The notes under the pieces were generated by a model. It saw only the letters and a program-made list of their open reading frames with translations, did no database searches and was not told where the DNA came from. Source: Sulfitobacter guttiformis (lineage in GTDB: Bacteria > Pseudomonadota > Alphaproteobacteria > Rhodobacterales > Rhodobacteraceae). From it: a DNA stretch of 64,000 nucleotides. The DNA is taken from positions 682,001 to 746,000 of the forward strand of contig NZ_RAQK01000002.1 in assembly GCF_003610455.1 (NCBI RefSeq), in the 5' to 3' direction. Below are positions 1 to 64,000 of the stretch, piece by piece (the first letter of the stretch is position 1; each line of letters begins with the position of its first letter). Made by a program: the position numbers and the translations under genes.

Positions 1-30
1 GCGCAGAACTATCTCGCGGCGTATGAATAA
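1..30 (+). CDS. C-terminal tail of an upstream gene (partial)
   Basis: The first bases read in one open frame as ten codons ending in TAA, with tail residues AQNYLAAYE. The stop would overlap the start of the next gene by 8 bases (ATGAATAA), the same tight packing seen elsewhere in the window. Only the last nine residues are visible, so the product cannot be named. Confidence 0.35.
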   Translation, partial: AQNYLAAYE

Positions 31-1231
31 ACACATATCCCCCTTCCCGCCCAGCGCCGCCGCCGCTTATGCGCGGCTTGCAGAATTTGCACCCTATGCC
101 GGCCAGGATTATGCCAAAAAGCGAAATTTTGATCTGGGCGGTGCGGTTTCGGGCGGGCCAAGTGCGCACAGTCATGTTTCGACGCTGTCGCCGTATTTAC
201 GGATGAAACTGCTTGATGAGGGCGATGTCTCCCGCGCAGTATTGAACCAGATGACGCCGGGTGCCGCAGATAAGTTCATCGCCGAAGTGTGGTGGCGCAC
301 CTACTGGAAGGGATGGATGGAGCAGCGGCCCACAGTCTGGACAGCCTACCGCGACGATCTGGCGCGCCTACACAACGAGGTCCAGACCCAGTCAGGACTG
401 CGACAGCGCTGGGAGGCTGCCTGTCTGGGCGAAACAGGCATCGACCCATTCGATCACTGGGCGCGGGAGCTGGCGCAAACCGGCTATCTGCACAACCATG
501 CGCGCATGTGGTTTGCCTCGATCTGGATCTTCACGCTTAAGTTGCCTTGGCAATTAGGCGCGGACTTCTTCCTGCGGCATTTGCTTGATGGCGATGCGGC
601 AGTAAATACGCTCAGTTGGCGCTGGGTTGCAGGGATTCAGACGCAGGGCAAAACCTATCTCGCGGAAGCTTCAAACATTGCCAAATTCACCGATGGGCGG
701 TTCATAGGCGTTAAAGGGCTCGCGGACAGTGCCGTTCCGGTCACCGCGCCCGCCCAGCCAAATCGACAGGAGATTGCGCAAATTGCTCCCTATGACGGCG
801 CTCCGGCTGACCGTGTGGGCTTGCTGTTGCACTCGGACGATATCGTAGCACCACCTTTAGACGCTTTGGGCGTCACCCCCGTTAGCACTGCTTATCTGGA
901 CTGCACTACAGCACAAAGCCCATGGCGAACTGCATCGATGGTTACGGATTTCAGAAAGGCTTTGGTACACGACCTTACGACACAGGCAATGATGCTTGAC
1001 GCAGATGTCTCCGTTTCGGACTGGGCCTCGGCACAAGGACTGGACCGGATTATCACGCCCCATGCCCCTGTCGGTGCGGTGCGTAGCGCGCTGCGCCACG
1101 TGCGCAAGGCGGGCACGGTGCCCGTGACGGAGATCCGCCGACCGATTGATAGCGCTGCATGGCCTCTCGCAACCGCCGGTTTCTTTAAGTTCCGTGCCCA
1201 CATACCGGAATTACTCGAACAATTTGGGTAG
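23..1231 (+). CDS. Photolyase/cryptochrome-like FAD-binding protein
   Basis: This 402-residue protein carries the helical FAD-binding lobe of the DNA photolyase/cryptochrome family. Residues about 40-235 include the Trp-rich signature (WWRTYW, near 90) and the motif SWRWVAGIQTQGK at 198-210, which lines the flavin pocket in this family. The usual N-terminal antenna domain is missing, since the lobe starts within the first 40 residues. Instead, residues about 260-402 look like a short alpha/beta segment placed C-terminally. The protein is therefore FAD-binding by homology, but whether it repairs DNA or senses light cannot be told. The start sits 8 bases inside the previous reading frame, with no strong ribosome binding site. 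Confidence 0.8.
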   Translation: MNKHISPFPPSAAAAYARLAEFAPYAGQDYAKKRNFDLGGAVSGGPSAHSHVSTLSPYLRMKLLDEGDVSRAVLNQMTPGAADKFIAEVWWRTYWKGWMEQRPTVWTAYRDDLARLHNEVQTQSGLRQRWEAACLGETGIDPFDHWARELAQTGYLHNHARMWFASIWIFTLKLPWQLGADFFLRHLLDGDAAVNTLSWRWVAGIQTQGKTYLAEASNIAKFTDGRFIGVKGLADSAVPVTAPAQPNRQEIAQIAPYDGAPADRVGLLLHSDDIVAPPLDALGVTPVSTAYLDCTTAQSPWRTASMVTDFRKALVHDLTTQAMMLDADVSVSDWASAQGLDRIITPHAPVGAVRSALRHVRKAGTVPVTEIRRPIDSAAWPLATAGFFKFRAHIPELLEQFG

Positions 1232-1259
1232 AATATGCTTCACAGGCCCAATTCGGATT

Positions 1260-1299
1260 GCGTCATGTTATTGTAATTCAACCGTCATAAATCTGTGAC
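1260..1299 (+). promoter_or_regulatory. Pho box upstream of phoX
   Basis: Four 7-base units repeat at an exact 11-base period: GCGTCAT, TTGTAAT, CCGTCAT, CTGTGAC. Each is separated by four AT-rich bases. This matches the layout of PhoB boxes (CTGTCAT units with 4-base spacers), and the array ends about 50 bases before the phoX start. It implies induction under phosphate starvation. Confidence 0.75.
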
Positions 1300-1347
1300 G
1301 GAATCACGGGAAAAAGCAGCGACCGTAATGCGAGCCTGGAGCAAGCC

Positions 1348-3378
1348 ATGAACCGTAAATCCATCTTGAACGATCCGACAATCGGCAACAGGGCCGAAGC
1401 CTTTGAGGCATTCGACGACATCCCCACAAACCCCCATCTGAGCCGTACAATTGGCGAAGTTGTCGCCGCACGCTATTCGCGCCGCGATATGTTCAAGGGA
1501 TCGCTTGCGGTAACCGCCACAACCGCGTTGTTTGGAACCTCAGCCATGATCGCGCCCAAGCAGGCAGCGGCGGCGGGCACCTCGCGCTATAACTTCACTG
1601 AGCTCGAGTGGGGCAATGATTCGATGCACCACGTAGCCGAAGGATATGACGCCGAAATCTTGCTGCGCTGGGGCGATCCTATTACTGCTGATGCGCCAGA
1701 ATTCGACGTGATGAACCAGACCGCAGCGGCACAACTGACGCAGTTCGGGTATAACAACGACTACGTAGGTTTTACGGCGCTCAACGATGCCGGCACCCGT
1801 GGTTTGCTGTGCGTAAACCACGAATACACCAACGAGGAGGTCATGTTTCCCGGTCTGGTGCGCCCCGAAGGCGAGGCCTTTGCAAACATCACGCCCGAGC
1901 AGATCGACATCGAGATGGCCGCCCATGGGGGCACAGTTGTGGAAATCGAGAAAGAAACAACCGGTGAATGGCGCGTAGAGCGCAATGGCCAATACAACCG
2001 CCGCATCACTCCGCTCAACACCAAAATGACCATTGACGGCCCTGCCGCAGGCCACGCCCGTATGAAAACCAACGCCGACCCCGACGGCATGACAATCATC
2101 GGCACGCTCAACAATTGCGCGGGCGGCATGACGCCCTGGGGCACCTATCTGATGGCCGAGGAGAACTTCCACGGCTATTTCTGGACCGGCCAGCTTGATG
2201 CCGAAGGCAAGGCTGACCTGTCCGCCTTGCCGGATGCCGATATTAAACGCCATGATCGCTACGGCGTGCCGGGCATGTGGTACGCGTGGGGCACCACCCA
2301 CGATCGTTTTGACATCGACAAAGAGCCGAACGAGCCGAACCGCTTTGGCTGGATCGTCGAGGTGGATCCGCGCGACCCCGAAGCGATGCCCGTCAAACAT
2401 ACCGCACTGGGCCGTTTCCGCCATGAAGGTTGCGAGACAACACTGGCCGCCGATGGCCGTCTGGTAATCTATTCGGGCGACGACAACCGCTTTGACTACC
2501 AGTACAAATACGTCTCCACCGGCAAAGTGGGCGATGACAAAGCGGCGAATTCCAAACTGCTGAGCGATGGCACGCTTTTTGTTGCGCGCTTTGACGAGGA
2601 CGGCGTCATCAACTGGTTGCCGCTGGTACATGGCAACGGGCCGCTAACCGCCGAGAACGGCTTTAACGATCAGGGTGACGTTATGATCGACACCCGCATC
2701 GCCGCCGATCTGTTGGGTGCGACCCCGATGGACCGCCCCGAGGACGCACAGCCGCGCGGCGACGGATCGGTTTATTTGATGCTCACCAACAACTCCAAGC
2801 GCAAGCCAGAGCAGGTAAATGCTGCCAACCCGCGCCCCGAAAGCGCGTTTGGCCACATTATCGAGATCAAGGAAGATGGAGGCGATCACGGCTCGACAGC
2901 GGGGAAGTGGTCCATTCTGGTCCAGTGCGGCGATCCATCGGTGGCCGAAGTGGGTGCCGTCTGGAACCCCGAGACCTCTGCAAATGGCTGGTTCGGCTCC
3001 CCTGACAACGCGGCGATCGATGCCGATGGCCGCCTGTGAGTCTCTACCGATCAGGGCACGAATTGGGGCGAGACAGGCAAGTCTGACGGCCTGTACGGGG
3101 TCGAAACAGAAGGCGAGGCACGCGGCACGTCCAAGTTATTCTTCCGCTGCCCTGTGGGCGGCGAAATGTGCGGGCCATACTTCACCGATGATCAGGAAAC
3201 GCTGTTTGTGGCAGTTCAGCACCCCGGAACGGACGGCACAAAGGATCTGGCGGGCTTCGAGCGCAACTCGACGTTCGAGGACCCGGCGACACGCTGGCCC
3301 GACTTTGATCCTGCAATGCCCCCGCGCCCTGCGGTCGTCGTGATCACCAAAAAAGGCGGCGGAAAGATCGCAGTCTAA
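1348..3378 (+). pseudogene. phoX: PhoX-type alkaline phosphatase, interrupted by an in-frame TGA
   Basis: PhoX-family phosphatases (DUF839) are exported calcium/iron-dependent phosphomonoesterases. The N-terminus carries a twin-arginine signal (SRRDMFKGSLA near residues 47-57, then a hydrophobic stretch ending AAAA). The frame runs 563 codons to TGA at 3037-3039 and then continues without a break for 112 more codons to TAA at 3376. Sequence on both sides (DADGRL, then VSTDQGTNWGETG) is one continuous PhoX block, and the stop falls where PhoX proteins have Trp, so a TGG-to-TGA change is the simplest reading. Full length would be about 676 residues. A good ribosome binding site (GGAG) and a Pho box precede it. 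If real, the product loses its C-terminal sixth. Confidence 0.85.
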
Positions 3379-3412
3379 CCCCTATTTAACAAAATCTATT
3401 TTCAGCAGTTTA

Positions 3413-3446
3413 ATGGCTCCGCCAATTACAGGCGGGGCCATTTTTT
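3413..3446 (+). terminator. Rho-independent terminator of phoX
   Basis: An 11-base stem (ATGGCTCCGCC pairing with GGCGGGGCCAT, one G-T pair) with a short loop is followed by a run of T. It lies 35 bases after the phoX stop. Confidence 0.8.
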
Positions 3447-3549
3447 ATTGTGCCAACTCCCGCACGACCTCGTCCATCTCTGCGCTCAAGGCAGTTCAAT
3501 GAGAGGTATAGATCGCGGCATTGTCGGGATCAATCTGGCCCGGCGTTTG
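3445..3549 (-). pseudogene. Possible gene-tail remnant
   Basis: Read on the minus strand, this segment gives a protein-like tail (GQIDPDNAAIYTSH, a TGA, then TALSAEMDEVVRELAQ and TAA). The residue mix looks coding, but it is short, contains a stop and has no recognisable upstream part. It may be the decayed end of a gene once convergent with phoX. Identity unknown. Confidence 0.2.
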
Positions 3550-4878
<1,329 letters not shown>

Positions 4879-4879
<1 letters not shown>

Positions 4880-5631
4880 TGCCGGATACACCAACGCCCG
4901 AAAAACCCGCGCTTGGCGGTTATGCAGCGCGCCTGCGCGAAAATCACCCTGTGGCCCTGCATCCACCCTACCGTACCTCGGTCAAGCGCAGCCCGACCTA
5001 TGCCCCCATCTCGTTTCCGACAACGCCGAGCGAGGAGTTCGGTCCCACCTTCGGCCATACCGATCTGGGACCGATGGACCACGATCTGCTCCATAACTTT
5101 GGCCCTAAGGGCGAATCCGCCATTGGCCCGCGCATTATCGTTCATGGTCGTGTGCAGGACCAGTTCGGCGGGCCGGTTGACGGCGCACTGTTGGAGATTT
5201 GGCAGGCCAACGCCGGCGGGCGTTACCGCCATGTGCGGGAGGGATACATCGCCCCCCTTGATCCGAATTTCGGCGGCTGTGGTCGGGTGCTGACAGGGCC
5301 AGATGGCAGGTACGAATTTCGCACCGTTATGCCCGGCCCCTACCCCTGGCCAAACGGACCCAACGACTGGCGGCCCGCCCATATCCACTTTTCGGTATTC
5401 GGGGCGGGATTTGCCCAGCGGCTGATCACGCAAATGTATTTCGAGGGGGATCCGCTGATCCCGCTATGCCCGATCGTGCGCACAATCCATGATGCCGGTG
5501 CGGTCAAACGGCTGATCGCGCCGCTCGACATGGCGCGGACCGTCCCCATGGATGCCCGCGCCTACCGCTTCGACATCACCCTTCGCGGGCGGCGGCAGAC
5601 TATGTTCGAAAACCGGATAGAGGGCCTGTGA
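4879..5631 (+). CDS. pcaH: Protocatechuate 3,4-dioxygenase beta subunit
   Basis: PcaH carries the non-haem Fe(III) site of protocatechuate 3,4-dioxygenase, which cleaves the ring of protocatechuate between its two hydroxyls to give beta-carboxymuconate. The 250-residue protein has the family core [20 protein letters not shown] and the metal-ligand region with RPAHIHFSV near residue 170. Start and stop both overlap neighbours (TGATG at each end), so pobA, pcaH and pcaG form one translationally coupled operon. The later pathway genes (pcaB, pcaC, pcaD) are not in the window. Confidence 0.95.
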
Positions 5632-6221
5632 TGGATGATTTTCCCGAAACTGCCAGCCAGACCGCAGGCCCCTACGTCCACATCGGCTGCACGCCCAATT
5701 TCGCGGGGATCAACGGCGTATATCCCCAAGACCTCGGGCGGCACATGATCGGGGAGGCAGCCAAAGGTAAGCGGATCATTCTCACAGGTATTATATATGA
5801 CGGCGACGGCACGCCCATGCGCGATGCAATGATTGAAGCATGGCAGCCGGACGCCGCCGGATTGTTTGCAGGTCAAAAAGGTGCTGATCCCGCAGTATCC
5901 GGTTTTGGCCGATGTCCATGCGATGCTATTGATGGGCGTTTTCGCTTTGAGACGGTTAAACCGGGGTCTGTTGCCTTCCCCGATGGCAGGATGCAGGCGC
6001 CCCACATTACCTTGTGGATCGTCGCGCGCGGCATCAATCTGGGGCTTCATACCCGCGCCTATTTCGCGGGCGACGAGGCGCTGGCGCACGATCCTGTTCT
6101 GGCGCGGATTGAACATAAATCCCGCGTTCGCACCCTGCTGGCCCAGCCCAAGGGAGATGGCGTTTTCGAAATCAACATCCACCTTCAAGGACCTGAAGAG
6201 ACAATATTTTTCGACGCATAA
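5631..6221 (+). CDS. pcaG: Protocatechuate 3,4-dioxygenase alpha subunit
   Basis: PcaG pairs with PcaH in the dioxygenase; it shares the fold but lacks the full iron site. The 196-residue protein opens with ETASQTAGPYVHIG, typical of alpha subunits, and ends in the conserved FEINIHLQGPEETIFFD segment. I chose the ATG that overlaps the pcaH stop (TGATG); a GTG one codon upstream is possible but less likely. A strong hairpin follows the stop. Confidence 0.95.
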   Translation: MDDFPETASQTAGPYVHIGCTPNFAGINGVYPQDLGRHMIGEAAKGKRIILTGIIYDGDGTPMRDAMIEAWQPDAAGLFAGQKGADPAVSGFGRCPCDAIDGRFRFETVKPGSVAFPDGRMQAPHITLWIVARGINLGLHTRAYFAGDEALAHDPVLARIEHKSRVRTLLAQPKGDGVFEINIHLQGPEETIFFDA

Positions 6222-6230
6222 GTGCGCGTA

Positions 6231-6263
6231 CCGGAAAGCTAATATAGCAAATTAGCTTTCCGG
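6231..6263. terminator. Bidirectional terminator between pcaG and kynU
   Basis: A perfect 13-base inverted repeat (CCGGAAAGCTAAT and its complement) encloses a 7-base loop in the gap between two convergent genes. It can end transcription from both sides. Confidence 0.75.
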
Positions 6264-6279
6264 CATAATACCTTGATAA

Positions 6280-7470
6280 TTAAGTAACTTTTGACTTTGT
6301 TTTGTATTTTTCCTGATCCCAAAGATTGTTGCTCATCACATCCGCAATGATCGCCACAGCGGCACTTATATCGCCACTGTCGAGATACATGGGCGTGAAC
6401 CCGAAACGCATGATGTCAGGTGCACGGAAGTCACCGATCACACCGCGATCAATCACGGCCTGCATGGCAGCGTATCCTTCATGGAAGCGGAAAGACACTT
6501 GCGAGCCCCGCACAGCGCTGTCGCGCGGGCTGGCCAGCGTGAGTTGCGGCACGTCCCGCTCGATCTCCATGATAAACTGCTCTTGAAGTTTGATCGATTC
6601 CGCACGCAACTGCGCCATATCAACATCTGCCCAAAGCTCCATCGCAACTTCCAGCGCTGTCAACTGGATCACCGGCGGGGTACCCACGCGCATCCGCTCG
6701 ATGCCCGCGCCGGCCTTATAGCTCAGATCAAAGGCGAAGGGTTGGCGGTGACCCAGCCACCCACTCAGGGCCGGCTCAATCGTCTCGACCAGATCGCTAC
6801 GCACATAGATAAACGCAGGCGCGCCTGGTCCGCCATTTAGATATTTATAGGTACATCCGATGGCAAATTCGCAGTTGGATCCCGCGAGATCGACCTCGAT
6901 TGCGCCTGCGGAATGGGCCAGATCCCACAGCATTACGGCGCCCTTTGCCTGAACGGCCTTGGTCACCGCCTTCATATCATGCGTGCGGCCGGTGCGATAA
7001 TCGACCTGCGTCAGCATGACAACGGCCACATCTTCATCCACGGCCCCCAGCACCTCTTCAGGCGCCACCTTGCGCAACTCGTATCCCTGCTCTAGCAGCC
7101 CCACCAGACCTTCGGCCATGTACAGGTCAGAAGGAAAGTTGCCTGTATCACTCAGGATAACGCGGCGCTTGGGGGTCATCTTTACCGCAGCGGCCAGCGC
7201 CTGAAACACTTTGAGCGACAGCGTGTCACCCATCACGACAGTGCCATCGGGAGCACCGATGATGCGCGCAACCTGATTGCCAACGCGGCTGGGCTGGTCC
7301 ATCCAGCCTGCCCCGTTCCAGCCACGGATGAGCATGTCGCCCCATTCATCCGCGATCATCTTTTGCACACGTGCAGCAACTGCCTTGGGCAATGGCCCCA
7401 GCGAGTTACCATCAAGGTAAATCACGCCCTCAGGCAGTATAAATGCTTCTTTTCTCAGGATACCGGACAT
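6280..7470 (-). CDS. kynU: Kynureninase
   Basis: KynU is a PLP enzyme that hydrolyses kynurenine to anthranilate and alanine. The 396-residue protein shows the aminotransferase-V fold with the YLDGNSLGPLP opening (about residue 18), GDTLSLKVFQALAAA, the WDLAHSAGA block and the PLP-lysine segment CTYKYLNGGPGAP. Its ATG directly abuts the kynA stop codon (TAAATG), so the two are coupled. No kynurenine formamidase (kynB) gene is adjacent, so the middle step of the pathway must be encoded elsewhere or done by another hydrolase. Confidence 0.95.
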   Translation of the reverse strand: MSGILRKEAFILPEGVIYLDGNSLGPLPKAVAARVQKMIADEWGDMLIRGWNGAGWMDQPSRVGNQVARIIGAPDGTVVMGDTLSLKVFQALAAAVKMTPKRRVILSDTGNFPSDLYMAEGLVGLLEQGYELRKVAPEEVLGAVDEDVAVVMLTQVDYRTGRTHDMKAVTKAVQAKGAVMLWDLAHSAGAIEVDLAGSNCEFAIGCTYKYLNGGPGAPAFIYVRSDLVETIEPALSGWLGHRQPFAFDLSYKAGAGIERMRVGTPPVIQLTALEVAMELWADVDMAQLRAESIKLQEQFIMEIERDVPQLTLASPRDSAVRGSQVSFRFHEGYAAMQAVIDRGVIGDFRAPDIMRFGFTPMYLDSGDISAAVAIIADVMSNNLWDQEKYKTKSKVT

Positions 7471-8298
7471 TTAAAGCGCTCCTCTGACATGCCATAATTC
7501 GGGGAATAATTCTACTTCGAGCATTTTGCGCAGGTATGCGACACCTGCCGTGCCGCCGGTGCCGCGTTTGAACCCGATGATCCGCTCTACGGTGGTGACG
7601 TGGTTGAACCGCCAGCGCCGGAAGTAATCCTCAAGATCGACCAGCTTTTCCGCCAACTCGTACAGGTCCCATTGCGCACGTGGATTTTGGTACACGCGTT
7701 GCCACAAATCCTGAATGGCGGGCCGTGCCTGCCAATCGGTCGTACCGGGCGCACCTGCCAGATCAGGCCCGTCAAATCGCGCGCACAGCAGTGAAATAGC
7801 GACCTGATACAGACTGGGCTGCGCCAGTTCTTCTTCCAGCCGCGAAAAGGACGCCGCTTTGTGTTTGTGCAGCTTCATCAGCGCTTCATTGCGATTGCCC
7901 AGCAAAAACTCCACCAATCGGTACTGGTGCGACTGGAACCCCGACGAGTTGCCGAGGCTGGGCCGGAAACTTGTATACTCACTTGGGGTCATCGTACGCA
8001 AAACGTCCCAGGCGTTGTTAAGCTGTTCGAAAACACGCGCAACACGGCTCAGCATCTTGAATGCCGTCGGAAGCTCACCCGCCAGCATCGCCGCCCGCGC
8101 CGCCTCAAGCTCGTGAATGGCCAGACGCATCCAAAGCTCGGATGTCTGGTGCTGGATGATGAACAGCATTTCATCATGCGCATCTGACTGTGGATGCTGG
8201 GCGTTCAGGATCGGATCTAGGCAGAGATAGTCCCCATAGGACATATCCTTGGAGAAATCCATCTTTGCGCCCTGTGAGGCCTGCTCGAATTCACTCAT
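7471..8298 (-). CDS. kynA: Tryptophan 2,3-dioxygenase
   Basis: KynA is a haem enzyme that oxidises L-tryptophan to N-formylkynurenine. The 275-residue length and the segments SYGDYLCLDPIL, DEMLFIIQHQTSELW (containing the conserved His), the middle SGFQSHQYRLVEFLLGN block and the C-terminal GTGGTAGVAYLRKML are all typical. It is the first gene of a two-gene operon with kynU. Confidence 0.95.
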   Translation of the reverse strand: MSEFEQASQGAKMDFSKDMSYGDYLCLDPILNAQHPQSDAHDEMLFIIQHQTSELWMRLAIHELEAARAAMLAGELPTAFKMLSRVARVFEQLNNAWDVLRTMTPSEYTSFRPSLGNSSGFQSHQYRLVEFLLGNRNEALMKLHKHKAASFSRLEEELAQPSLYQVAISLLCARFDGPDLAGAPGTTDWQARPAIQDLWQRVYQNPRAQWDLYELAEKLVDLEDYFRRWRFNHVTTVERIIGFKRGTGGTAGVAYLRKMLEVELFPELWHVRGAL

Positions 8299-8409
8299 AC
8301 CGCCGCCCTTCCGCCTGTACTTGGACAGGGCGTACCATAGCGGAGGATTGCCTGCTACAAAAATACTTCAAGCCTAAAGCAAACGCGCGCCGCCCGCAGT
8401 TGTTTGGCG

Positions 8410-9285
8410 TTAGGGCATTAGTACCCGCACACCGGGCATCGCTGCAATCTTGGCGACATCCTCGTCGTAAATCTCGGACATCTCGTCGACGATCTCGTCG
8501 GTCCAGCCGGGCATGTCCAACTCCTCCTCGACCTCTCCGTCTAATGCATATTTATCGAGGAAGGCTGCGATGGCGCGGCGCTTCTGGTGCTCGGTCATAA
8601 CTGGATGATCTTTGAGATAGGCGCGAAAGCGGGTCATGCCTTCGGCACTCATGATAGAGCTTAGGAGGTCAAAGCCGCCAATGATTTTCTGATCATCAGG
8701 CAATCCGGCCATTTGACGAATAATATGCGCCCAGATTAGCGGCGTATCCTCATTGCACCAAAGGGTAATCGGAATATCTGGCACAGCATTGCGCAGTTGG
8801 CCTATGGTTTCCGACCACAGGATATCGCGCGGATCACGCCCGCCCCAAAAGGCTGCCGGCTCGGGCTTTTTTGCCTTGCTGTGCAAGATCGGCAACAAGG
8901 TCGCGGGATTCCGAATCCCCATGAAGATCTCAATATCATCCTGCGCGAATATCGTTGCCATACTCGTCATGCGCTCAGCGGCCGCCGGATAGAATATGCC
9001 CTCCTCGACCGCAGTTTTAGGTGTGCGAAAGAAGTTCGCGTCCGACAGGATCACACGGCCTGCATCACTGTCGTCCAGAAACGCATCCATGAGAACATCA
9101 CGCGCAACCTCCGAGGGCGGCGCGCTGGCCATTGCATTCAGAGTATCACGCAAGATTGCACGGTATTTTCCATGCCCCGGCACCACTGTCCCTTGCGCTG
9201 CAAAATCATCCGCATTGCGCAAAAGGCACTTCATCATGCGGTCTTCTTCGGTGAAATGCACACCAACATGCAGAACAAGTTTCAT
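8410..9285 (-). CDS. Sulfotransferase-like protein of unknown substrate
   Basis: This 291-residue protein starts with a beta-strand and loop (MKLVLHVGVHFTEED) placed like the PAPS-binding loop of sulfotransferases, though the usual G-[ST]-[ST] triplet is not seen. It has a later NPATLLPILHSK helix and an acidic C-terminus (about residues 235-280). I recognise the general fold class common in Rhodobacterales but no defined function. A GTG 33 bases upstream could extend it by 11 Lys-rich residues; I prefer the internal ATG, where similarity to related proteins begins. It stands alone between kynA and the tRNA-Thr gene. Confidence 0.6.
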   Translation of the reverse strand: MKLVLHVGVHFTEEDRMMKCLLRNADDFAAQGTVVPGHGKYRAILRDTLNAMASAPPSEVARDVLMDAFLDDSDAGRVILSDANFFRTPKTAVEEGIFYPAAAERMTSMATIFAQDDIEIFMGIRNPATLLPILHSKAKKPEPAAFWGGRDPRDILWSETIGQLRNAVPDIPITLWCNEDTPLIWAHIIRQMAGLPDDQKIIGGFDLLSSIMSAEGMTRFRAYLKDHPVMTEHQKRRAIAAFLDKYALDGEVEEELDMPGWTDEIVDEMSEIYDEDVAKIAAMPGVRVLMP

Positions 9286-9406
9286 AACATACCGCCCATC
9301 TTTTTTCTTTTTTGTCACCTTGTCTCTATCAGAGCTATAAAACCTGCAAAAGGATCATAAAAGCCTCTTGCACGATCTTTGTAATCGCATTAAACGGCCC
9401 ATCAAT

Positions 9407-9482
9407 GCCCCTATAGCTCAGCTGGTAGAGCAATTGATTTGTAATCAATAGGTCCGCGGTTCGAGTCCGTGTGGGGGCACCA
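9407..9482 (+). tRNA. tRNA-Thr (anticodon UGU)
   Basis: A complete 76-base cloverleaf is present. The acceptor GCCCCTA pairs with TGGGGGC, the D arm is AGCTCAGCTGGTAGAGC, the anticodon stem ATTGA/TCAAT holds the loop TTTGTAA (anticodon TGT at 9440-9442), the T arm is GGTTCGAGTCC, and CCA is encoded. Its 3' end is the start of the integrase-bearing region and of a long direct repeat, so it is a likely integration site. Confidence 0.95.
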
Positions 9483-9593
9483 TTTCACCATACAAAATAG
9501 TCCGAAGACATCCGAAAAACCCTGTGTTATATAGGCTTTGCGGTATCTCTTTGTCCGATGCAGTCTAACGGCGTCCGGTACGATACCCCTGGA
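9473..9593 (+). repeat. att-like direct repeat, left copy
   Basis: This segment begins in the last bases of tRNA-Thr and runs toward the integrase remnant. An ungapped partner lies at 43401-43521 in the same orientation, with about 20 mismatches over 121 bases by eye. Shared runs include AATAGTCCGA, CTGTGTTATAT and GGCGTCCGGTACGATAC. A tRNA 3' end plus integrase-upstream sequence repeated 34 kb away is the pattern of island ends or stacked integrations. Confidence 0.7.
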
Positions 9594-9648
9594 TTGGGGG
9601 TATCCTTGGGGGTGTCGGCATTTGACCGGAAAAGTGACATCCCCAACG

Positions 9649-10140
9649 ATGCCACTATCAGATATTCAAGTTCGGAATCTAAAACCCCGCGACAAGGCCT
9701 ATAAGGTTTCAGACTTCGAGGGCTTGTTTGCCTTGATCAAGGTCAACGGTTCCAAACTTTGGCAGTTCAAATACAGCATCTTTGGCAAGGAACGGTTACT
9801 TTCCATTGACGTATGCCCCGAGGTTAGCTTGGCTCAAGCCCGCAAAGCCAAGGAAGATGCACGCGCCAAAGTAGCGGCAGACGTTGTTTCAAGCGAAGCG
9901 AAACAAACCGAAAGGCGGGTGAAGCATAAAGATTCAGCCCAGACGTTTGAGCTGATCGGGAGATTATTTCTCGAAAAGCAGCACTTGGAAGGGACGTCCA
10001 AAGCCACGTTGGACAAGACAGAACACCATCTGAAGCTTGCCAACCGTGACTTTGGGCGCTGACCAATCACCGACATCAATGCGCCTCTGATCCTGAAAAC
10101 GCTCAAGAAGGTCGAAGCCAAAGGAAATTATGAGACAGCC
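9649..10140 (+). pseudogene. Tyrosine integrase remnant
   Basis: The frame begins MPLSDIQVRNLKPRDKAYK and carries the N-terminal arm-binding domain of P4-type tyrosine integrases (DUF4102), with KLWQFKYSIFGKERLLS and the SLAQARKAKEDARAKV helix. A TGA at 10060 interrupts it, but the frame then continues with integrase-like sequence (PITDINAPLILKTLKKVEA, GNYETA) until an IS21-type end cuts it near 10147. The catalytic domain (R-H-R-Y) is gone, so the protein is dead. It lies just downstream of the tRNA, as such integrases do. Confidence 0.85.
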
Positions 10141-10147
10141 TGTTGAA

Positions 10148-10404
10148 TGTCATTGAGAACTGACTCGGTATTGTCACCGAGATTTGACCCACCTTTAATG
10201 TCTATCAGCAGTTATGTTTTGGTCAACGCTGGCTTCTCCTTTGCTGTTTTCTTTGCGGCCTCTGAACTGGCCTTGAAGCGGTAGCTGTCGTTTCCGTTTT
10301 CGAGAATGTGGCAGCGGTGGGTGAGCCGGTCGAGTAGTCCTGTTGTCATCTTTGCATCACCAAAGACCTGCGCCCATTCACTGAAGCTAAGGTTGATCGT
10401 GATG
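10148..10404 (-). mobile_element. IS21-family fragment: 3' end of istB and terminal repeat
   Basis: On the minus strand the sequence encodes the IstB C-terminus: [20 protein letters not shown], then [20 protein letters not shown] and a Lys/Ala-rich tail to the stop (TAA, complement of 10212-10214). IstB is the AAA+ helper ATPase of IS21 transposition. Beyond the stop lies a likely terminal repeat beginning TGTCATTGAGAACTGA at 10148. The rest of istB and all of istA are missing; the broken end joins hsdM-like sequence near 10402. Confidence 0.8.
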
Positions 10405-10695
10405 GCGACGCTGCCGCCCTACGCCGCAAATTGCTGGAGACATACAACCTGCACACAGTGCTGGGCCGCCCCGCAAAAGGTGTTTCAGGGCGCGAGCGTT
10501 ACAACCGTGTTGCTATTCTGGGAAAAGGGCCGCAAGACGCAGTCAACGTGGTATTCCGCGCTCGGCCTTGAACGGTCCTTAAGCAAATCATACCCCCTGC
10601 GCGAAGATGTATTGGCCGAGTTTGTGACGCGACAAAAGACCCGCGCCGGATGCTGGACGGCAGAGATACTGGCGCAGATCGGGGGGATGCTGTGA
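10401..10695 (+). pseudogene. Type I restriction-modification methylase (HsdM) fragment
   Basis: Two overlapping frames together give the C-terminal part of an HsdM N6-adenine methylase: first [17 protein letters not shown], then after a frameshift KVFQGASVTTVLLFWEKGRK and SYPLREDVLAEFVTRQKTRA. In intact HsdM these blocks are continuous. The N-terminal and catalytic NPPF parts are absent, so this is a remnant. A matching hsdR tail appears at 21 kb, suggesting one operon was broken up. Confidence 0.75.
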
Positions 10696-11031
10696 AGGCG
10701 GGTTAGGATATTCGGGCACTTGGGGGGCTTGTAACCTCAAAGGCGGATTACTCCCCCCCCTCGCTCCCGCAATATGTCCACACGCGCGCGTCTTTCTTAA
10801 TCCTGCGCAGGAAAACCAAATACCAGCAGAAATGCGTCGAGAGCTTGCCCAAACTGACGACAAAGAATATAAAATCCAAACCCGCAAACTGTCGTTATAA
10901 ATCAGAGAATCTTGCGGGCGCGGCCTGCTTAGAGAACCGTGCTCTGATTTTATCAGTCAATACTTGGAAAACTGAATACTTCTAAATATTAAGCGACCAA
11001 AGCATTTCTTAAGAGAAAGCAAGGACACTCG
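10696..11031 (+). other. Degraded intergenic stretch after the hsdM remnant
   Basis: No intact gene is visible. A frame near 10796-10900 gives a protein-like tail (PAEMRRELAQTDDKEYKIQT) ending in TAA, perhaps another decayed gene end. The last 100 bases are AT-rich and include AAGAGAAAGCAAGGA, which supplies the ribosome binding site of the next gene. Confidence 0.4.
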
Positions 11032-12018
11032 ATGAGCCGAAATTTGGACCCAGAGTCGAAATGGAAACGTATGTCGCGCATTCCTATTCCAATCAAAGAT
11101 TCAGATGGCCAACCCCTCCGCTGGCAAATTCCGACTGTACAGGTTGAGACCGATCGACTTTGGCGAATTTACATAAGCGGCCGAACCTTACATAACGATA
11201 TTGGCGCTTATTTTCTGGAAGTCGAGCCGCACAACGGCATGCGGGTGGTGAACCATGGCACGACGTTAGATGCTAAGAATGTTCCAAAGAGACAGTATGG
11301 CGATCATGGCGTAGGACCTTCATGCTGTTATCAGGCAGAAACCGGGCCTCACATCGCGGTCAATTTAGTGCGACTTAACCCGCCAGTATTTGACGCTAGC
11401 ATCGGATTTTGGCCCGCCACAGACATAGTGGCACAGTTTAACCGTGATCCGGAGATTGAAAATTTCGAAGATAATAAATTTGCGGTCTCGCCGTTTATCC
11501 TTAAAGAAAATGGCGTGTATCACATGTGGTACGGTCGTGGCACGGGGTGGCGGATGGATGCAGAACCCAACCCTGAACCCACTTACGCAATTGCCCACGC
11601 AACGTCGAAAAACGGGGTCGATGGATGGGTTCGGGATGAAGCATTTGCAATCCCTCCGCGTGACGCTGAGGAAACCGGCATCACTCGTACCATTGTGCAA
11701 AAACGTACGGATGGCGGTGACGGCTGGGAGATGTGGTATAGTTATCGAGGCATGTTTGACCTGAACCGACCAACGTTAAGGGATTACAAAATCGGCTACG
11801 CAATATCATCCGATTTGGTGACGTGGGACCGCCGTGATGATGCGCATGAGTTCATAAACCCGCCCGTTGCAGGGGATTGGGATAGCGACATGCAATGCTA
11901 TTGCTTTGTTGTCCCGCACGAAGACCGTGAAATCATGATATATTGCGGCAATGGGTACGGCTTTTCCGGCATCGGTTATGCAGAACGCGTGGTAAAAGAT
12001 ACCACACTACACAGCTAA
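11032..12018 (+). CDS. GH43-like five-bladed beta-propeller protein
   Basis: The 328-residue protein shows repeated propeller-type blades (SPFILKENGVYHMWYGRGTG, YAIAHATSKNGVDGW, DGWEMWYSYRG, KIGYAISSDLVTWDRR). This pattern is typical of the GH43/62/68/117-type glycosidase and glycan-binding superfamily. No signal peptide is seen, so it is probably cytoplasmic. Its place at the head of a sulfotransferase and glycosyltransferase cluster suggests a role in making or trimming a surface glycan. The exact activity is unknown. The next gene starts three bases after the stop. Confidence 0.7.
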   Translation: MSRNLDPESKWKRMSRIPIPIKDSDGQPLRWQIPTVQVETDRLWRIYISGRTLHNDIGAYFLEVEPHNGMRVVNHGTTLDAKNVPKRQYGDHGVGPSCCYQAETGPHIAVNLVRLNPPVFDASIGFWPATDIVAQFNRDPEIENFEDNKFAVSPFILKENGVYHMWYGRGTGWRMDAEPNPEPTYAIAHATSKNGVDGWVRDEAFAIPPRDAEETGITRTIVQKRTDGGDGWEMWYSYRGMFDLNRPTLRDYKIGYAISSDLVTWDRRDDAHEFINPPVAGDWDSDMQCYCFVVPHEDREIMIYCGNGYGFSGIGYAERVVKDTTLHS

Positions 12019-12021
12019 CGG

Positions 12022-12924
12022 ATGCGTTTCTTGATCACCAGCCATGGCGTGAGTGCCAGCGCCTGGACTGCAGCTGCGCTCAATTTGCATCCGGAAATCT
12101 TTTGTGTTCACGGTACACACTTGGGCGAAGGCGACTACGAAGATGATTTGAACCCCGAAAAGATCAGACGCACGCAGGGCGTGGCTGGCTTGCTCGCAAA
12201 ATTGCGAATTGTTCGTACCGGTGCCATGGCGCGGGCTGACGCGCCCCTTAATGACGTGTTTGAAAGCGTCGAAGCCAGAAGCACTTTGAACGTTTGCGGC
12301 ATGGTGCATACTTATAGATTGCGCGATCTGCACAAAATACCCCCACCGAATGGCGGCGCTATTCGTGTGTTTAATCTGGTTCGCCATCCTGTTGACCTCG
12401 TCCATTCCGCGCAGGGGTTATTCAAGTACCTGCTGCAAATCGATCTCCATGAACTACAATGGACTTCGCGGCAGCTATATGAATAAAAACTGAGCCAGAT
12501 CGAACAGATTTCCGCCAAATATGATATTTTACCTGGTAGCCTCGATGTATTGAGTTTTTTTGCCGCATTGCGTGCCCTCGACGGATTGCACGCTGATTTG
12601 GAAGCCATGAGCTGGATCAAAACCAACACCGAATACGACTGGTGCGGCACAATTCGTTTTGAGGATGTGACAGCCAATCCGGCGCGGTTGGGCCAGATTT
12701 TTGACGATTTGGGCGTACGCACGCAACCGGATGTTATCGCAGCGCTGACATCACTACCTGCCTTGAACCAGCACGCATCAGAGACGGGTGGGAAAACAAG
12801 CGCCGATAAATGGGCTGATTGGCATCAATGGCAGCGCGAAGCATTCAAGATGTCTTTCGAAAAGTTAGAGTTATCGTACCGGTACAATACATTGGGCTAT
12901 GATTTTGACGAACTGAACCTTTAG
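12022..12924 (+). pseudogene. Sulfotransferase-like gene with one in-frame TAA
   Basis: The frame encodes a P-loop sulfotransferase-like protein: MRFLITSHGVSASAWTAAAL carries the 5'-phosphosulfate loop region and IRVFNLVRHPVDLVHSAQG the 3'-phosphate motif. A TAA at 12484-12486 stops it after 154 residues, yet the same frame continues for 145 codons with matching protein (SQIEQISAKYDILPG, then the late FEDVTANPARLGQIFDDLG). One nonsense change in an otherwise intact 300-codon gene is the simplest reading. It would transfer sulfate from PAPS to a glycan or lipid, judging from neighbours. Confidence 0.75.
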
Positions 12925-13613
12925 CGCAGGCTAGAACACCCAATGCTGGTCACAATATCGTTTCGGATATCTTCGATTTTCATCGTAAAAACTGCTTGCA
13001 ACATATTCTGGATAGCGCCCGCATAGGGGTCTAGAAACCGCAATCTGAGTTCTGCATCCGCGAAGGTTGCAGCGCTGTAAAGGTCCACACCCCCAGGGCT
13101 GTTAATATATGTCCGCCCACCGAAGCTTTGTACAATCTTTATGACCCGCGCCTCGCCTTTTACATCGGGCGCTATCTCAAGTGACGAACTGCGCCTAATA
13201 TCGCAGTCAAACTCGCACGCATCCCTCATCAGACGCAAGCTATCATGCAGGACATCAACAACGGTCCCTTCGGGCTTCTCTAGCAGGTTGCAGACCTTCT
13301 GACGCAACGGTGTGCTCGCTGCAGACGACAATCCAAACTGTTTAAAAGTCTGGGCCAGTCGTGACTTGGCATCCTGCGCAAACCGTAGGTCGCAGATGCG
13401 TGTCTCCCTTGGAGCCTTGGCAAGCGGTAGCGTTAACCATTTCGGCGGGCGGCCCGATTGCGTTTCCGGAATTCGGGAGCGATGCACACGACCGCGCCGC
13501 GCAAACTGAACGCAATCGTAAATGACGAACATGTCCGTTGCAGCCATCAAGCGGTAATATCCACCATATGGGAAAAAGTAGGGCTGCATGACTGCAATTT
13601 TATATTGAACCAA
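12921..13613 (-). CDS. WbqC family protein
   Basis: The 230-residue protein opens with IAVMQPYFFPYGGYYRLMAA and continues with the VIYDCVQFARRGRVHRSRI and WLTLPLAK blocks that define the WbqC family. Members are found in O-antigen and capsule clusters beside DegT aminotransferases and acyltransferases; their chemistry is not firmly settled. It overlaps the end of the sulfotransferase gene by 4 bases on the opposite strand. Confidence 0.9.
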   Translation of the reverse strand: MVQYKIAVMQPYFFPYGGYYRLMAATDMFVIYDCVQFARRGRVHRSRIPETQSGRPPKWLTLPLAKAPRETRICDLRFAQDAKSRLAQTFKQFGLSSAASTPLRQKVCNLLEKPEGTVVDVLHDSLRLMRDACEFDCDIRRSSSLEIAPDVKGEARVIKIVQSFGGRTYINSPGGVDLYSAATFADAELRLRFLDPYAGAIQNMLQAVFTMKIEDIRNDIVTSIGCSSLR

Positions 13614-13695
13614 GGAGCTAACAGGCCTTTAATCATAATGAACTCGCGAGGAACGAACACGTCCATTTGCGTGCCCAATAACTGGTGAGGATATA

Positions 13696-14649
13696 ATGAA
13701 TTTAGTCGCCTGCATGCTGGTTGGCAATGAAGTTGAATTAGTTGACGCTGCGATACAGAATGCATTCCGGCATGGTGTCGACGCCTTTGTGATTGTCGAA
13801 ACAGCGTCTTCGGATGGTACGACGGATATTCTGCGGGCTTATGCTGACGATCCTCGGTTTGACATAAGTTTTTTATCCCATGACGAGGTTTACAGCAAAA
13901 ATTTCATCAATCCAGCACAAGTATGGGCGGACATTGTTGCATGCGCGAAGTCTCGATTTGACGCTGATTGGATCTTGCGTATGGATGCCGACGAATTCAT
14001 CATGACTCGTTCTGGCAGCCTAAAGGACCTTTGCGCCGGATGCGAAGACGATGCATTTAGCTTGGAGCGGTTCAATGTGCTGGTCCCACCTTCCTGTGTT
14101 GATCTGGCCGCTGCGGCGAAAGATTATGAAACGTTGTCACAGCTGCAGGTAATGGCATGTCCATTTCCGAATAAAACCGTAATGTTGAAACAGAATGAAA
14201 GCATTCCACTGATCCTGACTATGGTAGGCGGCAAGACCCTATGTCGCGCAGAGGTTCTGCATGGCTTTTCTCCAGGAGGTCATGCCGGTATGAACATCTC
14301 GAGCGAAACTCTTAAAGCGAAAAAGACAGGAGAGGCCTGGATAGTTCATTTCTGGTTTACTACAGAAGACCGGTTTCTCAGAAAGTGCCAGTTCATCGTT
14401 GATATCACTCAAACCGTTCGCACAACGCAGAAAGGCGGTTGGCAGTGGAACCGTTGGGGTAGCATAGCGGACGAGAGTGTGGAGTCGGCCAAAGATGAAT
14501 TTAAAAAACAACTCATCGATCAGCACAGACTCGAAATTCTTAGCCAACAAGGACGGATCGCGCGGGCCGATCAGGCCTTTGACACGTCAGTTGAGCACTC
14601 CGATGCTATTACCCAGATGCATATCTTACAACTTGGCTGGGGAAACTAG
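13696..14649 (+). CDS. Family 2 glycosyltransferase
   Basis: The 317-residue protein begins with a GT-A nucleotide-sugar fold (NLVACMLVGNEVELVDAAI, then FVIVETASSDGTTDILR) and has the metal-binding DxD-type motif in WILRMDADEFIM (about residue 97). This marks it as a GT2-type transferase that adds a sugar to a growing glycan, or a related enzyme of the Glyco_tranf_2_4 type. The donor and acceptor cannot be read from sequence. A ribosome binding site (GTGAGGATATA) precedes the ATG. Confidence 0.85.
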   Translation: MNLVACMLVGNEVELVDAAIQNAFRHGVDAFVIVETASSDGTTDILRAYADDPRFDISFLSHDEVYSKNFINPAQVWADIVACAKSRFDADWILRMDADEFIMTRSGSLKDLCAGCEDDAFSLERFNVLVPPSCVDLAAAAKDYETLSQLQVMACPFPNKTVMLKQNESIPLILTMVGGKTLCRAEVLHGFSPGGHAGMNISSETLKAKKTGEAWIVHFWFTTEDRFLRKCQFIVDITQTVRTTQKGGWQWNRWGSIADESVESAKDEFKKQLIDQHRLEILSQQGRIARADQAFDTSVEHSDAITQMHILQLGWGN

Positions 14650-14675
14650 CAACGACTTGATTGTGCGTAATGTCG

Positions 14676-15353
14676 TTAGAGCCGGTTTATCAGAAGCTTG
14701 TTGGCAAACCGGTCTGCGGCATCTGCAAGCACACGAGCTTTTTGAGTTGTGGCAAAGGAATTTGCTGGCAAGTTCTTGGTTATAATAGTCCCTGCCGCTA
14801 CTATACATCCGTCACCGACGGTGGTGTTATCAACCAAGCCGGTTTGGCCTCCAAAGAATACCCGCTCCCCTATACGGGCATTGCCTGCCACACCACAGAA
14901 TGACGCGAAGAAACAATAGTCCGACACTTGGGTGTGATGACCGATATGGACTTTACTCCAAAGAATTGAACACACCCCTAGTATTGCGAAGGGTTGAACT
15001 GTGCACTCCTCTAGGACGACCGAATTTTCGCCAATTTGGGCACCTCCGATGTGCGAAGACGGATGTACATAGCTCGCAAAGCTGTATCCAAGCGCTTTAC
15101 CCTCTAGGTAACGTTGTTTTCTCAACCGGTTGTTGTCGTAGTAACTGATCGGGCCAAGCAGTTGGTACTGATCAGGTGGGAAGTGCTGTGAAATATCCTC
15201 CCAAGCGGCGACCGGCTTGTCGAGAAACTTTCCTGTGTCAGGAATAAACGCACGATCGACCGTGTATCCAGCGACATTGACGGCAGGATCCTGTTCTAAA
15301 TAATAACTGATAACTTCAGAAAGTTGACCGACGCCGAATACTATGATCTGCAC
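14676..15353 (-). CDS. NeuD-type sugar O/N-acyltransferase
   Basis: The protein has the two-part NeuD/PglD layout: an N-terminal Rossmann-like domain (QIIVFGVGQLSEVI at residues 2-15) followed by a left-handed beta-helix of hexapeptide repeats (SSHIGGAQIGENSVVLEECT, RIGERVFFGGQTGLVDNTTV). It would transfer an acyl group, usually acetyl, to an amino sugar. I chose the GTG start preceded by AGGTG; 31 further upstream codons are open but look non-coding. With the divergent DegT aminotransferase it suggests an N-acylated amino sugar. Confidence 0.85.
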   Translation of the reverse strand: MQIIVFGVGQLSEVISYYLEQDPAVNVAGYTVDRAFIPDTGKFLDKPVAAWEDISQHFPPDQYQLLGPISYYDNNRLRKQRYLEGKALGYSFASYVHPSSHIGGAQIGENSVVLEECTVQPFAILGVCSILWSKVHIGHHTQVSDYCFFASFCGVAGNARIGERVFFGGQTGLVDNTTVGDGCIVAAGTIITKNLPANSFATTQKARVLADAADRFANKLLINRL

Positions 15354-15395
15354 TAAGCACCTATAAAAAAATAACTTTTCAAACGAAAGATCTAC

Positions 15396-16523
15396 ATGAC
15401 TAGCCCCAAGGAAAACATACAACGTCTTCCGGTAGCAAGGCCACAATTGGCGAATTACCTTGCTTTAGCTTCGTATCTAAAAATTATTGATGAAACCCGT
15501 GTCTATTCGAATTTTGGACCGTTGCAAACGCAACTTGTCCAACGCTTGCAGACACAAGTTTTCGGACAAGGATCGCATGTTGTGGCCTGCTCCAGCGGAA
15601 CCTCTGCCTTGGTCGCTGCGATCACAGCCCTACAAAAACGGTGGGGGCATAAGGGGAAACTGTGCCTCGTAACGGCACACAGTTTTGTTGCTACCGCCGC
15701 CGCACCTGAACTGTGCGGTTTCACAAACGTCTTTGTCGATGTCGATCCGCAGACCTGGGCGCTTGATCCTGCGACGGTCCGGCAGCACCCGCACCTCGAC
15801 AGGGTTGGGCTTGTTATGGTCTGCTCGCCGTATGGCAAAACAATTGATCTGGCAGCATGGCAAAAATTTCACTGTGACACCGGAATTCCGGTAGTAGTGG
15901 ACGCAGCCGCAAGTTTCGATGGCGTGGCCGAGGGCGCATTAACGTTGCCCAGTAGCATCCCCGTCGTATTAAGCCTACATGCAACAAAAAGCTATTCGAG
16001 CGGTGAAGGTGGGCTTGTCATCTCACGGGATTTTGAGCTGATGGCGATGGCGACATGTTCAATCAATCATGGCTTTCTGGGGTCCCGACATGCGCAAATG
16101 TGTGGACACAATGCAAAGATGAGCGAATATCACGCTGCGGTCGGACTGGCCGAACTTGATGGCTGGAAAGACAAGAAAGCGAAGATGCAGAAGATCGGTG
16201 ACTTGTACCAAGAACACTGGAAAAAGGCGGGCGCACCGGGCCGGGTATGGTCGTCCCCTGACGTGTCAAGTTGCTACGTCTTGTTGGAAACAGCGTCGGG
16301 GCAAGACGCAATAGAATATGTTGAGTGCTTTGATCGCGCCGGAATTGATGTCCGGTTTTGGTATGGGGCTGGTTTGCATAAAGAAGCTGCATTTCGAAAT
16401 GCTGCGCATCCTGTAGCGATGACTGTGACCGAAGACTTGTCTGAACGCTTGATCGGCCTGCCCTGTTTCGTAGACATCGGGGAGAATGGAATTTCACGGG
16501 TTGTCGGAGCCTTAACGTGCTGA
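15396..16523 (+). CDS. DegT/DnrJ/EryC1/StrS sugar aminotransferase
   Basis: This 375-residue PLP enzyme shows the family blocks ACSSGTSALVAAITAL (about residue 66), AHSFVATAAAPELCGF, the VDAAASFDG aspartate and the PLP-lysine segment LHATKSYSSGEGG (about residue 193), then the SEYHAAVGLAELDG region. Members transaminate keto sugars to give amino sugars for surface glycans. It is divergent from the acyltransferase gene, and its stop overlaps the next gene by 7 bases. Confidence 0.9.
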   Translation: MTSPKENIQRLPVARPQLANYLALASYLKIIDETRVYSNFGPLQTQLVQRLQTQVFGQGSHVVACSSGTSALVAAITALQKRWGHKGKLCLVTAHSFVATAAAPELCGFTNVFVDVDPQTWALDPATVRQHPHLDRVGLVMVCSPYGKTIDLAAWQKFHCDTGIPVVVDAAASFDGVAEGALTLPSSIPVVLSLHATKSYSSGEGGLVISRDFELMAMATCSINHGFLGSRHAQMCGHNAKMSEYHAAVGLAELDGWKDKKAKMQKIGDLYQEHWKKAGAPGRVWSSPDVSSCYVLLETASGQDAIEYVECFDRAGIDVRFWYGAGLHKEAAFRNAAHPVAMTVTEDLSERLIGLPCFVDIGENGISRVVGALTC

Positions 16524-17542
16524 ACTACGCTCACATCGGTTTGCCTAAGACGGGTACAACCTTTTTGCAGAACACCTTGTTTCCGCTACATCCTGAAATT
16601 CACAATATCGGCAAACACGGACGCCCGGTTGATCTTCCTTATAATGTGCGGCGCCTGCTGTTTGCGGATCTGATTGATACTCCAGAATATCTTTTTGATG
16701 CCGAGCAGGTCGCACGCTGGATCACTGCAGAACGCGAGAGAGTGATCCTAAGCGAAAACGGAAAACGCGCCTTTGGTCTCTCATGTGAATTGCTGACGAA
16801 TTTGATACAGGGACGTGTATCATTGACGGAACGCGCCACGCGGCTTGCGTCAGTTATGGGCAAACAGACCAAAATCATTTTCTTTGTTCGTGAACAAACT
16901 TCATGGCTGAAATCTTTGTATTCGACGTATGTCCGCGAAGGTGGGCTATGTGTCAACTTTGAAGATTTTTGTTTTCACCTTTGTTTCGAAGAAGACGCTA
17001 GCGCCAAAGCAAACCTGTTTTTTGATCGTATCCACCAAACCTATTGCAACATTTTCGGCACCCATCAGGTTTTGGTGATCCCTTACGAGGAATTACGCAA
17101 TCAGCCGCAAGCAACCTTAAATCGCATATGCGGATTTATAGATGTTTCGGAACAAGAATTCGACACGTCTACGCGGTATCATGAACGGCCTTCCGCCCAA
17201 GCTTTAGGGGCGATGTTCGCATTAAACCGTCATTGGAATTTTGGTTTGGGCGGATCACGGTTCAAGCGGTTGGGCGGGCACCGAATTGAGGAGGCCTACG
17301 CAGCCTATGGCATAAACCCACCTGAATATATAGAATACGAAAAAGTAAGACACATGTTTATGTATAGCTCTCCGCAGAAAATCATGGATAAGGCCGCAAA
17401 GCTTCGATTGGATGCACGACCCCTGACATTGAACATTCCACCCGCAGCACTTGAACATTTGACGAGCGTGTTGGCACCGCATAATCGAGCTTTGCAAGAA
17501 CAAACGGGCGTATCCTTAGCGGAACATAATTATATTCTTTAA
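16517..17542 (+). CDS. Sulfotransferase
   Basis: The 341-residue protein opens with HIGLPKTGTTFLQNTLF, a textbook 5'-phosphosulfate-binding loop for PAPS. A segment IIFFVREQTSWLKSLYSTYV lies at the place of the 3'-phosphate motif (R then S). It likely transfers sulfate to a carbohydrate hydroxyl. It is translationally coupled to the aminotransferase gene before it. The acceptor is unknown, but the sugar enzymes around it point to a cell-surface glycan. Confidence 0.85.
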   Translation: MLNYAHIGLPKTGTTFLQNTLFPLHPEIHNIGKHGRPVDLPYNVRRLLFADLIDTPEYLFDAEQVARWITAERERVILSENGKRAFGLSCELLTNLIQGRVSLTERATRLASVMGKQTKIIFFVREQTSWLKSLYSTYVREGGLCVNFEDFCFHLCFEEDASAKANLFFDRIHQTYCNIFGTHQVLVIPYEELRNQPQATLNRICGFIDVSEQEFDTSTRYHERPSAQALGAMFALNRHWNFGLGGSRFKRLGGHRIEEAYAAYGINPPEYIEYEKVRHMFMYSSPQKIMDKAAKLRLDARPLTLNIPPAALEHLTSVLAPHNRALQEQTGVSLAEHNYIL

Positions 17543-17574
17543 CGCGCTATATGGATTTAGAAGAGGTATTCGAA

Positions 17575-18552
17575 ATGGGTAAGCAGAAACTAAGGCACTT
17601 ACATTTACACATAGGATTACCCAAATGCGACTCAACTTTCTTACAAAATTTCTTGTCTCAAAATCGTGCGGTCCTGCTGGATCAAGGCATTAACTACCCT
17701 GATCTGGGAACCGGCCCTGCTGGAAATATGACAGCATACGCCCTTAGCAAAAGACCAAAAAATTGGCATCGTCAGACGGATTTTTTGACAGCGCAGAGAT
17801 TTGAAACCGCAGAGACATGTCTACGCGCCGCTGTTGAAGCCTCATCTACGCAAGTCGTGTTTCTTTCAAGCGAGGCTCTGCACCACCTTGATCACAAAAT
17901 CGATCTCCAATGGTTGTTCGACCTATTTGAAAACGTTACGGTTCATGTAGTTTTCCGCCCCCGCGCAGCGCTGCTATTGGCCGCGTATTCTCAGAGGGTC
18001 CGTGCGGATATCAAGGTCGAGCCTTTGAGTGAATTTCTCGATGATCCTGACATCAAAACTGCAGGAAATTTCTCGGAGCAAGTCAGCTACTGGCGCTCCA
18101 TCGTTGGCAAGCAATCGGTACAGCTACACTTTCTATCCCCCAGGTTTGAGGATATCTCGACCCAACTGATGAAAGCGATCGGGGTACAGGATCACGTCAT
18201 CATGCAAACTATCGCGCCACAAAACAAAAGCCTGTCAGCGTTTGTATTATGCGCGGCTGTTTATGCAAAGATGATAGCACCTCAAAATAGGCAAGCATCG
18301 ACTTCAGATATTATCCGTCAGGCTAAAAAATTTGATCCTAACCCGACCATTTCGTTGCTATCACCTTCGATCGCGCAGCAAATCGATAACCTTTATAAAA
18401 AGGATACTGAAAAGTTTGTTAAACTACAGACAGTCATATCGCGGGCGGACATCGAAACTGATCCAAACACTTTTGATCGGCCGTGGACTACAAATGAAGC
18501 CATCATAGCCTCAGATGAGTTCCAGTTTTTTGCAAATAGTCTGACATCTTGA
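17575..18552 (+). CDS. Sulfotransferase-like protein with an altered PAPS loop
   Basis: The start of this protein (HLHIGLPKCDSTFLQNFLSQ) aligns with the preceding sulfotransferase, but the loop reads PKCDST instead of PKTGTT. It keeps FLSSEALHH and VHVVFRPRAALLLAAYSQRV in the positions of the 3'-phosphate region. The Gly and Thr of the loop are changed, so PAPS binding may be weakened or its role different. I chose the ATG preceded by GAGGT (8 bases away) over one 24 bases upstream. It looks like a diverged tandem duplicate of the gene before it. Confidence 0.75.
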   Translation: MGKQKLRHLHLHIGLPKCDSTFLQNFLSQNRAVLLDQGINYPDLGTGPAGNMTAYALSKRPKNWHRQTDFLTAQRFETAETCLRAAVEASSTQVVFLSSEALHHLDHKIDLQWLFDLFENVTVHVVFRPRAALLLAAYSQRVRADIKVEPLSEFLDDPDIKTAGNFSEQVSYWRSIVGKQSVQLHFLSPRFEDISTQLMKAIGVQDHVIMQTIAPQNKSLSAFVLCAAVYAKMIAPQNRQASTSDIIRQAKKFDPNPTISLLSPSIAQQIDNLYKKDTEKFVKLQTVISRADIETDPNTFDRPWTTNEAIIASDEFQFFANSLTS

Positions 18553-18568
18553 TGCTACGCGACCATCC

Positions 18569-20257
18569 TTATTTGGCCGCGGTGCTAATGCCGTCGGAGC
18601 TGCCAATATAATCTGACGACCCTTCATGCACGATCCTGTAATAATGCCAATGATTGATGCATGCACTTAGGAAATCAGCGGTCCCAAGTCGGGCTCCTTC
18701 GACCAGAGTACAGTTTTTCCGCCATTGCTGCTTATAAGCGCCCAGAACCTCTTGCCCACTTTCGGATTTCCCCAATGCGTTGCGTAAGCGTTTGTAAACA
18801 AGTTTCAGATGCCGCGATGATTTGTCAACCGGCGTGCCGGACACCGCTCGCTGTCGACGGTTGTTCATCATTATGCGTGCGTGCTGAAATCCTTCGGATT
18901 TCGTAATGCTGTCAAACACGCGTTGGAAATAGACCGGCGGTTCATAGAGGTCCTGCCGCAACGTATTGTACCGTGCGATCAAGTCTTGAGGGTCGATCTG
19001 TTTAGGAACAAATTGCAGCCCCTCTCCAAATGGCTTCAATCGACCTTCGGCTTTCAGCCGGTCATAAAGCGGCGTGGTAGGAATAGGGGTCAGGATCGCA
19101 ATTGCGGCCTTTGCTACGGCAATGCGATTGATGAAATCATACTGCTCTTGAAAAATTTCGGGGTCATCACTGTCGAACCCTACGATGAAGCCAGCCGTGA
19201 TCATCAGGCCTGCATCGCGCACCCTTTGTATTTTATCTTCGGTCGTACCGGCACGCGTGTTTTGAAATTTCAGCGTCTCTTCAAGGGATGCGTTACGTGG
19301 TGATTCAATTCCAATAAACACAGAAGTGAAATTCGCTTTAACCAACAATTCTAGAAGTTCAGGCTCATCTGCAAGGTCAAGGCTCGCTTCGGTATTGAGG
19401 CTAAGGGGATAGCCATGTTGCTCTGGCCATTTAACAATCTCAATCAAAAGTTCTTTGGCTTTTGCCTTATTGGCAATGAAATTGTCATCTACCAAAAAGC
19501 AGTTAGTAAATCAATTTTCGCGGATTTCGTCCAGTTCAAGTAGCATCTGTGCGGGTGTTTTCATGCGTGGACGTCTGCCAAAAATGGTGATGATGTCACA
19601 AAATTCGCACCGAAAAGGGCAACCTCTGGAAAACTGCAGTGCCGCACTGACATAGCCGTTCTTTTTTAATAGGTCATAGCGTGGTTTGGGGACCAACGTC
19701 ATGTCCGTAGCTGCCGCTTGTTTATAATGGCTTTGTGTCGGCGCCCCAGTCGCAAAAGCCTCGATAAATTCAGGAAAGCTGGTGTCGGCCTCCCCTTCGA
19801 AAACAACGTCGCACGTGCCAATAAATGCATCAGGCATGACCGATGCGTAGGACCCACCTACAATAACAGTGCAGGGTAACGGCATTAGCTGGGCAAGAAT
19901 TTCGAATATGCGGTCTTGCTGAACGATCATGCCTGTCACACCAACGATGTCAAATTCTGCAAGCACCGTAAAATCCAGATCGTCTAGGTTTTCATCAAAC
20001 ACCGTGATTTGGTGCGGCTCTTTCACAAGAGCCGCCAACGCGGGCAGCGCACCGGTGACCATGGAGCATTTTTGCACGTCTGAGAAAATAGGCAGGGCAT
20101 ATTCAAGCCCCCAATAGTTAGGCGTAAACCTAGGATTGATTAGTGCGATGCGAAGAGGCAAAATTTTGATGGCTGCCAGTTCATTTTTCGCAGCGATTTT
20201 CTCGTCAAAGTCCATGTCATCCATATAAATTCCGTTCTTATCAATATTCATTCTCAA
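18569..20257 (-). pseudogene. B12-binding radical SAM protein with an in-frame TGA
   Basis: The first 248 codons give a cobalamin-binding-like N-terminal domain (ALINPRFTPNYWGLEYALP, IVGVTGMIVQQDRIFEIL, VIVGGSYASVMP) and the radical SAM cluster motif SRGCPFRCEFCDI (CxxxCxxC, near residue 215). A TGA at 19511-19513 follows DEIREN. The same frame resumes at once with TNCFLVDDNFIANKAKAKEL and runs 300 more codons through the rest of the TIM barrel and a C-terminal DUF4070-like region. Most relatives have Gly here, so GGA-to-TGA is likely. Intact, it would be a roughly 560-residue methyltransferase-type or glycan-modifying enzyme; the substrate is unknown. Confidence 0.8.
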
Positions 20258-20994
20258 CCACTACCTCTTAATCCTAACACACCGATGGGCGTTGCATCAC
20301 AAATTGTCTGAGAAGATTCATGTTGAAAATCCAGCGTAACAGCTAGCATTCATAAAGCTTGGCTCCAACGATGTATAAAATACATAAATTGGTCGCCTTA
20401 TAATGCCAGTTTAAAGCAACTCAGATCATTATCCGTATTCATTAGGATCGTGTGTGGCCAGGGTCGTATCCGCCAATTCCTGAAACAAGGACACAATAGT
20501 TTGCCTCGAGCAACACTGTAAACCTCTGATCGTCTTCAGATCAGAGAGCAGTATCTCGTGACTCACATTGTCGATTATGATGCAAGCGACGAGCCCCAGT
20601 TGACCTTCAAAGTACTACGCTATGCGTTTTGGTATTCGGCAAACCAAGTACGCTCGATGCTGGCAAACCCAACTAGTCCGCCACCAACTGCAACATACCA
20701 ACGGTCATCGCCCATGATCGTTATAAGACATCAGGAAATTACGTACTTGGGTGCTTTATAAGTCTAACTGATGGGCGTTATTAGCGCATATTGTGATCAT
20801 TGATATGGCCCTTCTTAAAACCTTCAGCAACTGGTCTGGTATTGAACAGGGCTCTTAGCAGCGTCAACTGGGATAAAGGGCATTTACACGTCAACGAAGT
20901 TCGTCATCCTAACCAAGAGAACTGAATTGGCGGTATCGGAAGAAATATACAAAATTTATACTATTTTCAATATCTTATACCTAAATAGTGAAAA
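20258..20994. other. AT-rich gap without a recognisable gene
   Basis: I find no supported gene here. A 67-codon frame at 20558 has no family match I recognise and no good ribosome binding site. The stretch separates the glycan cluster from the hsdR remnant and is probably decayed island DNA. Confidence 0.5.
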
Positions 20995-21807
20995 CATGTG
21001 CGTCCCGTAAAGTCTATAATCGGGCACAAGCAGGTCGTCGGCAGGGGAACGCGCACCTTTGAAGGTAAGGTTTTCTTTGCCGTCTTCGACTTTGGCAAAG
21101 CATACGAGCACTTCAACGATCCAGAGCGGGATGGGGAGCCCCTGCCCCCGGAGTCGCCAAGCCTGCGACCAACGCCAACTGGCGAGCCATCCACGTCTGG
21201 CCCACCGGAACCTGCGCCAGAACCCAAAGCAAAGATCACGATAAAACTGGCCGACGGCAAAAAGCGCTAGATTCCGTGCATCGCAACAACGACATATTTC
21301 TCCCACGACGGAAAAATGATCTCGGGCCAAGACCTCATGGATCAATTGTTCGGCGACCTTAGCGATTTAGTGAAAGATGAGGACGAGCTGCGCAGAATTT
21401 GGAGCACTCCAGAAATACGGGTCCAATTCCTCAAAGTCCTTGCCGACCGTGAATATGATGCTGGACGTCTAGAAGATATGAAGCGGATCATCGACGCTCG
21501 TGACAGCGATATCTTCGACGTTCTTGTCTACGTGAAATTCACGCTGGCCCCTCAGTTGTCTTCCAAGCGAGCGAAAACCGCTAGGCAATATGGACTTATC
21601 GACTTCGAGGATGAAATGCGTTCATTCCTAGAGTTTGTTTTGTCAGCTTATGAAATTCATGGCGTCGACGAGTTAGCTCTCTCGAATATAGGCGACTTCC
21701 TGAAAGTTAAATACGGTGGAACGAACGGAGCGAAGAAAAAGCTCGGTGATATTCCCAAAATCAGAACGGCACTCATGGATATTCAAGGCCATTTGTACAC
21801 CCCATAG
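20995..21807 (+). pseudogene. C-terminal fragment of a type I restriction enzyme (HsdR)
   Basis: The frame gives the HsdR motor-domain end and C-terminal region: RPVKSIIGHKQVVGRGTRTF (helicase motif VI), FDFGKAYEHFNDPERDGEPL, a Pro/Glu-rich linker, KITIKLADGKKR, a TAG at 21268, then in frame TTYFSHDGKMISGQDLMDQL and LVKDEDELRRIW to a normal stop. The TAG probably replaces CAG. The nuclease and most of the helicase are absent; a stop lies just upstream at 20989. Together with the hsdM piece at 10.4 kb it marks a type I locus broken by the cargo in between. Confidence 0.85.
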
Positions 21808-22431
21808 TGCGGGAAATCGCACGCCTATGACTCGATCCGCGGTGTTTTCTGAATGTATCAACGGCCCGTGCGTGCAATATTAAGCATTTCTGACCTGGAT
21901 CGGACCTCGGGGGCAGTCTGGGTCAGTTTCTGCTGTGCGGACAAACCAGCTTTTTGCCGGTGCAGCTATTGCTCGCGCAGCATTTCCTTGTGCTTGCAGC
22001 AGATTTATCGCCGCGATGCAGGGCACATCACCCAAGCCGCCATTGAAATATGAGATCCAGTGCAGAATCTAAAGCATCCTTTCGCTCCGCGTGGGGTCAA
22101 CCAACGGGTCGCGGACGAATCCGACTTATGCATATATAGCAAATGCTGGCGCAGCAAACGTTAGCGTCTGTCGCAATTCATTATCGGCATTACCGCAGAT
22201 CTAACTAAAACGGTCATCCGGGCACCGCAAATTAGCTTACGGCAGGCTGTTGAAACGTTTCAAAGTAATAGATAAAAAAATCACAATTATGCACCTTAGA
22301 GAGAGGGAGAGCGTTTCGAGGCGAACGAGCGACGTGGAGCCCCGAGGCATTTTCAAGTCGGGAAAGGAAAATCGTCCTAGAAGCAGCTTGAGACCAAAAA
22401 CATGCATGAAGATAATCTGGTAAATTTTTCT
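21808..22431. other. Gap between the hsdR remnant and the response regulator
   Basis: No gene is supported here. A purine-rich tract (AGAGAGAGGGAGAGCG, near 22300) and several short frames are present, but none resembles a known protein. It is the 3' flank of the minus-strand regulator gene and shows no clear terminator. Confidence 0.45.
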
Positions 22432-23322
22432 TTAATTGAGGTGCAAAATCCGATCCGCTGCCACTGCAGCGGATGTTCGGTTATCGACGCCCATTTTTTG
22501 GAAAATTTTCTCAAGATGTTTGTTCACAGTGCGGGGACTCAGACTGAGGATTACACTAATGTCATGGTTTGTTTTGCCCAAAGTTAGCCAATAAAGTACT
22601 TCAGCTTCGCGCAACGTCAGCGACAAGAATCGTGCCAGTAGCTGTTTCGGAGTTTCAGTCCTTTCCTGTATGAATTTGATCAATATCTCAGATGCATTCG
22701 AAAATCCGACATAGTGAAATGTATGTCCGCCAACCGTCAGCTGAACGATCTGAAAGACCGGCTTTCTGGTGCAATCGACAACCCAATCTTGAAGGGTTTG
22801 GAAGTCCACTGGGTTCAAGTTGAAAGTGTCCATGGCCATTTTCGAGCCCCAAACCAATATACCGGATTGATCGAATGCCAGAAGAGACCGACCCGAAACA
22901 TCATGCGCATCACGCGCACTTTGGATAAGTTTGGAATTGATGACATGAATGCCAATGCGGGCAACCAGTTCATCCACGACAACCGGTTTTGTGATGTAGT
23001 CTACGCCGCCCGCTGCCAATCCGCGCAGAACATCTTCGGGCTCCGTCAGTCCGGTCATAAAGATAATGGGCGCATGGGTGCTCTGCGGGCCTGTTTTCAG
23101 TATGTGACAGGTTTCGAATCCATCCATGTCGGGCATAACCGCATCCATCAGAATTACATCCGGTCTTACACGTTTCACCAAATCAATTGCTGTTCTACCA
23201 TCCCGCGCCACAATGACAGACATCCCGTTTTCCTCGAGAGCGGTCGATATCATTGATAAAGAGTTTGGATCATCATCGACAACCAACGCGATGTTTTGAT
23301 CTGCTGTGACGTGCTTACCCAT
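22432..23322 (-). CDS. LuxR-family response regulator
   Basis: The 296-residue protein has a receiver domain (VVDDDP at about 14-19, phospho-acceptor D60 in ILMDAVMPDMDG, K112 in YITKPV), a middle PAS-like segment (about 130-220), and a C-terminal LuxR/GerE helix-turn-helix (LTLREAEVLYWLTLGKTNHD, then SPRTVNKHLEKIF). It overlaps the end of the kinase gene by 8 bases, so the two are a cognate pair. The divergent urt-fmd operon and its dyad at 26786-26805 are the likely target. Confidence 0.9.
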   Translation of the reverse strand: MGKHVTADQNIALVVDDDPNSLSMISTALEENGMSVIVARDGRTAIDLVKRVRPDVILMDAVMPDMDGFETCHILKTGPQSTHAPIIFMTGLTEPEDVLRGLAAGGVDYITKPVVVDELVARIGIHVINSKLIQSARDAHDVSGRSLLAFDQSGILVWGSKMAMDTFNLNPVDFQTLQDWVVDCTRKPVFQIVQLTVGGHTFHYVGFSNASEILIKFIQERTETPKQLLARFLSLTLREAEVLYWLTLGKTNHDISVILSLSPRTVNKHLEKIFQKMGVDNRTSAAVAADRILHLN

Positions 23323-26300
23323 TGGGGGCTCCTTCCAAAAGTAGAGCCATCGTTTTTAGATCAAACGATGCGAAACATTCTTTGAGCGCAAGTAGAAGTT
23401 CGGGTGGACAGACTTGTGTCTTTTCCAACTCTAATAGTCGCTTTCGAATCTCGTTTACCTGACCTGAACGCACGAGCGGGATCAGCTCCGATGGGTGGAA
23501 CGCCTGCAGCTTTTGTGAAGTTTCAGCCGCTGGGCCAACGGGTGTTTCAAACGTCAAATCCAGTTTCAGCAATTCGGCCACACGCATTACAAGATCATCA
23601 AGGTTGTAGGGTTTTGAAACGAATGCATCATAGAGCGAAATCTGGCGTGTTGGCTTCTCAGCGTCCATCGCATGACCGGAAATCATGATAATCGGGATGC
23701 CGACCAAAGCACCGCTGCGCAGGTGGCTCGCCAATGTCCAGCCATCTTGCCCTGGCAGGTCGATGTCCAGAACAAAGAGGTCTGGCGTTATATCAGACAA
23801 TATTTCCAAGGCTACTTCAGCGTTAGGTGCAGTCACTACAATAAAGGAAAGTGGTTCAAAAACGCTGCGTACCAACGATAAATGGTTGAGGTCATCATCA
23901 ACGGCCAAAATCGTTTTACGCGCACCGTGATAGCCGACAACGGGCAAGGACCGGGCCTCTTTCGTGAGGCCGCGCCTCTTCATTGTCTCATTGGAAATCG
24001 ATGGGAGCATAAGGCGTACCTTAAATGTGCTGCCTTGGCCGAGCACACTCTCGACACTGATGTCGCCCCCAAGAATTTCAACAAGCAGCTTGGTTATCGT
24101 CAAGCCTAACCCCGAACCCCGCGTTTCCGTGTAGCTGCCGCGCTCAAACGGTCGCCAGATCCGGGGCAGAAATTCCGGCGCGATGCCCACGCCTGTATCG
24201 CTGACTTCAATTTGGGCGACTTCATTTCGGTAGATGACTTTGAGGCGTACTTGTCCTGCATGGGTGTAGCGGAGGGCATTTGACAACAAATTTATTAATA
24301 TTTGACGGAGACGTTTTTCATCAAAACCGACCCACTCTGGAAAGCTCCCGTATGTTTCGATTTCAAATGTCACACCTTTATCACGAGCTTCTTGCTCAAA
24401 AATCGACGCTATCTGCTTGAGGAACATGCGCAGATTGATCCTGTCGCGCATGATCTCCAATCGCCCGGCTTCAATGCGTGCGATATCAAGCAGCCCTTCT
24501 ATCAGACCGGCCAAATGCTCACTGCTGCGCCGGATCGTCGTCACAGACTCGGCGCGGTGTGCGGGCATACGTGGGTCTTTTTCGAGGATTTGAGCAAATC
24601 CGTAAATTGCATTGAGTGGTGTGCGCAACTCATGGCTCAATCCCGCCATATACCGTGTTTTGGCCAGATTTGCGGCCTCCGCTTTGTCTTTTGCATCCTG
24701 CAAGGCAAGGTCCGTTCGCTCATGGGCGCGGATCTCTCGCAAGAGGCGGTCAGTTTGAAGGCTGCTTTCAGCCCGTGCTTTGCCATGACTTTCACTGACC
24801 AGAAGAAACATCCAAACGCAAACGCCTATGATGATCAGGGCAGCACCGAAAATAACAGTCAGCACAGCGGAGAATTTTTCGGTGCCTTCAAGAGATTTAA
24901 TCAACAACAAAACAACGCCCAAGCACCCGCCAATCAATCCTGTAAAGACCGCGAAACGCGAGGGACGCGACAACAGAATTTTTGTTACCTCAGGACGAAA
25001 AATGCGCCCAAGCATATTACGAAAATTTGTTTCGAAGCGGGCGTGTGGTTTGCAGCTGTCCTGACAGTTGCTGTCGAGTGTGCAGCAGAGTGAACAAATC
25101 GTGCCTGCATGAAATGGACAATGTGTCATGTCTTCTGCATCAAAGCGGAAATCGCAAATCGAGCATGTTTGCAACCCTTCTGGGGGAAGGGTAACTGCGG
25201 GGCGTGCGAGGTAGTATTTCCCGCCTGTCAAAAATGCGATCAACGGTGCAAGTGCGAAGGCTGACCCCAAGGCGACTAAGGTCGAAAAGGCTTCTGCTGT
25301 TGGTCCAAAGATGCCAGCAATTGCCAACAACGATAAAACACATGAAAGGCCCATAGCCCCAATGCCTACGGGATTAATATCGTAAAGATGCCCGCGCCGG
25401 AATTCGATCCCCTTCGGGCTTAATCCCAAGGGTTTGTTGACCACCAGATCCGCCACCAATGCACCGATCCAAGCGACAGCGACATGCGCATAAAATCCTA
25501 AAACCGTTTCTAGCCCTTCAAACACGCCCAATTCCATCAACAGCACCGCAATGGCGACATTGAAGACCAGCCACACGACTCGGCCAGGATGGCTATGTGT
25601 CAAGCGTGAAAAGAAGTTCGACCATGCGATAGAGCCTGCATAGGCATTGGTTACATTGATCTTGAGCTGTGACAGCACAACAAACAGACCCGTCAATGCC
25701 AACACAACCGCAGGAGAGCCAAAGACCTGATCGAACGCCGTAAAATACATCAAAGTCGGATCAGCGGCTTCCTCAATGGGGACGGATTCGCGGATTGCAA
25801 GCGTAACCAGATAAGATCCCGCAAGCATTTTCAAAACCCCAATCACAGACCAGCCCGGCCCTGCTATAATAAGCGCCGTGAGCCACTTCCGGCGATCACT
25901 TTTGGTTTTTGGCTCCGGTAGGAAGCGCAAGAAATCCACCTGCTCGCCGATTTGAGCAACCAAAGAAAATATCACGCCAGAGGCCGCGCCGAACATCAAT
26001 AAGGCGGATGTCCCTTTGGCCTCCTCGGTGCCTTCTAATTCTTTCCACCCGTCAAGGTCATAGCCCACGAAAGCCAATAGCGCGAAGGGTAGAATATGCA
26101 GAACGACCCAGAACGGCTGTGTCCATGTCTGGAACGTAGAGATTTTGGAGAAGCCGTTAATAACCAAAGGGATCACAACGAGCGAGCTGACGATATAGCC
26201 CAGAAAAATCGGCAACCCGAACAAGAAGTTCAGCGCCAGTGCAAGGATCGCCGCCTCCAGTGCAAAGAAGATAAACGTGAATGAAGCATAGATTAGGGAC

Positions 26301-26653
26301 GTGATTGTTGAGCCAATATAGCCAAATCCAGCGCCGCGGGTCAGCAAGTCGATATCAACGCCATACCGTGCAGCATAGTAGCAGATGGGAAAGCCTGTCA
26401 GGAACAACAGTGCGCCCACAAACATGATGGCTGCAATGGCTATATCAAAGCCGTATGTAATCGTTATAGCGGCACCGATCGCCTCCAGCGCCAGAAACGA
26501 TATCGACCCGATAGCCGTGTTTGCCACTCGCGCATAGCTCCAGCGCCGCGCGCGACGTGCGGTGAAGCGCAAGGCAAAATCTTCCATCGTCTCGTTTGCG
26601 ACCCAGCGATTGTAGGTTCTTTTCTCACTGGTCGCCTGCAGTCCTGTCGCCAC
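23315..26653 (-). CDS. NCS1-type transporter fused to a hybrid histidine kinase
   Basis: This 1112-residue protein joins four parts. Residues about 25-485 form a multi-pass membrane domain like NCS1 nucleobase/cation symporters (GAGFGYIGSTITSLIYASF; KINVTNAYAGSIAWSNFFSR). Residues 496-536 are a Cys/His-rich segment (CSICDF, HCPFH, CSLCC, CQDSC). Two more membrane segments follow (about 565-620). Then come a histidine kinase (H674 in GLSHELRTPLNAI; N box SNALRYT; G boxes DTGVGIAP and GSGLGLT) and a receiver domain (DDD at 919-921, D963, K1014). It probably senses or carries an N-compound and controls the adjacent amide/urea operon through the partner response regulator. Confidence 0.9.
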   Translation of the reverse strand: MATGLQATSEKRTYNRWVANETMEDFALRFTARRARRWSYARVANTAIGSISFLALEAIGAAITITYGFDIAIAAIMFVGALLFLTGFPICYYAARYGVDIDLLTRGAGFGYIGSTITSLIYASFTFIFFALEAAILALALNFLFGLPIFLGYIVSSLVVIPLVINGFSKISTFQTWTQPFWVVLHILPFALLAFVGYDLDGWKELEGTEEAKGTSALLMFGAASGVIFSLVAQIGEQVDFLRFLPEPKTKSDRRKWLTALIIAGPGWSVIGVLKMLAGSYLVTLAIRESVPIEEAADPTLMYFTAFDQVFGSPAVVLALTGLFVVLSQLKINVTNAYAGSIAWSNFFSRLTHSHPGRVVWLVFNVAIAVLLMELGVFEGLETVLGFYAHVAVAWIGALVADLVVNKPLGLSPKGIEFRRGHLYDINPVGIGAMGLSCVLSLLAIAGIFGPTAEAFSTLVALGSAFALAPLIAFLTGGKYYLARPAVTLPPEGLQTCSICDFRFDAEDMTHCPFHAGTICSLCCTLDSNCQDSCKPHARFETNFRNMLGRIFRPEVTKILLSRPSRFAVFTGLIGGCLGVVLLLIKSLEGTEKFSAVLTVIFGAALIIIGVCVWMFLLVSESHGKARAESSLQTDRLLREIRAHERTDLALQDAKDKAEAANLAKTRYMAGLSHELRTPLNAIYGFAQILEKDPRMPAHRAESVTTIRRSSEHLAGLIEGLLDIARIEAGRLEIMRDRINLRMFLKQIASIFEQEARDKGVTFEIETYGSFPEWVGFDEKRLRQILINLLSNALRYTHAGQVRLKVIYRNEVAQIEVSDTGVGIAPEFLPRIWRPFERGSYTETRGSGLGLTITKLLVEILGGDISVESVLGQGSTFKVRLMLPSISNETMKRRGLTKEARSLPVVGYHGARKTILAVDDDLNHLSLVRSVFEPLSFIVVTAPNAEVALEILSDITPDLFVLDIDLPGQDGWTLASHLRSGALVGIPIIMISGHAMDAEKPTRQISLYDAFVSKPYNLDDLVMRVAELLKLDLTFETPVGPAAETSQKLQAFHPSELIPLVRSGQVNEIRKRLLELEKTQVCPPELLLALKECFASFDLKTMALLLEGAPNG

Positions 26654-26785
26654 GCCTCACGACTCCCCTTTGCGTATCCATGACCGCCCGAAAAGTCATT
26701 CAAGCGCTGCGCACAGCGCGTACTTTGGGTGTCATTTGGCGGATAACTCTTGAGTAAAAATCATAGGGGACAAATTGCGCAGGCC

Positions 26786-26805
26786 TATACGTCATTCGAC
26801 GTATA
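26786..26805. promoter_or_regulatory. Perfect 20-bp dyad in the kinase/urt intergenic region
   Basis: TATACGTC and GACGTATA form a perfect inverted repeat around ATTC, about 85-105 bases upstream of urtA and 130 bases before the kinase gene. Short TACGT-type dyads are common sites for LuxR-family response regulators, so the neighbouring regulator is the natural candidate to bind here. Confidence 0.6.
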
Positions 26806-26890
26806 CCCGCTCGCGCTCATTGCGCTGATCGTATGAAGGCGGGCGTGCAGTGGAATCGCCCAATCTTTTAGCATTCGAAAAGGAATGGAC

Positions 26891-28159
26891 ATGTCTGACA
26901 CACCATCTTCGAACAAAACCGACGGAATGAGCCGTCGTGCCATGATGGCCAGCAGCGCTGCATTCGGGGCGGCCTTGTTCGCACCAAAAGGACTTCTTGC
27001 GCAAAGCTTTCCCACCGCTGAGGTCAACACGACAGGGCTCGCAGTCACAGACGACACGGTAACAATCGGTATCTTGCATTCCGTCACTGGCACCATGGCG
27101 ATATCGGAGACGGGATCGGTTCAGGCCGAAAAGCTAGCGATTAAGCAGATTAACGAGATGGGTGGCATTCTAGGTCGCCAGATCGAAGTGATTCAAGAAG
27201 ACGGTGCATCGGATTGGCCGACATTTGCGGAAAAAGCGCGTAAACTGCTGGTCGCTGACAAAGTCGCTTCGGTCATGGGCTGCTGGACTTCTGCGAGCCG
27301 CAAAGCCGTCCTTCCAGTATTCGAGCAGCATAATGGGTTCCTCTACTACCCGACTTTCTACGAGGGTCTGGAGCAGAGCCCGAACGTCATCTACACGGGT
27401 CAAGAAGCCACCCAGCAGATCATTGCTGGCCTCGATTGGGTCAAAGAAACCAAGGGGGCGAATTCGTTCTACCTGCTCGGTTCTGACTATATCTGGCCAC
27501 GGACCTCGAATAAAATTGCCCGCAAGCACATCGAGGACTTTCTTGGCGGCGAAGTTGTGGGCGAAGACTACTATCCGCTTGGTCACACGCAGTTCAATTC
27601 CGTCATCAACAAGATCCGCCTACGCAAACCGGACGTCATCTATGCCATTGTTGTGGGTGGCTCGAACGTAGCCTTTTATAAGCAACTCAAAGCGGCTGGC
27701 ATCGACATGACTGCCGAAGATCCGATTTTGCTGACGATCTCTGTGACAGAAGATGAAATCCTTGGGATTGGTGGTGAAAACATGGAAGGCGCGTATGCCT
27801 GCATGAAATACTTCCAGTCTCTCGACAATCCGAACAACGTCGACTTTGTGAAGGCGTTCAAAGAGATGTGGGGCGAGGACATCGTTATCGGCGATGTGAC
27901 TCAGGCTGCTTATCTTGGTCCGTGGTTGTGGAAAGCCGCCGTGGAAAAAGCGGGGTCCTTTGACGTCGATAAAGTCCGTGAAGCCCAGATTGGCGTAGAG
28001 CTGGAAAATGCACCCGAAGGCTATGTGAAAGTGCATGAAAACCACCACCTGTGGTCCAAGACCCGTGTTGGTCGCGCAAAAGCTGACGGTCAATACGATG
28101 TGGTGTTTGAAACCGCAGAATTGGTTGAACCCAACCCGTTCCCGGAAGGGTACCAATAG
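26891..28159 (+). CDS. urtA: Amide/urea ABC transporter substrate-binding protein (UrtA/FmdD type)
   Basis: This periplasmic binding protein has a twin-arginine-like signal (MSRRAMMASSAAFGAALF) and then the UrtA-family mature sequence (ILHSVTGTMAISETG, VMGCWTSASRKAVLPVFE, YYPTFYEGLEQSPNVIYTG). The family binds urea or short-chain amides. The fmdA formamidase at the end of the same operon favours amides such as formamide. I chose the ATG six bases after AAGGA rather than the one two codons upstream, which sits directly on that site. Confidence 0.88.
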   Translation: MSDTPSSNKTDGMSRRAMMASSAAFGAALFAPKGLLAQSFPTAEVNTTGLAVTDDTVTIGILHSVTGTMAISETGSVQAEKLAIKQINEMGGILGRQIEVIQEDGASDWPTFAEKARKLLVADKVASVMGCWTSASRKAVLPVFEQHNGFLYYPTFYEGLEQSPNVIYTGQEATQQIIAGLDWVKETKGANSFYLLGSDYIWPRTSNKIARKHIEDFLGGEVVGEDYYPLGHTQFNSVINKIRLRKPDVIYAIVVGGSNVAFYKQLKAAGIDMTAEDPILLTISVTEDEILGIGGENMEGAYACMKYFQSLDNPNNVDFVKAFKEMWGEDIVIGDVTQAAYLGPWLWKAAVEKAGSFDVDKVREAQIGVELENAPEGYVKVHENHHLWSKTRVGRAKADGQYDVVFETAELVEPNPFPEGYQ

Positions 28160-28240
28160 AGCGGTCTAAACTCAGAGGCGGCCTGTTTGTTGCAAGGCGG
28201 GCCGCCCTATCCTTTTCCTCACAGCACATTAAGGATCGCT

Positions 28241-29167
28241 ATGTTTTCCGATTATTCCACGTCCGAACTGGGCGCCATCTTTGCGATGCAAGGTTTTGCG
28301 GGTCTGATTTTATTCTCGGTCTTTGTGCTTATGGCTTTAGGCCTCGCGATCATTTTTGGACAGATGGGGGTCATTAATATGGCCCACGGCGAGTTTATGA
28401 TCCTCGGCGCCTATGTAACTTACTTTGTCTCCAACTTCTTCTCCGACTATATGCCCGCACTATTCAGCGGCTACTTCTTTGTCGCAATGTTTCTGGCTTT
28501 CATTGCCTCAGGGCTGCTGGGGTTGTTTGTGGAATGGTCGATTATTCGCCACCTTTATAAACGCCCTCTTGATACGCTTCTGGCGACCTGGGGCCTCAGC
28601 CTGATTTTGCAACAATTCTATCGTACAGCATTCGGTGCGCGCGAAGTGGGTGTGACTATTCCCGACTGGATGATGGGCTCTATGCCGGTAACCGATATGA
28701 TCGAGGTGCCGATCAACGGCATCTTCGTCATGGTCCTCGCGGTCAGCATTTCAGTCGGTGTCTATGTCATGATGTTCCGCTCGAATTGGGGCAAACAAGT
28801 GCGCGCGATCAACCAGAACCGTGTAATGGCTGGTGCTGTGGGCATCAACACAGAATGGACGGACCGTTTGACCTTTGGCATCGGTTGCGGCGTCGCCGGT
28901 GTCGCAGGCTCTGCGTTTACGATGATCGGCTCGACAGGGCCTACATCTGGTCAGCTCTACATCGTCGATACTTTCCTTGTGGTCGTCTTTGGCGGCGCGG
29001 GCAGCATCCTTGGCACGATAGCCTCGGCCTTCTCGATCAGCCAAGCACAGTCGATCATGGAGTTCTTCTTGTCCGGCTCGATGGCCAAAGTGCTCACACT
29101 TTTGACAGTGGTTGGCATCTTGATGATCCGCCCTCAGGGCCTCTTTTCCCTCAAGCTTCGCAAGTAA
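28241..29167 (+). CDS. urtB: Amide/urea ABC transporter permease (UrtB/LivH type)
   Basis: This 308-residue branched-chain-type permease has multiple membrane helices and the signature IFGQMGVINMAHGEFMILGA near its start, plus FGGAGSILGTIASAF near the end. It forms the membrane channel with the next gene. The ATG follows AAGGA at good spacing. The gene lies about 80 bases after urtA and 12 bases before urtC. Confidence 0.9.
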   Translation: MFSDYSTSELGAIFAMQGFAGLILFSVFVLMALGLAIIFGQMGVINMAHGEFMILGAYVTYFVSNFFSDYMPALFSGYFFVAMFLAFIASGLLGLFVEWSIIRHLYKRPLDTLLATWGLSLILQQFYRTAFGAREVGVTIPDWMMGSMPVTDMIEVPINGIFVMVLAVSISVGVYVMMFRSNWGKQVRAINQNRVMAGAVGINTEWTDRLTFGIGCGVAGVAGSAFTMIGSTGPTSGQLYIVDTFLVVVFGGAGSILGTIASAFSISQAQSIMEFFLSGSMAKVLTLLTVVGILMIRPQGLFSLKLRK

Positions 29168-29179
29168 GGAACGGCGCAT

Positions 29180-30313
29180 ATGACCTTTTCCAAGACATCC
29201 CTCTTCACGCGGCACGAAGCGGTTGCGTTTGCCATTCTTGCCCTCGTGATTTTTTTGATCCTTCCGGCCATGCTCGATAACTTCCGATTGAACCTGTTTG
29301 GCAAATATCTGACCTATGCCTTTGTTGCGGTCGGCCTTGTGCTTTGCTGGGGTGCCGGCGGCATCCTCAGCTTGGGGCAAGGCGTTTTCTTCGGCCTTGG
29401 CGGCTACTGTATGGCGATGTTTCTCAAACTAGAGGCCTCCACACCCGAAAATACATCCATCCAATCCACGCCGGGCATCCCGGACTTTATGGACTGGAAC
29501 CAACTGACCGAACTGCCCCTCTGGTGGACCCCTTTCTATAGTTTAACACTGTCCTTGATCGCCGTTGTGCTTGTTCCCGTGATTTTTGCTTTTGTTATTG
29601 GCGTGGCGATGTTCCGGCGGCGCGTGGGTGGGGTGTACTTCGCAATCATCACACAGGCCTTCGCGGCGATCCTGACGATCCTGATCATCGGCCAGCAAGG
29701 GTACACAGGCGGGGTCAACGGGATCACCGATCTGCGTACATTCAAAGGCTGGGATATCCGCACAGACGAGGCGAAAGAAGTGCTCTATTACGTCAATGGT
29801 GCATTGCTCTTTGCGGTGCTCTTCATTGCGCATTACGTCCGGAAATCCAAACTTGGCCGTATCCTGATCGCCATGCGCGATCAAGAAGACCGGGTCCGTT
29901 TCTCGGGTTATGATGTCGCCAGCTTCAAGATCTTCATCTTCTGCCTCGGTGCTGCATTTGCTGGCATCGGCGGGGCCATGTTTACGCTCCAAGTAGGCTT
30001 CATGTCGCCAACACTGGTGGGCATTGTGCCGTCCATCGAAATGGTGATTTTCTGCGCCGTCGGTGGTCGATTGTCAATCGTTGGGGCAGTTTACGGCGCG
30101 CTGTTAGTCAATTGGGCTAAAACTTCGTTCTCCGAAAGTTTCCCCGAACTCTGGCTCTTTGGATTGGGCGGGTTGTTCATCGCCGTGGTGATGTTGTTTC
30201 CCAATGGACTGGCTGGTGTGTGGTCCGAACAAATCATGCCGCGTGTATCAAAGTTGTGGTCCAAAAATTCGGTGAGCGCCGCAGTGTCCTCAGACAAGAA
30301 GGAGGCCGCATGA
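29180..30313 (+). CDS. urtC: Amide/urea ABC transporter permease (UrtC/LivM type)
   Basis: The 377-residue second permease has the LivM-family pattern: a hydrophobic N-terminus, GAGGILSLGQGVFFGLGGY, and a C-terminal FAGIGGAMFTLQVGFMSPTL segment. Its TGA overlaps the start of the ATPase gene (ATGA), so the proteins are made together. Confidence 0.9.
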   Translation: MTFSKTSLFTRHEAVAFAILALVIFLILPAMLDNFRLNLFGKYLTYAFVAVGLVLCWGAGGILSLGQGVFFGLGGYCMAMFLKLEASTPENTSIQSTPGIPDFMDWNQLTELPLWWTPFYSLTLSLIAVVLVPVIFAFVIGVAMFRRRVGGVYFAIITQAFAAILTILIIGQQGYTGGVNGITDLRTFKGWDIRTDEAKEVLYYVNGALLFAVLFIAHYVRKSKLGRILIAMRDQEDRVRFSGYDVASFKIFIFCLGAAFAGIGGAMFTLQVGFMSPTLVGIVPSIEMVIFCAVGGRLSIVGAVYGALLVNWAKTSFSESFPELWLFGLGGLFIAVVMLFPNGLAGVWSEQIMPRVSKLWSKNSVSAAVSSDKKEAA

Positions 30314-31059
30314 TGTCCAACGAGAAAATATTCCTTCTCGAAGTCGAAGGACTCACTGTTTCTTTTGATGGCTTCAAAGCGGTCGATGATCTCAGCTTTT
30401 ACGTTGAACGAAACGAGTGCCGCGTCATCATTGGGCCAAATGGTGCTGGCAAAACAACAGTGCTCGACCTGATTTGTGGCCGGACCCAAGCCACAGGCGG
30501 ATCGGTAAAGTTCAAAGATCGCGAGCTTTTGAAAATGCGCGAAGACCAGATCGTACATGCAGGCGTTGGGCGAAAATTCCAGACTCCGTCTGTCTATGAG
30601 GATTTGTCGGTCTTCGAAAATCTCGAGATCAGCTATCCTAAAGGCTACAGTGTCTTTGGCGCACTGGCGTTTCGCCGCGATGCGGTTGTGCAATCACGGA
30701 TACATGAGATCGCCGAGACGATCTTTCTGGAGGACGTGCTGGCTGAAAAAGCAGCATTCCTCAGCCACGGCCAAAAGCAATGGCTCGAGATCGGTATGTT
30801 GCTGATTCAAGATCCTGAACTGTTGATGCTTGATGAGCCGGTGGCGGGCATGTCAGTGGCCGAGCGCAAGAAAACTGCCGAGTTGCTGAACCGCATCATC
30901 AAGGACCGCTCTGTCATCGTGATCGAGCATGACATGGGCTTTGTTGCGGATATCGCCACCCGTGTAAATGTGCTGCACCAGGGCAAGATGCTGTCCGAAG
31001 GCTCTATGGCGCATGTGCAGGCCGATCCAAAAGTTATCGAAGTCTATCTGGGCCACTGA
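30310..31059 (+). CDS. urtD: Amide/urea ABC transporter ATPase (UrtD type)
   Basis: A 249-residue ABC ATPase with Walker A GPNGAGKT, signature LSHGQKQW and Walker B LLMLDEPVAGMS. It is of the LivG/UrtD class, with the EHDMGFVADIA switch region near the C-terminus. Two adjacent ATGs follow AAGGAGG; the first overlaps the urtC stop. Confidence 0.9.
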   Translation: MMSNEKIFLLEVEGLTVSFDGFKAVDDLSFYVERNECRVIIGPNGAGKTTVLDLICGRTQATGGSVKFKDRELLKMREDQIVHAGVGRKFQTPSVYEDLSVFENLEISYPKGYSVFGALAFRRDAVVQSRIHEIAETIFLEDVLAEKAAFLSHGQKQWLEIGMLLIQDPELLMLDEPVAGMSVAERKKTAELLNRIIKDRSVIVIEHDMGFVADIATRVNVLHQGKMLSEGSMAHVQADPKVIEVYLGH

Positions 31060-31072
31060 GGGAGCCACGCAC

Positions 31073-31762
31073 ATGCTGAACGTTAAAGATTTACGCGCCG
31101 CCTACGGGGAATCCGAAGTGTTGCACGGCCTCGATATAAACGCCGCCCCCGGCGAGATCATTGCCATCATGGGGCGCAACGGAATGGGTAAAACCACGCT
31201 GATTAAGACCCTCATGGGGATCGTGCCCGCAACATCCGGTGCCATAAATGTGGATGGTCACGCAGTTACGGGTCTCAAGTCGTATCAACGTGTGGCCAAG
31301 GGGATAGCCTATGTGCCGCAAGGCCGAATGATTTTCTCGGCAATGACCGTGCAAGAAAACGTCGAAACCGGCCTCACTGTAACGGGTCAATCCAAAGTAC
31401 CAGACGACATTTACGAGCTCTTTCCGGTGTTATTGGAGATGAAATCACGGCGCGGTGGCAACCTGTCAGGCGGCCAGCAACAGCAGCTCGCCATCGCGCG
31501 GGCTTTGGCTTCAAACCCCAAAGTGCTTCTGCTCGACGAGCCGACCGAGGGCATCCAGCCGTCGATCATTCGTGAGATGGCGCGAACATTGCGCAAAATA
31601 CGTGATCAAAAAGGCTTGTCGATTATCGTCTCTGAGCAAGTTCTCAGTTTCGCTCTCGACGTCGCTGACCGTGTGATGGTCATCGAGAATGGTACCTTCG
31701 TGCATGACAGCCCGCGCGACGGCATCGACGAGGCTAAGGTCTCGAAGTTTCTATCAGTGTAA
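31073..31762 (+). CDS. urtE: Amide/urea ABC transporter ATPase (UrtE type)
   Basis: A 229-residue LivF/UrtE-class ATPase with Walker A GRNGMGKT, signature LSGGQQQQ and Walker B VLLLDEPTEGIQPS. A GGGAG site lies before the ATG, 13 bases after urtD. It completes a five-gene urtABCDE order that leads straight into fmdA. Confidence 0.9.
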   Translation: MLNVKDLRAAYGESEVLHGLDINAAPGEIIAIMGRNGMGKTTLIKTLMGIVPATSGAINVDGHAVTGLKSYQRVAKGIAYVPQGRMIFSAMTVQENVETGLTVTGQSKVPDDIYELFPVLLEMKSRRGGNLSGGQQQQLAIARALASNPKVLLLDEPTEGIQPSIIREMARTLRKIRDQKGLSIIVSEQVLSFALDVADRVMVIENGTFVHDSPRDGIDEAKVSKFLSV

Positions 31763-31783
31763 TCAAAAAAGGAGGAGCTACCC

Positions 31784-33013
31784 ATGGCAGACACATTAAT
31801 TTCGGTGGATTTGAGCGAAAGCCCCCACACCAATGAAAATATCCATAACAGGTGGCATCCTGATATTCCGATCAATGTTTGGGTCGAGCCGGGCGATGAT
31901 TTCAAGATCGAAACCTATGACTGGACCGGCGGTCAAATCAAAAACAACGACGACGCCTCGGATGTGCGCGATGTCGAGCTTCAGCAGGTCCATTACCTGT
32001 CTGGCCCGATCGGTGTAAAAGGGGCGGAGCCCGGCGATCTAATGGTTGTTGAAATCCTCGATATCGGCACAAAAGAAGAGATGAATTGGGGTTTCAACGG
32101 CTTCTTTTCCAAGAAGAATGGTGGCGGTTTCCTGACAGAACATTTCCCCGAGGCGCAAAAGTCGATCTGGGATTTTGACGGGATGTTTACCAAATCGCGT
32201 CACGTGCCAGGTGTGAAATACGCGGGCCAAATCCACCCCGGTCTGATCGGCTGCCTTCCGGACCGCAAAATGCTCGATATGTGGAACGCGCGTGAGACAG
32301 CGTTGGTCAATACTGACCCGCAGCGTGTGCCGCCCTTAGCAGAGTTGCCCAACACGCAAAGCGCGCACATGGGCGCGATGAAGGGCGACGCACGCAACGC
32401 TGCTGCAATGGAGGCTGCGCGTACCGTGCCGCCCCGTGAGCATGGCGGGAACTGCGATATCAAAGATTTGAGCCGCGGTGCGACCTGCTATTTCCCTGTT
32501 TATGTCGATGGCGGTGGGCTTTCGATGGGCGATCTTCACTTCAGCCAAGGTGATGGCGAGATCACATTTTGCGGTGCGATTGAAATGGCCGGTTGGTTGC
32601 ATATAAGAGTGACGCTGATCAAAGAAGGCATCAGCAAATACGGGATAAAGAATCCGATTTTCAAGCCGTCCCCAATCAATCCGAAGTACGACGACTACCT
32701 GATTTTTGAGGGTATTTCCGTCGACGAAGGTGGTGGTCAGCATTACCTTGACGTTCAAATTGCGTACCGTCAGGCCTGCTTGAACGCAATCGAGTATCTG
32801 AAGAAATTTGGCTATTCTGGCGCACAGGCCTATGCGATTTTGGGGACGGCACCGGTGCAGGGTCATATTTCTGGTGTCGTCGATATTCCCAACGCCTGTG
32901 CAACGCTCTGGCTGCCCAATGACATCTTCGAGTGGGACTTGATGCCCAACGCGAACGGACCGACGAAGTTCCTTGATGGCAGCATCGATATGCCTTTGGC
33001 CCCTGATCTCTAA
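31784..33013 (+). CDS. fmdA: Formamidase (FmdA; acetamidase/formamidase family)
   Basis: FmdA hydrolyses formamide (and some short amides) to the acid and ammonia. The 409-residue protein has the family blocks GDDFKIETYDWTGGQI, LSGPIGVKGAEPGDLMVVEI and REHGGNCDIKDLSRGATCYF, and the late YLLLG-like AYAILGTAPVQGHISGVVDI. It starts 22 bases after urtE behind AAAGGAGGAG, so import and hydrolysis are one operon. It supplies nitrogen from amides. Confidence 0.95.
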   Translation: MADTLISVDLSESPHTNENIHNRWHPDIPINVWVEPGDDFKIETYDWTGGQIKNNDDASDVRDVELQQVHYLSGPIGVKGAEPGDLMVVEILDIGTKEEMNWGFNGFFSKKNGGGFLTEHFPEAQKSIWDFDGMFTKSRHVPGVKYAGQIHPGLIGCLPDRKMLDMWNARETALVNTDPQRVPPLAELPNTQSAHMGAMKGDARNAAAMEAARTVPPREHGGNCDIKDLSRGATCYFPVYVDGGGLSMGDLHFSQGDGEITFCGAIEMAGWLHIRVTLIKEGISKYGIKNPIFKPSPINPKYDDYLIFEGISVDEGGGQHYLDVQIAYRQACLNAIEYLKKFGYSGAQAYAILGTAPVQGHISGVVDIPNACATLWLPNDIFEWDLMPNANGPTKFLDGSIDMPLAPDL

Positions 33014-33021
33014 TCATCCTT

Positions 33022-33050
33022 GACCGGTCTCATTTTGAGGCCGGTCTTTC
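33022..33050 (+). terminator. Stem-loop after fmdA
   Basis: GACCGGTCTCA pairs with TGAGGCCGGTC (one G-T pair) around a three-base loop, followed by TTTC. The short T run suggests partial termination or mRNA 3'-end protection, lowering fmdB relative to fmdA. Confidence 0.6.
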
Positions 33051-33069
33051 CAACAAAAAGGAAAATCTA

Positions 33070-33402
33070 ATGCCGGTTTATGAATATCAGTGCGGCGATT
33101 GCGGTCCGTTTGAAGCGCTCGAACGCATGGCGCTTTGTGCCGAACCGAAAGACTGTCCAACTTGTGGAACGTTGGCTCCACGCGTATTGCTGACCGCGCC
33201 AAATGTGTCGTTTGTCAGCAGTAGCATTCGCATAGGTCATGCGACCAACGAACGCAGCGCGGACGCCCCCAAACGCACAAGTACACACGGTCCCGGGTGT
33301 GGCTGTTGCAGTGGGGGTACCAAGAAAAATAGTAAGACACTGTACCGCGCAGACGGCTCCAAGAGCTTTCCAACGAAGCGTCCTTGGATGATTTCGCATT
33401 AA
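33070..33402 (+). CDS. fmdB: FmdB family zinc-ribbon protein
   Basis: A 110-residue protein with the FmdB N-terminus MPVYEYQCGDCGPFEALERM and a second pair (DCPTCG), giving a four-Cys zinc ribbon. A later Gly/Cys patch (GPGCGCCSGG) is extra. FmdB was named as a putative regulator of formamidase; its true role is not settled. It lies 56 bases after fmdA, beyond the stem-loop. Confidence 0.85.
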   Translation: MPVYEYQCGDCGPFEALERMALCAEPKDCPTCGTLAPRVLLTAPNVSFVSSSIRIGHATNERSADAPKRTSTHGPGCGCCSGGTKKNSKTLYRADGSKSFPTKRPWMISH

Positions 33403-33813
33403 ACCGCTATCAATTACCGCAGAAAGCAAAATGTGCAGCAAGAATGTTAGATAATTTCTTGTCAGAAAAGCCCTGTTTCAGGCGAAAGCATAGGGCGGCT
33501 GCGAGCGCTGGATTGGTTTTCCAGTTTTTTCGACGTCTGCGGCAGGACAAAGCGCTAGTGGGTATTCCGGAGCGTGCGCTCTCCGTCATCATTCAGAACA
33601 ACGATGGGAGCCATACCTTTTGAAAAGATCGCGAGGAGAGGTTCCGCGTTACCGAAAGCAGACTTTAGCCGTAGCATAGAAAGCTGGTAATTATCGGCTT
33701 GAACCGGACCTTCCCCGCACCCTCCACGAAAGTCTTGTTGCCTGTCTTAGATCAATGTCGCGACACAATCCGCAAAATTATCTGATGCTCAACACATCTG
33801 CCGTCCGCCCCTT
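33403..33813. other. Gap holding an intergenic repeat
   Basis: No supported gene. It contains one paired copy of the GACCTTMGCYGC repeat (33655-33720), which also occurs in later gaps of the metal/arsenic module. Confidence 0.5.
33655..33720 (+). repeat. Intergenic repeat, copy 1 (paired)
   Basis: GACTTTAGCCG at 33661 and GGACCTTCCCCGC at 33706 lie 45 bases apart. The same pairing and spacing is seen at 38027/38073 and 43147/43191. Confidence 0.6.
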
Positions 33814-34365
33814 TCACCGGAACGCGGGCCCGTGCGACCAGACTGTCAGCGAATGGCGCACGCCGCTGCGCACCGGTGTCACCTGATGCAACGTAAAGCT
33901 GGGGAACACGTTCACACAGCCCTGCGCCCGACTGGCCTCCAGCACCTGCGCACCGGGCATCACCTCTAACGTGCCGCCCTCATAGTTGCCCGACGGCGAC
34001 AGTTGCAGTACCAGCGTCAGCTTGCGCTTGGCCGAAATCGGCCCGCCGCCAATGTCCGAATGCCACGCAAAATGCCCCGCAGCTGTGGCGCGGTAGATCG
34101 CCACCTGCGGGCTTTCCTCGAATGCGGTCAGATCAAAACCAAAGTGATCGCGGTTCGCCACCCGCACCAGATCAATCAGCCGGTCCATCACCCAGCCCAG
34201 CCCTTCTACTTCGTCGGTCCACACCAGATCGGCACTGCGCATGTTGTGGTCGCGGTTGCGCCCCACGAGCAGCGCCGGATCGGTGGGGGCTTGGGATATG
34301 GCGGCCACGATTGTGTCGCACTCTCCGACGCTAAAGGCATTTGGCATTGCATGCATAGACATCAT
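33814..34365 (-). CDS. 2-oxoglutarate/Fe(II)-dependent dioxygenase (PKHD/SM-20 type)
   Basis: The protein (183 residues from the chosen start) has the double-stranded beta-helix of Fe(II)/2OG oxygenases. The iron-binding HxD is in HFAWHSDIGGGP, the distal His in FPSFTLHQVTPV, and the 2OG-binding Arg in RHSLTVW. Its substrate is unknown; relatives include prolyl hydroxylase-like and PiuC-type proteins. I start it at the first of two adjacent ATGs; a TTG 36 bases upstream would extend it. Confidence 0.8.
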   Translation of the reverse strand: MMSMHAMPNAFSVGECDTIVAAISQAPTDPALLVGRNRDHNMRSADLVWTDEVEGLGWVMDRLIDLVRVANRDHFGFDLTAFEESPQVAIYRATAAGHFAWHSDIGGGPISAKRKLTLVLQLSPSGNYEGGTLEVMPGAQVLEASRAQGCVNVFPSFTLHQVTPVRSGVRHSLTVWSHGPAFR

Positions 34366-34838
34366 TATTAGGTCTTTCAGACAAAGAGACTCCGGCCCCA
34401 AGCCACCCGTACGGATGCAAACGACCGGTCGCGTAACTTAGCACCGCGCCACGCCTTTGTCTGAAAATTCAATCGCCCCGATGATGCGCGGCAGGCGAGA
34501 TCCTGCCCGTCTTGGGAGGACCTTCCCCAATGTGGAACGTCACACAGTTTTGACGCGGCACGGCGCATTTTCTGAACCCTTTCAGCGGGCGGCGTCGCGC
34601 CATATTGGCGCAAAAATCAAGTATTTCTGTCCCAAACCCGACCTTAGCCGCGCGGCGCGCCGAGGTCCGCTACGCGGAACAAAGCCGCCGTTAGACGGAC
34701 GGGTTCGCATGTCTGCATTCGGGAACGGGTCAACTTTGCGCAGCATGAATTGATAGGTGTTGATTAGCCATTTGGTTTCGGATGCCTAGATCAAGAACTT
34801 ACTTGACCAAATCCATATAATTCCAATATTCATGAAAT
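34366..34838. other. Gap upstream of the ars operon
   Basis: No supported gene. It holds a single copy of the intergenic repeat (34640-34651), GC-rich inverted segments near 34650-34700, and the ars promoter with a TATAAT at 34816-34821. Confidence 0.5.
34640..34651 (+). repeat. Intergenic repeat, copy 2 (single)
   Basis: GACCTTAGCCGC matches the core of the repeat family; no partner copy is seen 45 bases away. Confidence 0.5.
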
Positions 34839-34845
34839 ATGGAAT
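34820..34845. promoter_or_regulatory. ArsR-type operator overlapping the arsR start codon
   Basis: A 26-base imperfect dyad (arms ATTCCA and TGGAAT around ATATTCATGAAATA, 20 of 26 positions symmetric) begins inside a TATAAT box (34816-34821) and covers the ATG of the ArsR-ArsC gene. An ArsR repressor bound here would block both the transcription start and its own gene. Confidence 0.6.
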
Positions 34846-35681
34846 CAACTCTCACAAACCGACTCGCTATTCTCAGTCATCCTCAGCGGATGGCAGTGTT
34901 CCGCCTGCTCATGCGCCGCTGTCCAGATGAACTGCCAGCTGGTGAAATTGCCGAGGCCTTGGACTTCAAGGCCAGCACCGCATCGGTCTACCTGTCTGCC
35001 CTGACTCAGGCAGGTCTCATCTCACAGCGTCGGGACAGGACGCGGCTGCTCTATGCCATCAATCTCGACGCTGCCCGTGAGGTCGTTGCAGGGCTTTTCG
35101 TCGACTGTTGTCGCGGTAGGGCGGACCTTTGCCCGCCGCAATTTTCTGACCTTCTCAGGAGTATCTCTCCCATGACTGACAAGAAGTTCAACGTCCTCTT
35201 TGTTTGCACCGGAAACTCTGCCCGCTCGATTTTTGCAGAGACCATTTTGCGCGATAGGGCGGGCGATACGTTCATAGCCTATTCGGCAGGCACTGCGCAG
35301 CGCTCGGAGCTGAACCCTTTTGCGGTAGAACTGCTTAAATCAAAGGGGCATGACGTGTCGCTTTTGCGTTCTAAAAACATTGAGGAATTCCAGGGTGTTG
35401 ACGCTCCGCGCATGGATTTTGTCTTTACCGTCTGTGACCGTGCCGCCAATGAGGAATGCCCCACTTGGCCCAGTCAGCCCGTCTCTGGTCACTGGGGTAT
35501 GCCGGACCCTGTAAAGGCTGAAGGAACCGATGCGGCAAAGCGTCTTGCGTTCCACCAGACCTACGGGGCGCTGCACAACCGCATCATAGCATTCTCCGCA
35601 TTGCCGTTCGATAATTTGGATCGTGGATCGCTACAAAAACGCGTCGATCAGATCGGCAAAGAAACTGCCAGACAGGAATAA
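34839..35681 (+). CDS. ArsR repressor fused to an ArsC-type arsenate reductase
   Basis: Residues about 1-110 form an ArsR winged helix (GEIAEALDFKASTASVYLSA recognition region; candidate As(III) ligands in FVDCCRGRADLC at 88-98). Residues about 115-280 form a low-molecular-weight phosphatase-like arsenate reductase with the CX5R loop VCTGNSARS (C123, R129) and the late MPDP motif. One protein thus senses arsenite and makes it from arsenate. It leads an operon with GAPDH and ArsJ. No strong ribosome binding site is seen and the 5' leader would be very short. Confidence 0.9.
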   Translation: MESTLTNRLAILSHPQRMAVFRLLMRRCPDELPAGEIAEALDFKASTASVYLSALTQAGLISQRRDRTRLLYAINLDAAREVVAGLFVDCCRGRADLCPPQFSDLLRSISPMTDKKFNVLFVCTGNSARSIFAETILRDRAGDTFIAYSAGTAQRSELNPFAVELLKSKGHDVSLLRSKNIEEFQGVDAPRMDFVFTVCDRAANEECPTWPSQPVSGHWGMPDPVKAEGTDAAKRLAFHQTYGALHNRIIAFSALPFDNLDRGSLQKRVDQIGKETARQE

Positions 35682-35687
35682 CCAGAT

Positions 35688-36686
35688 ATGACCACCTACG
35701 CTATCAACGGCCTTGGCCGCATCGGTAAACTCGCCCTTCGCCCGATTTTGGAGCGCGGCGGAAAAATTGCATTTATCAACGACGCGGTTGGTGATCCCGC
35801 GATGCATGCACATCTGCTCGAATTTGATTCCGTCCATGGCCGCTGGCCTGCGGCGTTTGAGGCTGATGATACGTCGGTCAGCATCGACGGGATTCGCATT
35901 CCTGTCACCAGCACCCGCAATCTGGAAGAGCTACCGCTGGACGGCGTGGATGTGATGATTGATTGCACAGGCGCGTTCAAGACAGAGGCCAAGCTGGCCC
36001 CCTATTTTGCTGCGGGCGTGAAAAAAGTTGTCGTCTCAGCGCCGGTCAAAGACGGGCCGACGGCCAATATCGTCTATGGGGTAAACGATGAAATTTACGA
36101 CACGACCATCCACCAGATTGTTACGGCGGCAAGCTGCACGACCAACTGCCTCGCGCCTGTGGTGAAGGTTCTTCTCGAAGGGATCGGTATTAAGCACGGC
36201 TCGATCACGACTATCCACGATGTGACCAACACGCAAACGATTGTAGATCGCCCCGCCAAGGATCTGCGCCGCGCGCGGTCGGCGCTGACCAACCTTATCC
36301 CGACCACAACTGGCTCTGCTACGGCGATCACGCTGATCTATCCTGAGTTGAAGGGCAAGTTGAATGGCCATGCGGTGCGGGTGCCGCTTTTGAACGCGTC
36401 CATCACGGATTGCGTGTTTGAAATGGCCCGTGAAACGACTGTGGAAGAGGTGAACGGACTGTTCAAAGCTGCCGCTGAAGGGCCGCTTAAAGGTATCCTT
36501 GGTTATGAAACCCGCCCCTTGGTCTCATCTGATTATACCAACGATCAACGCAGCGGTATCATTGATGCACCGTCAACGATGGTCGTGAACGGCACCCAGC
36601 TCAAAGTCTACGCGTGGTATGATAACGAGATGGGCTATGCGCATCGCTTGGTTGATGTTGCGCTTATGGTTGGCGGCAAGCTGTGA
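35688..36686 (+). CDS. ArsJ-associated glyceraldehyde-3-phosphate dehydrogenase
   Basis: A 332-residue GAPDH with NAD-binding [14 protein letters not shown], catalytic C150 in [10 protein letters not shown] and the late [18 protein letters not shown] block. In ArsJ operons this enzyme uses arsenate in place of phosphate to form 1-arseno-3-phosphoglycerate, which ArsJ then exports. It starts 7 bases after the ArsR-ArsC gene and overlaps arsJ by 4 bases (GTGA), which supports that role over glycolysis. Confidence 0.92.
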
Positions 36687-37960
36687 CACAGCCACCAGAA
36701 CGGGCAACAGGATTTGCCGCCTACATCACGGTGACCGCCGCCTATTGGGCGTTCATGCTGACCGATGGTGCGCTGCGGATGCTTGTACTATTGCACTTTC
36801 ACACGCTGGGTTTCTCGCCAGTGCAACTGGCCTATCTGTTTCTGCTGTATGAGATCGCAGGTGTGGTGACCAACCTATCCGCAGGTTGGATCGCGGCACG
36901 GTTCGGACTGACGTCGACGCTTTATATGGGTTTGTCGTTGCAGGTTGTCGCGCTACTGGCTCTTGCCCAGCTTGATCCAGCGTGGAGCATCACCGCATCT
37001 GTGGTGTTTGTAATGCTGGTACAGGGCCTGTCTGGCGTGGCCAAGGATTTGGCCAAGATGAGTTCCAAGAGCGCAGTGAAAGTCCTTGCGCCGACGTCGG
37101 GCGGAGGACTGTTCCGCTGGATTGCGACCCTGACCGGATCAAAGAATGCCGTGAAAGGCAGCGGCTTTCTATTGAGCGCGGTATTGCTCGCCGTCTTCGG
37201 GTTCGTTCCTTCTGTGCTGACGATGGCAGCAATCCTTTTCCTAATCCTGATCGGAGTGGTGATCGGCATGCCAACGGGCCTGCCAGTGGGACGCAAGGAC
37301 GCAAAGTTCACTGAAGTGTTCTCCAAGAACCGCAACATCAACTGGCTCAGTGCTTCGCGGCTGTTCCTCTTCGGGGCAAGGGACGTATGGTTCGTGGTCG
37401 GCATTCCGATCTATTTCTATGCGGTGTTGTCGGACGGCAGTACGGAGGGAAACCGCACGGCCTTCTTCATGATAGGGACGTTTATGGCCGTCTGGACGAT
37501 CCTTTATGGTATCATCCAAGGCTCAACACCGCGCATCCTAAAGGCGGCGTTGCGGACAGACTTGCAAATTCTGGCACTGGCAAAACGGTGGGTTGGTCTA
37601 TTGATCCTCGTGCCAGCATTTCTTGCAGGCCTGCTCTGGTTGGTCCCTGAACCATCGAATGTGCTTACAGCAACTATTGTGCTGGGTCTTCTGGTCTTTG
37701 GCGGCATCTTCGCCGTGAACTCAGCCCTGCATTCGTTTCTCATCCTTAGCTTTACGGATGCAAAACGGGTCACGATGGATGTCGGCTTTTACTATATGGC
37801 CAACGCTGCAGGCCGATTGGTTGGCACGGTCCTATCCGGTTTCACGTACCAGATTGGTGGGCTTTCACTGTGCCTCGCCACCGCCGCCGTGATGATCGGT
37901 CTTAGCTGGCTCGGAACAGCCCAACTTAAAGCGCCAAAATCCGATGAAGCTGCCGCGTAA
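36683..37960 (+). CDS. arsJ: Organoarsenical efflux MFS transporter ArsJ
   Basis: This 425-residue major facilitator has about 12 membrane helices and the ArsJ-type start ([22 protein letters not shown]). The cytoplasmic loop [17 protein letters not shown] and the [15 protein letters not shown] helix are typical. It exports the unstable arseno-sugar made by the partner GAPDH, which then breaks down outside. The start is GTG, overlapping the previous stop. Confidence 0.92.
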
Positions 37961-38026
37961 ATATTTTTGAAAAGAACCTCGCTGTCTGGATTGCACTGGA
38001 GATGGGTATCCTTCTGGGCAAAAGCA

Positions 38027-38084
38027 GACTTTAGCTGCAAAGCGGCAATAGAGGTAAAATGGGCTCGAACCAGACCTTAGCTGC
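38027..38084 (+). repeat. Intergenic repeat, copy 3 (paired)
   Basis: GACTTTAGCTGC at 38027 and GACCTTAGCTGC at 38073 lie 46 bases apart, with GGGCTCGAACC before the second, which is also seen in altered form in copies 1 and 5. Confidence 0.6.
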
Positions 38085-38174
38085 GAAAATCACCAGCGTC
38101 CGGTTCGGGCCGAAAGCACTCGTGGCTGGCAACGGTAACAGCACGGCTGCAATAAAACACGTTCGCTCGGGTGA

Positions 38175-38828
38175 TCAGTCAAAGTACCGCACCAACTGGT
38201 TGGCTGAGCGGAAGATCTCAATCAACGGATCAATCACGTCGTCGCCCAATAAAAGCGCGTCTGGTATGTCTTTGCGGCACCCTAAGCCGACCATTTTCAG
38301 ATAGGGTATTGCCGGACCCTTGCTGTCAAAGCCGTCAGGCACAGCACCCAACATCTTTCGTGAGACAATTCCGTCTGGAAACGCCACTTTGAACTCAGGA
38401 TCAGTCGTAATTTCGACAAGGCCCTGCGGATCATCGACTAAACGTGTGCGCAACTTTGCAAGCGCTGACTTGGAGGGTTGAAAAAGCCCAGCCCCTGCAT
38501 GGCAATTCCCGGGTTCGATATGGAGATAATATCCGACGTCTTCGACTGGATTACCTGCGTTTGCAAACACATCCACGTCCGTGCGGTAAAGACCGGGCCC
38601 GACGCGATCGCGCGCCTCCTGAAAGAACTTGGAGTAACTTTGCTTGGGTTTGTTCTTTGTCTCAGCCACATAAGGATCAAAACGATCCGCATAATCGTGG
38701 AGTGTCATCGCAATGCCTGAAAAGTTGCGCAGAGCATCGTCGCGTTCCTCGCGGTGTGCGTCCATCCAGGCTTTGCGATTGTTCGTTGCCAAATCTGAAA
38801 GGAACATAAATGTTTCGGGTTCTACCAT
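38175..38828 (-). CDS. DUF2461 family protein
   Basis: The 217-residue protein has the DUF2461 (TIGR02453) blocks FLSDLATNNRKAWMDAHREE near the start, SKFFQEARDRVGPGLYRTDV in the middle and GYYLHIEPGNCHAGAGLFQP after it. Its biochemical role is unknown. It is alone, reading toward arsJ. Confidence 0.85.
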   Translation of the reverse strand: MVEPETFMFLSDLATNNRKAWMDAHREERDDALRNFSGIAMTLHDYADRFDPYVAETKNKPKQSYSKFFQEARDRVGPGLYRTDVDVFANAGNPVEDVGYYLHIEPGNCHAGAGLFQPSKSALAKLRTRLVDDPQGLVEITTDPEFKVAFPDGIVSRKMLGAVPDGFDSKGPAIPYLKMVGLGCRKDIPDALLLGDDVIDPLIEIFRSANQLVRYFD

Positions 38829-39023
38829 GAGTGCCGCTCCTGTTTTGCAGTTGCCACGAGGTTGGACTGCGTTCCTGTGATATCTTTGTAGGGTCGGCTC
38901 AAAAGAACAGCCATGTGTTTTTCGTCTGACCTCAATGCACTTGAAGCTCCGCTTCTTCGAAGCCTGAAAGAAATTTGCAAATACTGCTCAATGTAGGGTT
39001 AGGTCGTTCCTGTCCCGTCGGCA

Positions 39024-40895
39024 TCAAGCGGCTGCATCGGGTTCGGACAAGTTCGGTGCGAGGAAACCACCCGATTGCCGCCGCCAAAGTCTGGCGTAAA
39101 GCCCGCCCATCGCCAGCAGCGTCTCGTGCGTGCCGACCTCGGCGATCCGGCCGTCCTCCATCACCACGATGCGGTCCATCGCGGCGATGGTGGAAAGGCG
39201 GTGGGCGATGGCTAGCGTTGTCTTGCCCGCCATCAGCCGTTCGAGATTGGACTGGATCGCGGCCTCAGCTTCGCTGTCGAGCGCGCTGGTCGCCTCGTCA
39301 AGGATCAGGATCGGGGCATCCTTCAGAAGGACGCGCGCGATCGTCACGCGCTGCCGCTGACCGCCCGAGAGCTTGACGCCCCGGTCGCCGACAAAGGCGT
39401 CGAGCCCAGTGCGCCCCTTGTCGTCGCGTAGATTTCGGATGAACTCCATCGCTTGCGCGGCCTTGGCCGCGGCCTCGACCTCGGCATCCGTGGCGTCTGG
39501 GCGGCCGTACCGGATGTTGTCGCGGACCGATCGATGCAGCAGATCAACGTCTTGCGTCACAACGCCGATACGACGCCGCAGGGACGCCTGCGCCACGTCG
39601 CGCACGTCTTGGCCATCGACGGCGATCCGACCGCCGCCCACGTCGCGCAACCGCATCAGCAAGGAGACGAGTGTCGATTTTCCCGCGCCAGAAAGACCCA
39701 CCAGCGCGACCCGCTCTCCGGGGGCAAGTTCCAACGACAAATCGCGGACGACCGGGTCGGCGTCGCCATAGCCGAAAGTCACGCCTTCAAAGGTGATCCT
39801 TCCACTGGGCACGGACAGGTCGGGTGCATCCGGTGCATCTGTCAGAGTGGGAGGTGTGGTCATGATCGGCATTGCGTCGGCGATTGTGCCGTAGGCGCGG
39901 CTGATCGACTGCCCCAATCCGATGAACATCCCCGAGGACGCTGACAGCGTCCGCGCGATCGCGGCGGCCGCGACGAAGTCACCCAGCGTGACGAACCCGA
40001 CAACGAGCCCCCAGAGGCCCACTGCGAATATCGACACGACAAGCGACACGTTGAGCAGATGAACCAAGGCATCCGTCGACACGTAGGCGCGATTTTCGCG
40101 GTGCTGGGTGTCGATGGTCTGGCCGATCACTTTCCGGATTGCTCCAGCTTCGCTATCTTCGGCGGCGAAAAGTTTGACCATGGCAATGTTGGAGTAGACG
40201 TCCGTCATTGCCCCCGTCGCCCGGCTGGTGGCTGCGGCCACCTTGCGTGAGCGGGCGGCGTAGACCGGCACGGCGAACCAAGCCAGCACTACATTCAGGA
40301 CAATCCAGACCACCACCGGAAGGGCCAGCATCGGCGACAATGCGGCCAAAAGGGCTGCGGCCCCGCCGAAAGACACAATAACGCGGGGCACCATCTGCAT
40401 CGCGATCATCATCGAGCGCTGTACCGCTCCGGTAACCTGACCGATGCGACTGGCAACCTGCCCCGCAAAGACGTCCTCGAAGAAGGCGACGTCCTGTCTC
40501 TCGACCGCCTTGTGCGACTGCCAACGCATCGCGGCCGGCAGTAGCACTTGTACCGTCTGCGCCATAAACGCACCGCGTACGAAGGTGACGAGTGGGTCGA
40601 TCACCGCGAAGAGTACGATCAACGCGCCAAGGGTCCATGCCTCGGAGGCGACGAATGCCGCCGCGCCTTGAGCCGTCACACCGTCGACCAAGAATGCGAG
40701 GGCCCAGATGACGGCCAGCCCGATCCCGGCCGATATTACAGACAGGACGCTCACTGTTATCAGCACCCCACGGAACAGGCGGGCAAAGTGCCAGATCAGC
40801 GCCCAGACCCCGCTGCCGGGCATCGGACTGATCGGAAGATCGAAGGGGCGGACCAGGGTCTCGAAGGGGCGAAAGATGCGATCGGTCAAACTCAT
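39024..40895 (-). CDS. ABC exporter (fused permease and ATPase, MsbA type)
   Basis: About 623 residues: six membrane helices in the first 340, then an ATPase with Walker A GLSGAGKS, signature LSGGQRQR and Walker B ILILDEATSALD. This is a half-transporter that works as a dimer to export lipids, peptides or drugs; the substrate is unknown. I start it at the ATG giving MSLTDRIFRPFE, where family similarity begins; an upstream ATG would add 21 residues. By eye its DNA looks more GC-rich than its neighbours. Confidence 0.88.
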   Translation of the reverse strand: MSLTDRIFRPFETLVRPFDLPISPMPGSGVWALIWHFARLFRGVLITVSVLSVISAGIGLAVIWALAFLVDGVTAQGAAAFVASEAWTLGALIVLFAVIDPLVTFVRGAFMAQTVQVLLPAAMRWQSHKAVERQDVAFFEDVFAGQVASRIGQVTGAVQRSMMIAMQMVPRVIVSFGGAAALLAALSPMLALPVVVWIVLNVVLAWFAVPVYAARSRKVAAATSRATGAMTDVYSNIAMVKLFAAEDSEAGAIRKVIGQTIDTQHRENRAYVSTDALVHLLNVSLVVSIFAVGLWGLVVGFVTLGDFVAAAAIARTLSASSGMFIGLGQSISRAYGTIADAMPIMTTPPTLTDAPDAPDLSVPSGRITFEGVTFGYGDADPVVRDLSLELAPGERVALVGLSGAGKSTLVSLLMRLRDVGGGRIAVDGQDVRDVAQASLRRRIGVVTQDVDLLHRSVRDNIRYGRPDATDAEVEAAAKAAQAMEFIRNLRDDKGRTGLDAFVGDRGVKLSGGQRQRVTIARVLLKDAPILILDEATSALDSEAEAAIQSNLERLMAGKTTLAIAHRLSTIAAMDRIVVMEDGRIAEVGTHETLLAMGGLYARLWRRQSGGFLAPNLSEPDAAA

Positions 40896-41017
40896 GAGGT
40901 TTAATATAGGGCCAATGACCTTGGTGTCCCGTTGAACCTCGTCTGGGTCCGCGTCCATGGACCGAGATGGTTGCTAATAACTCGAAACGGCAACTATCGC
41001 TTCGAAGGGCGGACACC

Positions 41018-41030
41018 GGACCTTCGCTGC
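41018..41030 (+). repeat. Intergenic repeat, copy 4 (single)
   Basis: GGACCTTCGCTGC, the consensus form, lies in the gap between the ABC exporter and the methyltransferase-like gene, without a visible partner copy. Confidence 0.5.
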
Positions 41031-41092
41031 AAACTGCGCCGAGGTCTCTTATGCGGAGTGGTTTCAACTGGTCGCTGTTGATAAAACCATAG

Positions 41093-41662
41093 TTATCTCG
41101 GTACGCTAAAGAAGCGTGGAACGCGGGTGCGGTATCGACGGTAAGGCGCACCGTAGACCTCTCCGAGCCAAGGTTCTTCGGCGATGGGTGCGAGTGCAAA
41201 GGCGACTACGCCGCCTATCGCGATGATCCATGCAGACGGAGCGGCGGACAGGATCGCCCATCCGAGCAGTATTCCCATGTCAGCGACGTATTGCGGGTTT
41301 CGCGACCAGCGGTAGACACCGTCAGTCTTCAGCTCCGCTTCCGCGCCGCTGGTTGCATCGAGGCCGATACGCAAGACCGCAGGCCATACCACGGCATTGC
41401 CCGTAAAGATCAGCGGCAAGCCCACTCCCCATTGGAACCAGAGCGGCCAGTTCAAGTCATTCCATTCTGCGATACCAATAACAATGGCAGATCCAGATAC
41501 TGCGACAGTTGGAATCCAAACCATGATCTGACTAAGCCAACTCACCTGCCGAGGGGGCCAGAGGCGGCGATCCGGGACAAAGATCGACCAGACCAGCATC
41601 GCGATCAATGTAGCTTCGCAGAAAAGGGCGATGATCAGCATGACAGGAACCATATCGCTCAT
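41093..41662 (-). CDS. Isoprenylcysteine/phospholipid methyltransferase-family membrane protein
   Basis: The 189-residue protein has four to five membrane helices and the C-terminal family pattern GVYRWSRNPQYVADMG with EEPWLGEVYGAPYRRYRTRV, the SAM-binding part of ICMT/PEMT proteins. In bacteria these often sit beside metal exporters. It overlaps the CDF gene by 4 bases and so is in its operon. Its substrate is unknown. Confidence 0.8.
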   Translation of the reverse strand: MSDMVPVMLIIALFCEATLIAMLVWSIFVPDRRLWPPRQVSWLSQIMVWIPTVAVSGSAIVIGIAEWNDLNWPLWFQWGVGLPLIFTGNAVVWPAVLRIGLDATSGAEAELKTDGVYRWSRNPQYVADMGILLGWAILSAAPSAWIIAIGGVVAFALAPIAEEPWLGEVYGAPYRRYRTRVPRFFSVPR

Positions 41663-42594
41663 CCGTGCTGCTCCTCGCCGTGTCCTCGCCCGCCGAACTC
41701 GGATTTATCATCGCAAGCGTGGCGCGCGCATTCCAGCTCCAGAGTGGTGTGCTCGATACCGAATTGGTCGGACAGTGCGGCCTTGATCCGGTCCTTTACA
41801 GCATCTGCGTCATTCCAGCGGCCCTCCGCAATAACGATATGAGCGTCGAGCGCAGCGCGATGTTCGTCCATCTGCCAGAAATGCGCGTGATGGATGCCGG
41901 TCACGCCGTCGATGCCGCGCACCGTATGGAGGACAGCTTCCGTCTCGATCTCGGGCGGCGAGCCCAGCATCAGGATGCGAATGACCGGGCCAATCTCGCG
42001 GAACGATTGCCACAGGATATAACCCGCGATCAAAGCCGTCACGATAGGGTCGATCAGCCGCCAGTCGTAAAGCAGGATCAGTGCGCCCGCGAAGATCACG
42101 GCTACGGAGCCGAGTGCATCAGCCACATTGTGCAGGAAGGCCGCACGGATGTTTACGCTGGATTTGGACATGGTGTAAGTCAGCATAGCCGTCACCACAT
42201 CAACAGCGAGCGCGATGCCTGCGATGACGACGATAATCCAACCCTCGACATCCTGCGGATCGGCAAAGCGCATCGCGGCCTCATAAAGTAGATAGAGGCC
42301 GATCACGATCAGTGTTGTGTAGTTAATGAGTGCCGCCACAACCTCGACCCGGCCATAGCCGAAAGTCATCTCCGCGTCCCGTGGCCGTCGCGCTATCTTG
42401 CGCGCGCCGAAAGCGATGATGAGCGAGATCGCGTCGGAGAAATTATGAAGCGCGTCCGCGATCAAAGCCAGCGATCCGGACATGATACCGCCTATGACCT
42501 GCGCGACTGTGAGCCCCATATTGACCGCAATAGCGGCAAACACGCGTCGGTCGCCCGCTTCGGGATCGACGTGATGATGATGGCCGTGCCCCAT
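41659..42594 (-). CDS. Cation diffusion facilitator metal exporter
   Basis: The 311-residue protein starts with a His-rich tail (MGHGHHHHVDPE), then six helices including LALIADALHNFSDAISLIIA and NIRAAFLHNVADALGSVAVI (the HxxxD metal sites on helices 2 and 5), and a cytoplasmic ferredoxin-like domain. CDF proteins export Zn, Co, Cd or similar ions by proton antiport. The divergent MerR gene and the operator between them indicate metal induction. Confidence 0.92.
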   Translation of the reverse strand: MGHGHHHHVDPEAGDRRVFAAIAVNMGLTVAQVIGGIMSGSLALIADALHNFSDAISLIIAFGARKIARRPRDAEMTFGYGRVEVVAALINYTTLIVIGLYLLYEAAMRFADPQDVEGWIIVVIAGIALAVDVVTAMLTYTMSKSSVNIRAAFLHNVADALGSVAVIFAGALILLYDWRLIDPIVTALIAGYILWQSFREIGPVIRILMLGSPPEIETEAVLHTVRGIDGVTGIHHAHFWQMDEHRAALDAHIVIAEGRWNDADAVKDRIKAALSDQFGIEHTTLELECARHACDDKSEFGGRGHGEEQHG

Positions 42595-42629
42595 ACAGGT
42601 AGCTCCTTTTGATTCGTTTCCTTCTCATG

Positions 42630-42660
42630 TAGATACGATCTACAGCGGCTGTAGCTTCAA
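42630..42660 (-). promoter_or_regulatory. MerR-type promoter of the CDF operon
   Basis: On the minus strand a -35 TTGAAG and a -10 TATCTA are 19 bases apart, the overlong spacer used by MerR activators. Within it lies the dyad CTACAGCCGCTGTAG (42640-42654), close in form to CadR/ZntR-type sites. Confidence 0.75.
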
Positions 42661-42669
42661 GGGGCAAAT

Positions 42670-43125
42670 GTGAAAGAGTATTCAATTGGGCAGATGTCGC
42701 GCCAGACAGGCGTGAAGGTGACAACGATCCGCTATTACGAAAGCCGCGGTCTGATCCCGTCACCTGCGCGCACGGAAGGCGGGCAGAGGCGATACGACGA
42801 CGTCGCACTCGAACGGCTTGCATTTCTGCGCCATGCGCGGGAACTGGGGTTCGGGCTCGATGATGTCGCGGATTTGATGGCTCTGGCCGAAGAACCGACC
42901 GAAGATTGTGCGCCCGCACATGAGATAGCTCGAAAGCAGCTCGCGGCAGTGGACCGACGCATGACCATTCTTGCACAGCTTCGCAAAGAACTGGCGCGGA
43001 TGGCAAACGCGGACGATAAAGGGCAAGCTGGGGATTGCCGCGTTATTCAGGTGCTCGGCGATCACCGTCTGTGCATCGGCGCGCATGAAGCACCAACAAA
43101 CCCGTCTATGACAAACAGCGATTAA
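42670..43125 (+). CDS. MerR-family metal-responsive regulator
   Basis: The 151-residue protein has the MerR helix-turn-helix (YSIGQMSRQTGVKVTTIRYY), a long dimerisation helix, and Cys residues placed for metal binding (PTEDCAPAHE near residue 77, then GDCRVI and HRLCIGAHE near the C-terminus). It resembles ZntR/CadR-type sensors; the exact ion cannot be read. The start is GTG, only 16 bases past the operator dyad, so the transcript would have little or no leader. Confidence 0.9.
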   Translation: MKEYSIGQMSRQTGVKVTTIRYYESRGLIPSPARTEGGQRRYDDVALERLAFLRHARELGFGLDDVADLMALAEEPTEDCAPAHEIARKQLAAVDRRMTILAQLRKELARMANADDKGQAGDCRVIQVLGDHRLCIGAHEAPTNPSMTNSD

Positions 43126-43146
43126 GCAAACGTCATGGCTTAACCA

Positions 43147-43203
43147 GACATTCGCTGAACTCTGACAAGTGAGCAGGTTGGGCTCGTATCGGACCTTCGC
43201 CGC
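43147..43203 (+). repeat. Intergenic repeat, copy 5 (paired)
   Basis: GACATTCGCTG at 43147 and GGACCTTCGCCGC at 43191 repeat the 45-base pairing seen in copies 1 and 3, with GGGCTCG before the second. Confidence 0.6.
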
Positions 43204-43400
43204 ATGTTGCACCAAGGTCCAGTTTTAGGTTTTTGGCTATGTAGATGACATAAATATCAGACTCATCTGACGTTCGACACATAGTGTCAGCCATTTCAAC
43301 CAAGAGAAGTGGTTTGGGCGTATCAATGTGGGTGCCGGATGATATAAAAATCTAACATATAAATTTCAAAGCGTTATCTCCCAGACGTGAAGACGTGCGG

Positions 43401-43521
43401 GGGGGCACAATTTCACTATCCAGAATAGTCCGAGGACATCCGGAAAAACCTGTGTTATATCGGTTTTACGATATGTCTTTATGCGGTGCAGTATAGCGGC
43501 GTCCGGTACGATACCTGCGGA
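43401..43521 (+). repeat. att-like direct repeat, right copy
   Basis: This segment matches 9473-9593 without gaps in the same orientation, including GGGGGCAC (the tRNA-Thr 3' end), AATAGTCCGA, CTGTGTTATAT and GGCGTCCGGTACGATAC. No intact tRNA or integrase adjoins it. It probably marks the far side of an integrated region or the scar of a second element. Confidence 0.7.
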
Positions 43522-43722
43522 TACAACGTCTATCGTATGTAACCTGCGTAAGAGCACTTGGTGTAAGAATCTCGCACTCCGCGGCCCTGGCGGTAGTTGC
43601 CTTCCAATTCATAATCAACCGCTGCCTTCTACGTACTCCGTGCCCTCGTATACCGGCGGCGGCACGCCGCAAGAAGACCACTTTCAGGCGAAGAGGCGTT
43701 TCATCAAATTGGCACAAACGTG
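43522..43722. other. Gap between the att-like repeat and the katG terminator
   Basis: No supported gene. Read on the minus strand, parts look like fragments of coding sequence (PPVYEGTEYVEGSG; GNYRQGRGVRDSYTKC) in different frames, perhaps a decayed gene. I cannot name it. Confidence 0.35.
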
Positions 43723-43756
43723 AAAAAAGGGCGCCCTTCCGATGAAAGAGCGCCCC
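43723..43756 (-). terminator. Rho-independent terminator of katG
   Basis: On the minus strand GGGCGCTCTT pairs with AAGGGCGCCC (one wobble) and is followed by six T, just after the katG stop. Confidence 0.85.
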
Positions 43757-43779
43757 CTGCTGTCATTTAGTCTTGTAGT

Positions 43780-46129
<2,350 letters not shown>

Positions 46130-47035
46130 ATGATAAACTTTACGCTCAAACAACTTCGCTATTTCGAGGCAGTCGCACGCCAGGAGCATTTTGGCCGCGC
46201 TGCCGAAATGTGCGCAATCTCCCAGCCTGCTTTGTCCGCCCAGATCGCTGCGCTTGAAGGCGCGCTTGGCCAGCAATTGTTTGAACGGGGTGCCCGACAG
46301 GTCCGCCTTACCCTCTTTGGCGAAAAATTTGCACCGCACGCAAAAGATATCTTGCGGCAGGCCGAGGCGCTGTCGGATATGGCGCGGGGCTCTGGTGGAC
46401 CCGCACTTGACCGTTTGCGCATTGGCGTAATTCCCACAATCGCGCCCTATCTGCTGCCCTCTATCATCGGGCAGATCACCGCCGCCCATCCCGATATTGA
46501 CCTGATGGTACGCGAAACGATGACGCATAAACTTATTGAGGAACTGGGCGATGGCAAACTTGACTGCGCAATCGTGGCCCTGCCCGTCTCCGAGGCAGCC
46601 CTGACCGAGGTGGCACTCTTTGACGAGGCGATGGTTCTTGTACGCCCTGCCGGTGATGCCGATCGCCCCGTGCCCGATATGAACACGCTGAGCCAGATGA
46701 AGCTGCTTTTGCTGGAGGAAGGGCATTGCTTTCGGGATCAAGCGCTTTCGTTTTGCTCGCTCCGCAATAGCCTTCCGCGTGAAGGGCTTGATGGCTCGTC
46801 GCTGACCACACTCGTCCAGATGGTCGGAGCGGGTATAGGCGTGACACTGATTCCGGAAATGGCGATCCCCGTGGAAACTCGTTCCGCCGCGGTGAGCATT
46901 GCCCAGATGGGCGCGCCCCACCCCAAACGCACCGTCGGAATGATCTGGCGGAAGACATCCGTACTGTCAAAGCAACTTGGAGACATTGCCGAGCTGGTGC
47001 GCAAGGCAGCCGCGCAGCGTCCTGCTTTCCTGTAG
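46130..47035 (+). CDS. oxyR: Hydrogen peroxide-inducible LysR-type activator OxyR
   Basis: The 301-residue LysR protein has an N-terminal helix-turn-helix (LKQLRYFEAVARQEHFGRAA) and a substrate domain carrying the peroxide switch LLEEGHCFRDQALSFCS, which matches the two redox Cys of E. coli OxyR (GHCLRDQ...FC). Oxidation to a disulfide would turn on katG. No clear ribosome binding site is seen. Confidence 0.95.
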   Translation: MINFTLKQLRYFEAVARQEHFGRAAEMCAISQPALSAQIAALEGALGQQLFERGARQVRLTLFGEKFAPHAKDILRQAEALSDMARGSGGPALDRLRIGVIPTIAPYLLPSIIGQITAAHPDIDLMVRETMTHKLIEELGDGKLDCAIVALPVSEAALTEVALFDEAMVLVRPAGDADRPVPDMNTLSQMKLLLLEEGHCFRDQALSFCSLRNSLPREGLDGSSLTTLVQMVGAGIGVTLIPEMAIPVETRSAAVSIAQMGAPHPKRTVGMIWRKTSVLSKQLGDIAELVRKAAAQRPAFL

Positions 47036-47391
47036 ACCCTCGAACCTCTCAATATATGCTACTTTCTTAGCACAAAAGAAATCCTTAATCACAGACAGTT
47101 AGACGATTCAGACCTTCATCCTGAGCGGGATCGCGCTGCCAGAAGACTTAGAGTCTAGCCATACGCGGAATCTTATTGTGTCAGAAAATAATAATCTAGG
47201 GTTTGAAAACGCAAGGTTGGCTTGCTCCAAGTCTTCTGAGCACCTTACCCAAAGAGAGGGTACGCCCGAAGGCGAAGCAACTTTCTTGTGCTGTACGAGA
47301 AGCTGCGACGCCTTAAGATAGACGATGACGGAATATGCTAGTTCATGCAGACGCGCGCTAGTAAAAATTTGGCAAACAAGGACCGAAGAAT
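47036..47391. other. Gap upstream of the small secreted-protein gene
   Basis: No gene is supported in about 355 bases. It probably holds the promoter and leader of the next gene. Confidence 0.5.
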
Positions 47392-47637
47392 ATGTTTAAA
47401 GTGATCTCAATTGCTGCCGTAATGGCTCTTACATCTACAGCCTCTTTTGCTGGCTCACTCAATGCCGGTACCGAAGAAGCCGAAGTTGATCCAAATGCAG
47501 GATACGTTCCACCGTTGCTTGCAGGCGGCGCAGGAATTGGTGCACCAGCGGTTATCGGCGGCGCACTCGCAGCTATCGCAATCGGCTCATTGATCAACAA
47601 ATCGTCGAGCACGACCACAACGCCAATCGGCGGCTAA
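47392..47637 (+). CDS. Small secreted or membrane Gly/Ala-rich protein
   Basis: The 81-residue protein has a clear signal peptide (MFKVISIAAVMALTSTASFA, cleavage near 20), a short acidic segment (EEAEVDPNAG), a hydrophobic Gly/Ala stretch (LLAGGAGIGAPAVIGGALAA) and a Ser/Thr-rich end. Similar small proteins are common in Rhodobacterales, but no function is known to me. It stands alone and has its own strong terminator, which suggests it is well expressed. Confidence 0.8.
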   Translation: MFKVISIAAVMALTSTASFAGSLNAGTEEAEVDPNAGYVPPLLAGGAGIGAPAVIGGALAAIAIGSLINKSSSTTTTPIGG

Positions 47638-47677
47638 TACAGCAACATACTGATTTAGTATCTGCTTGAATTGATTG

Positions 47678-47708
47678 AACGACCCCCGTTTTCGGGGGTC
47701 GTTTTGTT
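47678..47708 (+). terminator. Rho-independent terminator after the small gene
   Basis: AACGACCCCCG and CGGGGGTCGTT form a perfect 11-base stem around TTTT, followed by a T-rich tract. Confidence 0.9.
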
Positions 47709-47832
47709 TTAAGTGACCGCCATTATCGTAGTCTTAAACAAAAGCGACGAGACTATTATTGCAAGGCCAACTTCATAGCCAAGCCTTGCAAAGATAGGTT
47801 GGCATAGTGGAAAAGGCTGGGACATTGTCCCT

Positions 47833-49446
47833 TCACCCCTCCAACAGCACCTTGCCAAATTCTTCTCGCAGTTTGTTCTTTTGCACCTTGCCGGTTGAGC
47901 CAATGGGCAACTCGTCCACAAAAATGACGCGGTCTGGTATCTGCCAGCTTTCGACTTTGCCTTTGTAGAATGCCAGCAACTCCTCCTCGCTGACTTCGCC
48001 GGCCTTGACCGCGATAAGAACGGGACGTTCATCCCATTTCACATGCAAGGCAGCAATCGCGGCGGCGTTGGCGATGGCAGGATGGGCAATGGCGATGTTT
48101 TCCAACGCTACGGTCGAGATCCATTCGCCCCCCGATTTGATGATATCCTTGGAGCGATCGCGGATAATCATAAATCCTTCGGAATCAATCGTCGCCACAT
48201 CGCCGGTGTCAAACCATCCGTCTGCGGTAAGCGCGCTGGTGTCCTTGCCAAAGTATGTTTCCACAATCCACGGACCGCGAATTTGCAGATCACCCTGCGC
48301 TGCGCCGTCATGGGGCAGAACTTCGCCCGCCTCGTCCACCACCCTCAGGTCAACCCCGTAAGGCGGACGCCCCTGCCCCAGACGGATTGCCGCCTGATCT
48401 TCCGCACTCAGGTTCACGTGGCGTTGCAACAGCTGGTTCATTGACCCCAGCGGCGAAGTTTCGGTCATTCCCCAGGCATGCAAGAGATCAACACCATATT
48501 CCGCAAACTTCGGGATCATCGAGGGTGGTAGCGCGGAACCACCGACAACAGTGCGTTTGAGGCTAGGAATTTTCGATCCGGTTTCTTTGAGTGCGGCCAG
48601 CAGCCCCATCCAGATCGTTGGCACACCCAGCGCGAGTGTGGTTTGCGTACTGTCAATAAGGTTCACAAGGCTCTTGCCATCCAGATTTGGCCCCGGAAGC
48701 ACCAGTTTGCAGCCTGTCATTGCGGCAATATAGGGAACGCCCCATGCATTGACATGGAACATCGGCACCACCGGCAGCACCGTATCCATCGCCGAGATGT
48801 TGATGCCATCGGGCTGATTTCCCGCAAGCGTATGCAGCACGGTCGATCGGTGCGAATAAAGCACGCCCTTGGGATCGCCCGTAGTGCCGGAAGTATAACA
48901 CAGGCTCGATGCAGCGTTCTCGTCCAACGCAGGCCAAGGTTCATTCGCGTTACCTGTCTCTAGCAATTCATCAAAAAACAGCAGACCCGGCAGCGCGTCT
49001 GCCGCTGCATCGTCGCGCGGCCCGAGCATCACGATATGCTTGCAGTGCTGCAATGCCGGCGCCAGCTTTGATGCCGCAGGAACAAATGTCGCGTCGATAA
49101 ACAAAACCTGATCCTGCGCGTGGTTGATTACATAGACCATCTGCTCTGGTCCCATGCGCGGATTGATCGTGTGGCAGACAAACCCGCCCCCCGCCACGCC
49201 GAAATATATCTCCAGATGGCGGCGGTTATTCCATGCAATCGTCCCGCAGCGCGCACCCTGCTCCAACCCCAGCTTGCGCAGCGCGCTTGCAAGACGCCGT
49301 GAATTGGCGCTCACCGTGCCCCATGTCGTCTGTTCGATCCCGCCAGCCGTCTCCACCGAAACGATCTCCCCTGCACTGTGAAACCGTGCGGCGTGATCGA
49401 TAAGGCTACCGATTGTCAGCGGCATTTGCATCATTTGTCCAAACAT
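47833..49446 (-). CDS. Fatty-acyl-CoA synthetase (AMP-forming)
   Basis: About 537 residues with the adenylation motifs CYTSGTTGDPKGVLYSHRS, HAWGMTETSPLG, DGWFDTGD and the catalytic-lysine end GSTGKVQKNKLREEF. It activates a medium- or long-chain fatty acid with ATP and CoA. I start it at the ATG giving MFGQMMQMPLTIGSLIDHA, behind GGAAAGAGA; an upstream ATG would add 19 unlike residues. The chain-length range cannot be read. Confidence 0.88.
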   Translation of the reverse strand: MFGQMMQMPLTIGSLIDHAARFHSAGEIVSVETAGGIEQTTWGTVSANSRRLASALRKLGLEQGARCGTIAWNNRRHLEIYFGVAGGGFVCHTINPRMGPEQMVYVINHAQDQVLFIDATFVPAASKLAPALQHCKHIVMLGPRDDAAADALPGLLFFDELLETGNANEPWPALDENAASSLCYTSGTTGDPKGVLYSHRSTVLHTLAGNQPDGINISAMDTVLPVVPMFHVNAWGVPYIAAMTGCKLVLPGPNLDGKSLVNLIDSTQTTLALGVPTIWMGLLAALKETGSKIPSLKRTVVGGSALPPSMIPKFAEYGVDLLHAWGMTETSPLGSMNQLLQRHVNLSAEDQAAIRLGQGRPPYGVDLRVVDEAGEVLPHDGAAQGDLQIRGPWIVETYFGKDTSALTADGWFDTGDVATIDSEGFMIIRDRSKDIIKSGGEWISTVALENIAIAHPAIANAAAIAALHVKWDERPVLIAVKAGEVSEEELLAFYKGKVESWQIPDRVIFVDELPIGSTGKVQKNKLREEFGKVLLEG

Positions 49447-49771
49447 GGGCGTCTCTTTCCTGTTATGCGCAATCTGCCACAGCGCGCTTTTGCACCGCAG
49501 CATCCGTTATCGGCCGAAATAGGCCAAATATGCGCGCGGCTGTCCATGGCTTTTGCCCCCCGCGCACGTAGCGTAACAGCATAGATTGAACATTGCATTT
49601 GTCGGTTTGCCGATTGACTACCACTTGATTTGGTAAAGACGTTTTTATCGTATGAGGCTTAGGGACTGCTCTTTGCCTTTCTGCTGACACTTGCGGATGG
49701 TCATTAATGGCCGGAACGCCTATTTTAATCGTGAGCGTCGGATTCAGCTCTAAACCGTAGGAGATTGCACC

Positions 49772-50101
49772 ATGATCATGTATGGACTGAGCACTTGTTC
49801 GGTGTGTCAAAAGGCTCTTAAAGCGCTGGAAGCCGTAGGCAAGGACGTCACATTCCGCGATATCAGGGCAGAGCCGCTCGACGAGGCGGAGCTTTCAGAA
49901 TTGATCCTGGAGTTCGGGGACAATCTCGTGGACCGCAGCTCGAACGATTACCGCGCCCTGAATGACTGGCTCAAAAACTCGGATGCCGAGGCACAGATCA
50001 CAGCCAAGCCAAAGGTTATGGCCCGTCCGGTAATCCGTGATGAAGGTGTGTTCTACCTTGGATGGAACGAGGCCGTTCAGGCCGCTGTTTTGGCCCGCTG
50101 A
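49772..50101 (+). CDS. ArsC/Spx-family thioredoxin-fold protein
   Basis: The 109-residue protein has the ArsC-type thioredoxin fold with the N-terminal CSVCQKALKALE (CxxC) and the later KVMARPVIRDEGVFYLGW block. It could be a glutaredoxin-dependent arsenate reductase, but the extra Cys and general sequence also fit Spx/YffB-like proteins of unknown role. It lies alone, far from the ars operon. Confidence 0.8.
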   Translation: MIMYGLSTCSVCQKALKALEAVGKDVTFRDIRAEPLDEAELSELILEFGDNLVDRSSNDYRALNDWLKNSDAEAQITAKPKVMARPVIRDEGVFYLGWNEAVQAAVLAR

Positions 50102-50452
50102 AGCCACGAAACACCCTTAAACAATTATCTGTGGCTACTTGCAGAACCGGATAGCACGAGCCTTTACCTGACCTGCAAAACGATCAGAATTTCGCAGGTT
50201 TATGATGTTTTAGGCCCTTCGCCAGCTGACGATATGAGGATCGTCGCAAAAACTCAGACACTGCGATGCTGCGTCAAGGGGAAATTGACGGTTAAAAATG
50301 CAGATGTTTCCCGAAGTTTTATTGACACTTTGGCCCAAAGATTCTTACGCTCGTTCCACAGGGCGGATTGCTGTTTCGCAAAATGCAGCAACCGTTCGAT
50401 CAGATTTGCAGCAAAACCTGTTTGCAAACCGGAAACCACTTGGGAGGAAAAT
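50102..50452. other. Upstream region of the TRAP operon
   Basis: No gene is supported. An open frame continues upstream of the binding-protein gene from 50234, but it lacks a secretion signal and a ribosome binding site, so I treat it as leader. No regulator is adjacent. Confidence 0.5.
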
Positions 50453-51589
50453 ATGAATTATTTTACAGCTTCTATCGCTGCATTTGGACTGTCGACAACG
50501 ATGGGTCTGGCGCAGGATATCGTGCTGCCAAAGCAACTTAACTGGACCGCGTATGACACCGGCTCTGCCGGCTATAACCAGGCCGTAGCCATCGGTGCAG
50601 CATTGCAAGATGCTGCTGGTATCAACTTGCGTGTGCTGCCCGGCAAAAATGACGTCTCGCGCACCGAACCACTGCGTCAGGGCCGAGTCGAGTTTTCGGC
50701 AACAGGTGTTGGCGGCAGTTATATGGCGCAGGAAGGCGTATTTGACTTCGGCGCCGCAAACTGGGGTCCGCAGCCGATCCGCGTGCTGATGGCCAATAAC
50801 GGCGGCGCGATCAACCTATCGGTTGGTGTTGCCGGAGATTTGGGTATCGAAACTTACGCCGACCTCAAAGGGAAGCGCGTGGCCTACATTGTGGGCGCAC
50901 CCGCGCTCAACGTGAACACCGAGGCATATCTCGCTTACGGCGGTCTGACATGGGATGACGTGACCCGCGTCGATTTCGGCGGCTTTGGCGCAAGCTGGAC
51001 AGGTCTGATCGAAGGTCAGGTCGATGCGGCATTCGCATCTACTAACTCCGGCAGCGCCTATGAGGCTGCTGCGGGCCCACGTGGTCTGTTCTGGCCCCCT
51101 ATCGATGCTGACGATGCCGAAGCCGTTGGCCGGTTGCAGGCAATCGCGCCATTCTTCCAAACAAACCTTGCATCAGTTGGCGCCGGCATTGACGGCACCG
51201 ATGGGTATCAGGGAGCAGGCTATGCCTACCCTGTGCTGACTGCTATGGCCGCTGCAGATGAAGATCTGGTCTACAACATGACAAAAGCCATGGTCGAGCT
51301 GTTCCCTGCCTATGACGGCAACTCGCCGGGCATTGGCGGCTGGGCGCTGGACAAGCAGAACATGAAATGGGTCGTTCCCTACCATGACGGTGCGATCCGC
51401 TACTTCACCGAAGCCGGTGCATGGTCGGATGAAGCACAGGCACACAACGACGGTCTGGTCGCACGTCAGGCAGCCCTGATCGCAGCTTGGGACGCGCTGG
51501 TTGCGACCAACCCCGACGATCTCGAGGCGGCATGGGCAACGGCACGCCGTGAAGCGCTTGAAGCAGGCGGTTTCTCCATCGTTTTCTAA
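50453..51589 (+). CDS. TAXI-type TRAP transporter substrate-binding protein
   Basis: The 378-residue protein has a signal peptide (MNYFTASIAAFGLSTTMGLA) and the TAXI-family mature pattern (WTAYDTGSAGYNQAVAIGAA, FSATGVGGSYMAQEG, GLIEGQVDAAFASTNS). It binds an organic acid in the periplasm and hands it to the fused permease. GGGAGGAAAAT precedes the ATG. The downstream CoA ligase and ThDP enzyme suggest a carboxylate substrate. Confidence 0.9.
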   Translation: MNYFTASIAAFGLSTTMGLAQDIVLPKQLNWTAYDTGSAGYNQAVAIGAALQDAAGINLRVLPGKNDVSRTEPLRQGRVEFSATGVGGSYMAQEGVFDFGAANWGPQPIRVLMANNGGAINLSVGVAGDLGIETYADLKGKRVAYIVGAPALNVNTEAYLAYGGLTWDDVTRVDFGGFGASWTGLIEGQVDAAFASTNSGSAYEAAAGPRGLFWPPIDADDAEAVGRLQAIAPFFQTNLASVGAGIDGTDGYQGAGYAYPVLTAMAAADEDLVYNMTKAMVELFPAYDGNSPGIGGWALDKQNMKWVVPYHDGAIRYFTEAGAWSDEAQAHNDGLVARQAALIAAWDALVATNPDDLEAAWATARREALEAGGFSIVF

Positions 51590-51609
51590 ACGATGTTGCG
51601 CTGATGAAA

Positions 51610-51633
51610 CCGGCCGGTCTGATGACCGGCCGG
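51610..51633 (+). terminator. Stem-loop between TRAP binding-protein and permease genes
   Basis: CCGGCCGGTC and GACCGGCCGG form a perfect 10-base stem around TGAT, without a T run. Such stems usually protect the upstream mRNA so that binding protein exceeds permease. Confidence 0.6.
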
Positions 51634-51667
51634 ATTCCCTGTAATTTTCCCACAAAAGAGTAACCCC

Positions 51668-53662
51668 ATGACCGATACCACCAACGCATCCTCCAACACC
51701 AAGCGGATCGAAGAAGTCGCCATCGACGGAGAAACCCCTGCAGAACGCATTGCGGGACCTGCGCGCTGGGTCGTAGTAATTGGCACGCTTTTGTCGCTTG
51801 TGCTGGTCGTAAACCAGCTGTTCAACCTCCAGATCATGGGCATCGTCCTGATCGAAGGTCGCTATCTCTACATCCTTGGCGGCATGTATCTTGCACTCAG
51901 CTTCCTGATTTTTCAGATGCGCGGAGGCAAGGGCGGTACGCCCTCCCTGCTCGACTGGGGTCTTTTCGGAATCGCGGCTGCCTGCACGGTCTATCTGGCG
52001 CAAACAGCTCAACAAAACCTTTCGTCGGGCTGGGAATATGCTGCGCCGCAGACTGCGCAATATGTCTCGGTCGTCTTCTTCTTTCTTGTACTTGAAGCAA
52101 CGCGGCGTGCAGGGGGCCTTGTCCTGTTCCTCATTGTTACGTTGTTCGCGTTCTACCCGACGTTCGCGGGTGTGGTGCCTGATCCTTTCTCGGGGTTCCA
52201 GAGCACGTTCATGCAAACCGTTCCCTATCATGTTTTCTCCTCCGAGAGCTCATTCGGCATCCCGATGAAGGCCTTTGGCGGTGTAGTTATCGGCTTCATC
52301 CTCTTCGGGGCCGTGCTGCAACGTACCGGAGGCGGCCAGTTCTTTAACGATCTGGCGCTTGGTATGGTCGGTGGCTACCGCGGTGGCGCTGCGAAAGTAT
52401 CAATCTTCGCCAGTGGTTTCATGGGATCGATGTCCGGCTCGGTCATTTCCAACGTGTTGACCACCGGCGCCGTTTCAATCCCTGCCATGCGCAAAACCGG
52501 ATTTTCCGCAAAAACCGCTGCAGCGACCGAGGCATGTGCCTCTACCGGCGGTGTGTTGATGCCCCCCATCATGGGCGCCACGGCATTTATTATGGCCTCC
52601 TTCCTTTCGCGCCCTTATGTCGAGATCGCTCTCGCAGCGGCCATCCCCAGCATCCTGTTTTACTGGGGCCTGTTCACCGGCATCGACGCTTATTCCGCAA
52701 AGCGCGGCCTCAAGGGCCTGCCGAAGCCCGACCTCCCGCAGCTGCGTGCCGTCATGGCCGAAGGCTGGCCCTATATCTTCGTGTTTGCACTCCTGCTTTA
52801 TATGATGATCGGTCTGCGTCAGGAATCGTCCGCGCCATTCTATGCGACAGCACTTTTGCTGGTGGTAAACCAGTTCCGTGCACGCTTCCGCCTCAACCGT
52901 GTCCGCCTTGGTAACATGATTGTCGGTGTCGGCATGGGTCTGGCCGAGCTTACCGCGATTTTGCTTGGCGTTGGCCTCATCGTTGGGTCGTTCTCAGCCA
53001 CAGGTCTTGCTGGCACACTGGTTAACGAGCTGGTCTTTATGGCCGGTGACAATACGTTGGTCCTGCTGGGCATGGGCGCGCTTACCGCGTTCATCTTTGG
53101 CATGGGGATGACAGTCACAGCCTGCTATATCTTTTTGGCGGTGGTCCTCGCGCCTGCGCTGGAAGCAGGCGGGCTCAACACACTCGCTGTCCACTTGTTC
53201 ATCCTGTACTGGGGTATGGTCAGCTTCATCACGCCACCCGTAGCACTCGGCGCATTTGCGGCCTCGACCATGGCGGGCTCCAATCCAATCGCAACAGGGT
53301 TCGAGGCCATGCGCCTCGGCGGGGTGATCTACATTGCGCCATTCTTCTTCGTGCTTAACCCTGCCCTCATCGGGCAGGCTCCTGCGTGGGAGGTTGTGGT
53401 CGCACTGACGAGTGCGATGATCGGGGTCGCAGTGATCTCCTCGGCTTTGCAAGGCTACATCAGTCTTGTTGGACCAATCGAGGGGCCGATGGCCTATCCC
53501 TTGCGCATCTTGCTGTTTGTTGGCGGTGTTCTTATCGCAAAGCCCGAAACAGAGCTGCTGCCGCTGAGCTATGCAGGGTCCTTCGCCATTGGTGCACTTT
53601 TGTGCGCGCTGCCCTTCTACCTTGCGTGGCGGGCCAATCAAACTGATCCAAGAACGGCGTAA
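51668..53662 (+). CDS. TRAP transporter fused 4TM/12TM permease
   Basis: The 664-residue membrane protein fuses the small DctQ-like and large DctM-like subunits, as is usual for TAXI systems. Helices start near residue 32; the conserved large-subunit motifs include SVISNVLTTGAVSIPAMRK, ATEACASTGGVLMPPIMGAT and LFILYWGMVSFITPPVALGA. It drives uptake with an ion gradient. It starts about 80 bases after the binding-protein gene and ends 6 bases before the ligase gene. Confidence 0.92.
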   Translation: MTDTTNASSNTKRIEEVAIDGETPAERIAGPARWVVVIGTLLSLVLVVNQLFNLQIMGIVLIEGRYLYILGGMYLALSFLIFQMRGGKGGTPSLLDWGLFGIAAACTVYLAQTAQQNLSSGWEYAAPQTAQYVSVVFFFLVLEATRRAGGLVLFLIVTLFAFYPTFAGVVPDPFSGFQSTFMQTVPYHVFSSESSFGIPMKAFGGVVIGFILFGAVLQRTGGGQFFNDLALGMVGGYRGGAAKVSIFASGFMGSMSGSVISNVLTTGAVSIPAMRKTGFSAKTAAATEACASTGGVLMPPIMGATAFIMASFLSRPYVEIALAAAIPSILFYWGLFTGIDAYSAKRGLKGLPKPDLPQLRAVMAEGWPYIFVFALLLYMMIGLRQESSAPFYATALLLVVNQFRARFRLNRVRLGNMIVGVGMGLAELTAILLGVGLIVGSFSATGLAGTLVNELVFMAGDNTLVLLGMGALTAFIFGMGMTVTACYIFLAVVLAPALEAGGLNTLAVHLFILYWGMVSFITPPVALGAFAASTMAGSNPIATGFEAMRLGGVIYIAPFFFVLNPALIGQAPAWEVVVALTSAMIGVAVISSALQGYISLVGPIEGPMAYPLRILLFVGGVLIAKPETELLPLSYAGSFAIGALLCALPFYLAWRANQTDPRTA

Positions 53663-53667
53663 GTGCA

Positions 53668-55236
53668 ATGATAGAGATTACACCGCCCTACTCTGCCACA
53701 GCGCCAACCGAAAACATCGTGACACGCCTGCGGAGCAATGCCGCCAGCCATCCAGAAAAGCTGGCGCTTGTGTGCGGCGCGCAGCGTGTCACATGGGCCG
53801 CGTTCGATGCCCGCACAAACAAGGTCGCGCAAATGCTATTCGGCATTGGCGTGGCCAAGGGCGACAACATCGCCATCCTGTCAGCCAATTCGGTCCCCTA
53901 CGCCGAGTTGTTTATCGGGATACTCAAAGCCGGCGCTTGTGTAACGCCACTCTCCTCAATGGCGTCCCCCGATGCGCTGAAAAAGATGCTCGAGGATTGC
54001 GGCGCGAAGGCCATCTTCGTGGCTGAAAACTATGCGCCACTGATTGCAGACTTTATCACTGGTCTGCCGCTATCCCGCTTTGCGATCGATTTTGCGCAAG
54101 AAGGATATGAGGACTTCGAGGCCGCGCTGGCACAAGCCAACGAAACCGATCCTGAAATATCCATATCTCTAAGCGACCCCTTCAATCTCATCTATTCCTC
54201 CGGCACCACAGGCACACCGAAAGGTATTGTGCACAACCACCAGATGCGTGCCGCACAGATGGAGCGGGTTACCCCGAACGGATACGACGACAACGCGCGC
54301 ACGCTGATCTCTACACCGCTATATTCCAACACGACCATTGTGTCGTTCATACCCACGCTTTTTGGCGGCTCCACTGTATATCTTATGCCAAAATTCGATG
54401 CACGTGCTTATCTCCAGATTGTCGAGGCAGAGGCGATCACCCATACCATGCTGGTCCCTGTTCAATATAAACGCATCATGGATGTCCCTGATTTCGACAG
54501 CTTTGATCTGTCGTCAATGCGGATCAAATTCTCGACCTCTGCGCCGCTGCGCGCAGATGTAAAACGTGATGTGCTGACACGTTTTCCGGGCAAGCTGATC
54601 GAATATTACGGCCTGACAGAAGGCGGCGGCGTGACCGTTCTGGTAGCTGATGACAACCCGACCAAACTGCACACCGTAGGGCAAGTTGCACCGGGCAACG
54701 ACATCCGCCTCATCGACAGTGCCGGCAAAGAGGTGCCACAAGGCGAGGTTGGCGAGATTTGCGGCCGCGGCCCCACGATGATGGCCGGCTACTTTGGCCG
54801 CGATGATCTGACCTCCGACTACATCTGGCGCAACCCGCAGGGAGACATCTATTTCCGCTCCGGTGATATGGGATCGTTTGATGCCGACGGCTTTTTGGTT
54901 CTTTCCGACCGCAAGAAGGATATGATTATCTCTGGCGGGCTGAACATCTATGCAAACGATCTGGAGCTTGTCCTGCTCGAAGATCCCGACGTGACCGATG
55001 CCGCCGTAATCGGTGTCCCTTCGGAGGCTTGGGGCGAGACGCCTCTGGCTCTGGTTGTGCTGGATGAAAATGCCATCCGTAGCTCTGATGATATTCTTGC
55101 CAGAGCAAATAGCAAACTGGGCAAGAGCCACCGCCTCTCTGCTGTAGAAATCCGCGATGTCCTGCCTCGCAGTACGATCGGCAAAATCCTGAAAAAAGAC
55201 TTGCGCGCCCCCTATTGGGAAAAGGAAACACAGTGA
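53668..55236 (+). CDS. AMP-forming acyl-CoA ligase
   Basis: The 522-residue adenylate-forming enzyme has YSSGTTGTPKGIVHNHQM, EYYGLTEGGGVTVL, RSGDMGSFDADGFLVLSDRK and the catalytic-lysine end STIGKILKKDLR. It should activate the acid brought in by the TRAP system. The substrate is unknown; it is not close enough to a named subfamily for me to assign one. GTGA overlap with the next gene shows coupling. Confidence 0.88.
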   Translation: MIEITPPYSATAPTENIVTRLRSNAASHPEKLALVCGAQRVTWAAFDARTNKVAQMLFGIGVAKGDNIAILSANSVPYAELFIGILKAGACVTPLSSMASPDALKKMLEDCGAKAIFVAENYAPLIADFITGLPLSRFAIDFAQEGYEDFEAALAQANETDPEISISLSDPFNLIYSSGTTGTPKGIVHNHQMRAAQMERVTPNGYDDNARTLISTPLYSNTTIVSFIPTLFGGSTVYLMPKFDARAYLQIVEAEAITHTMLVPVQYKRIMDVPDFDSFDLSSMRIKFSTSAPLRADVKRDVLTRFPGKLIEYYGLTEGGGVTVLVADDNPTKLHTVGQVAPGNDIRLIDSAGKEVPQGEVGEICGRGPTMMAGYFGRDDLTSDYIWRNPQGDIYFRSGDMGSFDADGFLVLSDRKKDMIISGGLNIYANDLELVLLEDPDVTDAAVIGVPSEAWGETPLALVVLDENAIRSSDDILARANSKLGKSHRLSAVEIRDVLPRSTIGKILKKDLRAPYWEKETQ

Positions 55237-56801
55237 CTGACAGTAAAACGACCCCCATGAACGGCGCAGAAAGCCTCGTGACGACCTTGCTGGCCAACGG
55301 GGTGAACGTCTGTTTCACCAATCCTGGCACGTCCGAGATGCATTTTGTGGCAGCCCTCGATCATATCCCCGGAATGCGGTCGATCCTTGCTCTGCAAGAA
55401 GGAGTCGCCACCGGTGCTGCGGACGGTTACTACCGGATGACCGGCAAGCCCGCATCGACACTGCTGCATCTGGGGCCAGGTCTGGCCAACGGATTATCAA
55501 ACCTTCACAACGCGAAAAAGGCGGGCTCGGGTGTTGTCAACATCATCGGCGAGCACGCATCAACCCATATCGAGTTGGACGCACCGCTGACCTCCGACAT
55601 AGAGGGGATTGCGCGGCCTGTTTCTCATTGGGTTCATACTTCGAAATCAGTGGCCACCGTAGGCGCGGATGCTGCGCGGGCGGTTCAGTCCGCCATGACC
55701 GCACCGGGCCAGATCGCCTCGCTGATCCTGCCCTCCGATACGGCGTGGAACGAAGGTGGCGTGGCCCATGGTGCGATTGATCTGCCTGCCCCTGCCCCCT
55801 TTGACGAGAGCCAGCTTGAGGCTGCCGTATCAGCACTCGACGGGCCGGAGACTTTGCTGCTGCTCGGCGGTACCGCCCTTACGGAAGCAAACCTCGAAAT
55901 CGCGGGGCGCATCGCGGCCAAGACCGGCTGCGCACTGCTGTCGGAATGGTCCAATGCACGGCTAGAACGTGGCGCAGGCCGGGTGTTCATCGGGCGTGTT
56001 CCCTACCCGATTGATATCGCTTTGAAAGTGTTGGAGCCTTTCAAACAGATCGTGCTGATCGGTGCCCGAGCCCCAATAGGATTTTTCGCCTATCCTAACA
56101 AGCCTGCTATTCTGACGCGGGAGGGCGCCGAGATCACAACACTGGCAGCTGCGGGTGCGGACCTTGGGGGCGCGCTGACGGCGCTGTGTGCTGCGGCAGG
56201 TGCCACAGATACCGACCCCGCACATGTTGTTACCGCCGCCCAACCTGAGCGCCCCACTGGGCGCATCAATCTCGATAATCTGGCAGCGCTCATTGCCCGC
56301 GCCATCCCCGAGGATGGGATAATCGTCGACGAGTCCGTGACTTCGGGACGCGCATTCTCTCCCGCGACAAAGGGGGCACCGCGACACACATGGCTGAACA
56401 ATTGCGGCGGCTCTATCGGGTACGGCATGCCTGCGGCGATCGGCGCAGCCGTTGCCTGCCCTGATCGCAAGGTGATGTGCATGACCGGCGATGGGTCTGC
56501 GATGTATACCGTTCAATCGCTCTGGACCATGGCGCGTGAGAAACTGGACATTACTGTTCTGATTTTCGCCAACCGCAGCTACCAGATCTTGCGCGGGGAG
56601 CTTACGAATGTGGGCGTCCAGAACGCCGGTCCGCGCGCGATGGACATGCTCAGCCTTGAGCGTCCAACTCTGGACTGGGTTCAGATGTCCCACTCAATGG
56701 GTGTGCCTGCAGTGCGCGTAAGCGAATGTGAAGAACTTGAGGCAGCCCTGCAGGACGGGCTGGAAAGCGGTGGCCCTAACCTGATCGAGATCGTGTTGTG
56801 A
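55233..56801 (+). CDS. Thiamine diphosphate enzyme (acetolactate synthase/decarboxylase type)
   Basis: About 522 residues with the ThDP-family layout: N-terminal pyrimidine domain with the catalytic Glu in ILALQEGVATGAADGYYRM, a middle domain, and a C-terminal diphosphate domain with GDGSAMYTVQSLWTMA ending in the cofactor-binding FANRSY. It is annotated broadly as a large-subunit-like acetolactate synthase but is not in an ilv context. Here a lyase or decarboxylase acting on an acyl-CoA or 2-oxo acid is more likely. The GTG start overlaps the ligase stop. Confidence 0.85.
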   Translation: MTDSKTTPMNGAESLVTTLLANGVNVCFTNPGTSEMHFVAALDHIPGMRSILALQEGVATGAADGYYRMTGKPASTLLHLGPGLANGLSNLHNAKKAGSGVVNIIGEHASTHIELDAPLTSDIEGIARPVSHWVHTSKSVATVGADAARAVQSAMTAPGQIASLILPSDTAWNEGGVAHGAIDLPAPAPFDESQLEAAVSALDGPETLLLLGGTALTEANLEIAGRIAAKTGCALLSEWSNARLERGAGRVFIGRVPYPIDIALKVLEPFKQIVLIGARAPIGFFAYPNKPAILTREGAEITTLAAAGADLGGALTALCAAAGATDTDPAHVVTAAQPERPTGRINLDNLAALIARAIPEDGIIVDESVTSGRAFSPATKGAPRHTWLNNCGGSIGYGMPAAIGAAVACPDRKVMCMTGDGSAMYTVQSLWTMAREKLDITVLIFANRSYQILRGELTNVGVQNAGPRAMDMLSLERPTLDWVQMSHSMGVPAVRVSECEELEAALQDGLESGGPNLIEIVL

Positions 56802-56833
56802 GTGGGTAACAAAAGGATGGGGCGCTTGATCCG

Positions 56834-58222
56834 ATGACTATCGCCCTGAAAAATTTGCCACAAATTCAGACGCTTCTGACCTATCCGGCAATTGCCGCGT
56901 TGGTGGACCTCTTTAGCCACACCGAGACTGTAGATGCACTTCGAGGAGTGATTGCGGACCTGCGCGCCGCTATTCTGGCAGAGGATGCCGCCCTTCCAGA
57001 TTTCGAAAGCGCTGTTTTTGCAGCCACCGTGTTGCACCGGATCGAAGCGCGCCGCGCGCCCTCTCTGGTGCCGGTGATCAACGCTACGGGCATCATCATC
57101 CACACAAATCTGGGCCGTGCGCGCCTGGCCCCCGAGGCCTTACAGGCGATGCATGTCGCAGGCGAAAGTCCAAGCAACCTTGAACTGGATCTTGGCACGG
57201 GCAAGCGCGGATCACGCCACACCCATGTCGAAACGCTCATTTGCGAGCTAACGGGGGCACAAGCCGCTGTGGTGGTAAACAACTGTGCGGCGGCGGTTCT
57301 GTTGAGCCTGATGGCCACAGCACAGGGGCGCACTGTTGTGGCCTCGCGAGGGGAGTTGATCGAGATTGGCGGATCCTTCCGTCTGCCCGATGTGATTGCA
57401 CAAAGCGGGGCGACCTTGCGTGAGGTTGGGGCGACGAACAAAACCCGGATTTCCGACTACGATGAGGCGATCGATGATACCACAGCCGCTCTGCTGAAAA
57501 GCCATACCAGCAATTTCAAGATCATCGGCTTTACCGCTGCGCCCGACCGCCGCGAGCTGGCCAAACTGGCAAAGCAACGGAATGTCATCCTGATGGAAGA
57601 TCTGGGCAGCGGCGTGTTGATTGACCTGTCGCCTTACGGTCTGGGAGACGAACCTGTGGTCGGTGAGATCCTCAAATCTGGGGTCGATCTAGTGATGTTT
57701 TCGGGAGATAAACTGCTGGGCGGACCGCAGGCGGGGATCATCGCGGGTCGGCGCGATATCGTGGCCCAACTCAAATCACACCCTCTGATGCGGGCGGTTC
57801 GGATCGACAAACTGTCGCTTGCCGCGCTCGAGGCGACATTGCGGCTCTACCGCACGCCCCACGATCCGTTGCGCGACGTGCCGGTTTTGGCGATGCTGTC
57901 AGAGCCGATAGAAGCAGTTGAGCAACGCGCCCGCGAGATGATGCAGGCATTGTGGGACGTGGGGATCACGGATGTGGATCTCCACAACAGCACAGCCTAC
58001 GCTGGCGCAGGATCCCTGCCACAACAGGATCTAGAGAGCTACGCCGTCAGCGTGAGTGTGCCTCACCTATCGGCAGACGCCCTCGCCACAGCGTTGCGCA
58101 AGGCTACCCCGCCAGTGGTGGGGCGGATCGAGCGCGGGCATATCATGCTTGATGCGCGCACGGTAACGGCGCCAGAAGTTTCATTGGTTGCCCGCGCCTT
58201 CGCGCGTATTTTGACCCCATGA
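56834..58222 (+). CDS. selA: L-seryl-tRNA(Sec) selenium transferase
   Basis: SelA is a PLP enzyme that converts Ser-tRNA(Sec) to Sec-tRNA(Sec) with selenophosphate. The 462-residue protein has the blocks PVINATGIIIHTNLGRARLA, VVNNCAAAVLLSLMA, EDLGSGVLIDLS and the PLP-lysine segment MFSGDKLLGGPQAGII. Its stop overlaps the selB start (ATGA). It follows the ThDP gene by only 32 bases. Confidence 0.97.
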   Translation: MTIALKNLPQIQTLLTYPAIAALVDLFSHTETVDALRGVIADLRAAILAEDAALPDFESAVFAATVLHRIEARRAPSLVPVINATGIIIHTNLGRARLAPEALQAMHVAGESPSNLELDLGTGKRGSRHTHVETLICELTGAQAAVVVNNCAAAVLLSLMATAQGRTVVASRGELIEIGGSFRLPDVIAQSGATLREVGATNKTRISDYDEAIDDTTAALLKSHTSNFKIIGFTAAPDRRELAKLAKQRNVILMEDLGSGVLIDLSPYGLGDEPVVGEILKSGVDLVMFSGDKLLGGPQAGIIAGRRDIVAQLKSHPLMRAVRIDKLSLAALEATLRLYRTPHDPLRDVPVLAMLSEPIEAVEQRAREMMQALWDVGITDVDLHNSTAYAGAGSLPQQDLESYAVSVSVPHLSADALATALRKATPPVVGRIERGHIMLDARTVTAPEVSLVARAFARILTP

Positions 58223-60135
58223 GCAAAGCTTGTGTTGTGGTGATCGGCCATGTGGATCACGGAAAGTCTGCCCTTGTCCGGGCCCTCACAGGAACCGAGA
58301 CCGACAGCCTACCGGAGGAAAAGCAGCGCGGATTGTCAATCACGCCCGGCTACGCGCACCGCAGCTATCCGGCAGGTGTGATTGATTTCGTAGACGCCCC
58401 AGGCCATGAGGATTTTATCGCGGCGATGGTAGCGGGCGCCAGTGGGGCGCGGGCGGCGCTCTTGGTAATCTCCGCCCGCGAAGGCATCGCCGCGCAAACG
58501 CTCGAGCACCTGCGCATTGCGCAGTTGCTTGGGATTGAAACAGGCATAATCGCCATCACAAAATCCGATCTGGTCGAGACGGCCGAACAAGACCTTTTGC
58601 GCCGCGAGATCCGCGCGGCGCTGGCACATTCGGTGTTTGCCACGGCACCAATCATATTCTGCTCAGCCCTGACAGGGGACGGGCTGGACAGTCTGAATGA
58701 TGCGCTCGAGAGCGTTCTGAAGATAAGTACGACGCAAGTTAACCCGCCTTCCGACAGCTTCCTGCCTATTGATCGGATTTTCACCCTTGCGGGTCTTGGC
58801 ACTGTCGTAACGGGCACTTTGCTGGGGGCCGATCTGACAACGGGCGGTGAGGCAGTGGTACTGCCCGAGGGTCGCAAGGTGAGCATACGGGGGTTGCACT
58901 CTCGCGGTCTGCCGCGAGAGACGGTCCACACGGGCGAGCGAACGGCCGCCAATCTGCGCGGCGTGGCCGTAGCCGATATCGCTCGCGGGTCTGTCTTGTG
59001 TGCCGCTGGCAGCTATGCGCCAAGCGTTTGTATCGATGTTGAAATCAGTCTTCTGCCCGATGCACCCGCGCCGCTCAAGCATAATCAGGATCTGCGCGTT
59101 CTGTTCGGAACCGCGCATGTGGTCGCGAACTTGCGGATATTTGGGGGCGACCAGCTCAGGAGTAAACACAGCGCGTTTGCACAACTCAGATTCAAGAGAC
59201 CTGTCGCAGGATTTGCAGGCCAACGCGCTATTCTGCGCCAGCTGTCGCCCGCAGCAACACTTGGCGGTGCTGTGTTTCTGGACCCGTTGGCAGCACCGGC
59301 GCGGGCCGGTGACGCTTCGCGTATTGCTGTGCTAGAGGCGGCCAGTGCCGGCGATCCATGCCATATCGCACATGCTCTTTGCACCAGTGCCAGTGCCAAA
59401 GGTATTGCCCGATTGTCTGATGTGGCGCGCCTTTCACGCAAACCTTTGGCAGGTTTACAAACCGCGCTACTCCCTGAATTTGATCTGTTGGAGGGCGATC
59501 TGATTGCCCCTCATTCGCGGATCAGCGGGTGCAAGGCTGAAATAATCGGCGCGCTCGCGACCTATCATATCCAGTTTCCGCTGCATTTGGCTGCTGCACG
59601 AACAATCCTTGCGAAACTGAACTTTGCGCGGCCCTTGCTCGATTATTGCGAGCGTGTCTTAATTGATAATGGTGACATCCTAGAAGCAGGCGCAGGATTA
59701 ACCTTAGAGGCACACGATCCGCTTACCCTGATGACGGACAAACAACACTCAAGAATGGCTGAAATGATTACTGTTTTCCGCGCCGCGGGGCTGTCACCGC
59801 CAGCAGCAGCAACAGTTGTCCATGACCAGACTGACGCAGACCTTCTGGCGCTTTGCATCGACACCAGAGCGCTCACCGCGCTGCACAATGTGGGCCTTGA
59901 CCAGCGGCTTGTTCTGGACACGCAGGCCGTGCAATCCGCCGCCGTGACCCTGCTGTGCGCCTTCCCGCCCCCGCATGAATTTACCACAAGCGCTGCCCGC
60001 TCTGCCCTTGAAACCTCGCGGCGCGTTATCGTGCCCTTGCTCGAGCATTTCGACACATGCGCCATCACCCTGCGCAGCGGCGATACCCGCCGTATGGCAA
60101 AGGCGATTTCGGTTCCAACCCATGATGCGAATTGA
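58219..60135 (+). CDS. selB: Selenocysteine-specific elongation factor
   Basis: SelB is the GTPase that brings Sec-tRNA to UGA codons by binding the mRNA SECIS hairpin. The 638-residue protein has G1 GHVDHGKS, G3 DAPGHEDF, G4 TKSD, EF-Tu-like domains II-III (GTVVTGTLLGADLTTGGEAV) and a C-terminal extension of winged helices that bind the hairpin. It sits between selA and selC. Confidence 0.97.
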   Translation: MSKACVVVIGHVDHGKSALVRALTGTETDSLPEEKQRGLSITPGYAHRSYPAGVIDFVDAPGHEDFIAAMVAGASGARAALLVISAREGIAAQTLEHLRIAQLLGIETGIIAITKSDLVETAEQDLLRREIRAALAHSVFATAPIIFCSALTGDGLDSLNDALESVLKISTTQVNPPSDSFLPIDRIFTLAGLGTVVTGTLLGADLTTGGEAVVLPEGRKVSIRGLHSRGLPRETVHTGERTAANLRGVAVADIARGSVLCAAGSYAPSVCIDVEISLLPDAPAPLKHNQDLRVLFGTAHVVANLRIFGGDQLRSKHSAFAQLRFKRPVAGFAGQRAILRQLSPAATLGGAVFLDPLAAPARAGDASRIAVLEAASAGDPCHIAHALCTSASAKGIARLSDVARLSRKPLAGLQTALLPEFDLLEGDLIAPHSRISGCKAEIIGALATYHIQFPLHLAAARTILAKLNFARPLLDYCERVLIDNGDILEAGAGLTLEAHDPLTLMTDKQHSRMAEMITVFRAAGLSPPAAATVVHDQTDADLLALCIDTRALTALHNVGLDQRLVLDTQAVQSAAVTLLCAFPPPHEFTTSAARSALETSRRVIVPLLEHFDTCAITLRSGDTRRMAKAISVPTHDAN

Positions 60136-60151
60136 TAGCATAATCACATCC

Positions 60152-60246
60152 GGAGGTGACCGGAGTCTGGTGGCTTCCCTGGTCTTCAACACCATGGACA
60201 CGCATATGCTGCGTGTGGTGGGTTCGATTCCCATCCACCTCCGCCA
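60152..60246 (+). tRNA. selC: tRNA-Sec (anticodon UCA)
   Basis: A 95-base tRNA with GGAGGTG pairing to CACCTCC, anticodon TCA (60186-60188) in the loop CTTCAAC, the long variable arm typical of Sec tRNA (ACACGCA ... TGCGTGT), the T arm GGGTTCGATTCCC, and a G discriminator followed by encoded CCA. It lies 16 bases after selB, giving a full selABC set. Confidence 0.95.
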
Positions 60247-60336
60247 TATCACAAATCTGGCAAAAATCGGCAGGCATAGCGCTGGACATTGCCGTGCGGG
60301 CATTGCCAAAATGAACCACACCATCGGGAGACAGAC

Positions 60337-61926
60337 ATGAGCAGCACACAACCGGCGTTTACCCTCAAGGATCTGGACGGGGCCGCGCACAGCCTGCCCG
60401 AGGATCGCTACAGTCTGATCTGTTTTGTCAAGGAAGACTGCGAGACGTGCAATACCGCAGCACCGGTTCTGGAGGCCTTGCATTCCGCCTACGCAAGCAA
60501 GGTCACCACCGTTTTGATTGCGCAATCGGGAGCACAGAATGCCACCTATGCGGCGCGCCATGCCCTCACGATGCCAGTGCTTGACGATACCGCCTGCAAA
60601 GCGGCGTTCGACTGGGATATCGAGAGCGTCCCTTCGGTCTTCTGGATCAACGATGAAGGCGTGGTTGTGAGTAAATTCGAGGGGTTCATCCGCCCCGACT
60701 GGGAGGCGCTTGCCGCTGATATGAGCGCGGCAACCGCGCTGCCCGCTGCCCAGATAGACTGGAGCGCCCTGCCCGCGTGGCGACCCGGATGCGGATCAAA
60801 ACACCTCGACCCTGCCGTCTATGATAAATTGCGCGCAGAGGTCGACGGCAGCCCGATCCGCGCGCGCAAGATTGAAGTTGCGATCAGCGATGATGTGTCG
60901 GAATTCATGTTCGATCAGGGGTTCTCGGACGGCTTGCCACTGGTACCGCCCACACCAGAGCGGGTTATGCGGATGTTGGGCGGAACTCACCGTGATGCGC
61001 AGGACGTGATTGCGACCGTGCCCCCCAACATGGGGCTGGCCACTGTCGAGAAAATTGCAATCAATGCGGTGATGGCAGGGTGCAAGCCTGAATACCTGCC
61101 CGTAATCATCGCCGCTGTCGAGGCGGTATGCACCGATGAGTTCAACATCCACGGCGTTACCGCCACCACCATGGGTGCGGCCCCTGTTATGGTGATCAAC
61201 GGACCCATTCGCGACAGGATCGGCATGAACAAGGGCCTTGGTGCGTTGGGCGCGGGCAACCGCGCCAATGCCACCATCGGACGCGCCTTGCGCCTTGTGG
61301 TTCGTAATGTGGGCGGTGCGGCTACGGGCGGTGTTGAGCGTTCGGTGCTTGGCAACCCGATGAAATTTACGATGTGTTTTGCAGAGCACGAAGAACGCTC
61401 CCCCTGGCCTGCCCTGCACGTCGAGCGCGGGTTTGAGCCCGAGGATTCCGTCGTCACGGTGTTTGCGATGACCGGTGGTCCTGTACATATTGTTGACCAG
61501 ACTTCGCGGGCGCCGGACCAGATCGCAGGCTCTCTTGGCCTCGGGCTCGAAGGAGTGTTTTTGCCGAAGCTGCGCAATCTTCCCGTCGATGCCCTTTTGG
61601 TGGTCTGCCCCGAACATATCGACACCCTGATGCGCGAGGGGGAGTATTCAAAGGAGCGGCTACGCGACCGCATTCAGGAAGCCACGATGCGCCCTTTATC
61701 GGACATGGTTCAGGACGCTTACAGTGGCGCGGGCATTCCGCCCGACAAGGCGGCGCAGATGGGTCCCGAAGCGCTGGCACAACGCGTGCCAAAATTTGCG
61801 GGCACCGAATTCATCCACATCGTAGTTGCCGGATCGGACGCAGGTAAATTCTCGTCCGCGTTCCACGGCTGGGCAACTGGCGAAGTTGGATCGATTGCAG
61901 TGTCCAAAAAAATCGACTTGGGCTAA
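60337..61926 (+). CDS. Thioredoxin-domain fusion protein beside the UGSC selenoprotein
   Basis: The 529-residue protein begins with a thioredoxin/peroxiredoxin-like domain (about residues 6-130; CETC in FVKEDCETCNTAAPV, and the cis-Pro region VPSVFWINDEG). A second domain of about 370 residues follows (from RPGCGSKHLDP near 150; GFSDGLPLVPPTPERVMRML; TATTMGAAPVMVINGPI; GALGAGNRANATIGRALR) that I know only as conserved and uncharacterised. A GGGAG site precedes the ATG. It ends 35 bases before the selenoprotein gene. The redox domain makes a role in reducing or working with that selenoprotein plausible. Confidence 0.8.
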   Translation: MSSTQPAFTLKDLDGAAHSLPEDRYSLICFVKEDCETCNTAAPVLEALHSAYASKVTTVLIAQSGAQNATYAARHALTMPVLDDTACKAAFDWDIESVPSVFWINDEGVVVSKFEGFIRPDWEALAADMSAATALPAAQIDWSALPAWRPGCGSKHLDPAVYDKLRAEVDGSPIRARKIEVAISDDVSEFMFDQGFSDGLPLVPPTPERVMRMLGGTHRDAQDVIATVPPNMGLATVEKIAINAVMAGCKPEYLPVIIAAVEAVCTDEFNIHGVTATTMGAAPVMVINGPIRDRIGMNKGLGALGAGNRANATIGRALRLVVRNVGGAATGGVERSVLGNPMKFTMCFAEHEERSPWPALHVERGFEPEDSVVTVFAMTGGPVHIVDQTSRAPDQIAGSLGLGLEGVFLPKLRNLPVDALLVVCPEHIDTLMREGEYSKERLRDRIQEATMRPLSDMVQDAYSGAGIPPDKAAQMGPEALAQRVPKFAGTEFIHIVVAGSDAGKFSSAFHGWATGEVGSIAVSKKIDLG

Positions 61927-61961
61927 AATCGGGGCTAGGCTGCCCCCAGAGGAGGAGCAAT

Positions 61962-62489
61962 ATGACGATAATTCTCGACCCCACGGACGAACGTAAACCC
62001 GTGGAGCGACAAATAACCGAGCGCAATGGCACCCTGACGGGTGTCATAGGCCTGCTGGACATCAGCAAGCCGCGCGGCAATGTGTTTCTGGACGAGTTGG
62101 AAAGCCTGCTCGTCAAGCACGATGCCGGAATATCGGTGCGCCGATACATGAAGCCCACATTCGCCAAGCCCTGCCCAGACGTCCTGCGTCAGCAGATGCG
62201 TGACGAATGCAACTTTGTGATCGAAGCGCTGGCCGACTGAGGATCCTGTACGACGTGCAGTATGCACGACAATTTCTGGTTTGAAACCCAGGGGATCCCG
62301 GCAGTCGCCATCGCCTCGAGCGAGTTCGGCCAGGCCGCAATCGCGCAACGTAGCGCGCTTGGCATGAACGATGCGCGCTATCTCCTTGTGCCACATCCGA
62401 TACAGGATGCCACGGACGACGAGATGCGGACAAAAGCGCAAGAAGCGTTTGGCGATGTGCTCAAGGCGCTGACGCAGAACGATACGTAA
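61962..62489 (+). CDS. UGSC-family selenoprotein (Sec encoded by in-frame TGA)
   Basis: The frame starts at an ATG behind GGAGGAG and reads through a TGA at 62238-62240 to TAA at 62487, giving 175 residues with Sec at 93. The context is ALAD-U-G-S-C-TTC, the defining U-G-S-C motif of this family, with C96 and C99 beside it. Both halves look like one protein (FVIEALAD before; SMHDNFWFETQGIPAVAIAS after). A hairpin just downstream of the TGA fits a bacterial SECIS, and selA, selB and selC lie just upstream. Gene callers that treat TGA as a stop would split or truncate it. The biochemical function is unknown; a redox or catalytic Sec is likely. Confidence 0.92.
62241..62268 (+). promoter_or_regulatory. 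Bacterial SECIS element within the UGSC gene
   Basis: Starting 13 bases after the TGA, CGTGCA (62254-62259) and TGCACG (62263-62268) form a perfect six-base stem around the loop GTA. It resembles the TGCA-loop-TGCA top of the E. coli fdhF SECIS in sequence and in distance from the TGA. This is where SelB would bind to direct Sec insertion. Confidence 0.75.
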
Positions 62490-62644
62490 ACGAAACGGGC
62501 GCGGGCATACAACATGGCCGCGCCCGAATTTCACGACGGGTCGAACCATACGAATGCGTATTGATTAGTGTTATTCGATTTTTGCTGACGGATGCCCGCG
62601 CGGATGCCACGGTACAGAGATGTACCTCAAAAGGATTCCGCCCC

Positions 62645-63559
62645 ATGACGCTTACAAAAATCTGCGACGGCCTCGATTTTCCTGAAGGACCTATCGCTAT
62701 GGCAGACGGTTCCGTGGTCCTTGTTGAAATCCGGCGACAGACGCTGTCACGGGTGCAACCTGACGGCCAAATCGAGGTAATTGCCGCGTTGGGCGGCGGC
62801 CCCAACGGCGCTGCTGTCGGGCCGGACGGGATGATCTATGTCTGCAACAATGGTGGTTTTGTCTGGACCCAAACGGACGGTATCACCCGCCCGATCGGCA
62901 CACCCGACGATTACATCAGCGGCTCGATCCAGCGGGTAGATCCCGCAACCGGTAATTTCGAAACCCTGTATGAAAGCTGTGACGGGGTACCCCTGCGCGG
63001 CCCAAACGATATCGTGTTTGACACCGAGGGCGGTTTTTACTTTACCGATTTGGGCAAATCGAACGCGGATTATGTCCATCACGGCGCATTCTATTATGCA
63101 AAAGCCGATGGTAGCGAAATCCGCCGCATGCAGTATCCCATGATCACTCCCAACGGCATCGGCCTGTCGCCTGACGGCAAAACAGTCCATGTCGCCGAGA
63201 CGCGCACAGGCCGCGTCTGGAGCTTTGATCTGATCGGACCGGGCAAGATCGCCCCTTTGCCCTTTAACATGCCGGGGCGTCTGCTCACCACCCTCCCCGA
63301 CTACCAGTTGCTCGACAGTCTTGCCGTGCAGGCGGATGGCAAGATTTGTGTGGCCACCCTGATGCGCGGAGGTGTGAGTGTCGTCCCCGTAGACGGAGGA
63401 CCGGTGGAGTTCATGAGCGTGCCGGGGGATCCCTACATCACCAACATCTGTTTTGGGGGGGAAGATATGCGCGATGCGTGGATCACCGCGTCGGGGACGG
63501 GATGCTTGTACCATACCCGCTGGCCCGCCGCGGGATTGAAGCTTAATTATAACGCTTGA
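62645..63559 (+). CDS. SMP-30/gluconolactonase-family protein
   Basis: The 304-residue protein is a six-bladed propeller of the SMP-30/gluconolactonase/LRE family (DFPEGPIAMADGSVVLVEIR; GPNDIVFDTEGGFYFTDLG; TPNGIGLSPDGKTVHVAET). The metal-binding Glu and Asn positions are visible in those blocks. It probably hydrolyses a lactone. The ATG follows AAAGGA; the frame upstream is not used. It lies 155 bases after the selenoprotein gene and may belong to the same catabolic set. Confidence 0.88.
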   Translation: MTLTKICDGLDFPEGPIAMADGSVVLVEIRRQTLSRVQPDGQIEVIAALGGGPNGAAVGPDGMIYVCNNGGFVWTQTDGITRPIGTPDDYISGSIQRVDPATGNFETLYESCDGVPLRGPNDIVFDTEGGFYFTDLGKSNADYVHHGAFYYAKADGSEIRRMQYPMITPNGIGLSPDGKTVHVAETRTGRVWSFDLIGPGKIAPLPFNMPGRLLTTLPDYQLLDSLAVQADGKICVATLMRGGVSVVPVDGGPVEFMSVPGDPYITNICFGGEDMRDAWITASGTGCLYHTRWPAAGLKLNYNA

Positions 63560-63568
63560 TTTGCGATC

Positions 63569-64000
63569 TTAAACTGGCGGACGCTGCCTGCGGCGCACAC
63601 TTACCAGCAGGCCAACGGTCAGCAAAACCAGCGCGCAGATGCTGACCACGTTCAGGCTTTCTCCAAGGATGACTGCGCCCAGAATGCCGCCAACCCCTGG
63701 CACTGCCGCGAGGATCGAGGAGGTATTGGCTGTCCCGATGGTCCGAGAGGCATGTGCGATAAACAGCAACCCCATGAGATTGGGGACAAACCCCTGATAG
63801 ACGGCTTGCAACAGCAATGGACCCATGGGCACATCGGCAAAGCCGGATGGCAGGAAAACTGCCCAGACCGGAAGATATACTGCCGCATTTACAATTGTGC
63901 CGCAAAAAATGATTTGCATCGCGCCCAGTTTCCAGCGCTCTGATAAAATCACGTAGAACGAAAAGAACACCGCACCCACAACAAACAGTAAATCCCCGAT
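63569..64000 (-). CDS. DMT-superfamily (EamA) transporter, partial
   Basis: The minus-strand frame is open to the window edge and gives at least five membrane helices with the EamA pattern (GDLLFVVGAVFFSFYVILSE; NTSSILAAVPGVGGILGAVI; LGESLNVVSICALVLLTVG) and a basic C-terminus. This is the second half of a ten-helix drug/metabolite exporter. The N-terminal half lies outside the window. Confidence 0.85.
   Translation of the reverse strand: MGDLLFVVGAVFFSFYVILSERWKLGAMQIIFCGTIVNAAVYLPVWAVFLPSGFADVPMGPLLLQAVYQGFVPNLMGLLFIAHASRTIGTANTSSILAAVPGVGGILGAVILGESLNVVSICALVLLTVGLLVSVRRRQRPPV

Follow-up and report, generated by a model that had tools for sequence, protein, structure and literature searches.

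Known systems

In an ocean metagenome survey (PMC2398784), UGSC ranks fifth in Table 2 with 255 selenoproteins, which makes it one of the most frequent families, and it was supposed to have a Trx-like fold. One list in PMC13188914 groups UGSC with Trx-like fold proteins of the Prx-, Trx-, and Grx-like kinds, in wording that is ambiguous on the fold of UGSC itself. No function of UGSC was found reported in the passages of the literature searched.

The selenocysteine (Sec) subunits of D-proline reductase (PrdB) and glycine reductase (GrdB) are represented by PF07355. In excerpts of the literature, the motif of GrdB is given as UxxCxxC (PMC13188914) and is also described as STUG (PMC10838667). 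Attack of Sec on carbon is described for glycine and D-proline reductase in an excerpt of PMC10298544, and an excerpt of PMC10838667 proposes that a GrdB-like protein cleaves C-F bonds in this way. The passages searched hold no statement that places UGSC with PrdB or GrdB. The comparisons below suggest a probable remote kinship of UGSC with this Sec subunit, and not with Trx-like proteins.

The UGSC locus of Sulfitobacter guttiformis

The window, which is the whole stretch of DNA analysed, comprises 64,000 nt of the S. guttiformis genome (GCF_003610455.1, NZ_RAQK01000002.1, positions 682,001-746,000, forward strand). Its features are as follows.

51668-53662, + strand: TRAP transporter fused permease (TIGR02123, 514.8 bits, cut-off 320.65)
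55215-56801, + strand: thiamine-pyrophosphate (TPP) enzyme, acetolactate-synthase-like (NF005760, 744 bits, cut-off 363)
56834-58222, + strand: selA (TIGR00474, 568.4 bits, cut-off 267.9)
58219-60135, + strand: selB (TIGR00475, 269.9 bits, cut-off 242.25)
60152-60246, + strand: selC, tRNA-Sec (ARAGORN; Rfam RF01852, 70.6 bits)
60337-61926, + strand: gene for a fusion of thioredoxin and U1, the proposed partner and source of electrons (16 aa longer if translation began at the TTG at 60289)
60439-60450, + strand: CxxC of the thioredoxin domain (Cys35, Cys38; both Cys in 33 of 34 filled rows of alignment A5)
60829-61923, + strand: U1 domain (conserved set including Cys249, Arg316, and Glu350)
61962-62489, + strand: UGSC family selenoprotein gene (PF24696, E 9.3e-46; NF041046, 165.6 bits)
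62238-62240, + strand: in-frame UGA, almost certainly the codon of Sec93 (homologues with Sec or Cys aligned there)
62247-62249, + strand: codon of Cys96, UxxC motif (invariant in the 29 rows of alignment A1)
62254-62268, + strand: predicted SECIS hairpin, 6-bp stem, loop GUA at 62260-62262 (fold and comparative support)
62256-62258, + strand: codon of Cys99, UxxCxxC (27 of 29 rows of A1)
62561-63559, + strand: SMP-30/gluconolactonase-like gene, downstream of UGSC (PF08450, E 1.8e-44)

The UGSC gene is preceded by a Shine-Dalgarno-like GGAGGAG (61951-61957) and begins 35 bases after the end of the thioredoxin-U1 gene. When the TGA is read as Sec, the frame encodes 175 residues with the motif U-G-S-C-T-T-C, in which U93 is followed by GSC. 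PF24696 matches nearly the whole length of this protein with 156.5 bits (cut-off 25), and the NF041046 score lies above its cut-off of 125. By these profile scores, the predicted protein is a new member of the known UGSC family (PF24696/NF041046). A first-pass annotation of the same DNA had taken the frame on both sides of the TGA as one protein of this family with GSC after the stop, and had expected a normal annotation to truncate the gene. All of these points hold, and translation under table 11 gives a product of 92 residues. Columns 93, 94, and 96 of A1 are invariant, and in each row G-[SA]-C comes directly after the Sec or Cys.

The proposed partner protein U1

The conserved residues of the U1 domain in A5 include Cys249, found in 48 of the 50 rows, and Arg316 and Glu350, each found in all 50. 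The N-terminal thioredoxin region is filled in 34 of these rows. A Pfam profile search gave no match for U1; the fusion matches only thioredoxin-type models, within its first 135 residues. A PDB sequence search with the fusion returned only thioredoxin-type proteins below E 0.1, and its VIA-align match list is filled by thioredoxin folds. U1 is probably the Unknown_1 of PMC2398784.

Of 385 genomes of the host's class, 40 have UGSC; 38 of these also have U1, which no other genome of the 385 carries. It lies in the same stretch as UGSC in 65 of 69 loci, and four loci are without U1 in the stretch covered. Twelve frames, mostly divergent ones, were read, and in 7 of them UGSC and U1 are parts of a single chain. 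These counts establish that UGSC genes are strictly associated with U1. One UGSC-U1 fusion (L102:2673-4709) has Cys at the Sec place and an N-terminus that is signal-peptide-like by eye, which suggests an exported form.

Gene neighbourhood

Catabolic neighbours similar to those of the window recur in two of the 69 loci. L106 has homologues of the TRAP permease (46%), the SMP-30 protein (53%), the TPP enzyme (28% over 170 residues), and a putative substrate-binding protein of the window, whose name is guessed (33%), around UGSC. L083 has SMP-30 together with hydantoinase A and B near UGSC. In the window itself, an AMP-dependent ligase gene overlaps the TPP-enzyme gene (53668-56801), and the two reach as far as selA without a change of strand; the sel genes may thus be part of a longer operon.

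In five Bacteroidota loci (L048, L049, L052, L053, and L060), a gene of the beta-keto acid cleavage enzyme family stands directly before thioredoxin-U1 and UGSC; the match to the models themselves is in L060. The five loci also have a permease and a divergent gene that resembles 3-hydroxyacyl dehydrogenase. A carnitine or betaine pathway is suggestive for this operon and is not claimed, because the dehydrogenase, the cleavage enzyme, and the permease all fall below their family cut-offs.

Probable relationship to the Sec subunit of D-proline and glycine reductase

UGSC was compared by hhalign with a PF07355-type set of 17 sequences, which contains PF07355-matching proteins of the host's class and five database proteins, one of them named D-proline reductase PrdB. 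This set serves as a bridge, and the canonical clostridial enzymes themselves lie outside the alignment. Single comparisons gave P 2e-5 and P 4.2e-6, the latter with probability 87 and Sec aligned on Sec. The core alone gave P 9.8e-7, probability 91, and a score of 48.3, again as a single comparison. The real scores are 43 to 48, while 100 column-shuffled controls reached at most 21.2 (alignment A3) and 22.6 (A1), and the reversed-profile control at most 11.4. Sixteen unrelated neighbour families scored at most 28.2, with 4 to 9 sequences each. The signal covers about 50 to 90 columns around Sec. In the two members of the set that were checked, the PF07355 match lies in the part before Sec.

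The UGSC protein has no direct Pfam match to PF07355, even at E 10, and therefore it is not filed as a member. Besides its own family, its Pfam search gave a single match, to an unrelated model at E 0.3. No PF07355 match was found in the host genome. A Pfam search recognised no partner of the GrdE/PrdA type. In a PDB sequence search with the PF07355-type set, the best match was a designed protein (E 0.0019), and no further match was below E 1. One divergent UGSC domain matched PF09338 (Gly_reductase) at E 0.085; this is given no weight, because an unrelated enolase model matched other UGSC domains better, down to E 0.0036.

Twelve PF07355-type proteins of the host's class (L031-L042) were also inspected. 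In ten of them, the Pfam-matched part is immediately followed by an in-frame TGA, and L037 and L040 have Cys in its place.

Fold, proposed mechanism, and alternatives

The AlphaFold2 model of UGSC has a pLDDT of 93.7 and a pTM of 0.88. Its predicted strands (27-33, 57-63, 85-91, 114-119, and 140-143) alternate with helices, and Sec93 is placed between strand 3 and a helix beginning at 94. The closest solved structures are Rossmann- or flavodoxin-like folds with no clear winner, and no GrdB or PrdB structure is among the matches listed. The fold thus cannot confirm the kinship with PrdB and GrdB, since its best matches are generic. A PDB sequence search with UGSC gave no match below E 0.19.

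The chance that UGSC works like the Sec subunit of D-proline or glycine reductase is put at about even, leaning slightly towards yes. In such a mechanism, U1 would bind and hold a small organic acid as the substrate, and the selenolate of Sec93 would attack an activated carbon-heteroatom bond of this acid. Cys96, the proposed resolving cysteine, and Cys99 of the UxxCxxC motif would then resolve the intermediate, with release of the product and formation of a selenenylsulfide. The CxxC thioredoxin domain would supply the electrons that re-reduce this bond. The particular bond and substrate are the most speculative part of the mechanism. A wider and more tentative proposal, for which the chance is judged somewhat below even, is that UGSC and U1 may represent reductive lyases fed by thioredoxin, which would make up a large class so far unrecognised. 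Here a PrdB/GrdB-type Sec domain would be combined with U1, which has no Pfam model, in place of the pyruvoyl subunit, and would serve in catabolic clusters of many environmental bacteria for several substrates.

UGSC could instead be a thiol-disulfide or peroxide reductase, in which Sec93 and Cys96, as a redox pair, receive electrons that the thioredoxin domain supplies and hand them on to a peroxide or a target protein. Such a role comes near the published Trx-like reading, is consistent with the UxxC pair of UGSC and the thioredoxin domain on U1, and accords with the list in PMC13188914, within its ambiguous wording. It is nevertheless unlikely on the present evidence, if not negligibly so. 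The thioredoxin fold has its active site after the first strand, whereas the UGSC model is built of five alternating strand-helix units and places Sec behind strand 3, so that the thioredoxin order of elements (order only) is absent. No solved thioredoxin is among the 50 matches listed in either of two structural comparisons. The profile score of UGSC against thioredoxin (13.2 and 15.4) is at background, and a dedicated partner and catabolic neighbours are unexpected of a general reductase.

Binding of a metal or iron-sulfur centre by the Sec and two Cys residues is improbable. Clusters of this kind are present in the chain that ranked highest in one structural comparison, which is probably Mmp7, a part of the activation complex of methyl-coenzyme M reductase.

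Conservation of the in-frame UGA

The 40 genomes with UGSC contain 98 matches, up to 8 per genome, of which 92 have exactly one TGA and 6 have no stop. The TGA is at the family position in the UGSC loci examined. In 69 neighbourhoods, the frame continues past this position with Sec or Cys. A named collection includes 28 loci in which Cys stands in place of Sec, with carriers such as Methylobacterium, Bradyrhizobium, Elioraea, Cyclobacteriaceae, and Pseudonocardia; the scan behind these loci had a Cys pattern as its search target and therefore says nothing on the frequency of the Cys form. The expectation of Cys or Sec at the aligned position in relatives is supported. L128, the nearest relative compared, has 72% identity before the TGA and 70% after it, and the differences are mostly in third codon positions. 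This is a purifying pattern on both sides of the TGA.

A tree of 74 UGSC domains comprises 40 Sec rows, 33 Cys rows, and L130. Counts of changes between Sec and Cys are minima on this one tree, which has several long branches. L130 (genome G667, match 8420-8854) has Cys at the Sec position, and Ser replaces the second Cys that is invariant in A1. Another genome of the host family, G635, has an odd UGSC relative (L129:9778-10083), in which Cys occupies the Sec position and a TGA follows at a different place further along the frame; the gene may be decayed, the sequence may be in error, or the TGA may be recoded a second time.

It would have counted against recoding if homologues all ended at the TGA or had an unrelated residue there. 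Homologues that all end there were not found, and an unrelated residue was found in 4 of 15 database proteins (Gly in P0002, Trp in P0003 and P0006, and Arg in P0004). The others have Cys (1), end at the stop (6), or lose the frame nearby (4). The Gly, Trp, and Arg residues are read as errors or real losses, because each is one base change from UGA and full-length database entries favour sequences that lost the TGA. Entries ending at the TGA are exactly what a gene caller that stops there yields.

The SECIS hairpin

The predicted hairpin stem begins at 62254, 13 bases past the UGA. The first-pass annotation had placed a SECIS-like hairpin there; its place and the contrast between Sec and Cys loops agree with this, whereas the stability of the single sequence does not. 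The hairpin of the window is not unusually stable when compared with shuffled sequence (z 0.08) or synonymous recoding (z 0.11), and an Rfam search gave no SECIS-type match at the hairpin. The support is comparative for this reason. The counts cover 34 Sec and 28 Cys loci; eight domains were excluded by the motif filter and inspected separately. GT is found at positions 20-21 after the UGA in all 34 Sec loci, compared to none of the Cys loci. The complete set of five core pairs is possible in 31 Sec loci (of 34) but in only 8 Cys loci (of 28). Where serine is found at the loop place, its codon is AGT in 19/19 Sec loci versus 0/27 Cys loci. The mean folding z is -1.05 for Sec loci and -0.18 for Cys loci (n=34 and 28; Mann-Whitney p 6e-4, for related sequences that are not independent). 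These differences establish the predicted hairpin as a bacterial SECIS, with a G in the apical loop just downstream of the UGA.

Selenocysteine genes and distribution

The sel genes had been described as directly upstream of UGSC. They are upstream and near, but not directly adjacent, because the thioredoxin-U1 gene intervenes after selC. With selD elsewhere in the host genome (C2:1181391), selA, selB, selC, and selD are all present. The selD match (L114, genome G000, C2:1181391-1182275) sits in a 731-residue open frame, and selD is therefore possibly fused to another domain.

In the tree, the window and four others (L071-L073 and L128) form a clade with support 100/97. In all five genomes of this clade, selA and selB are near the UGSC and U1 genes. 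A tRNA-Sec was found in four members (the window and L071-L073) and was not found in the L128 stretch. The genes run in one direction in the window and L128, and are divergent in L071-L073. Formate dehydrogenase is a usual Sec client; in the five clade genomes its genes have no in-frame TGA. UGSC is present in 3 of 149 genomes sampled from the host family, two with TGA and one with Cys. selA is above its cut-off in 6 of the 149, including both genomes with a TGA-containing UGSC.

The conservation of the TGA, the aligned Cys, the purifying pattern, the loop difference, and the linked sel genes indicate that UGA 62238-62240 is almost certainly read as selenocysteine. That it is an ordinary stop, with a real product of 92 residues or a decayed gene, is scarcely credible: the unremarkable stability of the single hairpin and the database homologues that end there or have another residue fit such a stop, but conservation argues strongly against it, as do the loop contrast and the sel genes, and truncated entries are expected from gene callers.

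Comparison with known systems

Within the literature searched, three points appear to be new, namely the move of UGSC away from the thioredoxin fold, the counts across genomes of its pairing with U1, and the clade linked to sel genes. Should UGSC prove to be an enzyme of the PrdB/GrdB type that works with a fixed partner, known chemistry would make its function testable, by trapping of a Se-C adduct and by dithiol-dependent cleavage assays. In that case, the abundance of UGSC would suggest a substrate degraded by many environmental bacteria. The sel-linked clade is a handle on how genomes gain the use of selenocysteine.

Thioredoxin-fold selenoproteins (Trx-like and Prx-like) share the UxxC motif with UGSC, and the partner of UGSC carries a real thioredoxin domain. 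In contrast, the predicted order of strands and helices and the profile comparison of UGSC do not match them.

PrdB and GrdB resemble UGSC in having Sec followed by xxC (xxC), a similar surrounding sequence by profile-profile comparison, a separate partner subunit, and a dithiol as the proposed electron source. They differ in that UGSC lacks the direct Pfam match and U1 is not a recognised GrdE or PrdA. In addition, several UGSC carriers belong to lineages that are usually regarded as aerobic.

The UGSC family itself is the closest system. The window protein has a full-length profile match to it, has the Sec or Cys followed by G-S-C, and has U1, which is the fusion partner or neighbour in the loci examined. 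It differs in nothing essential, and represents a sel-linked clade with the thioredoxin-U1 gene adjoining.
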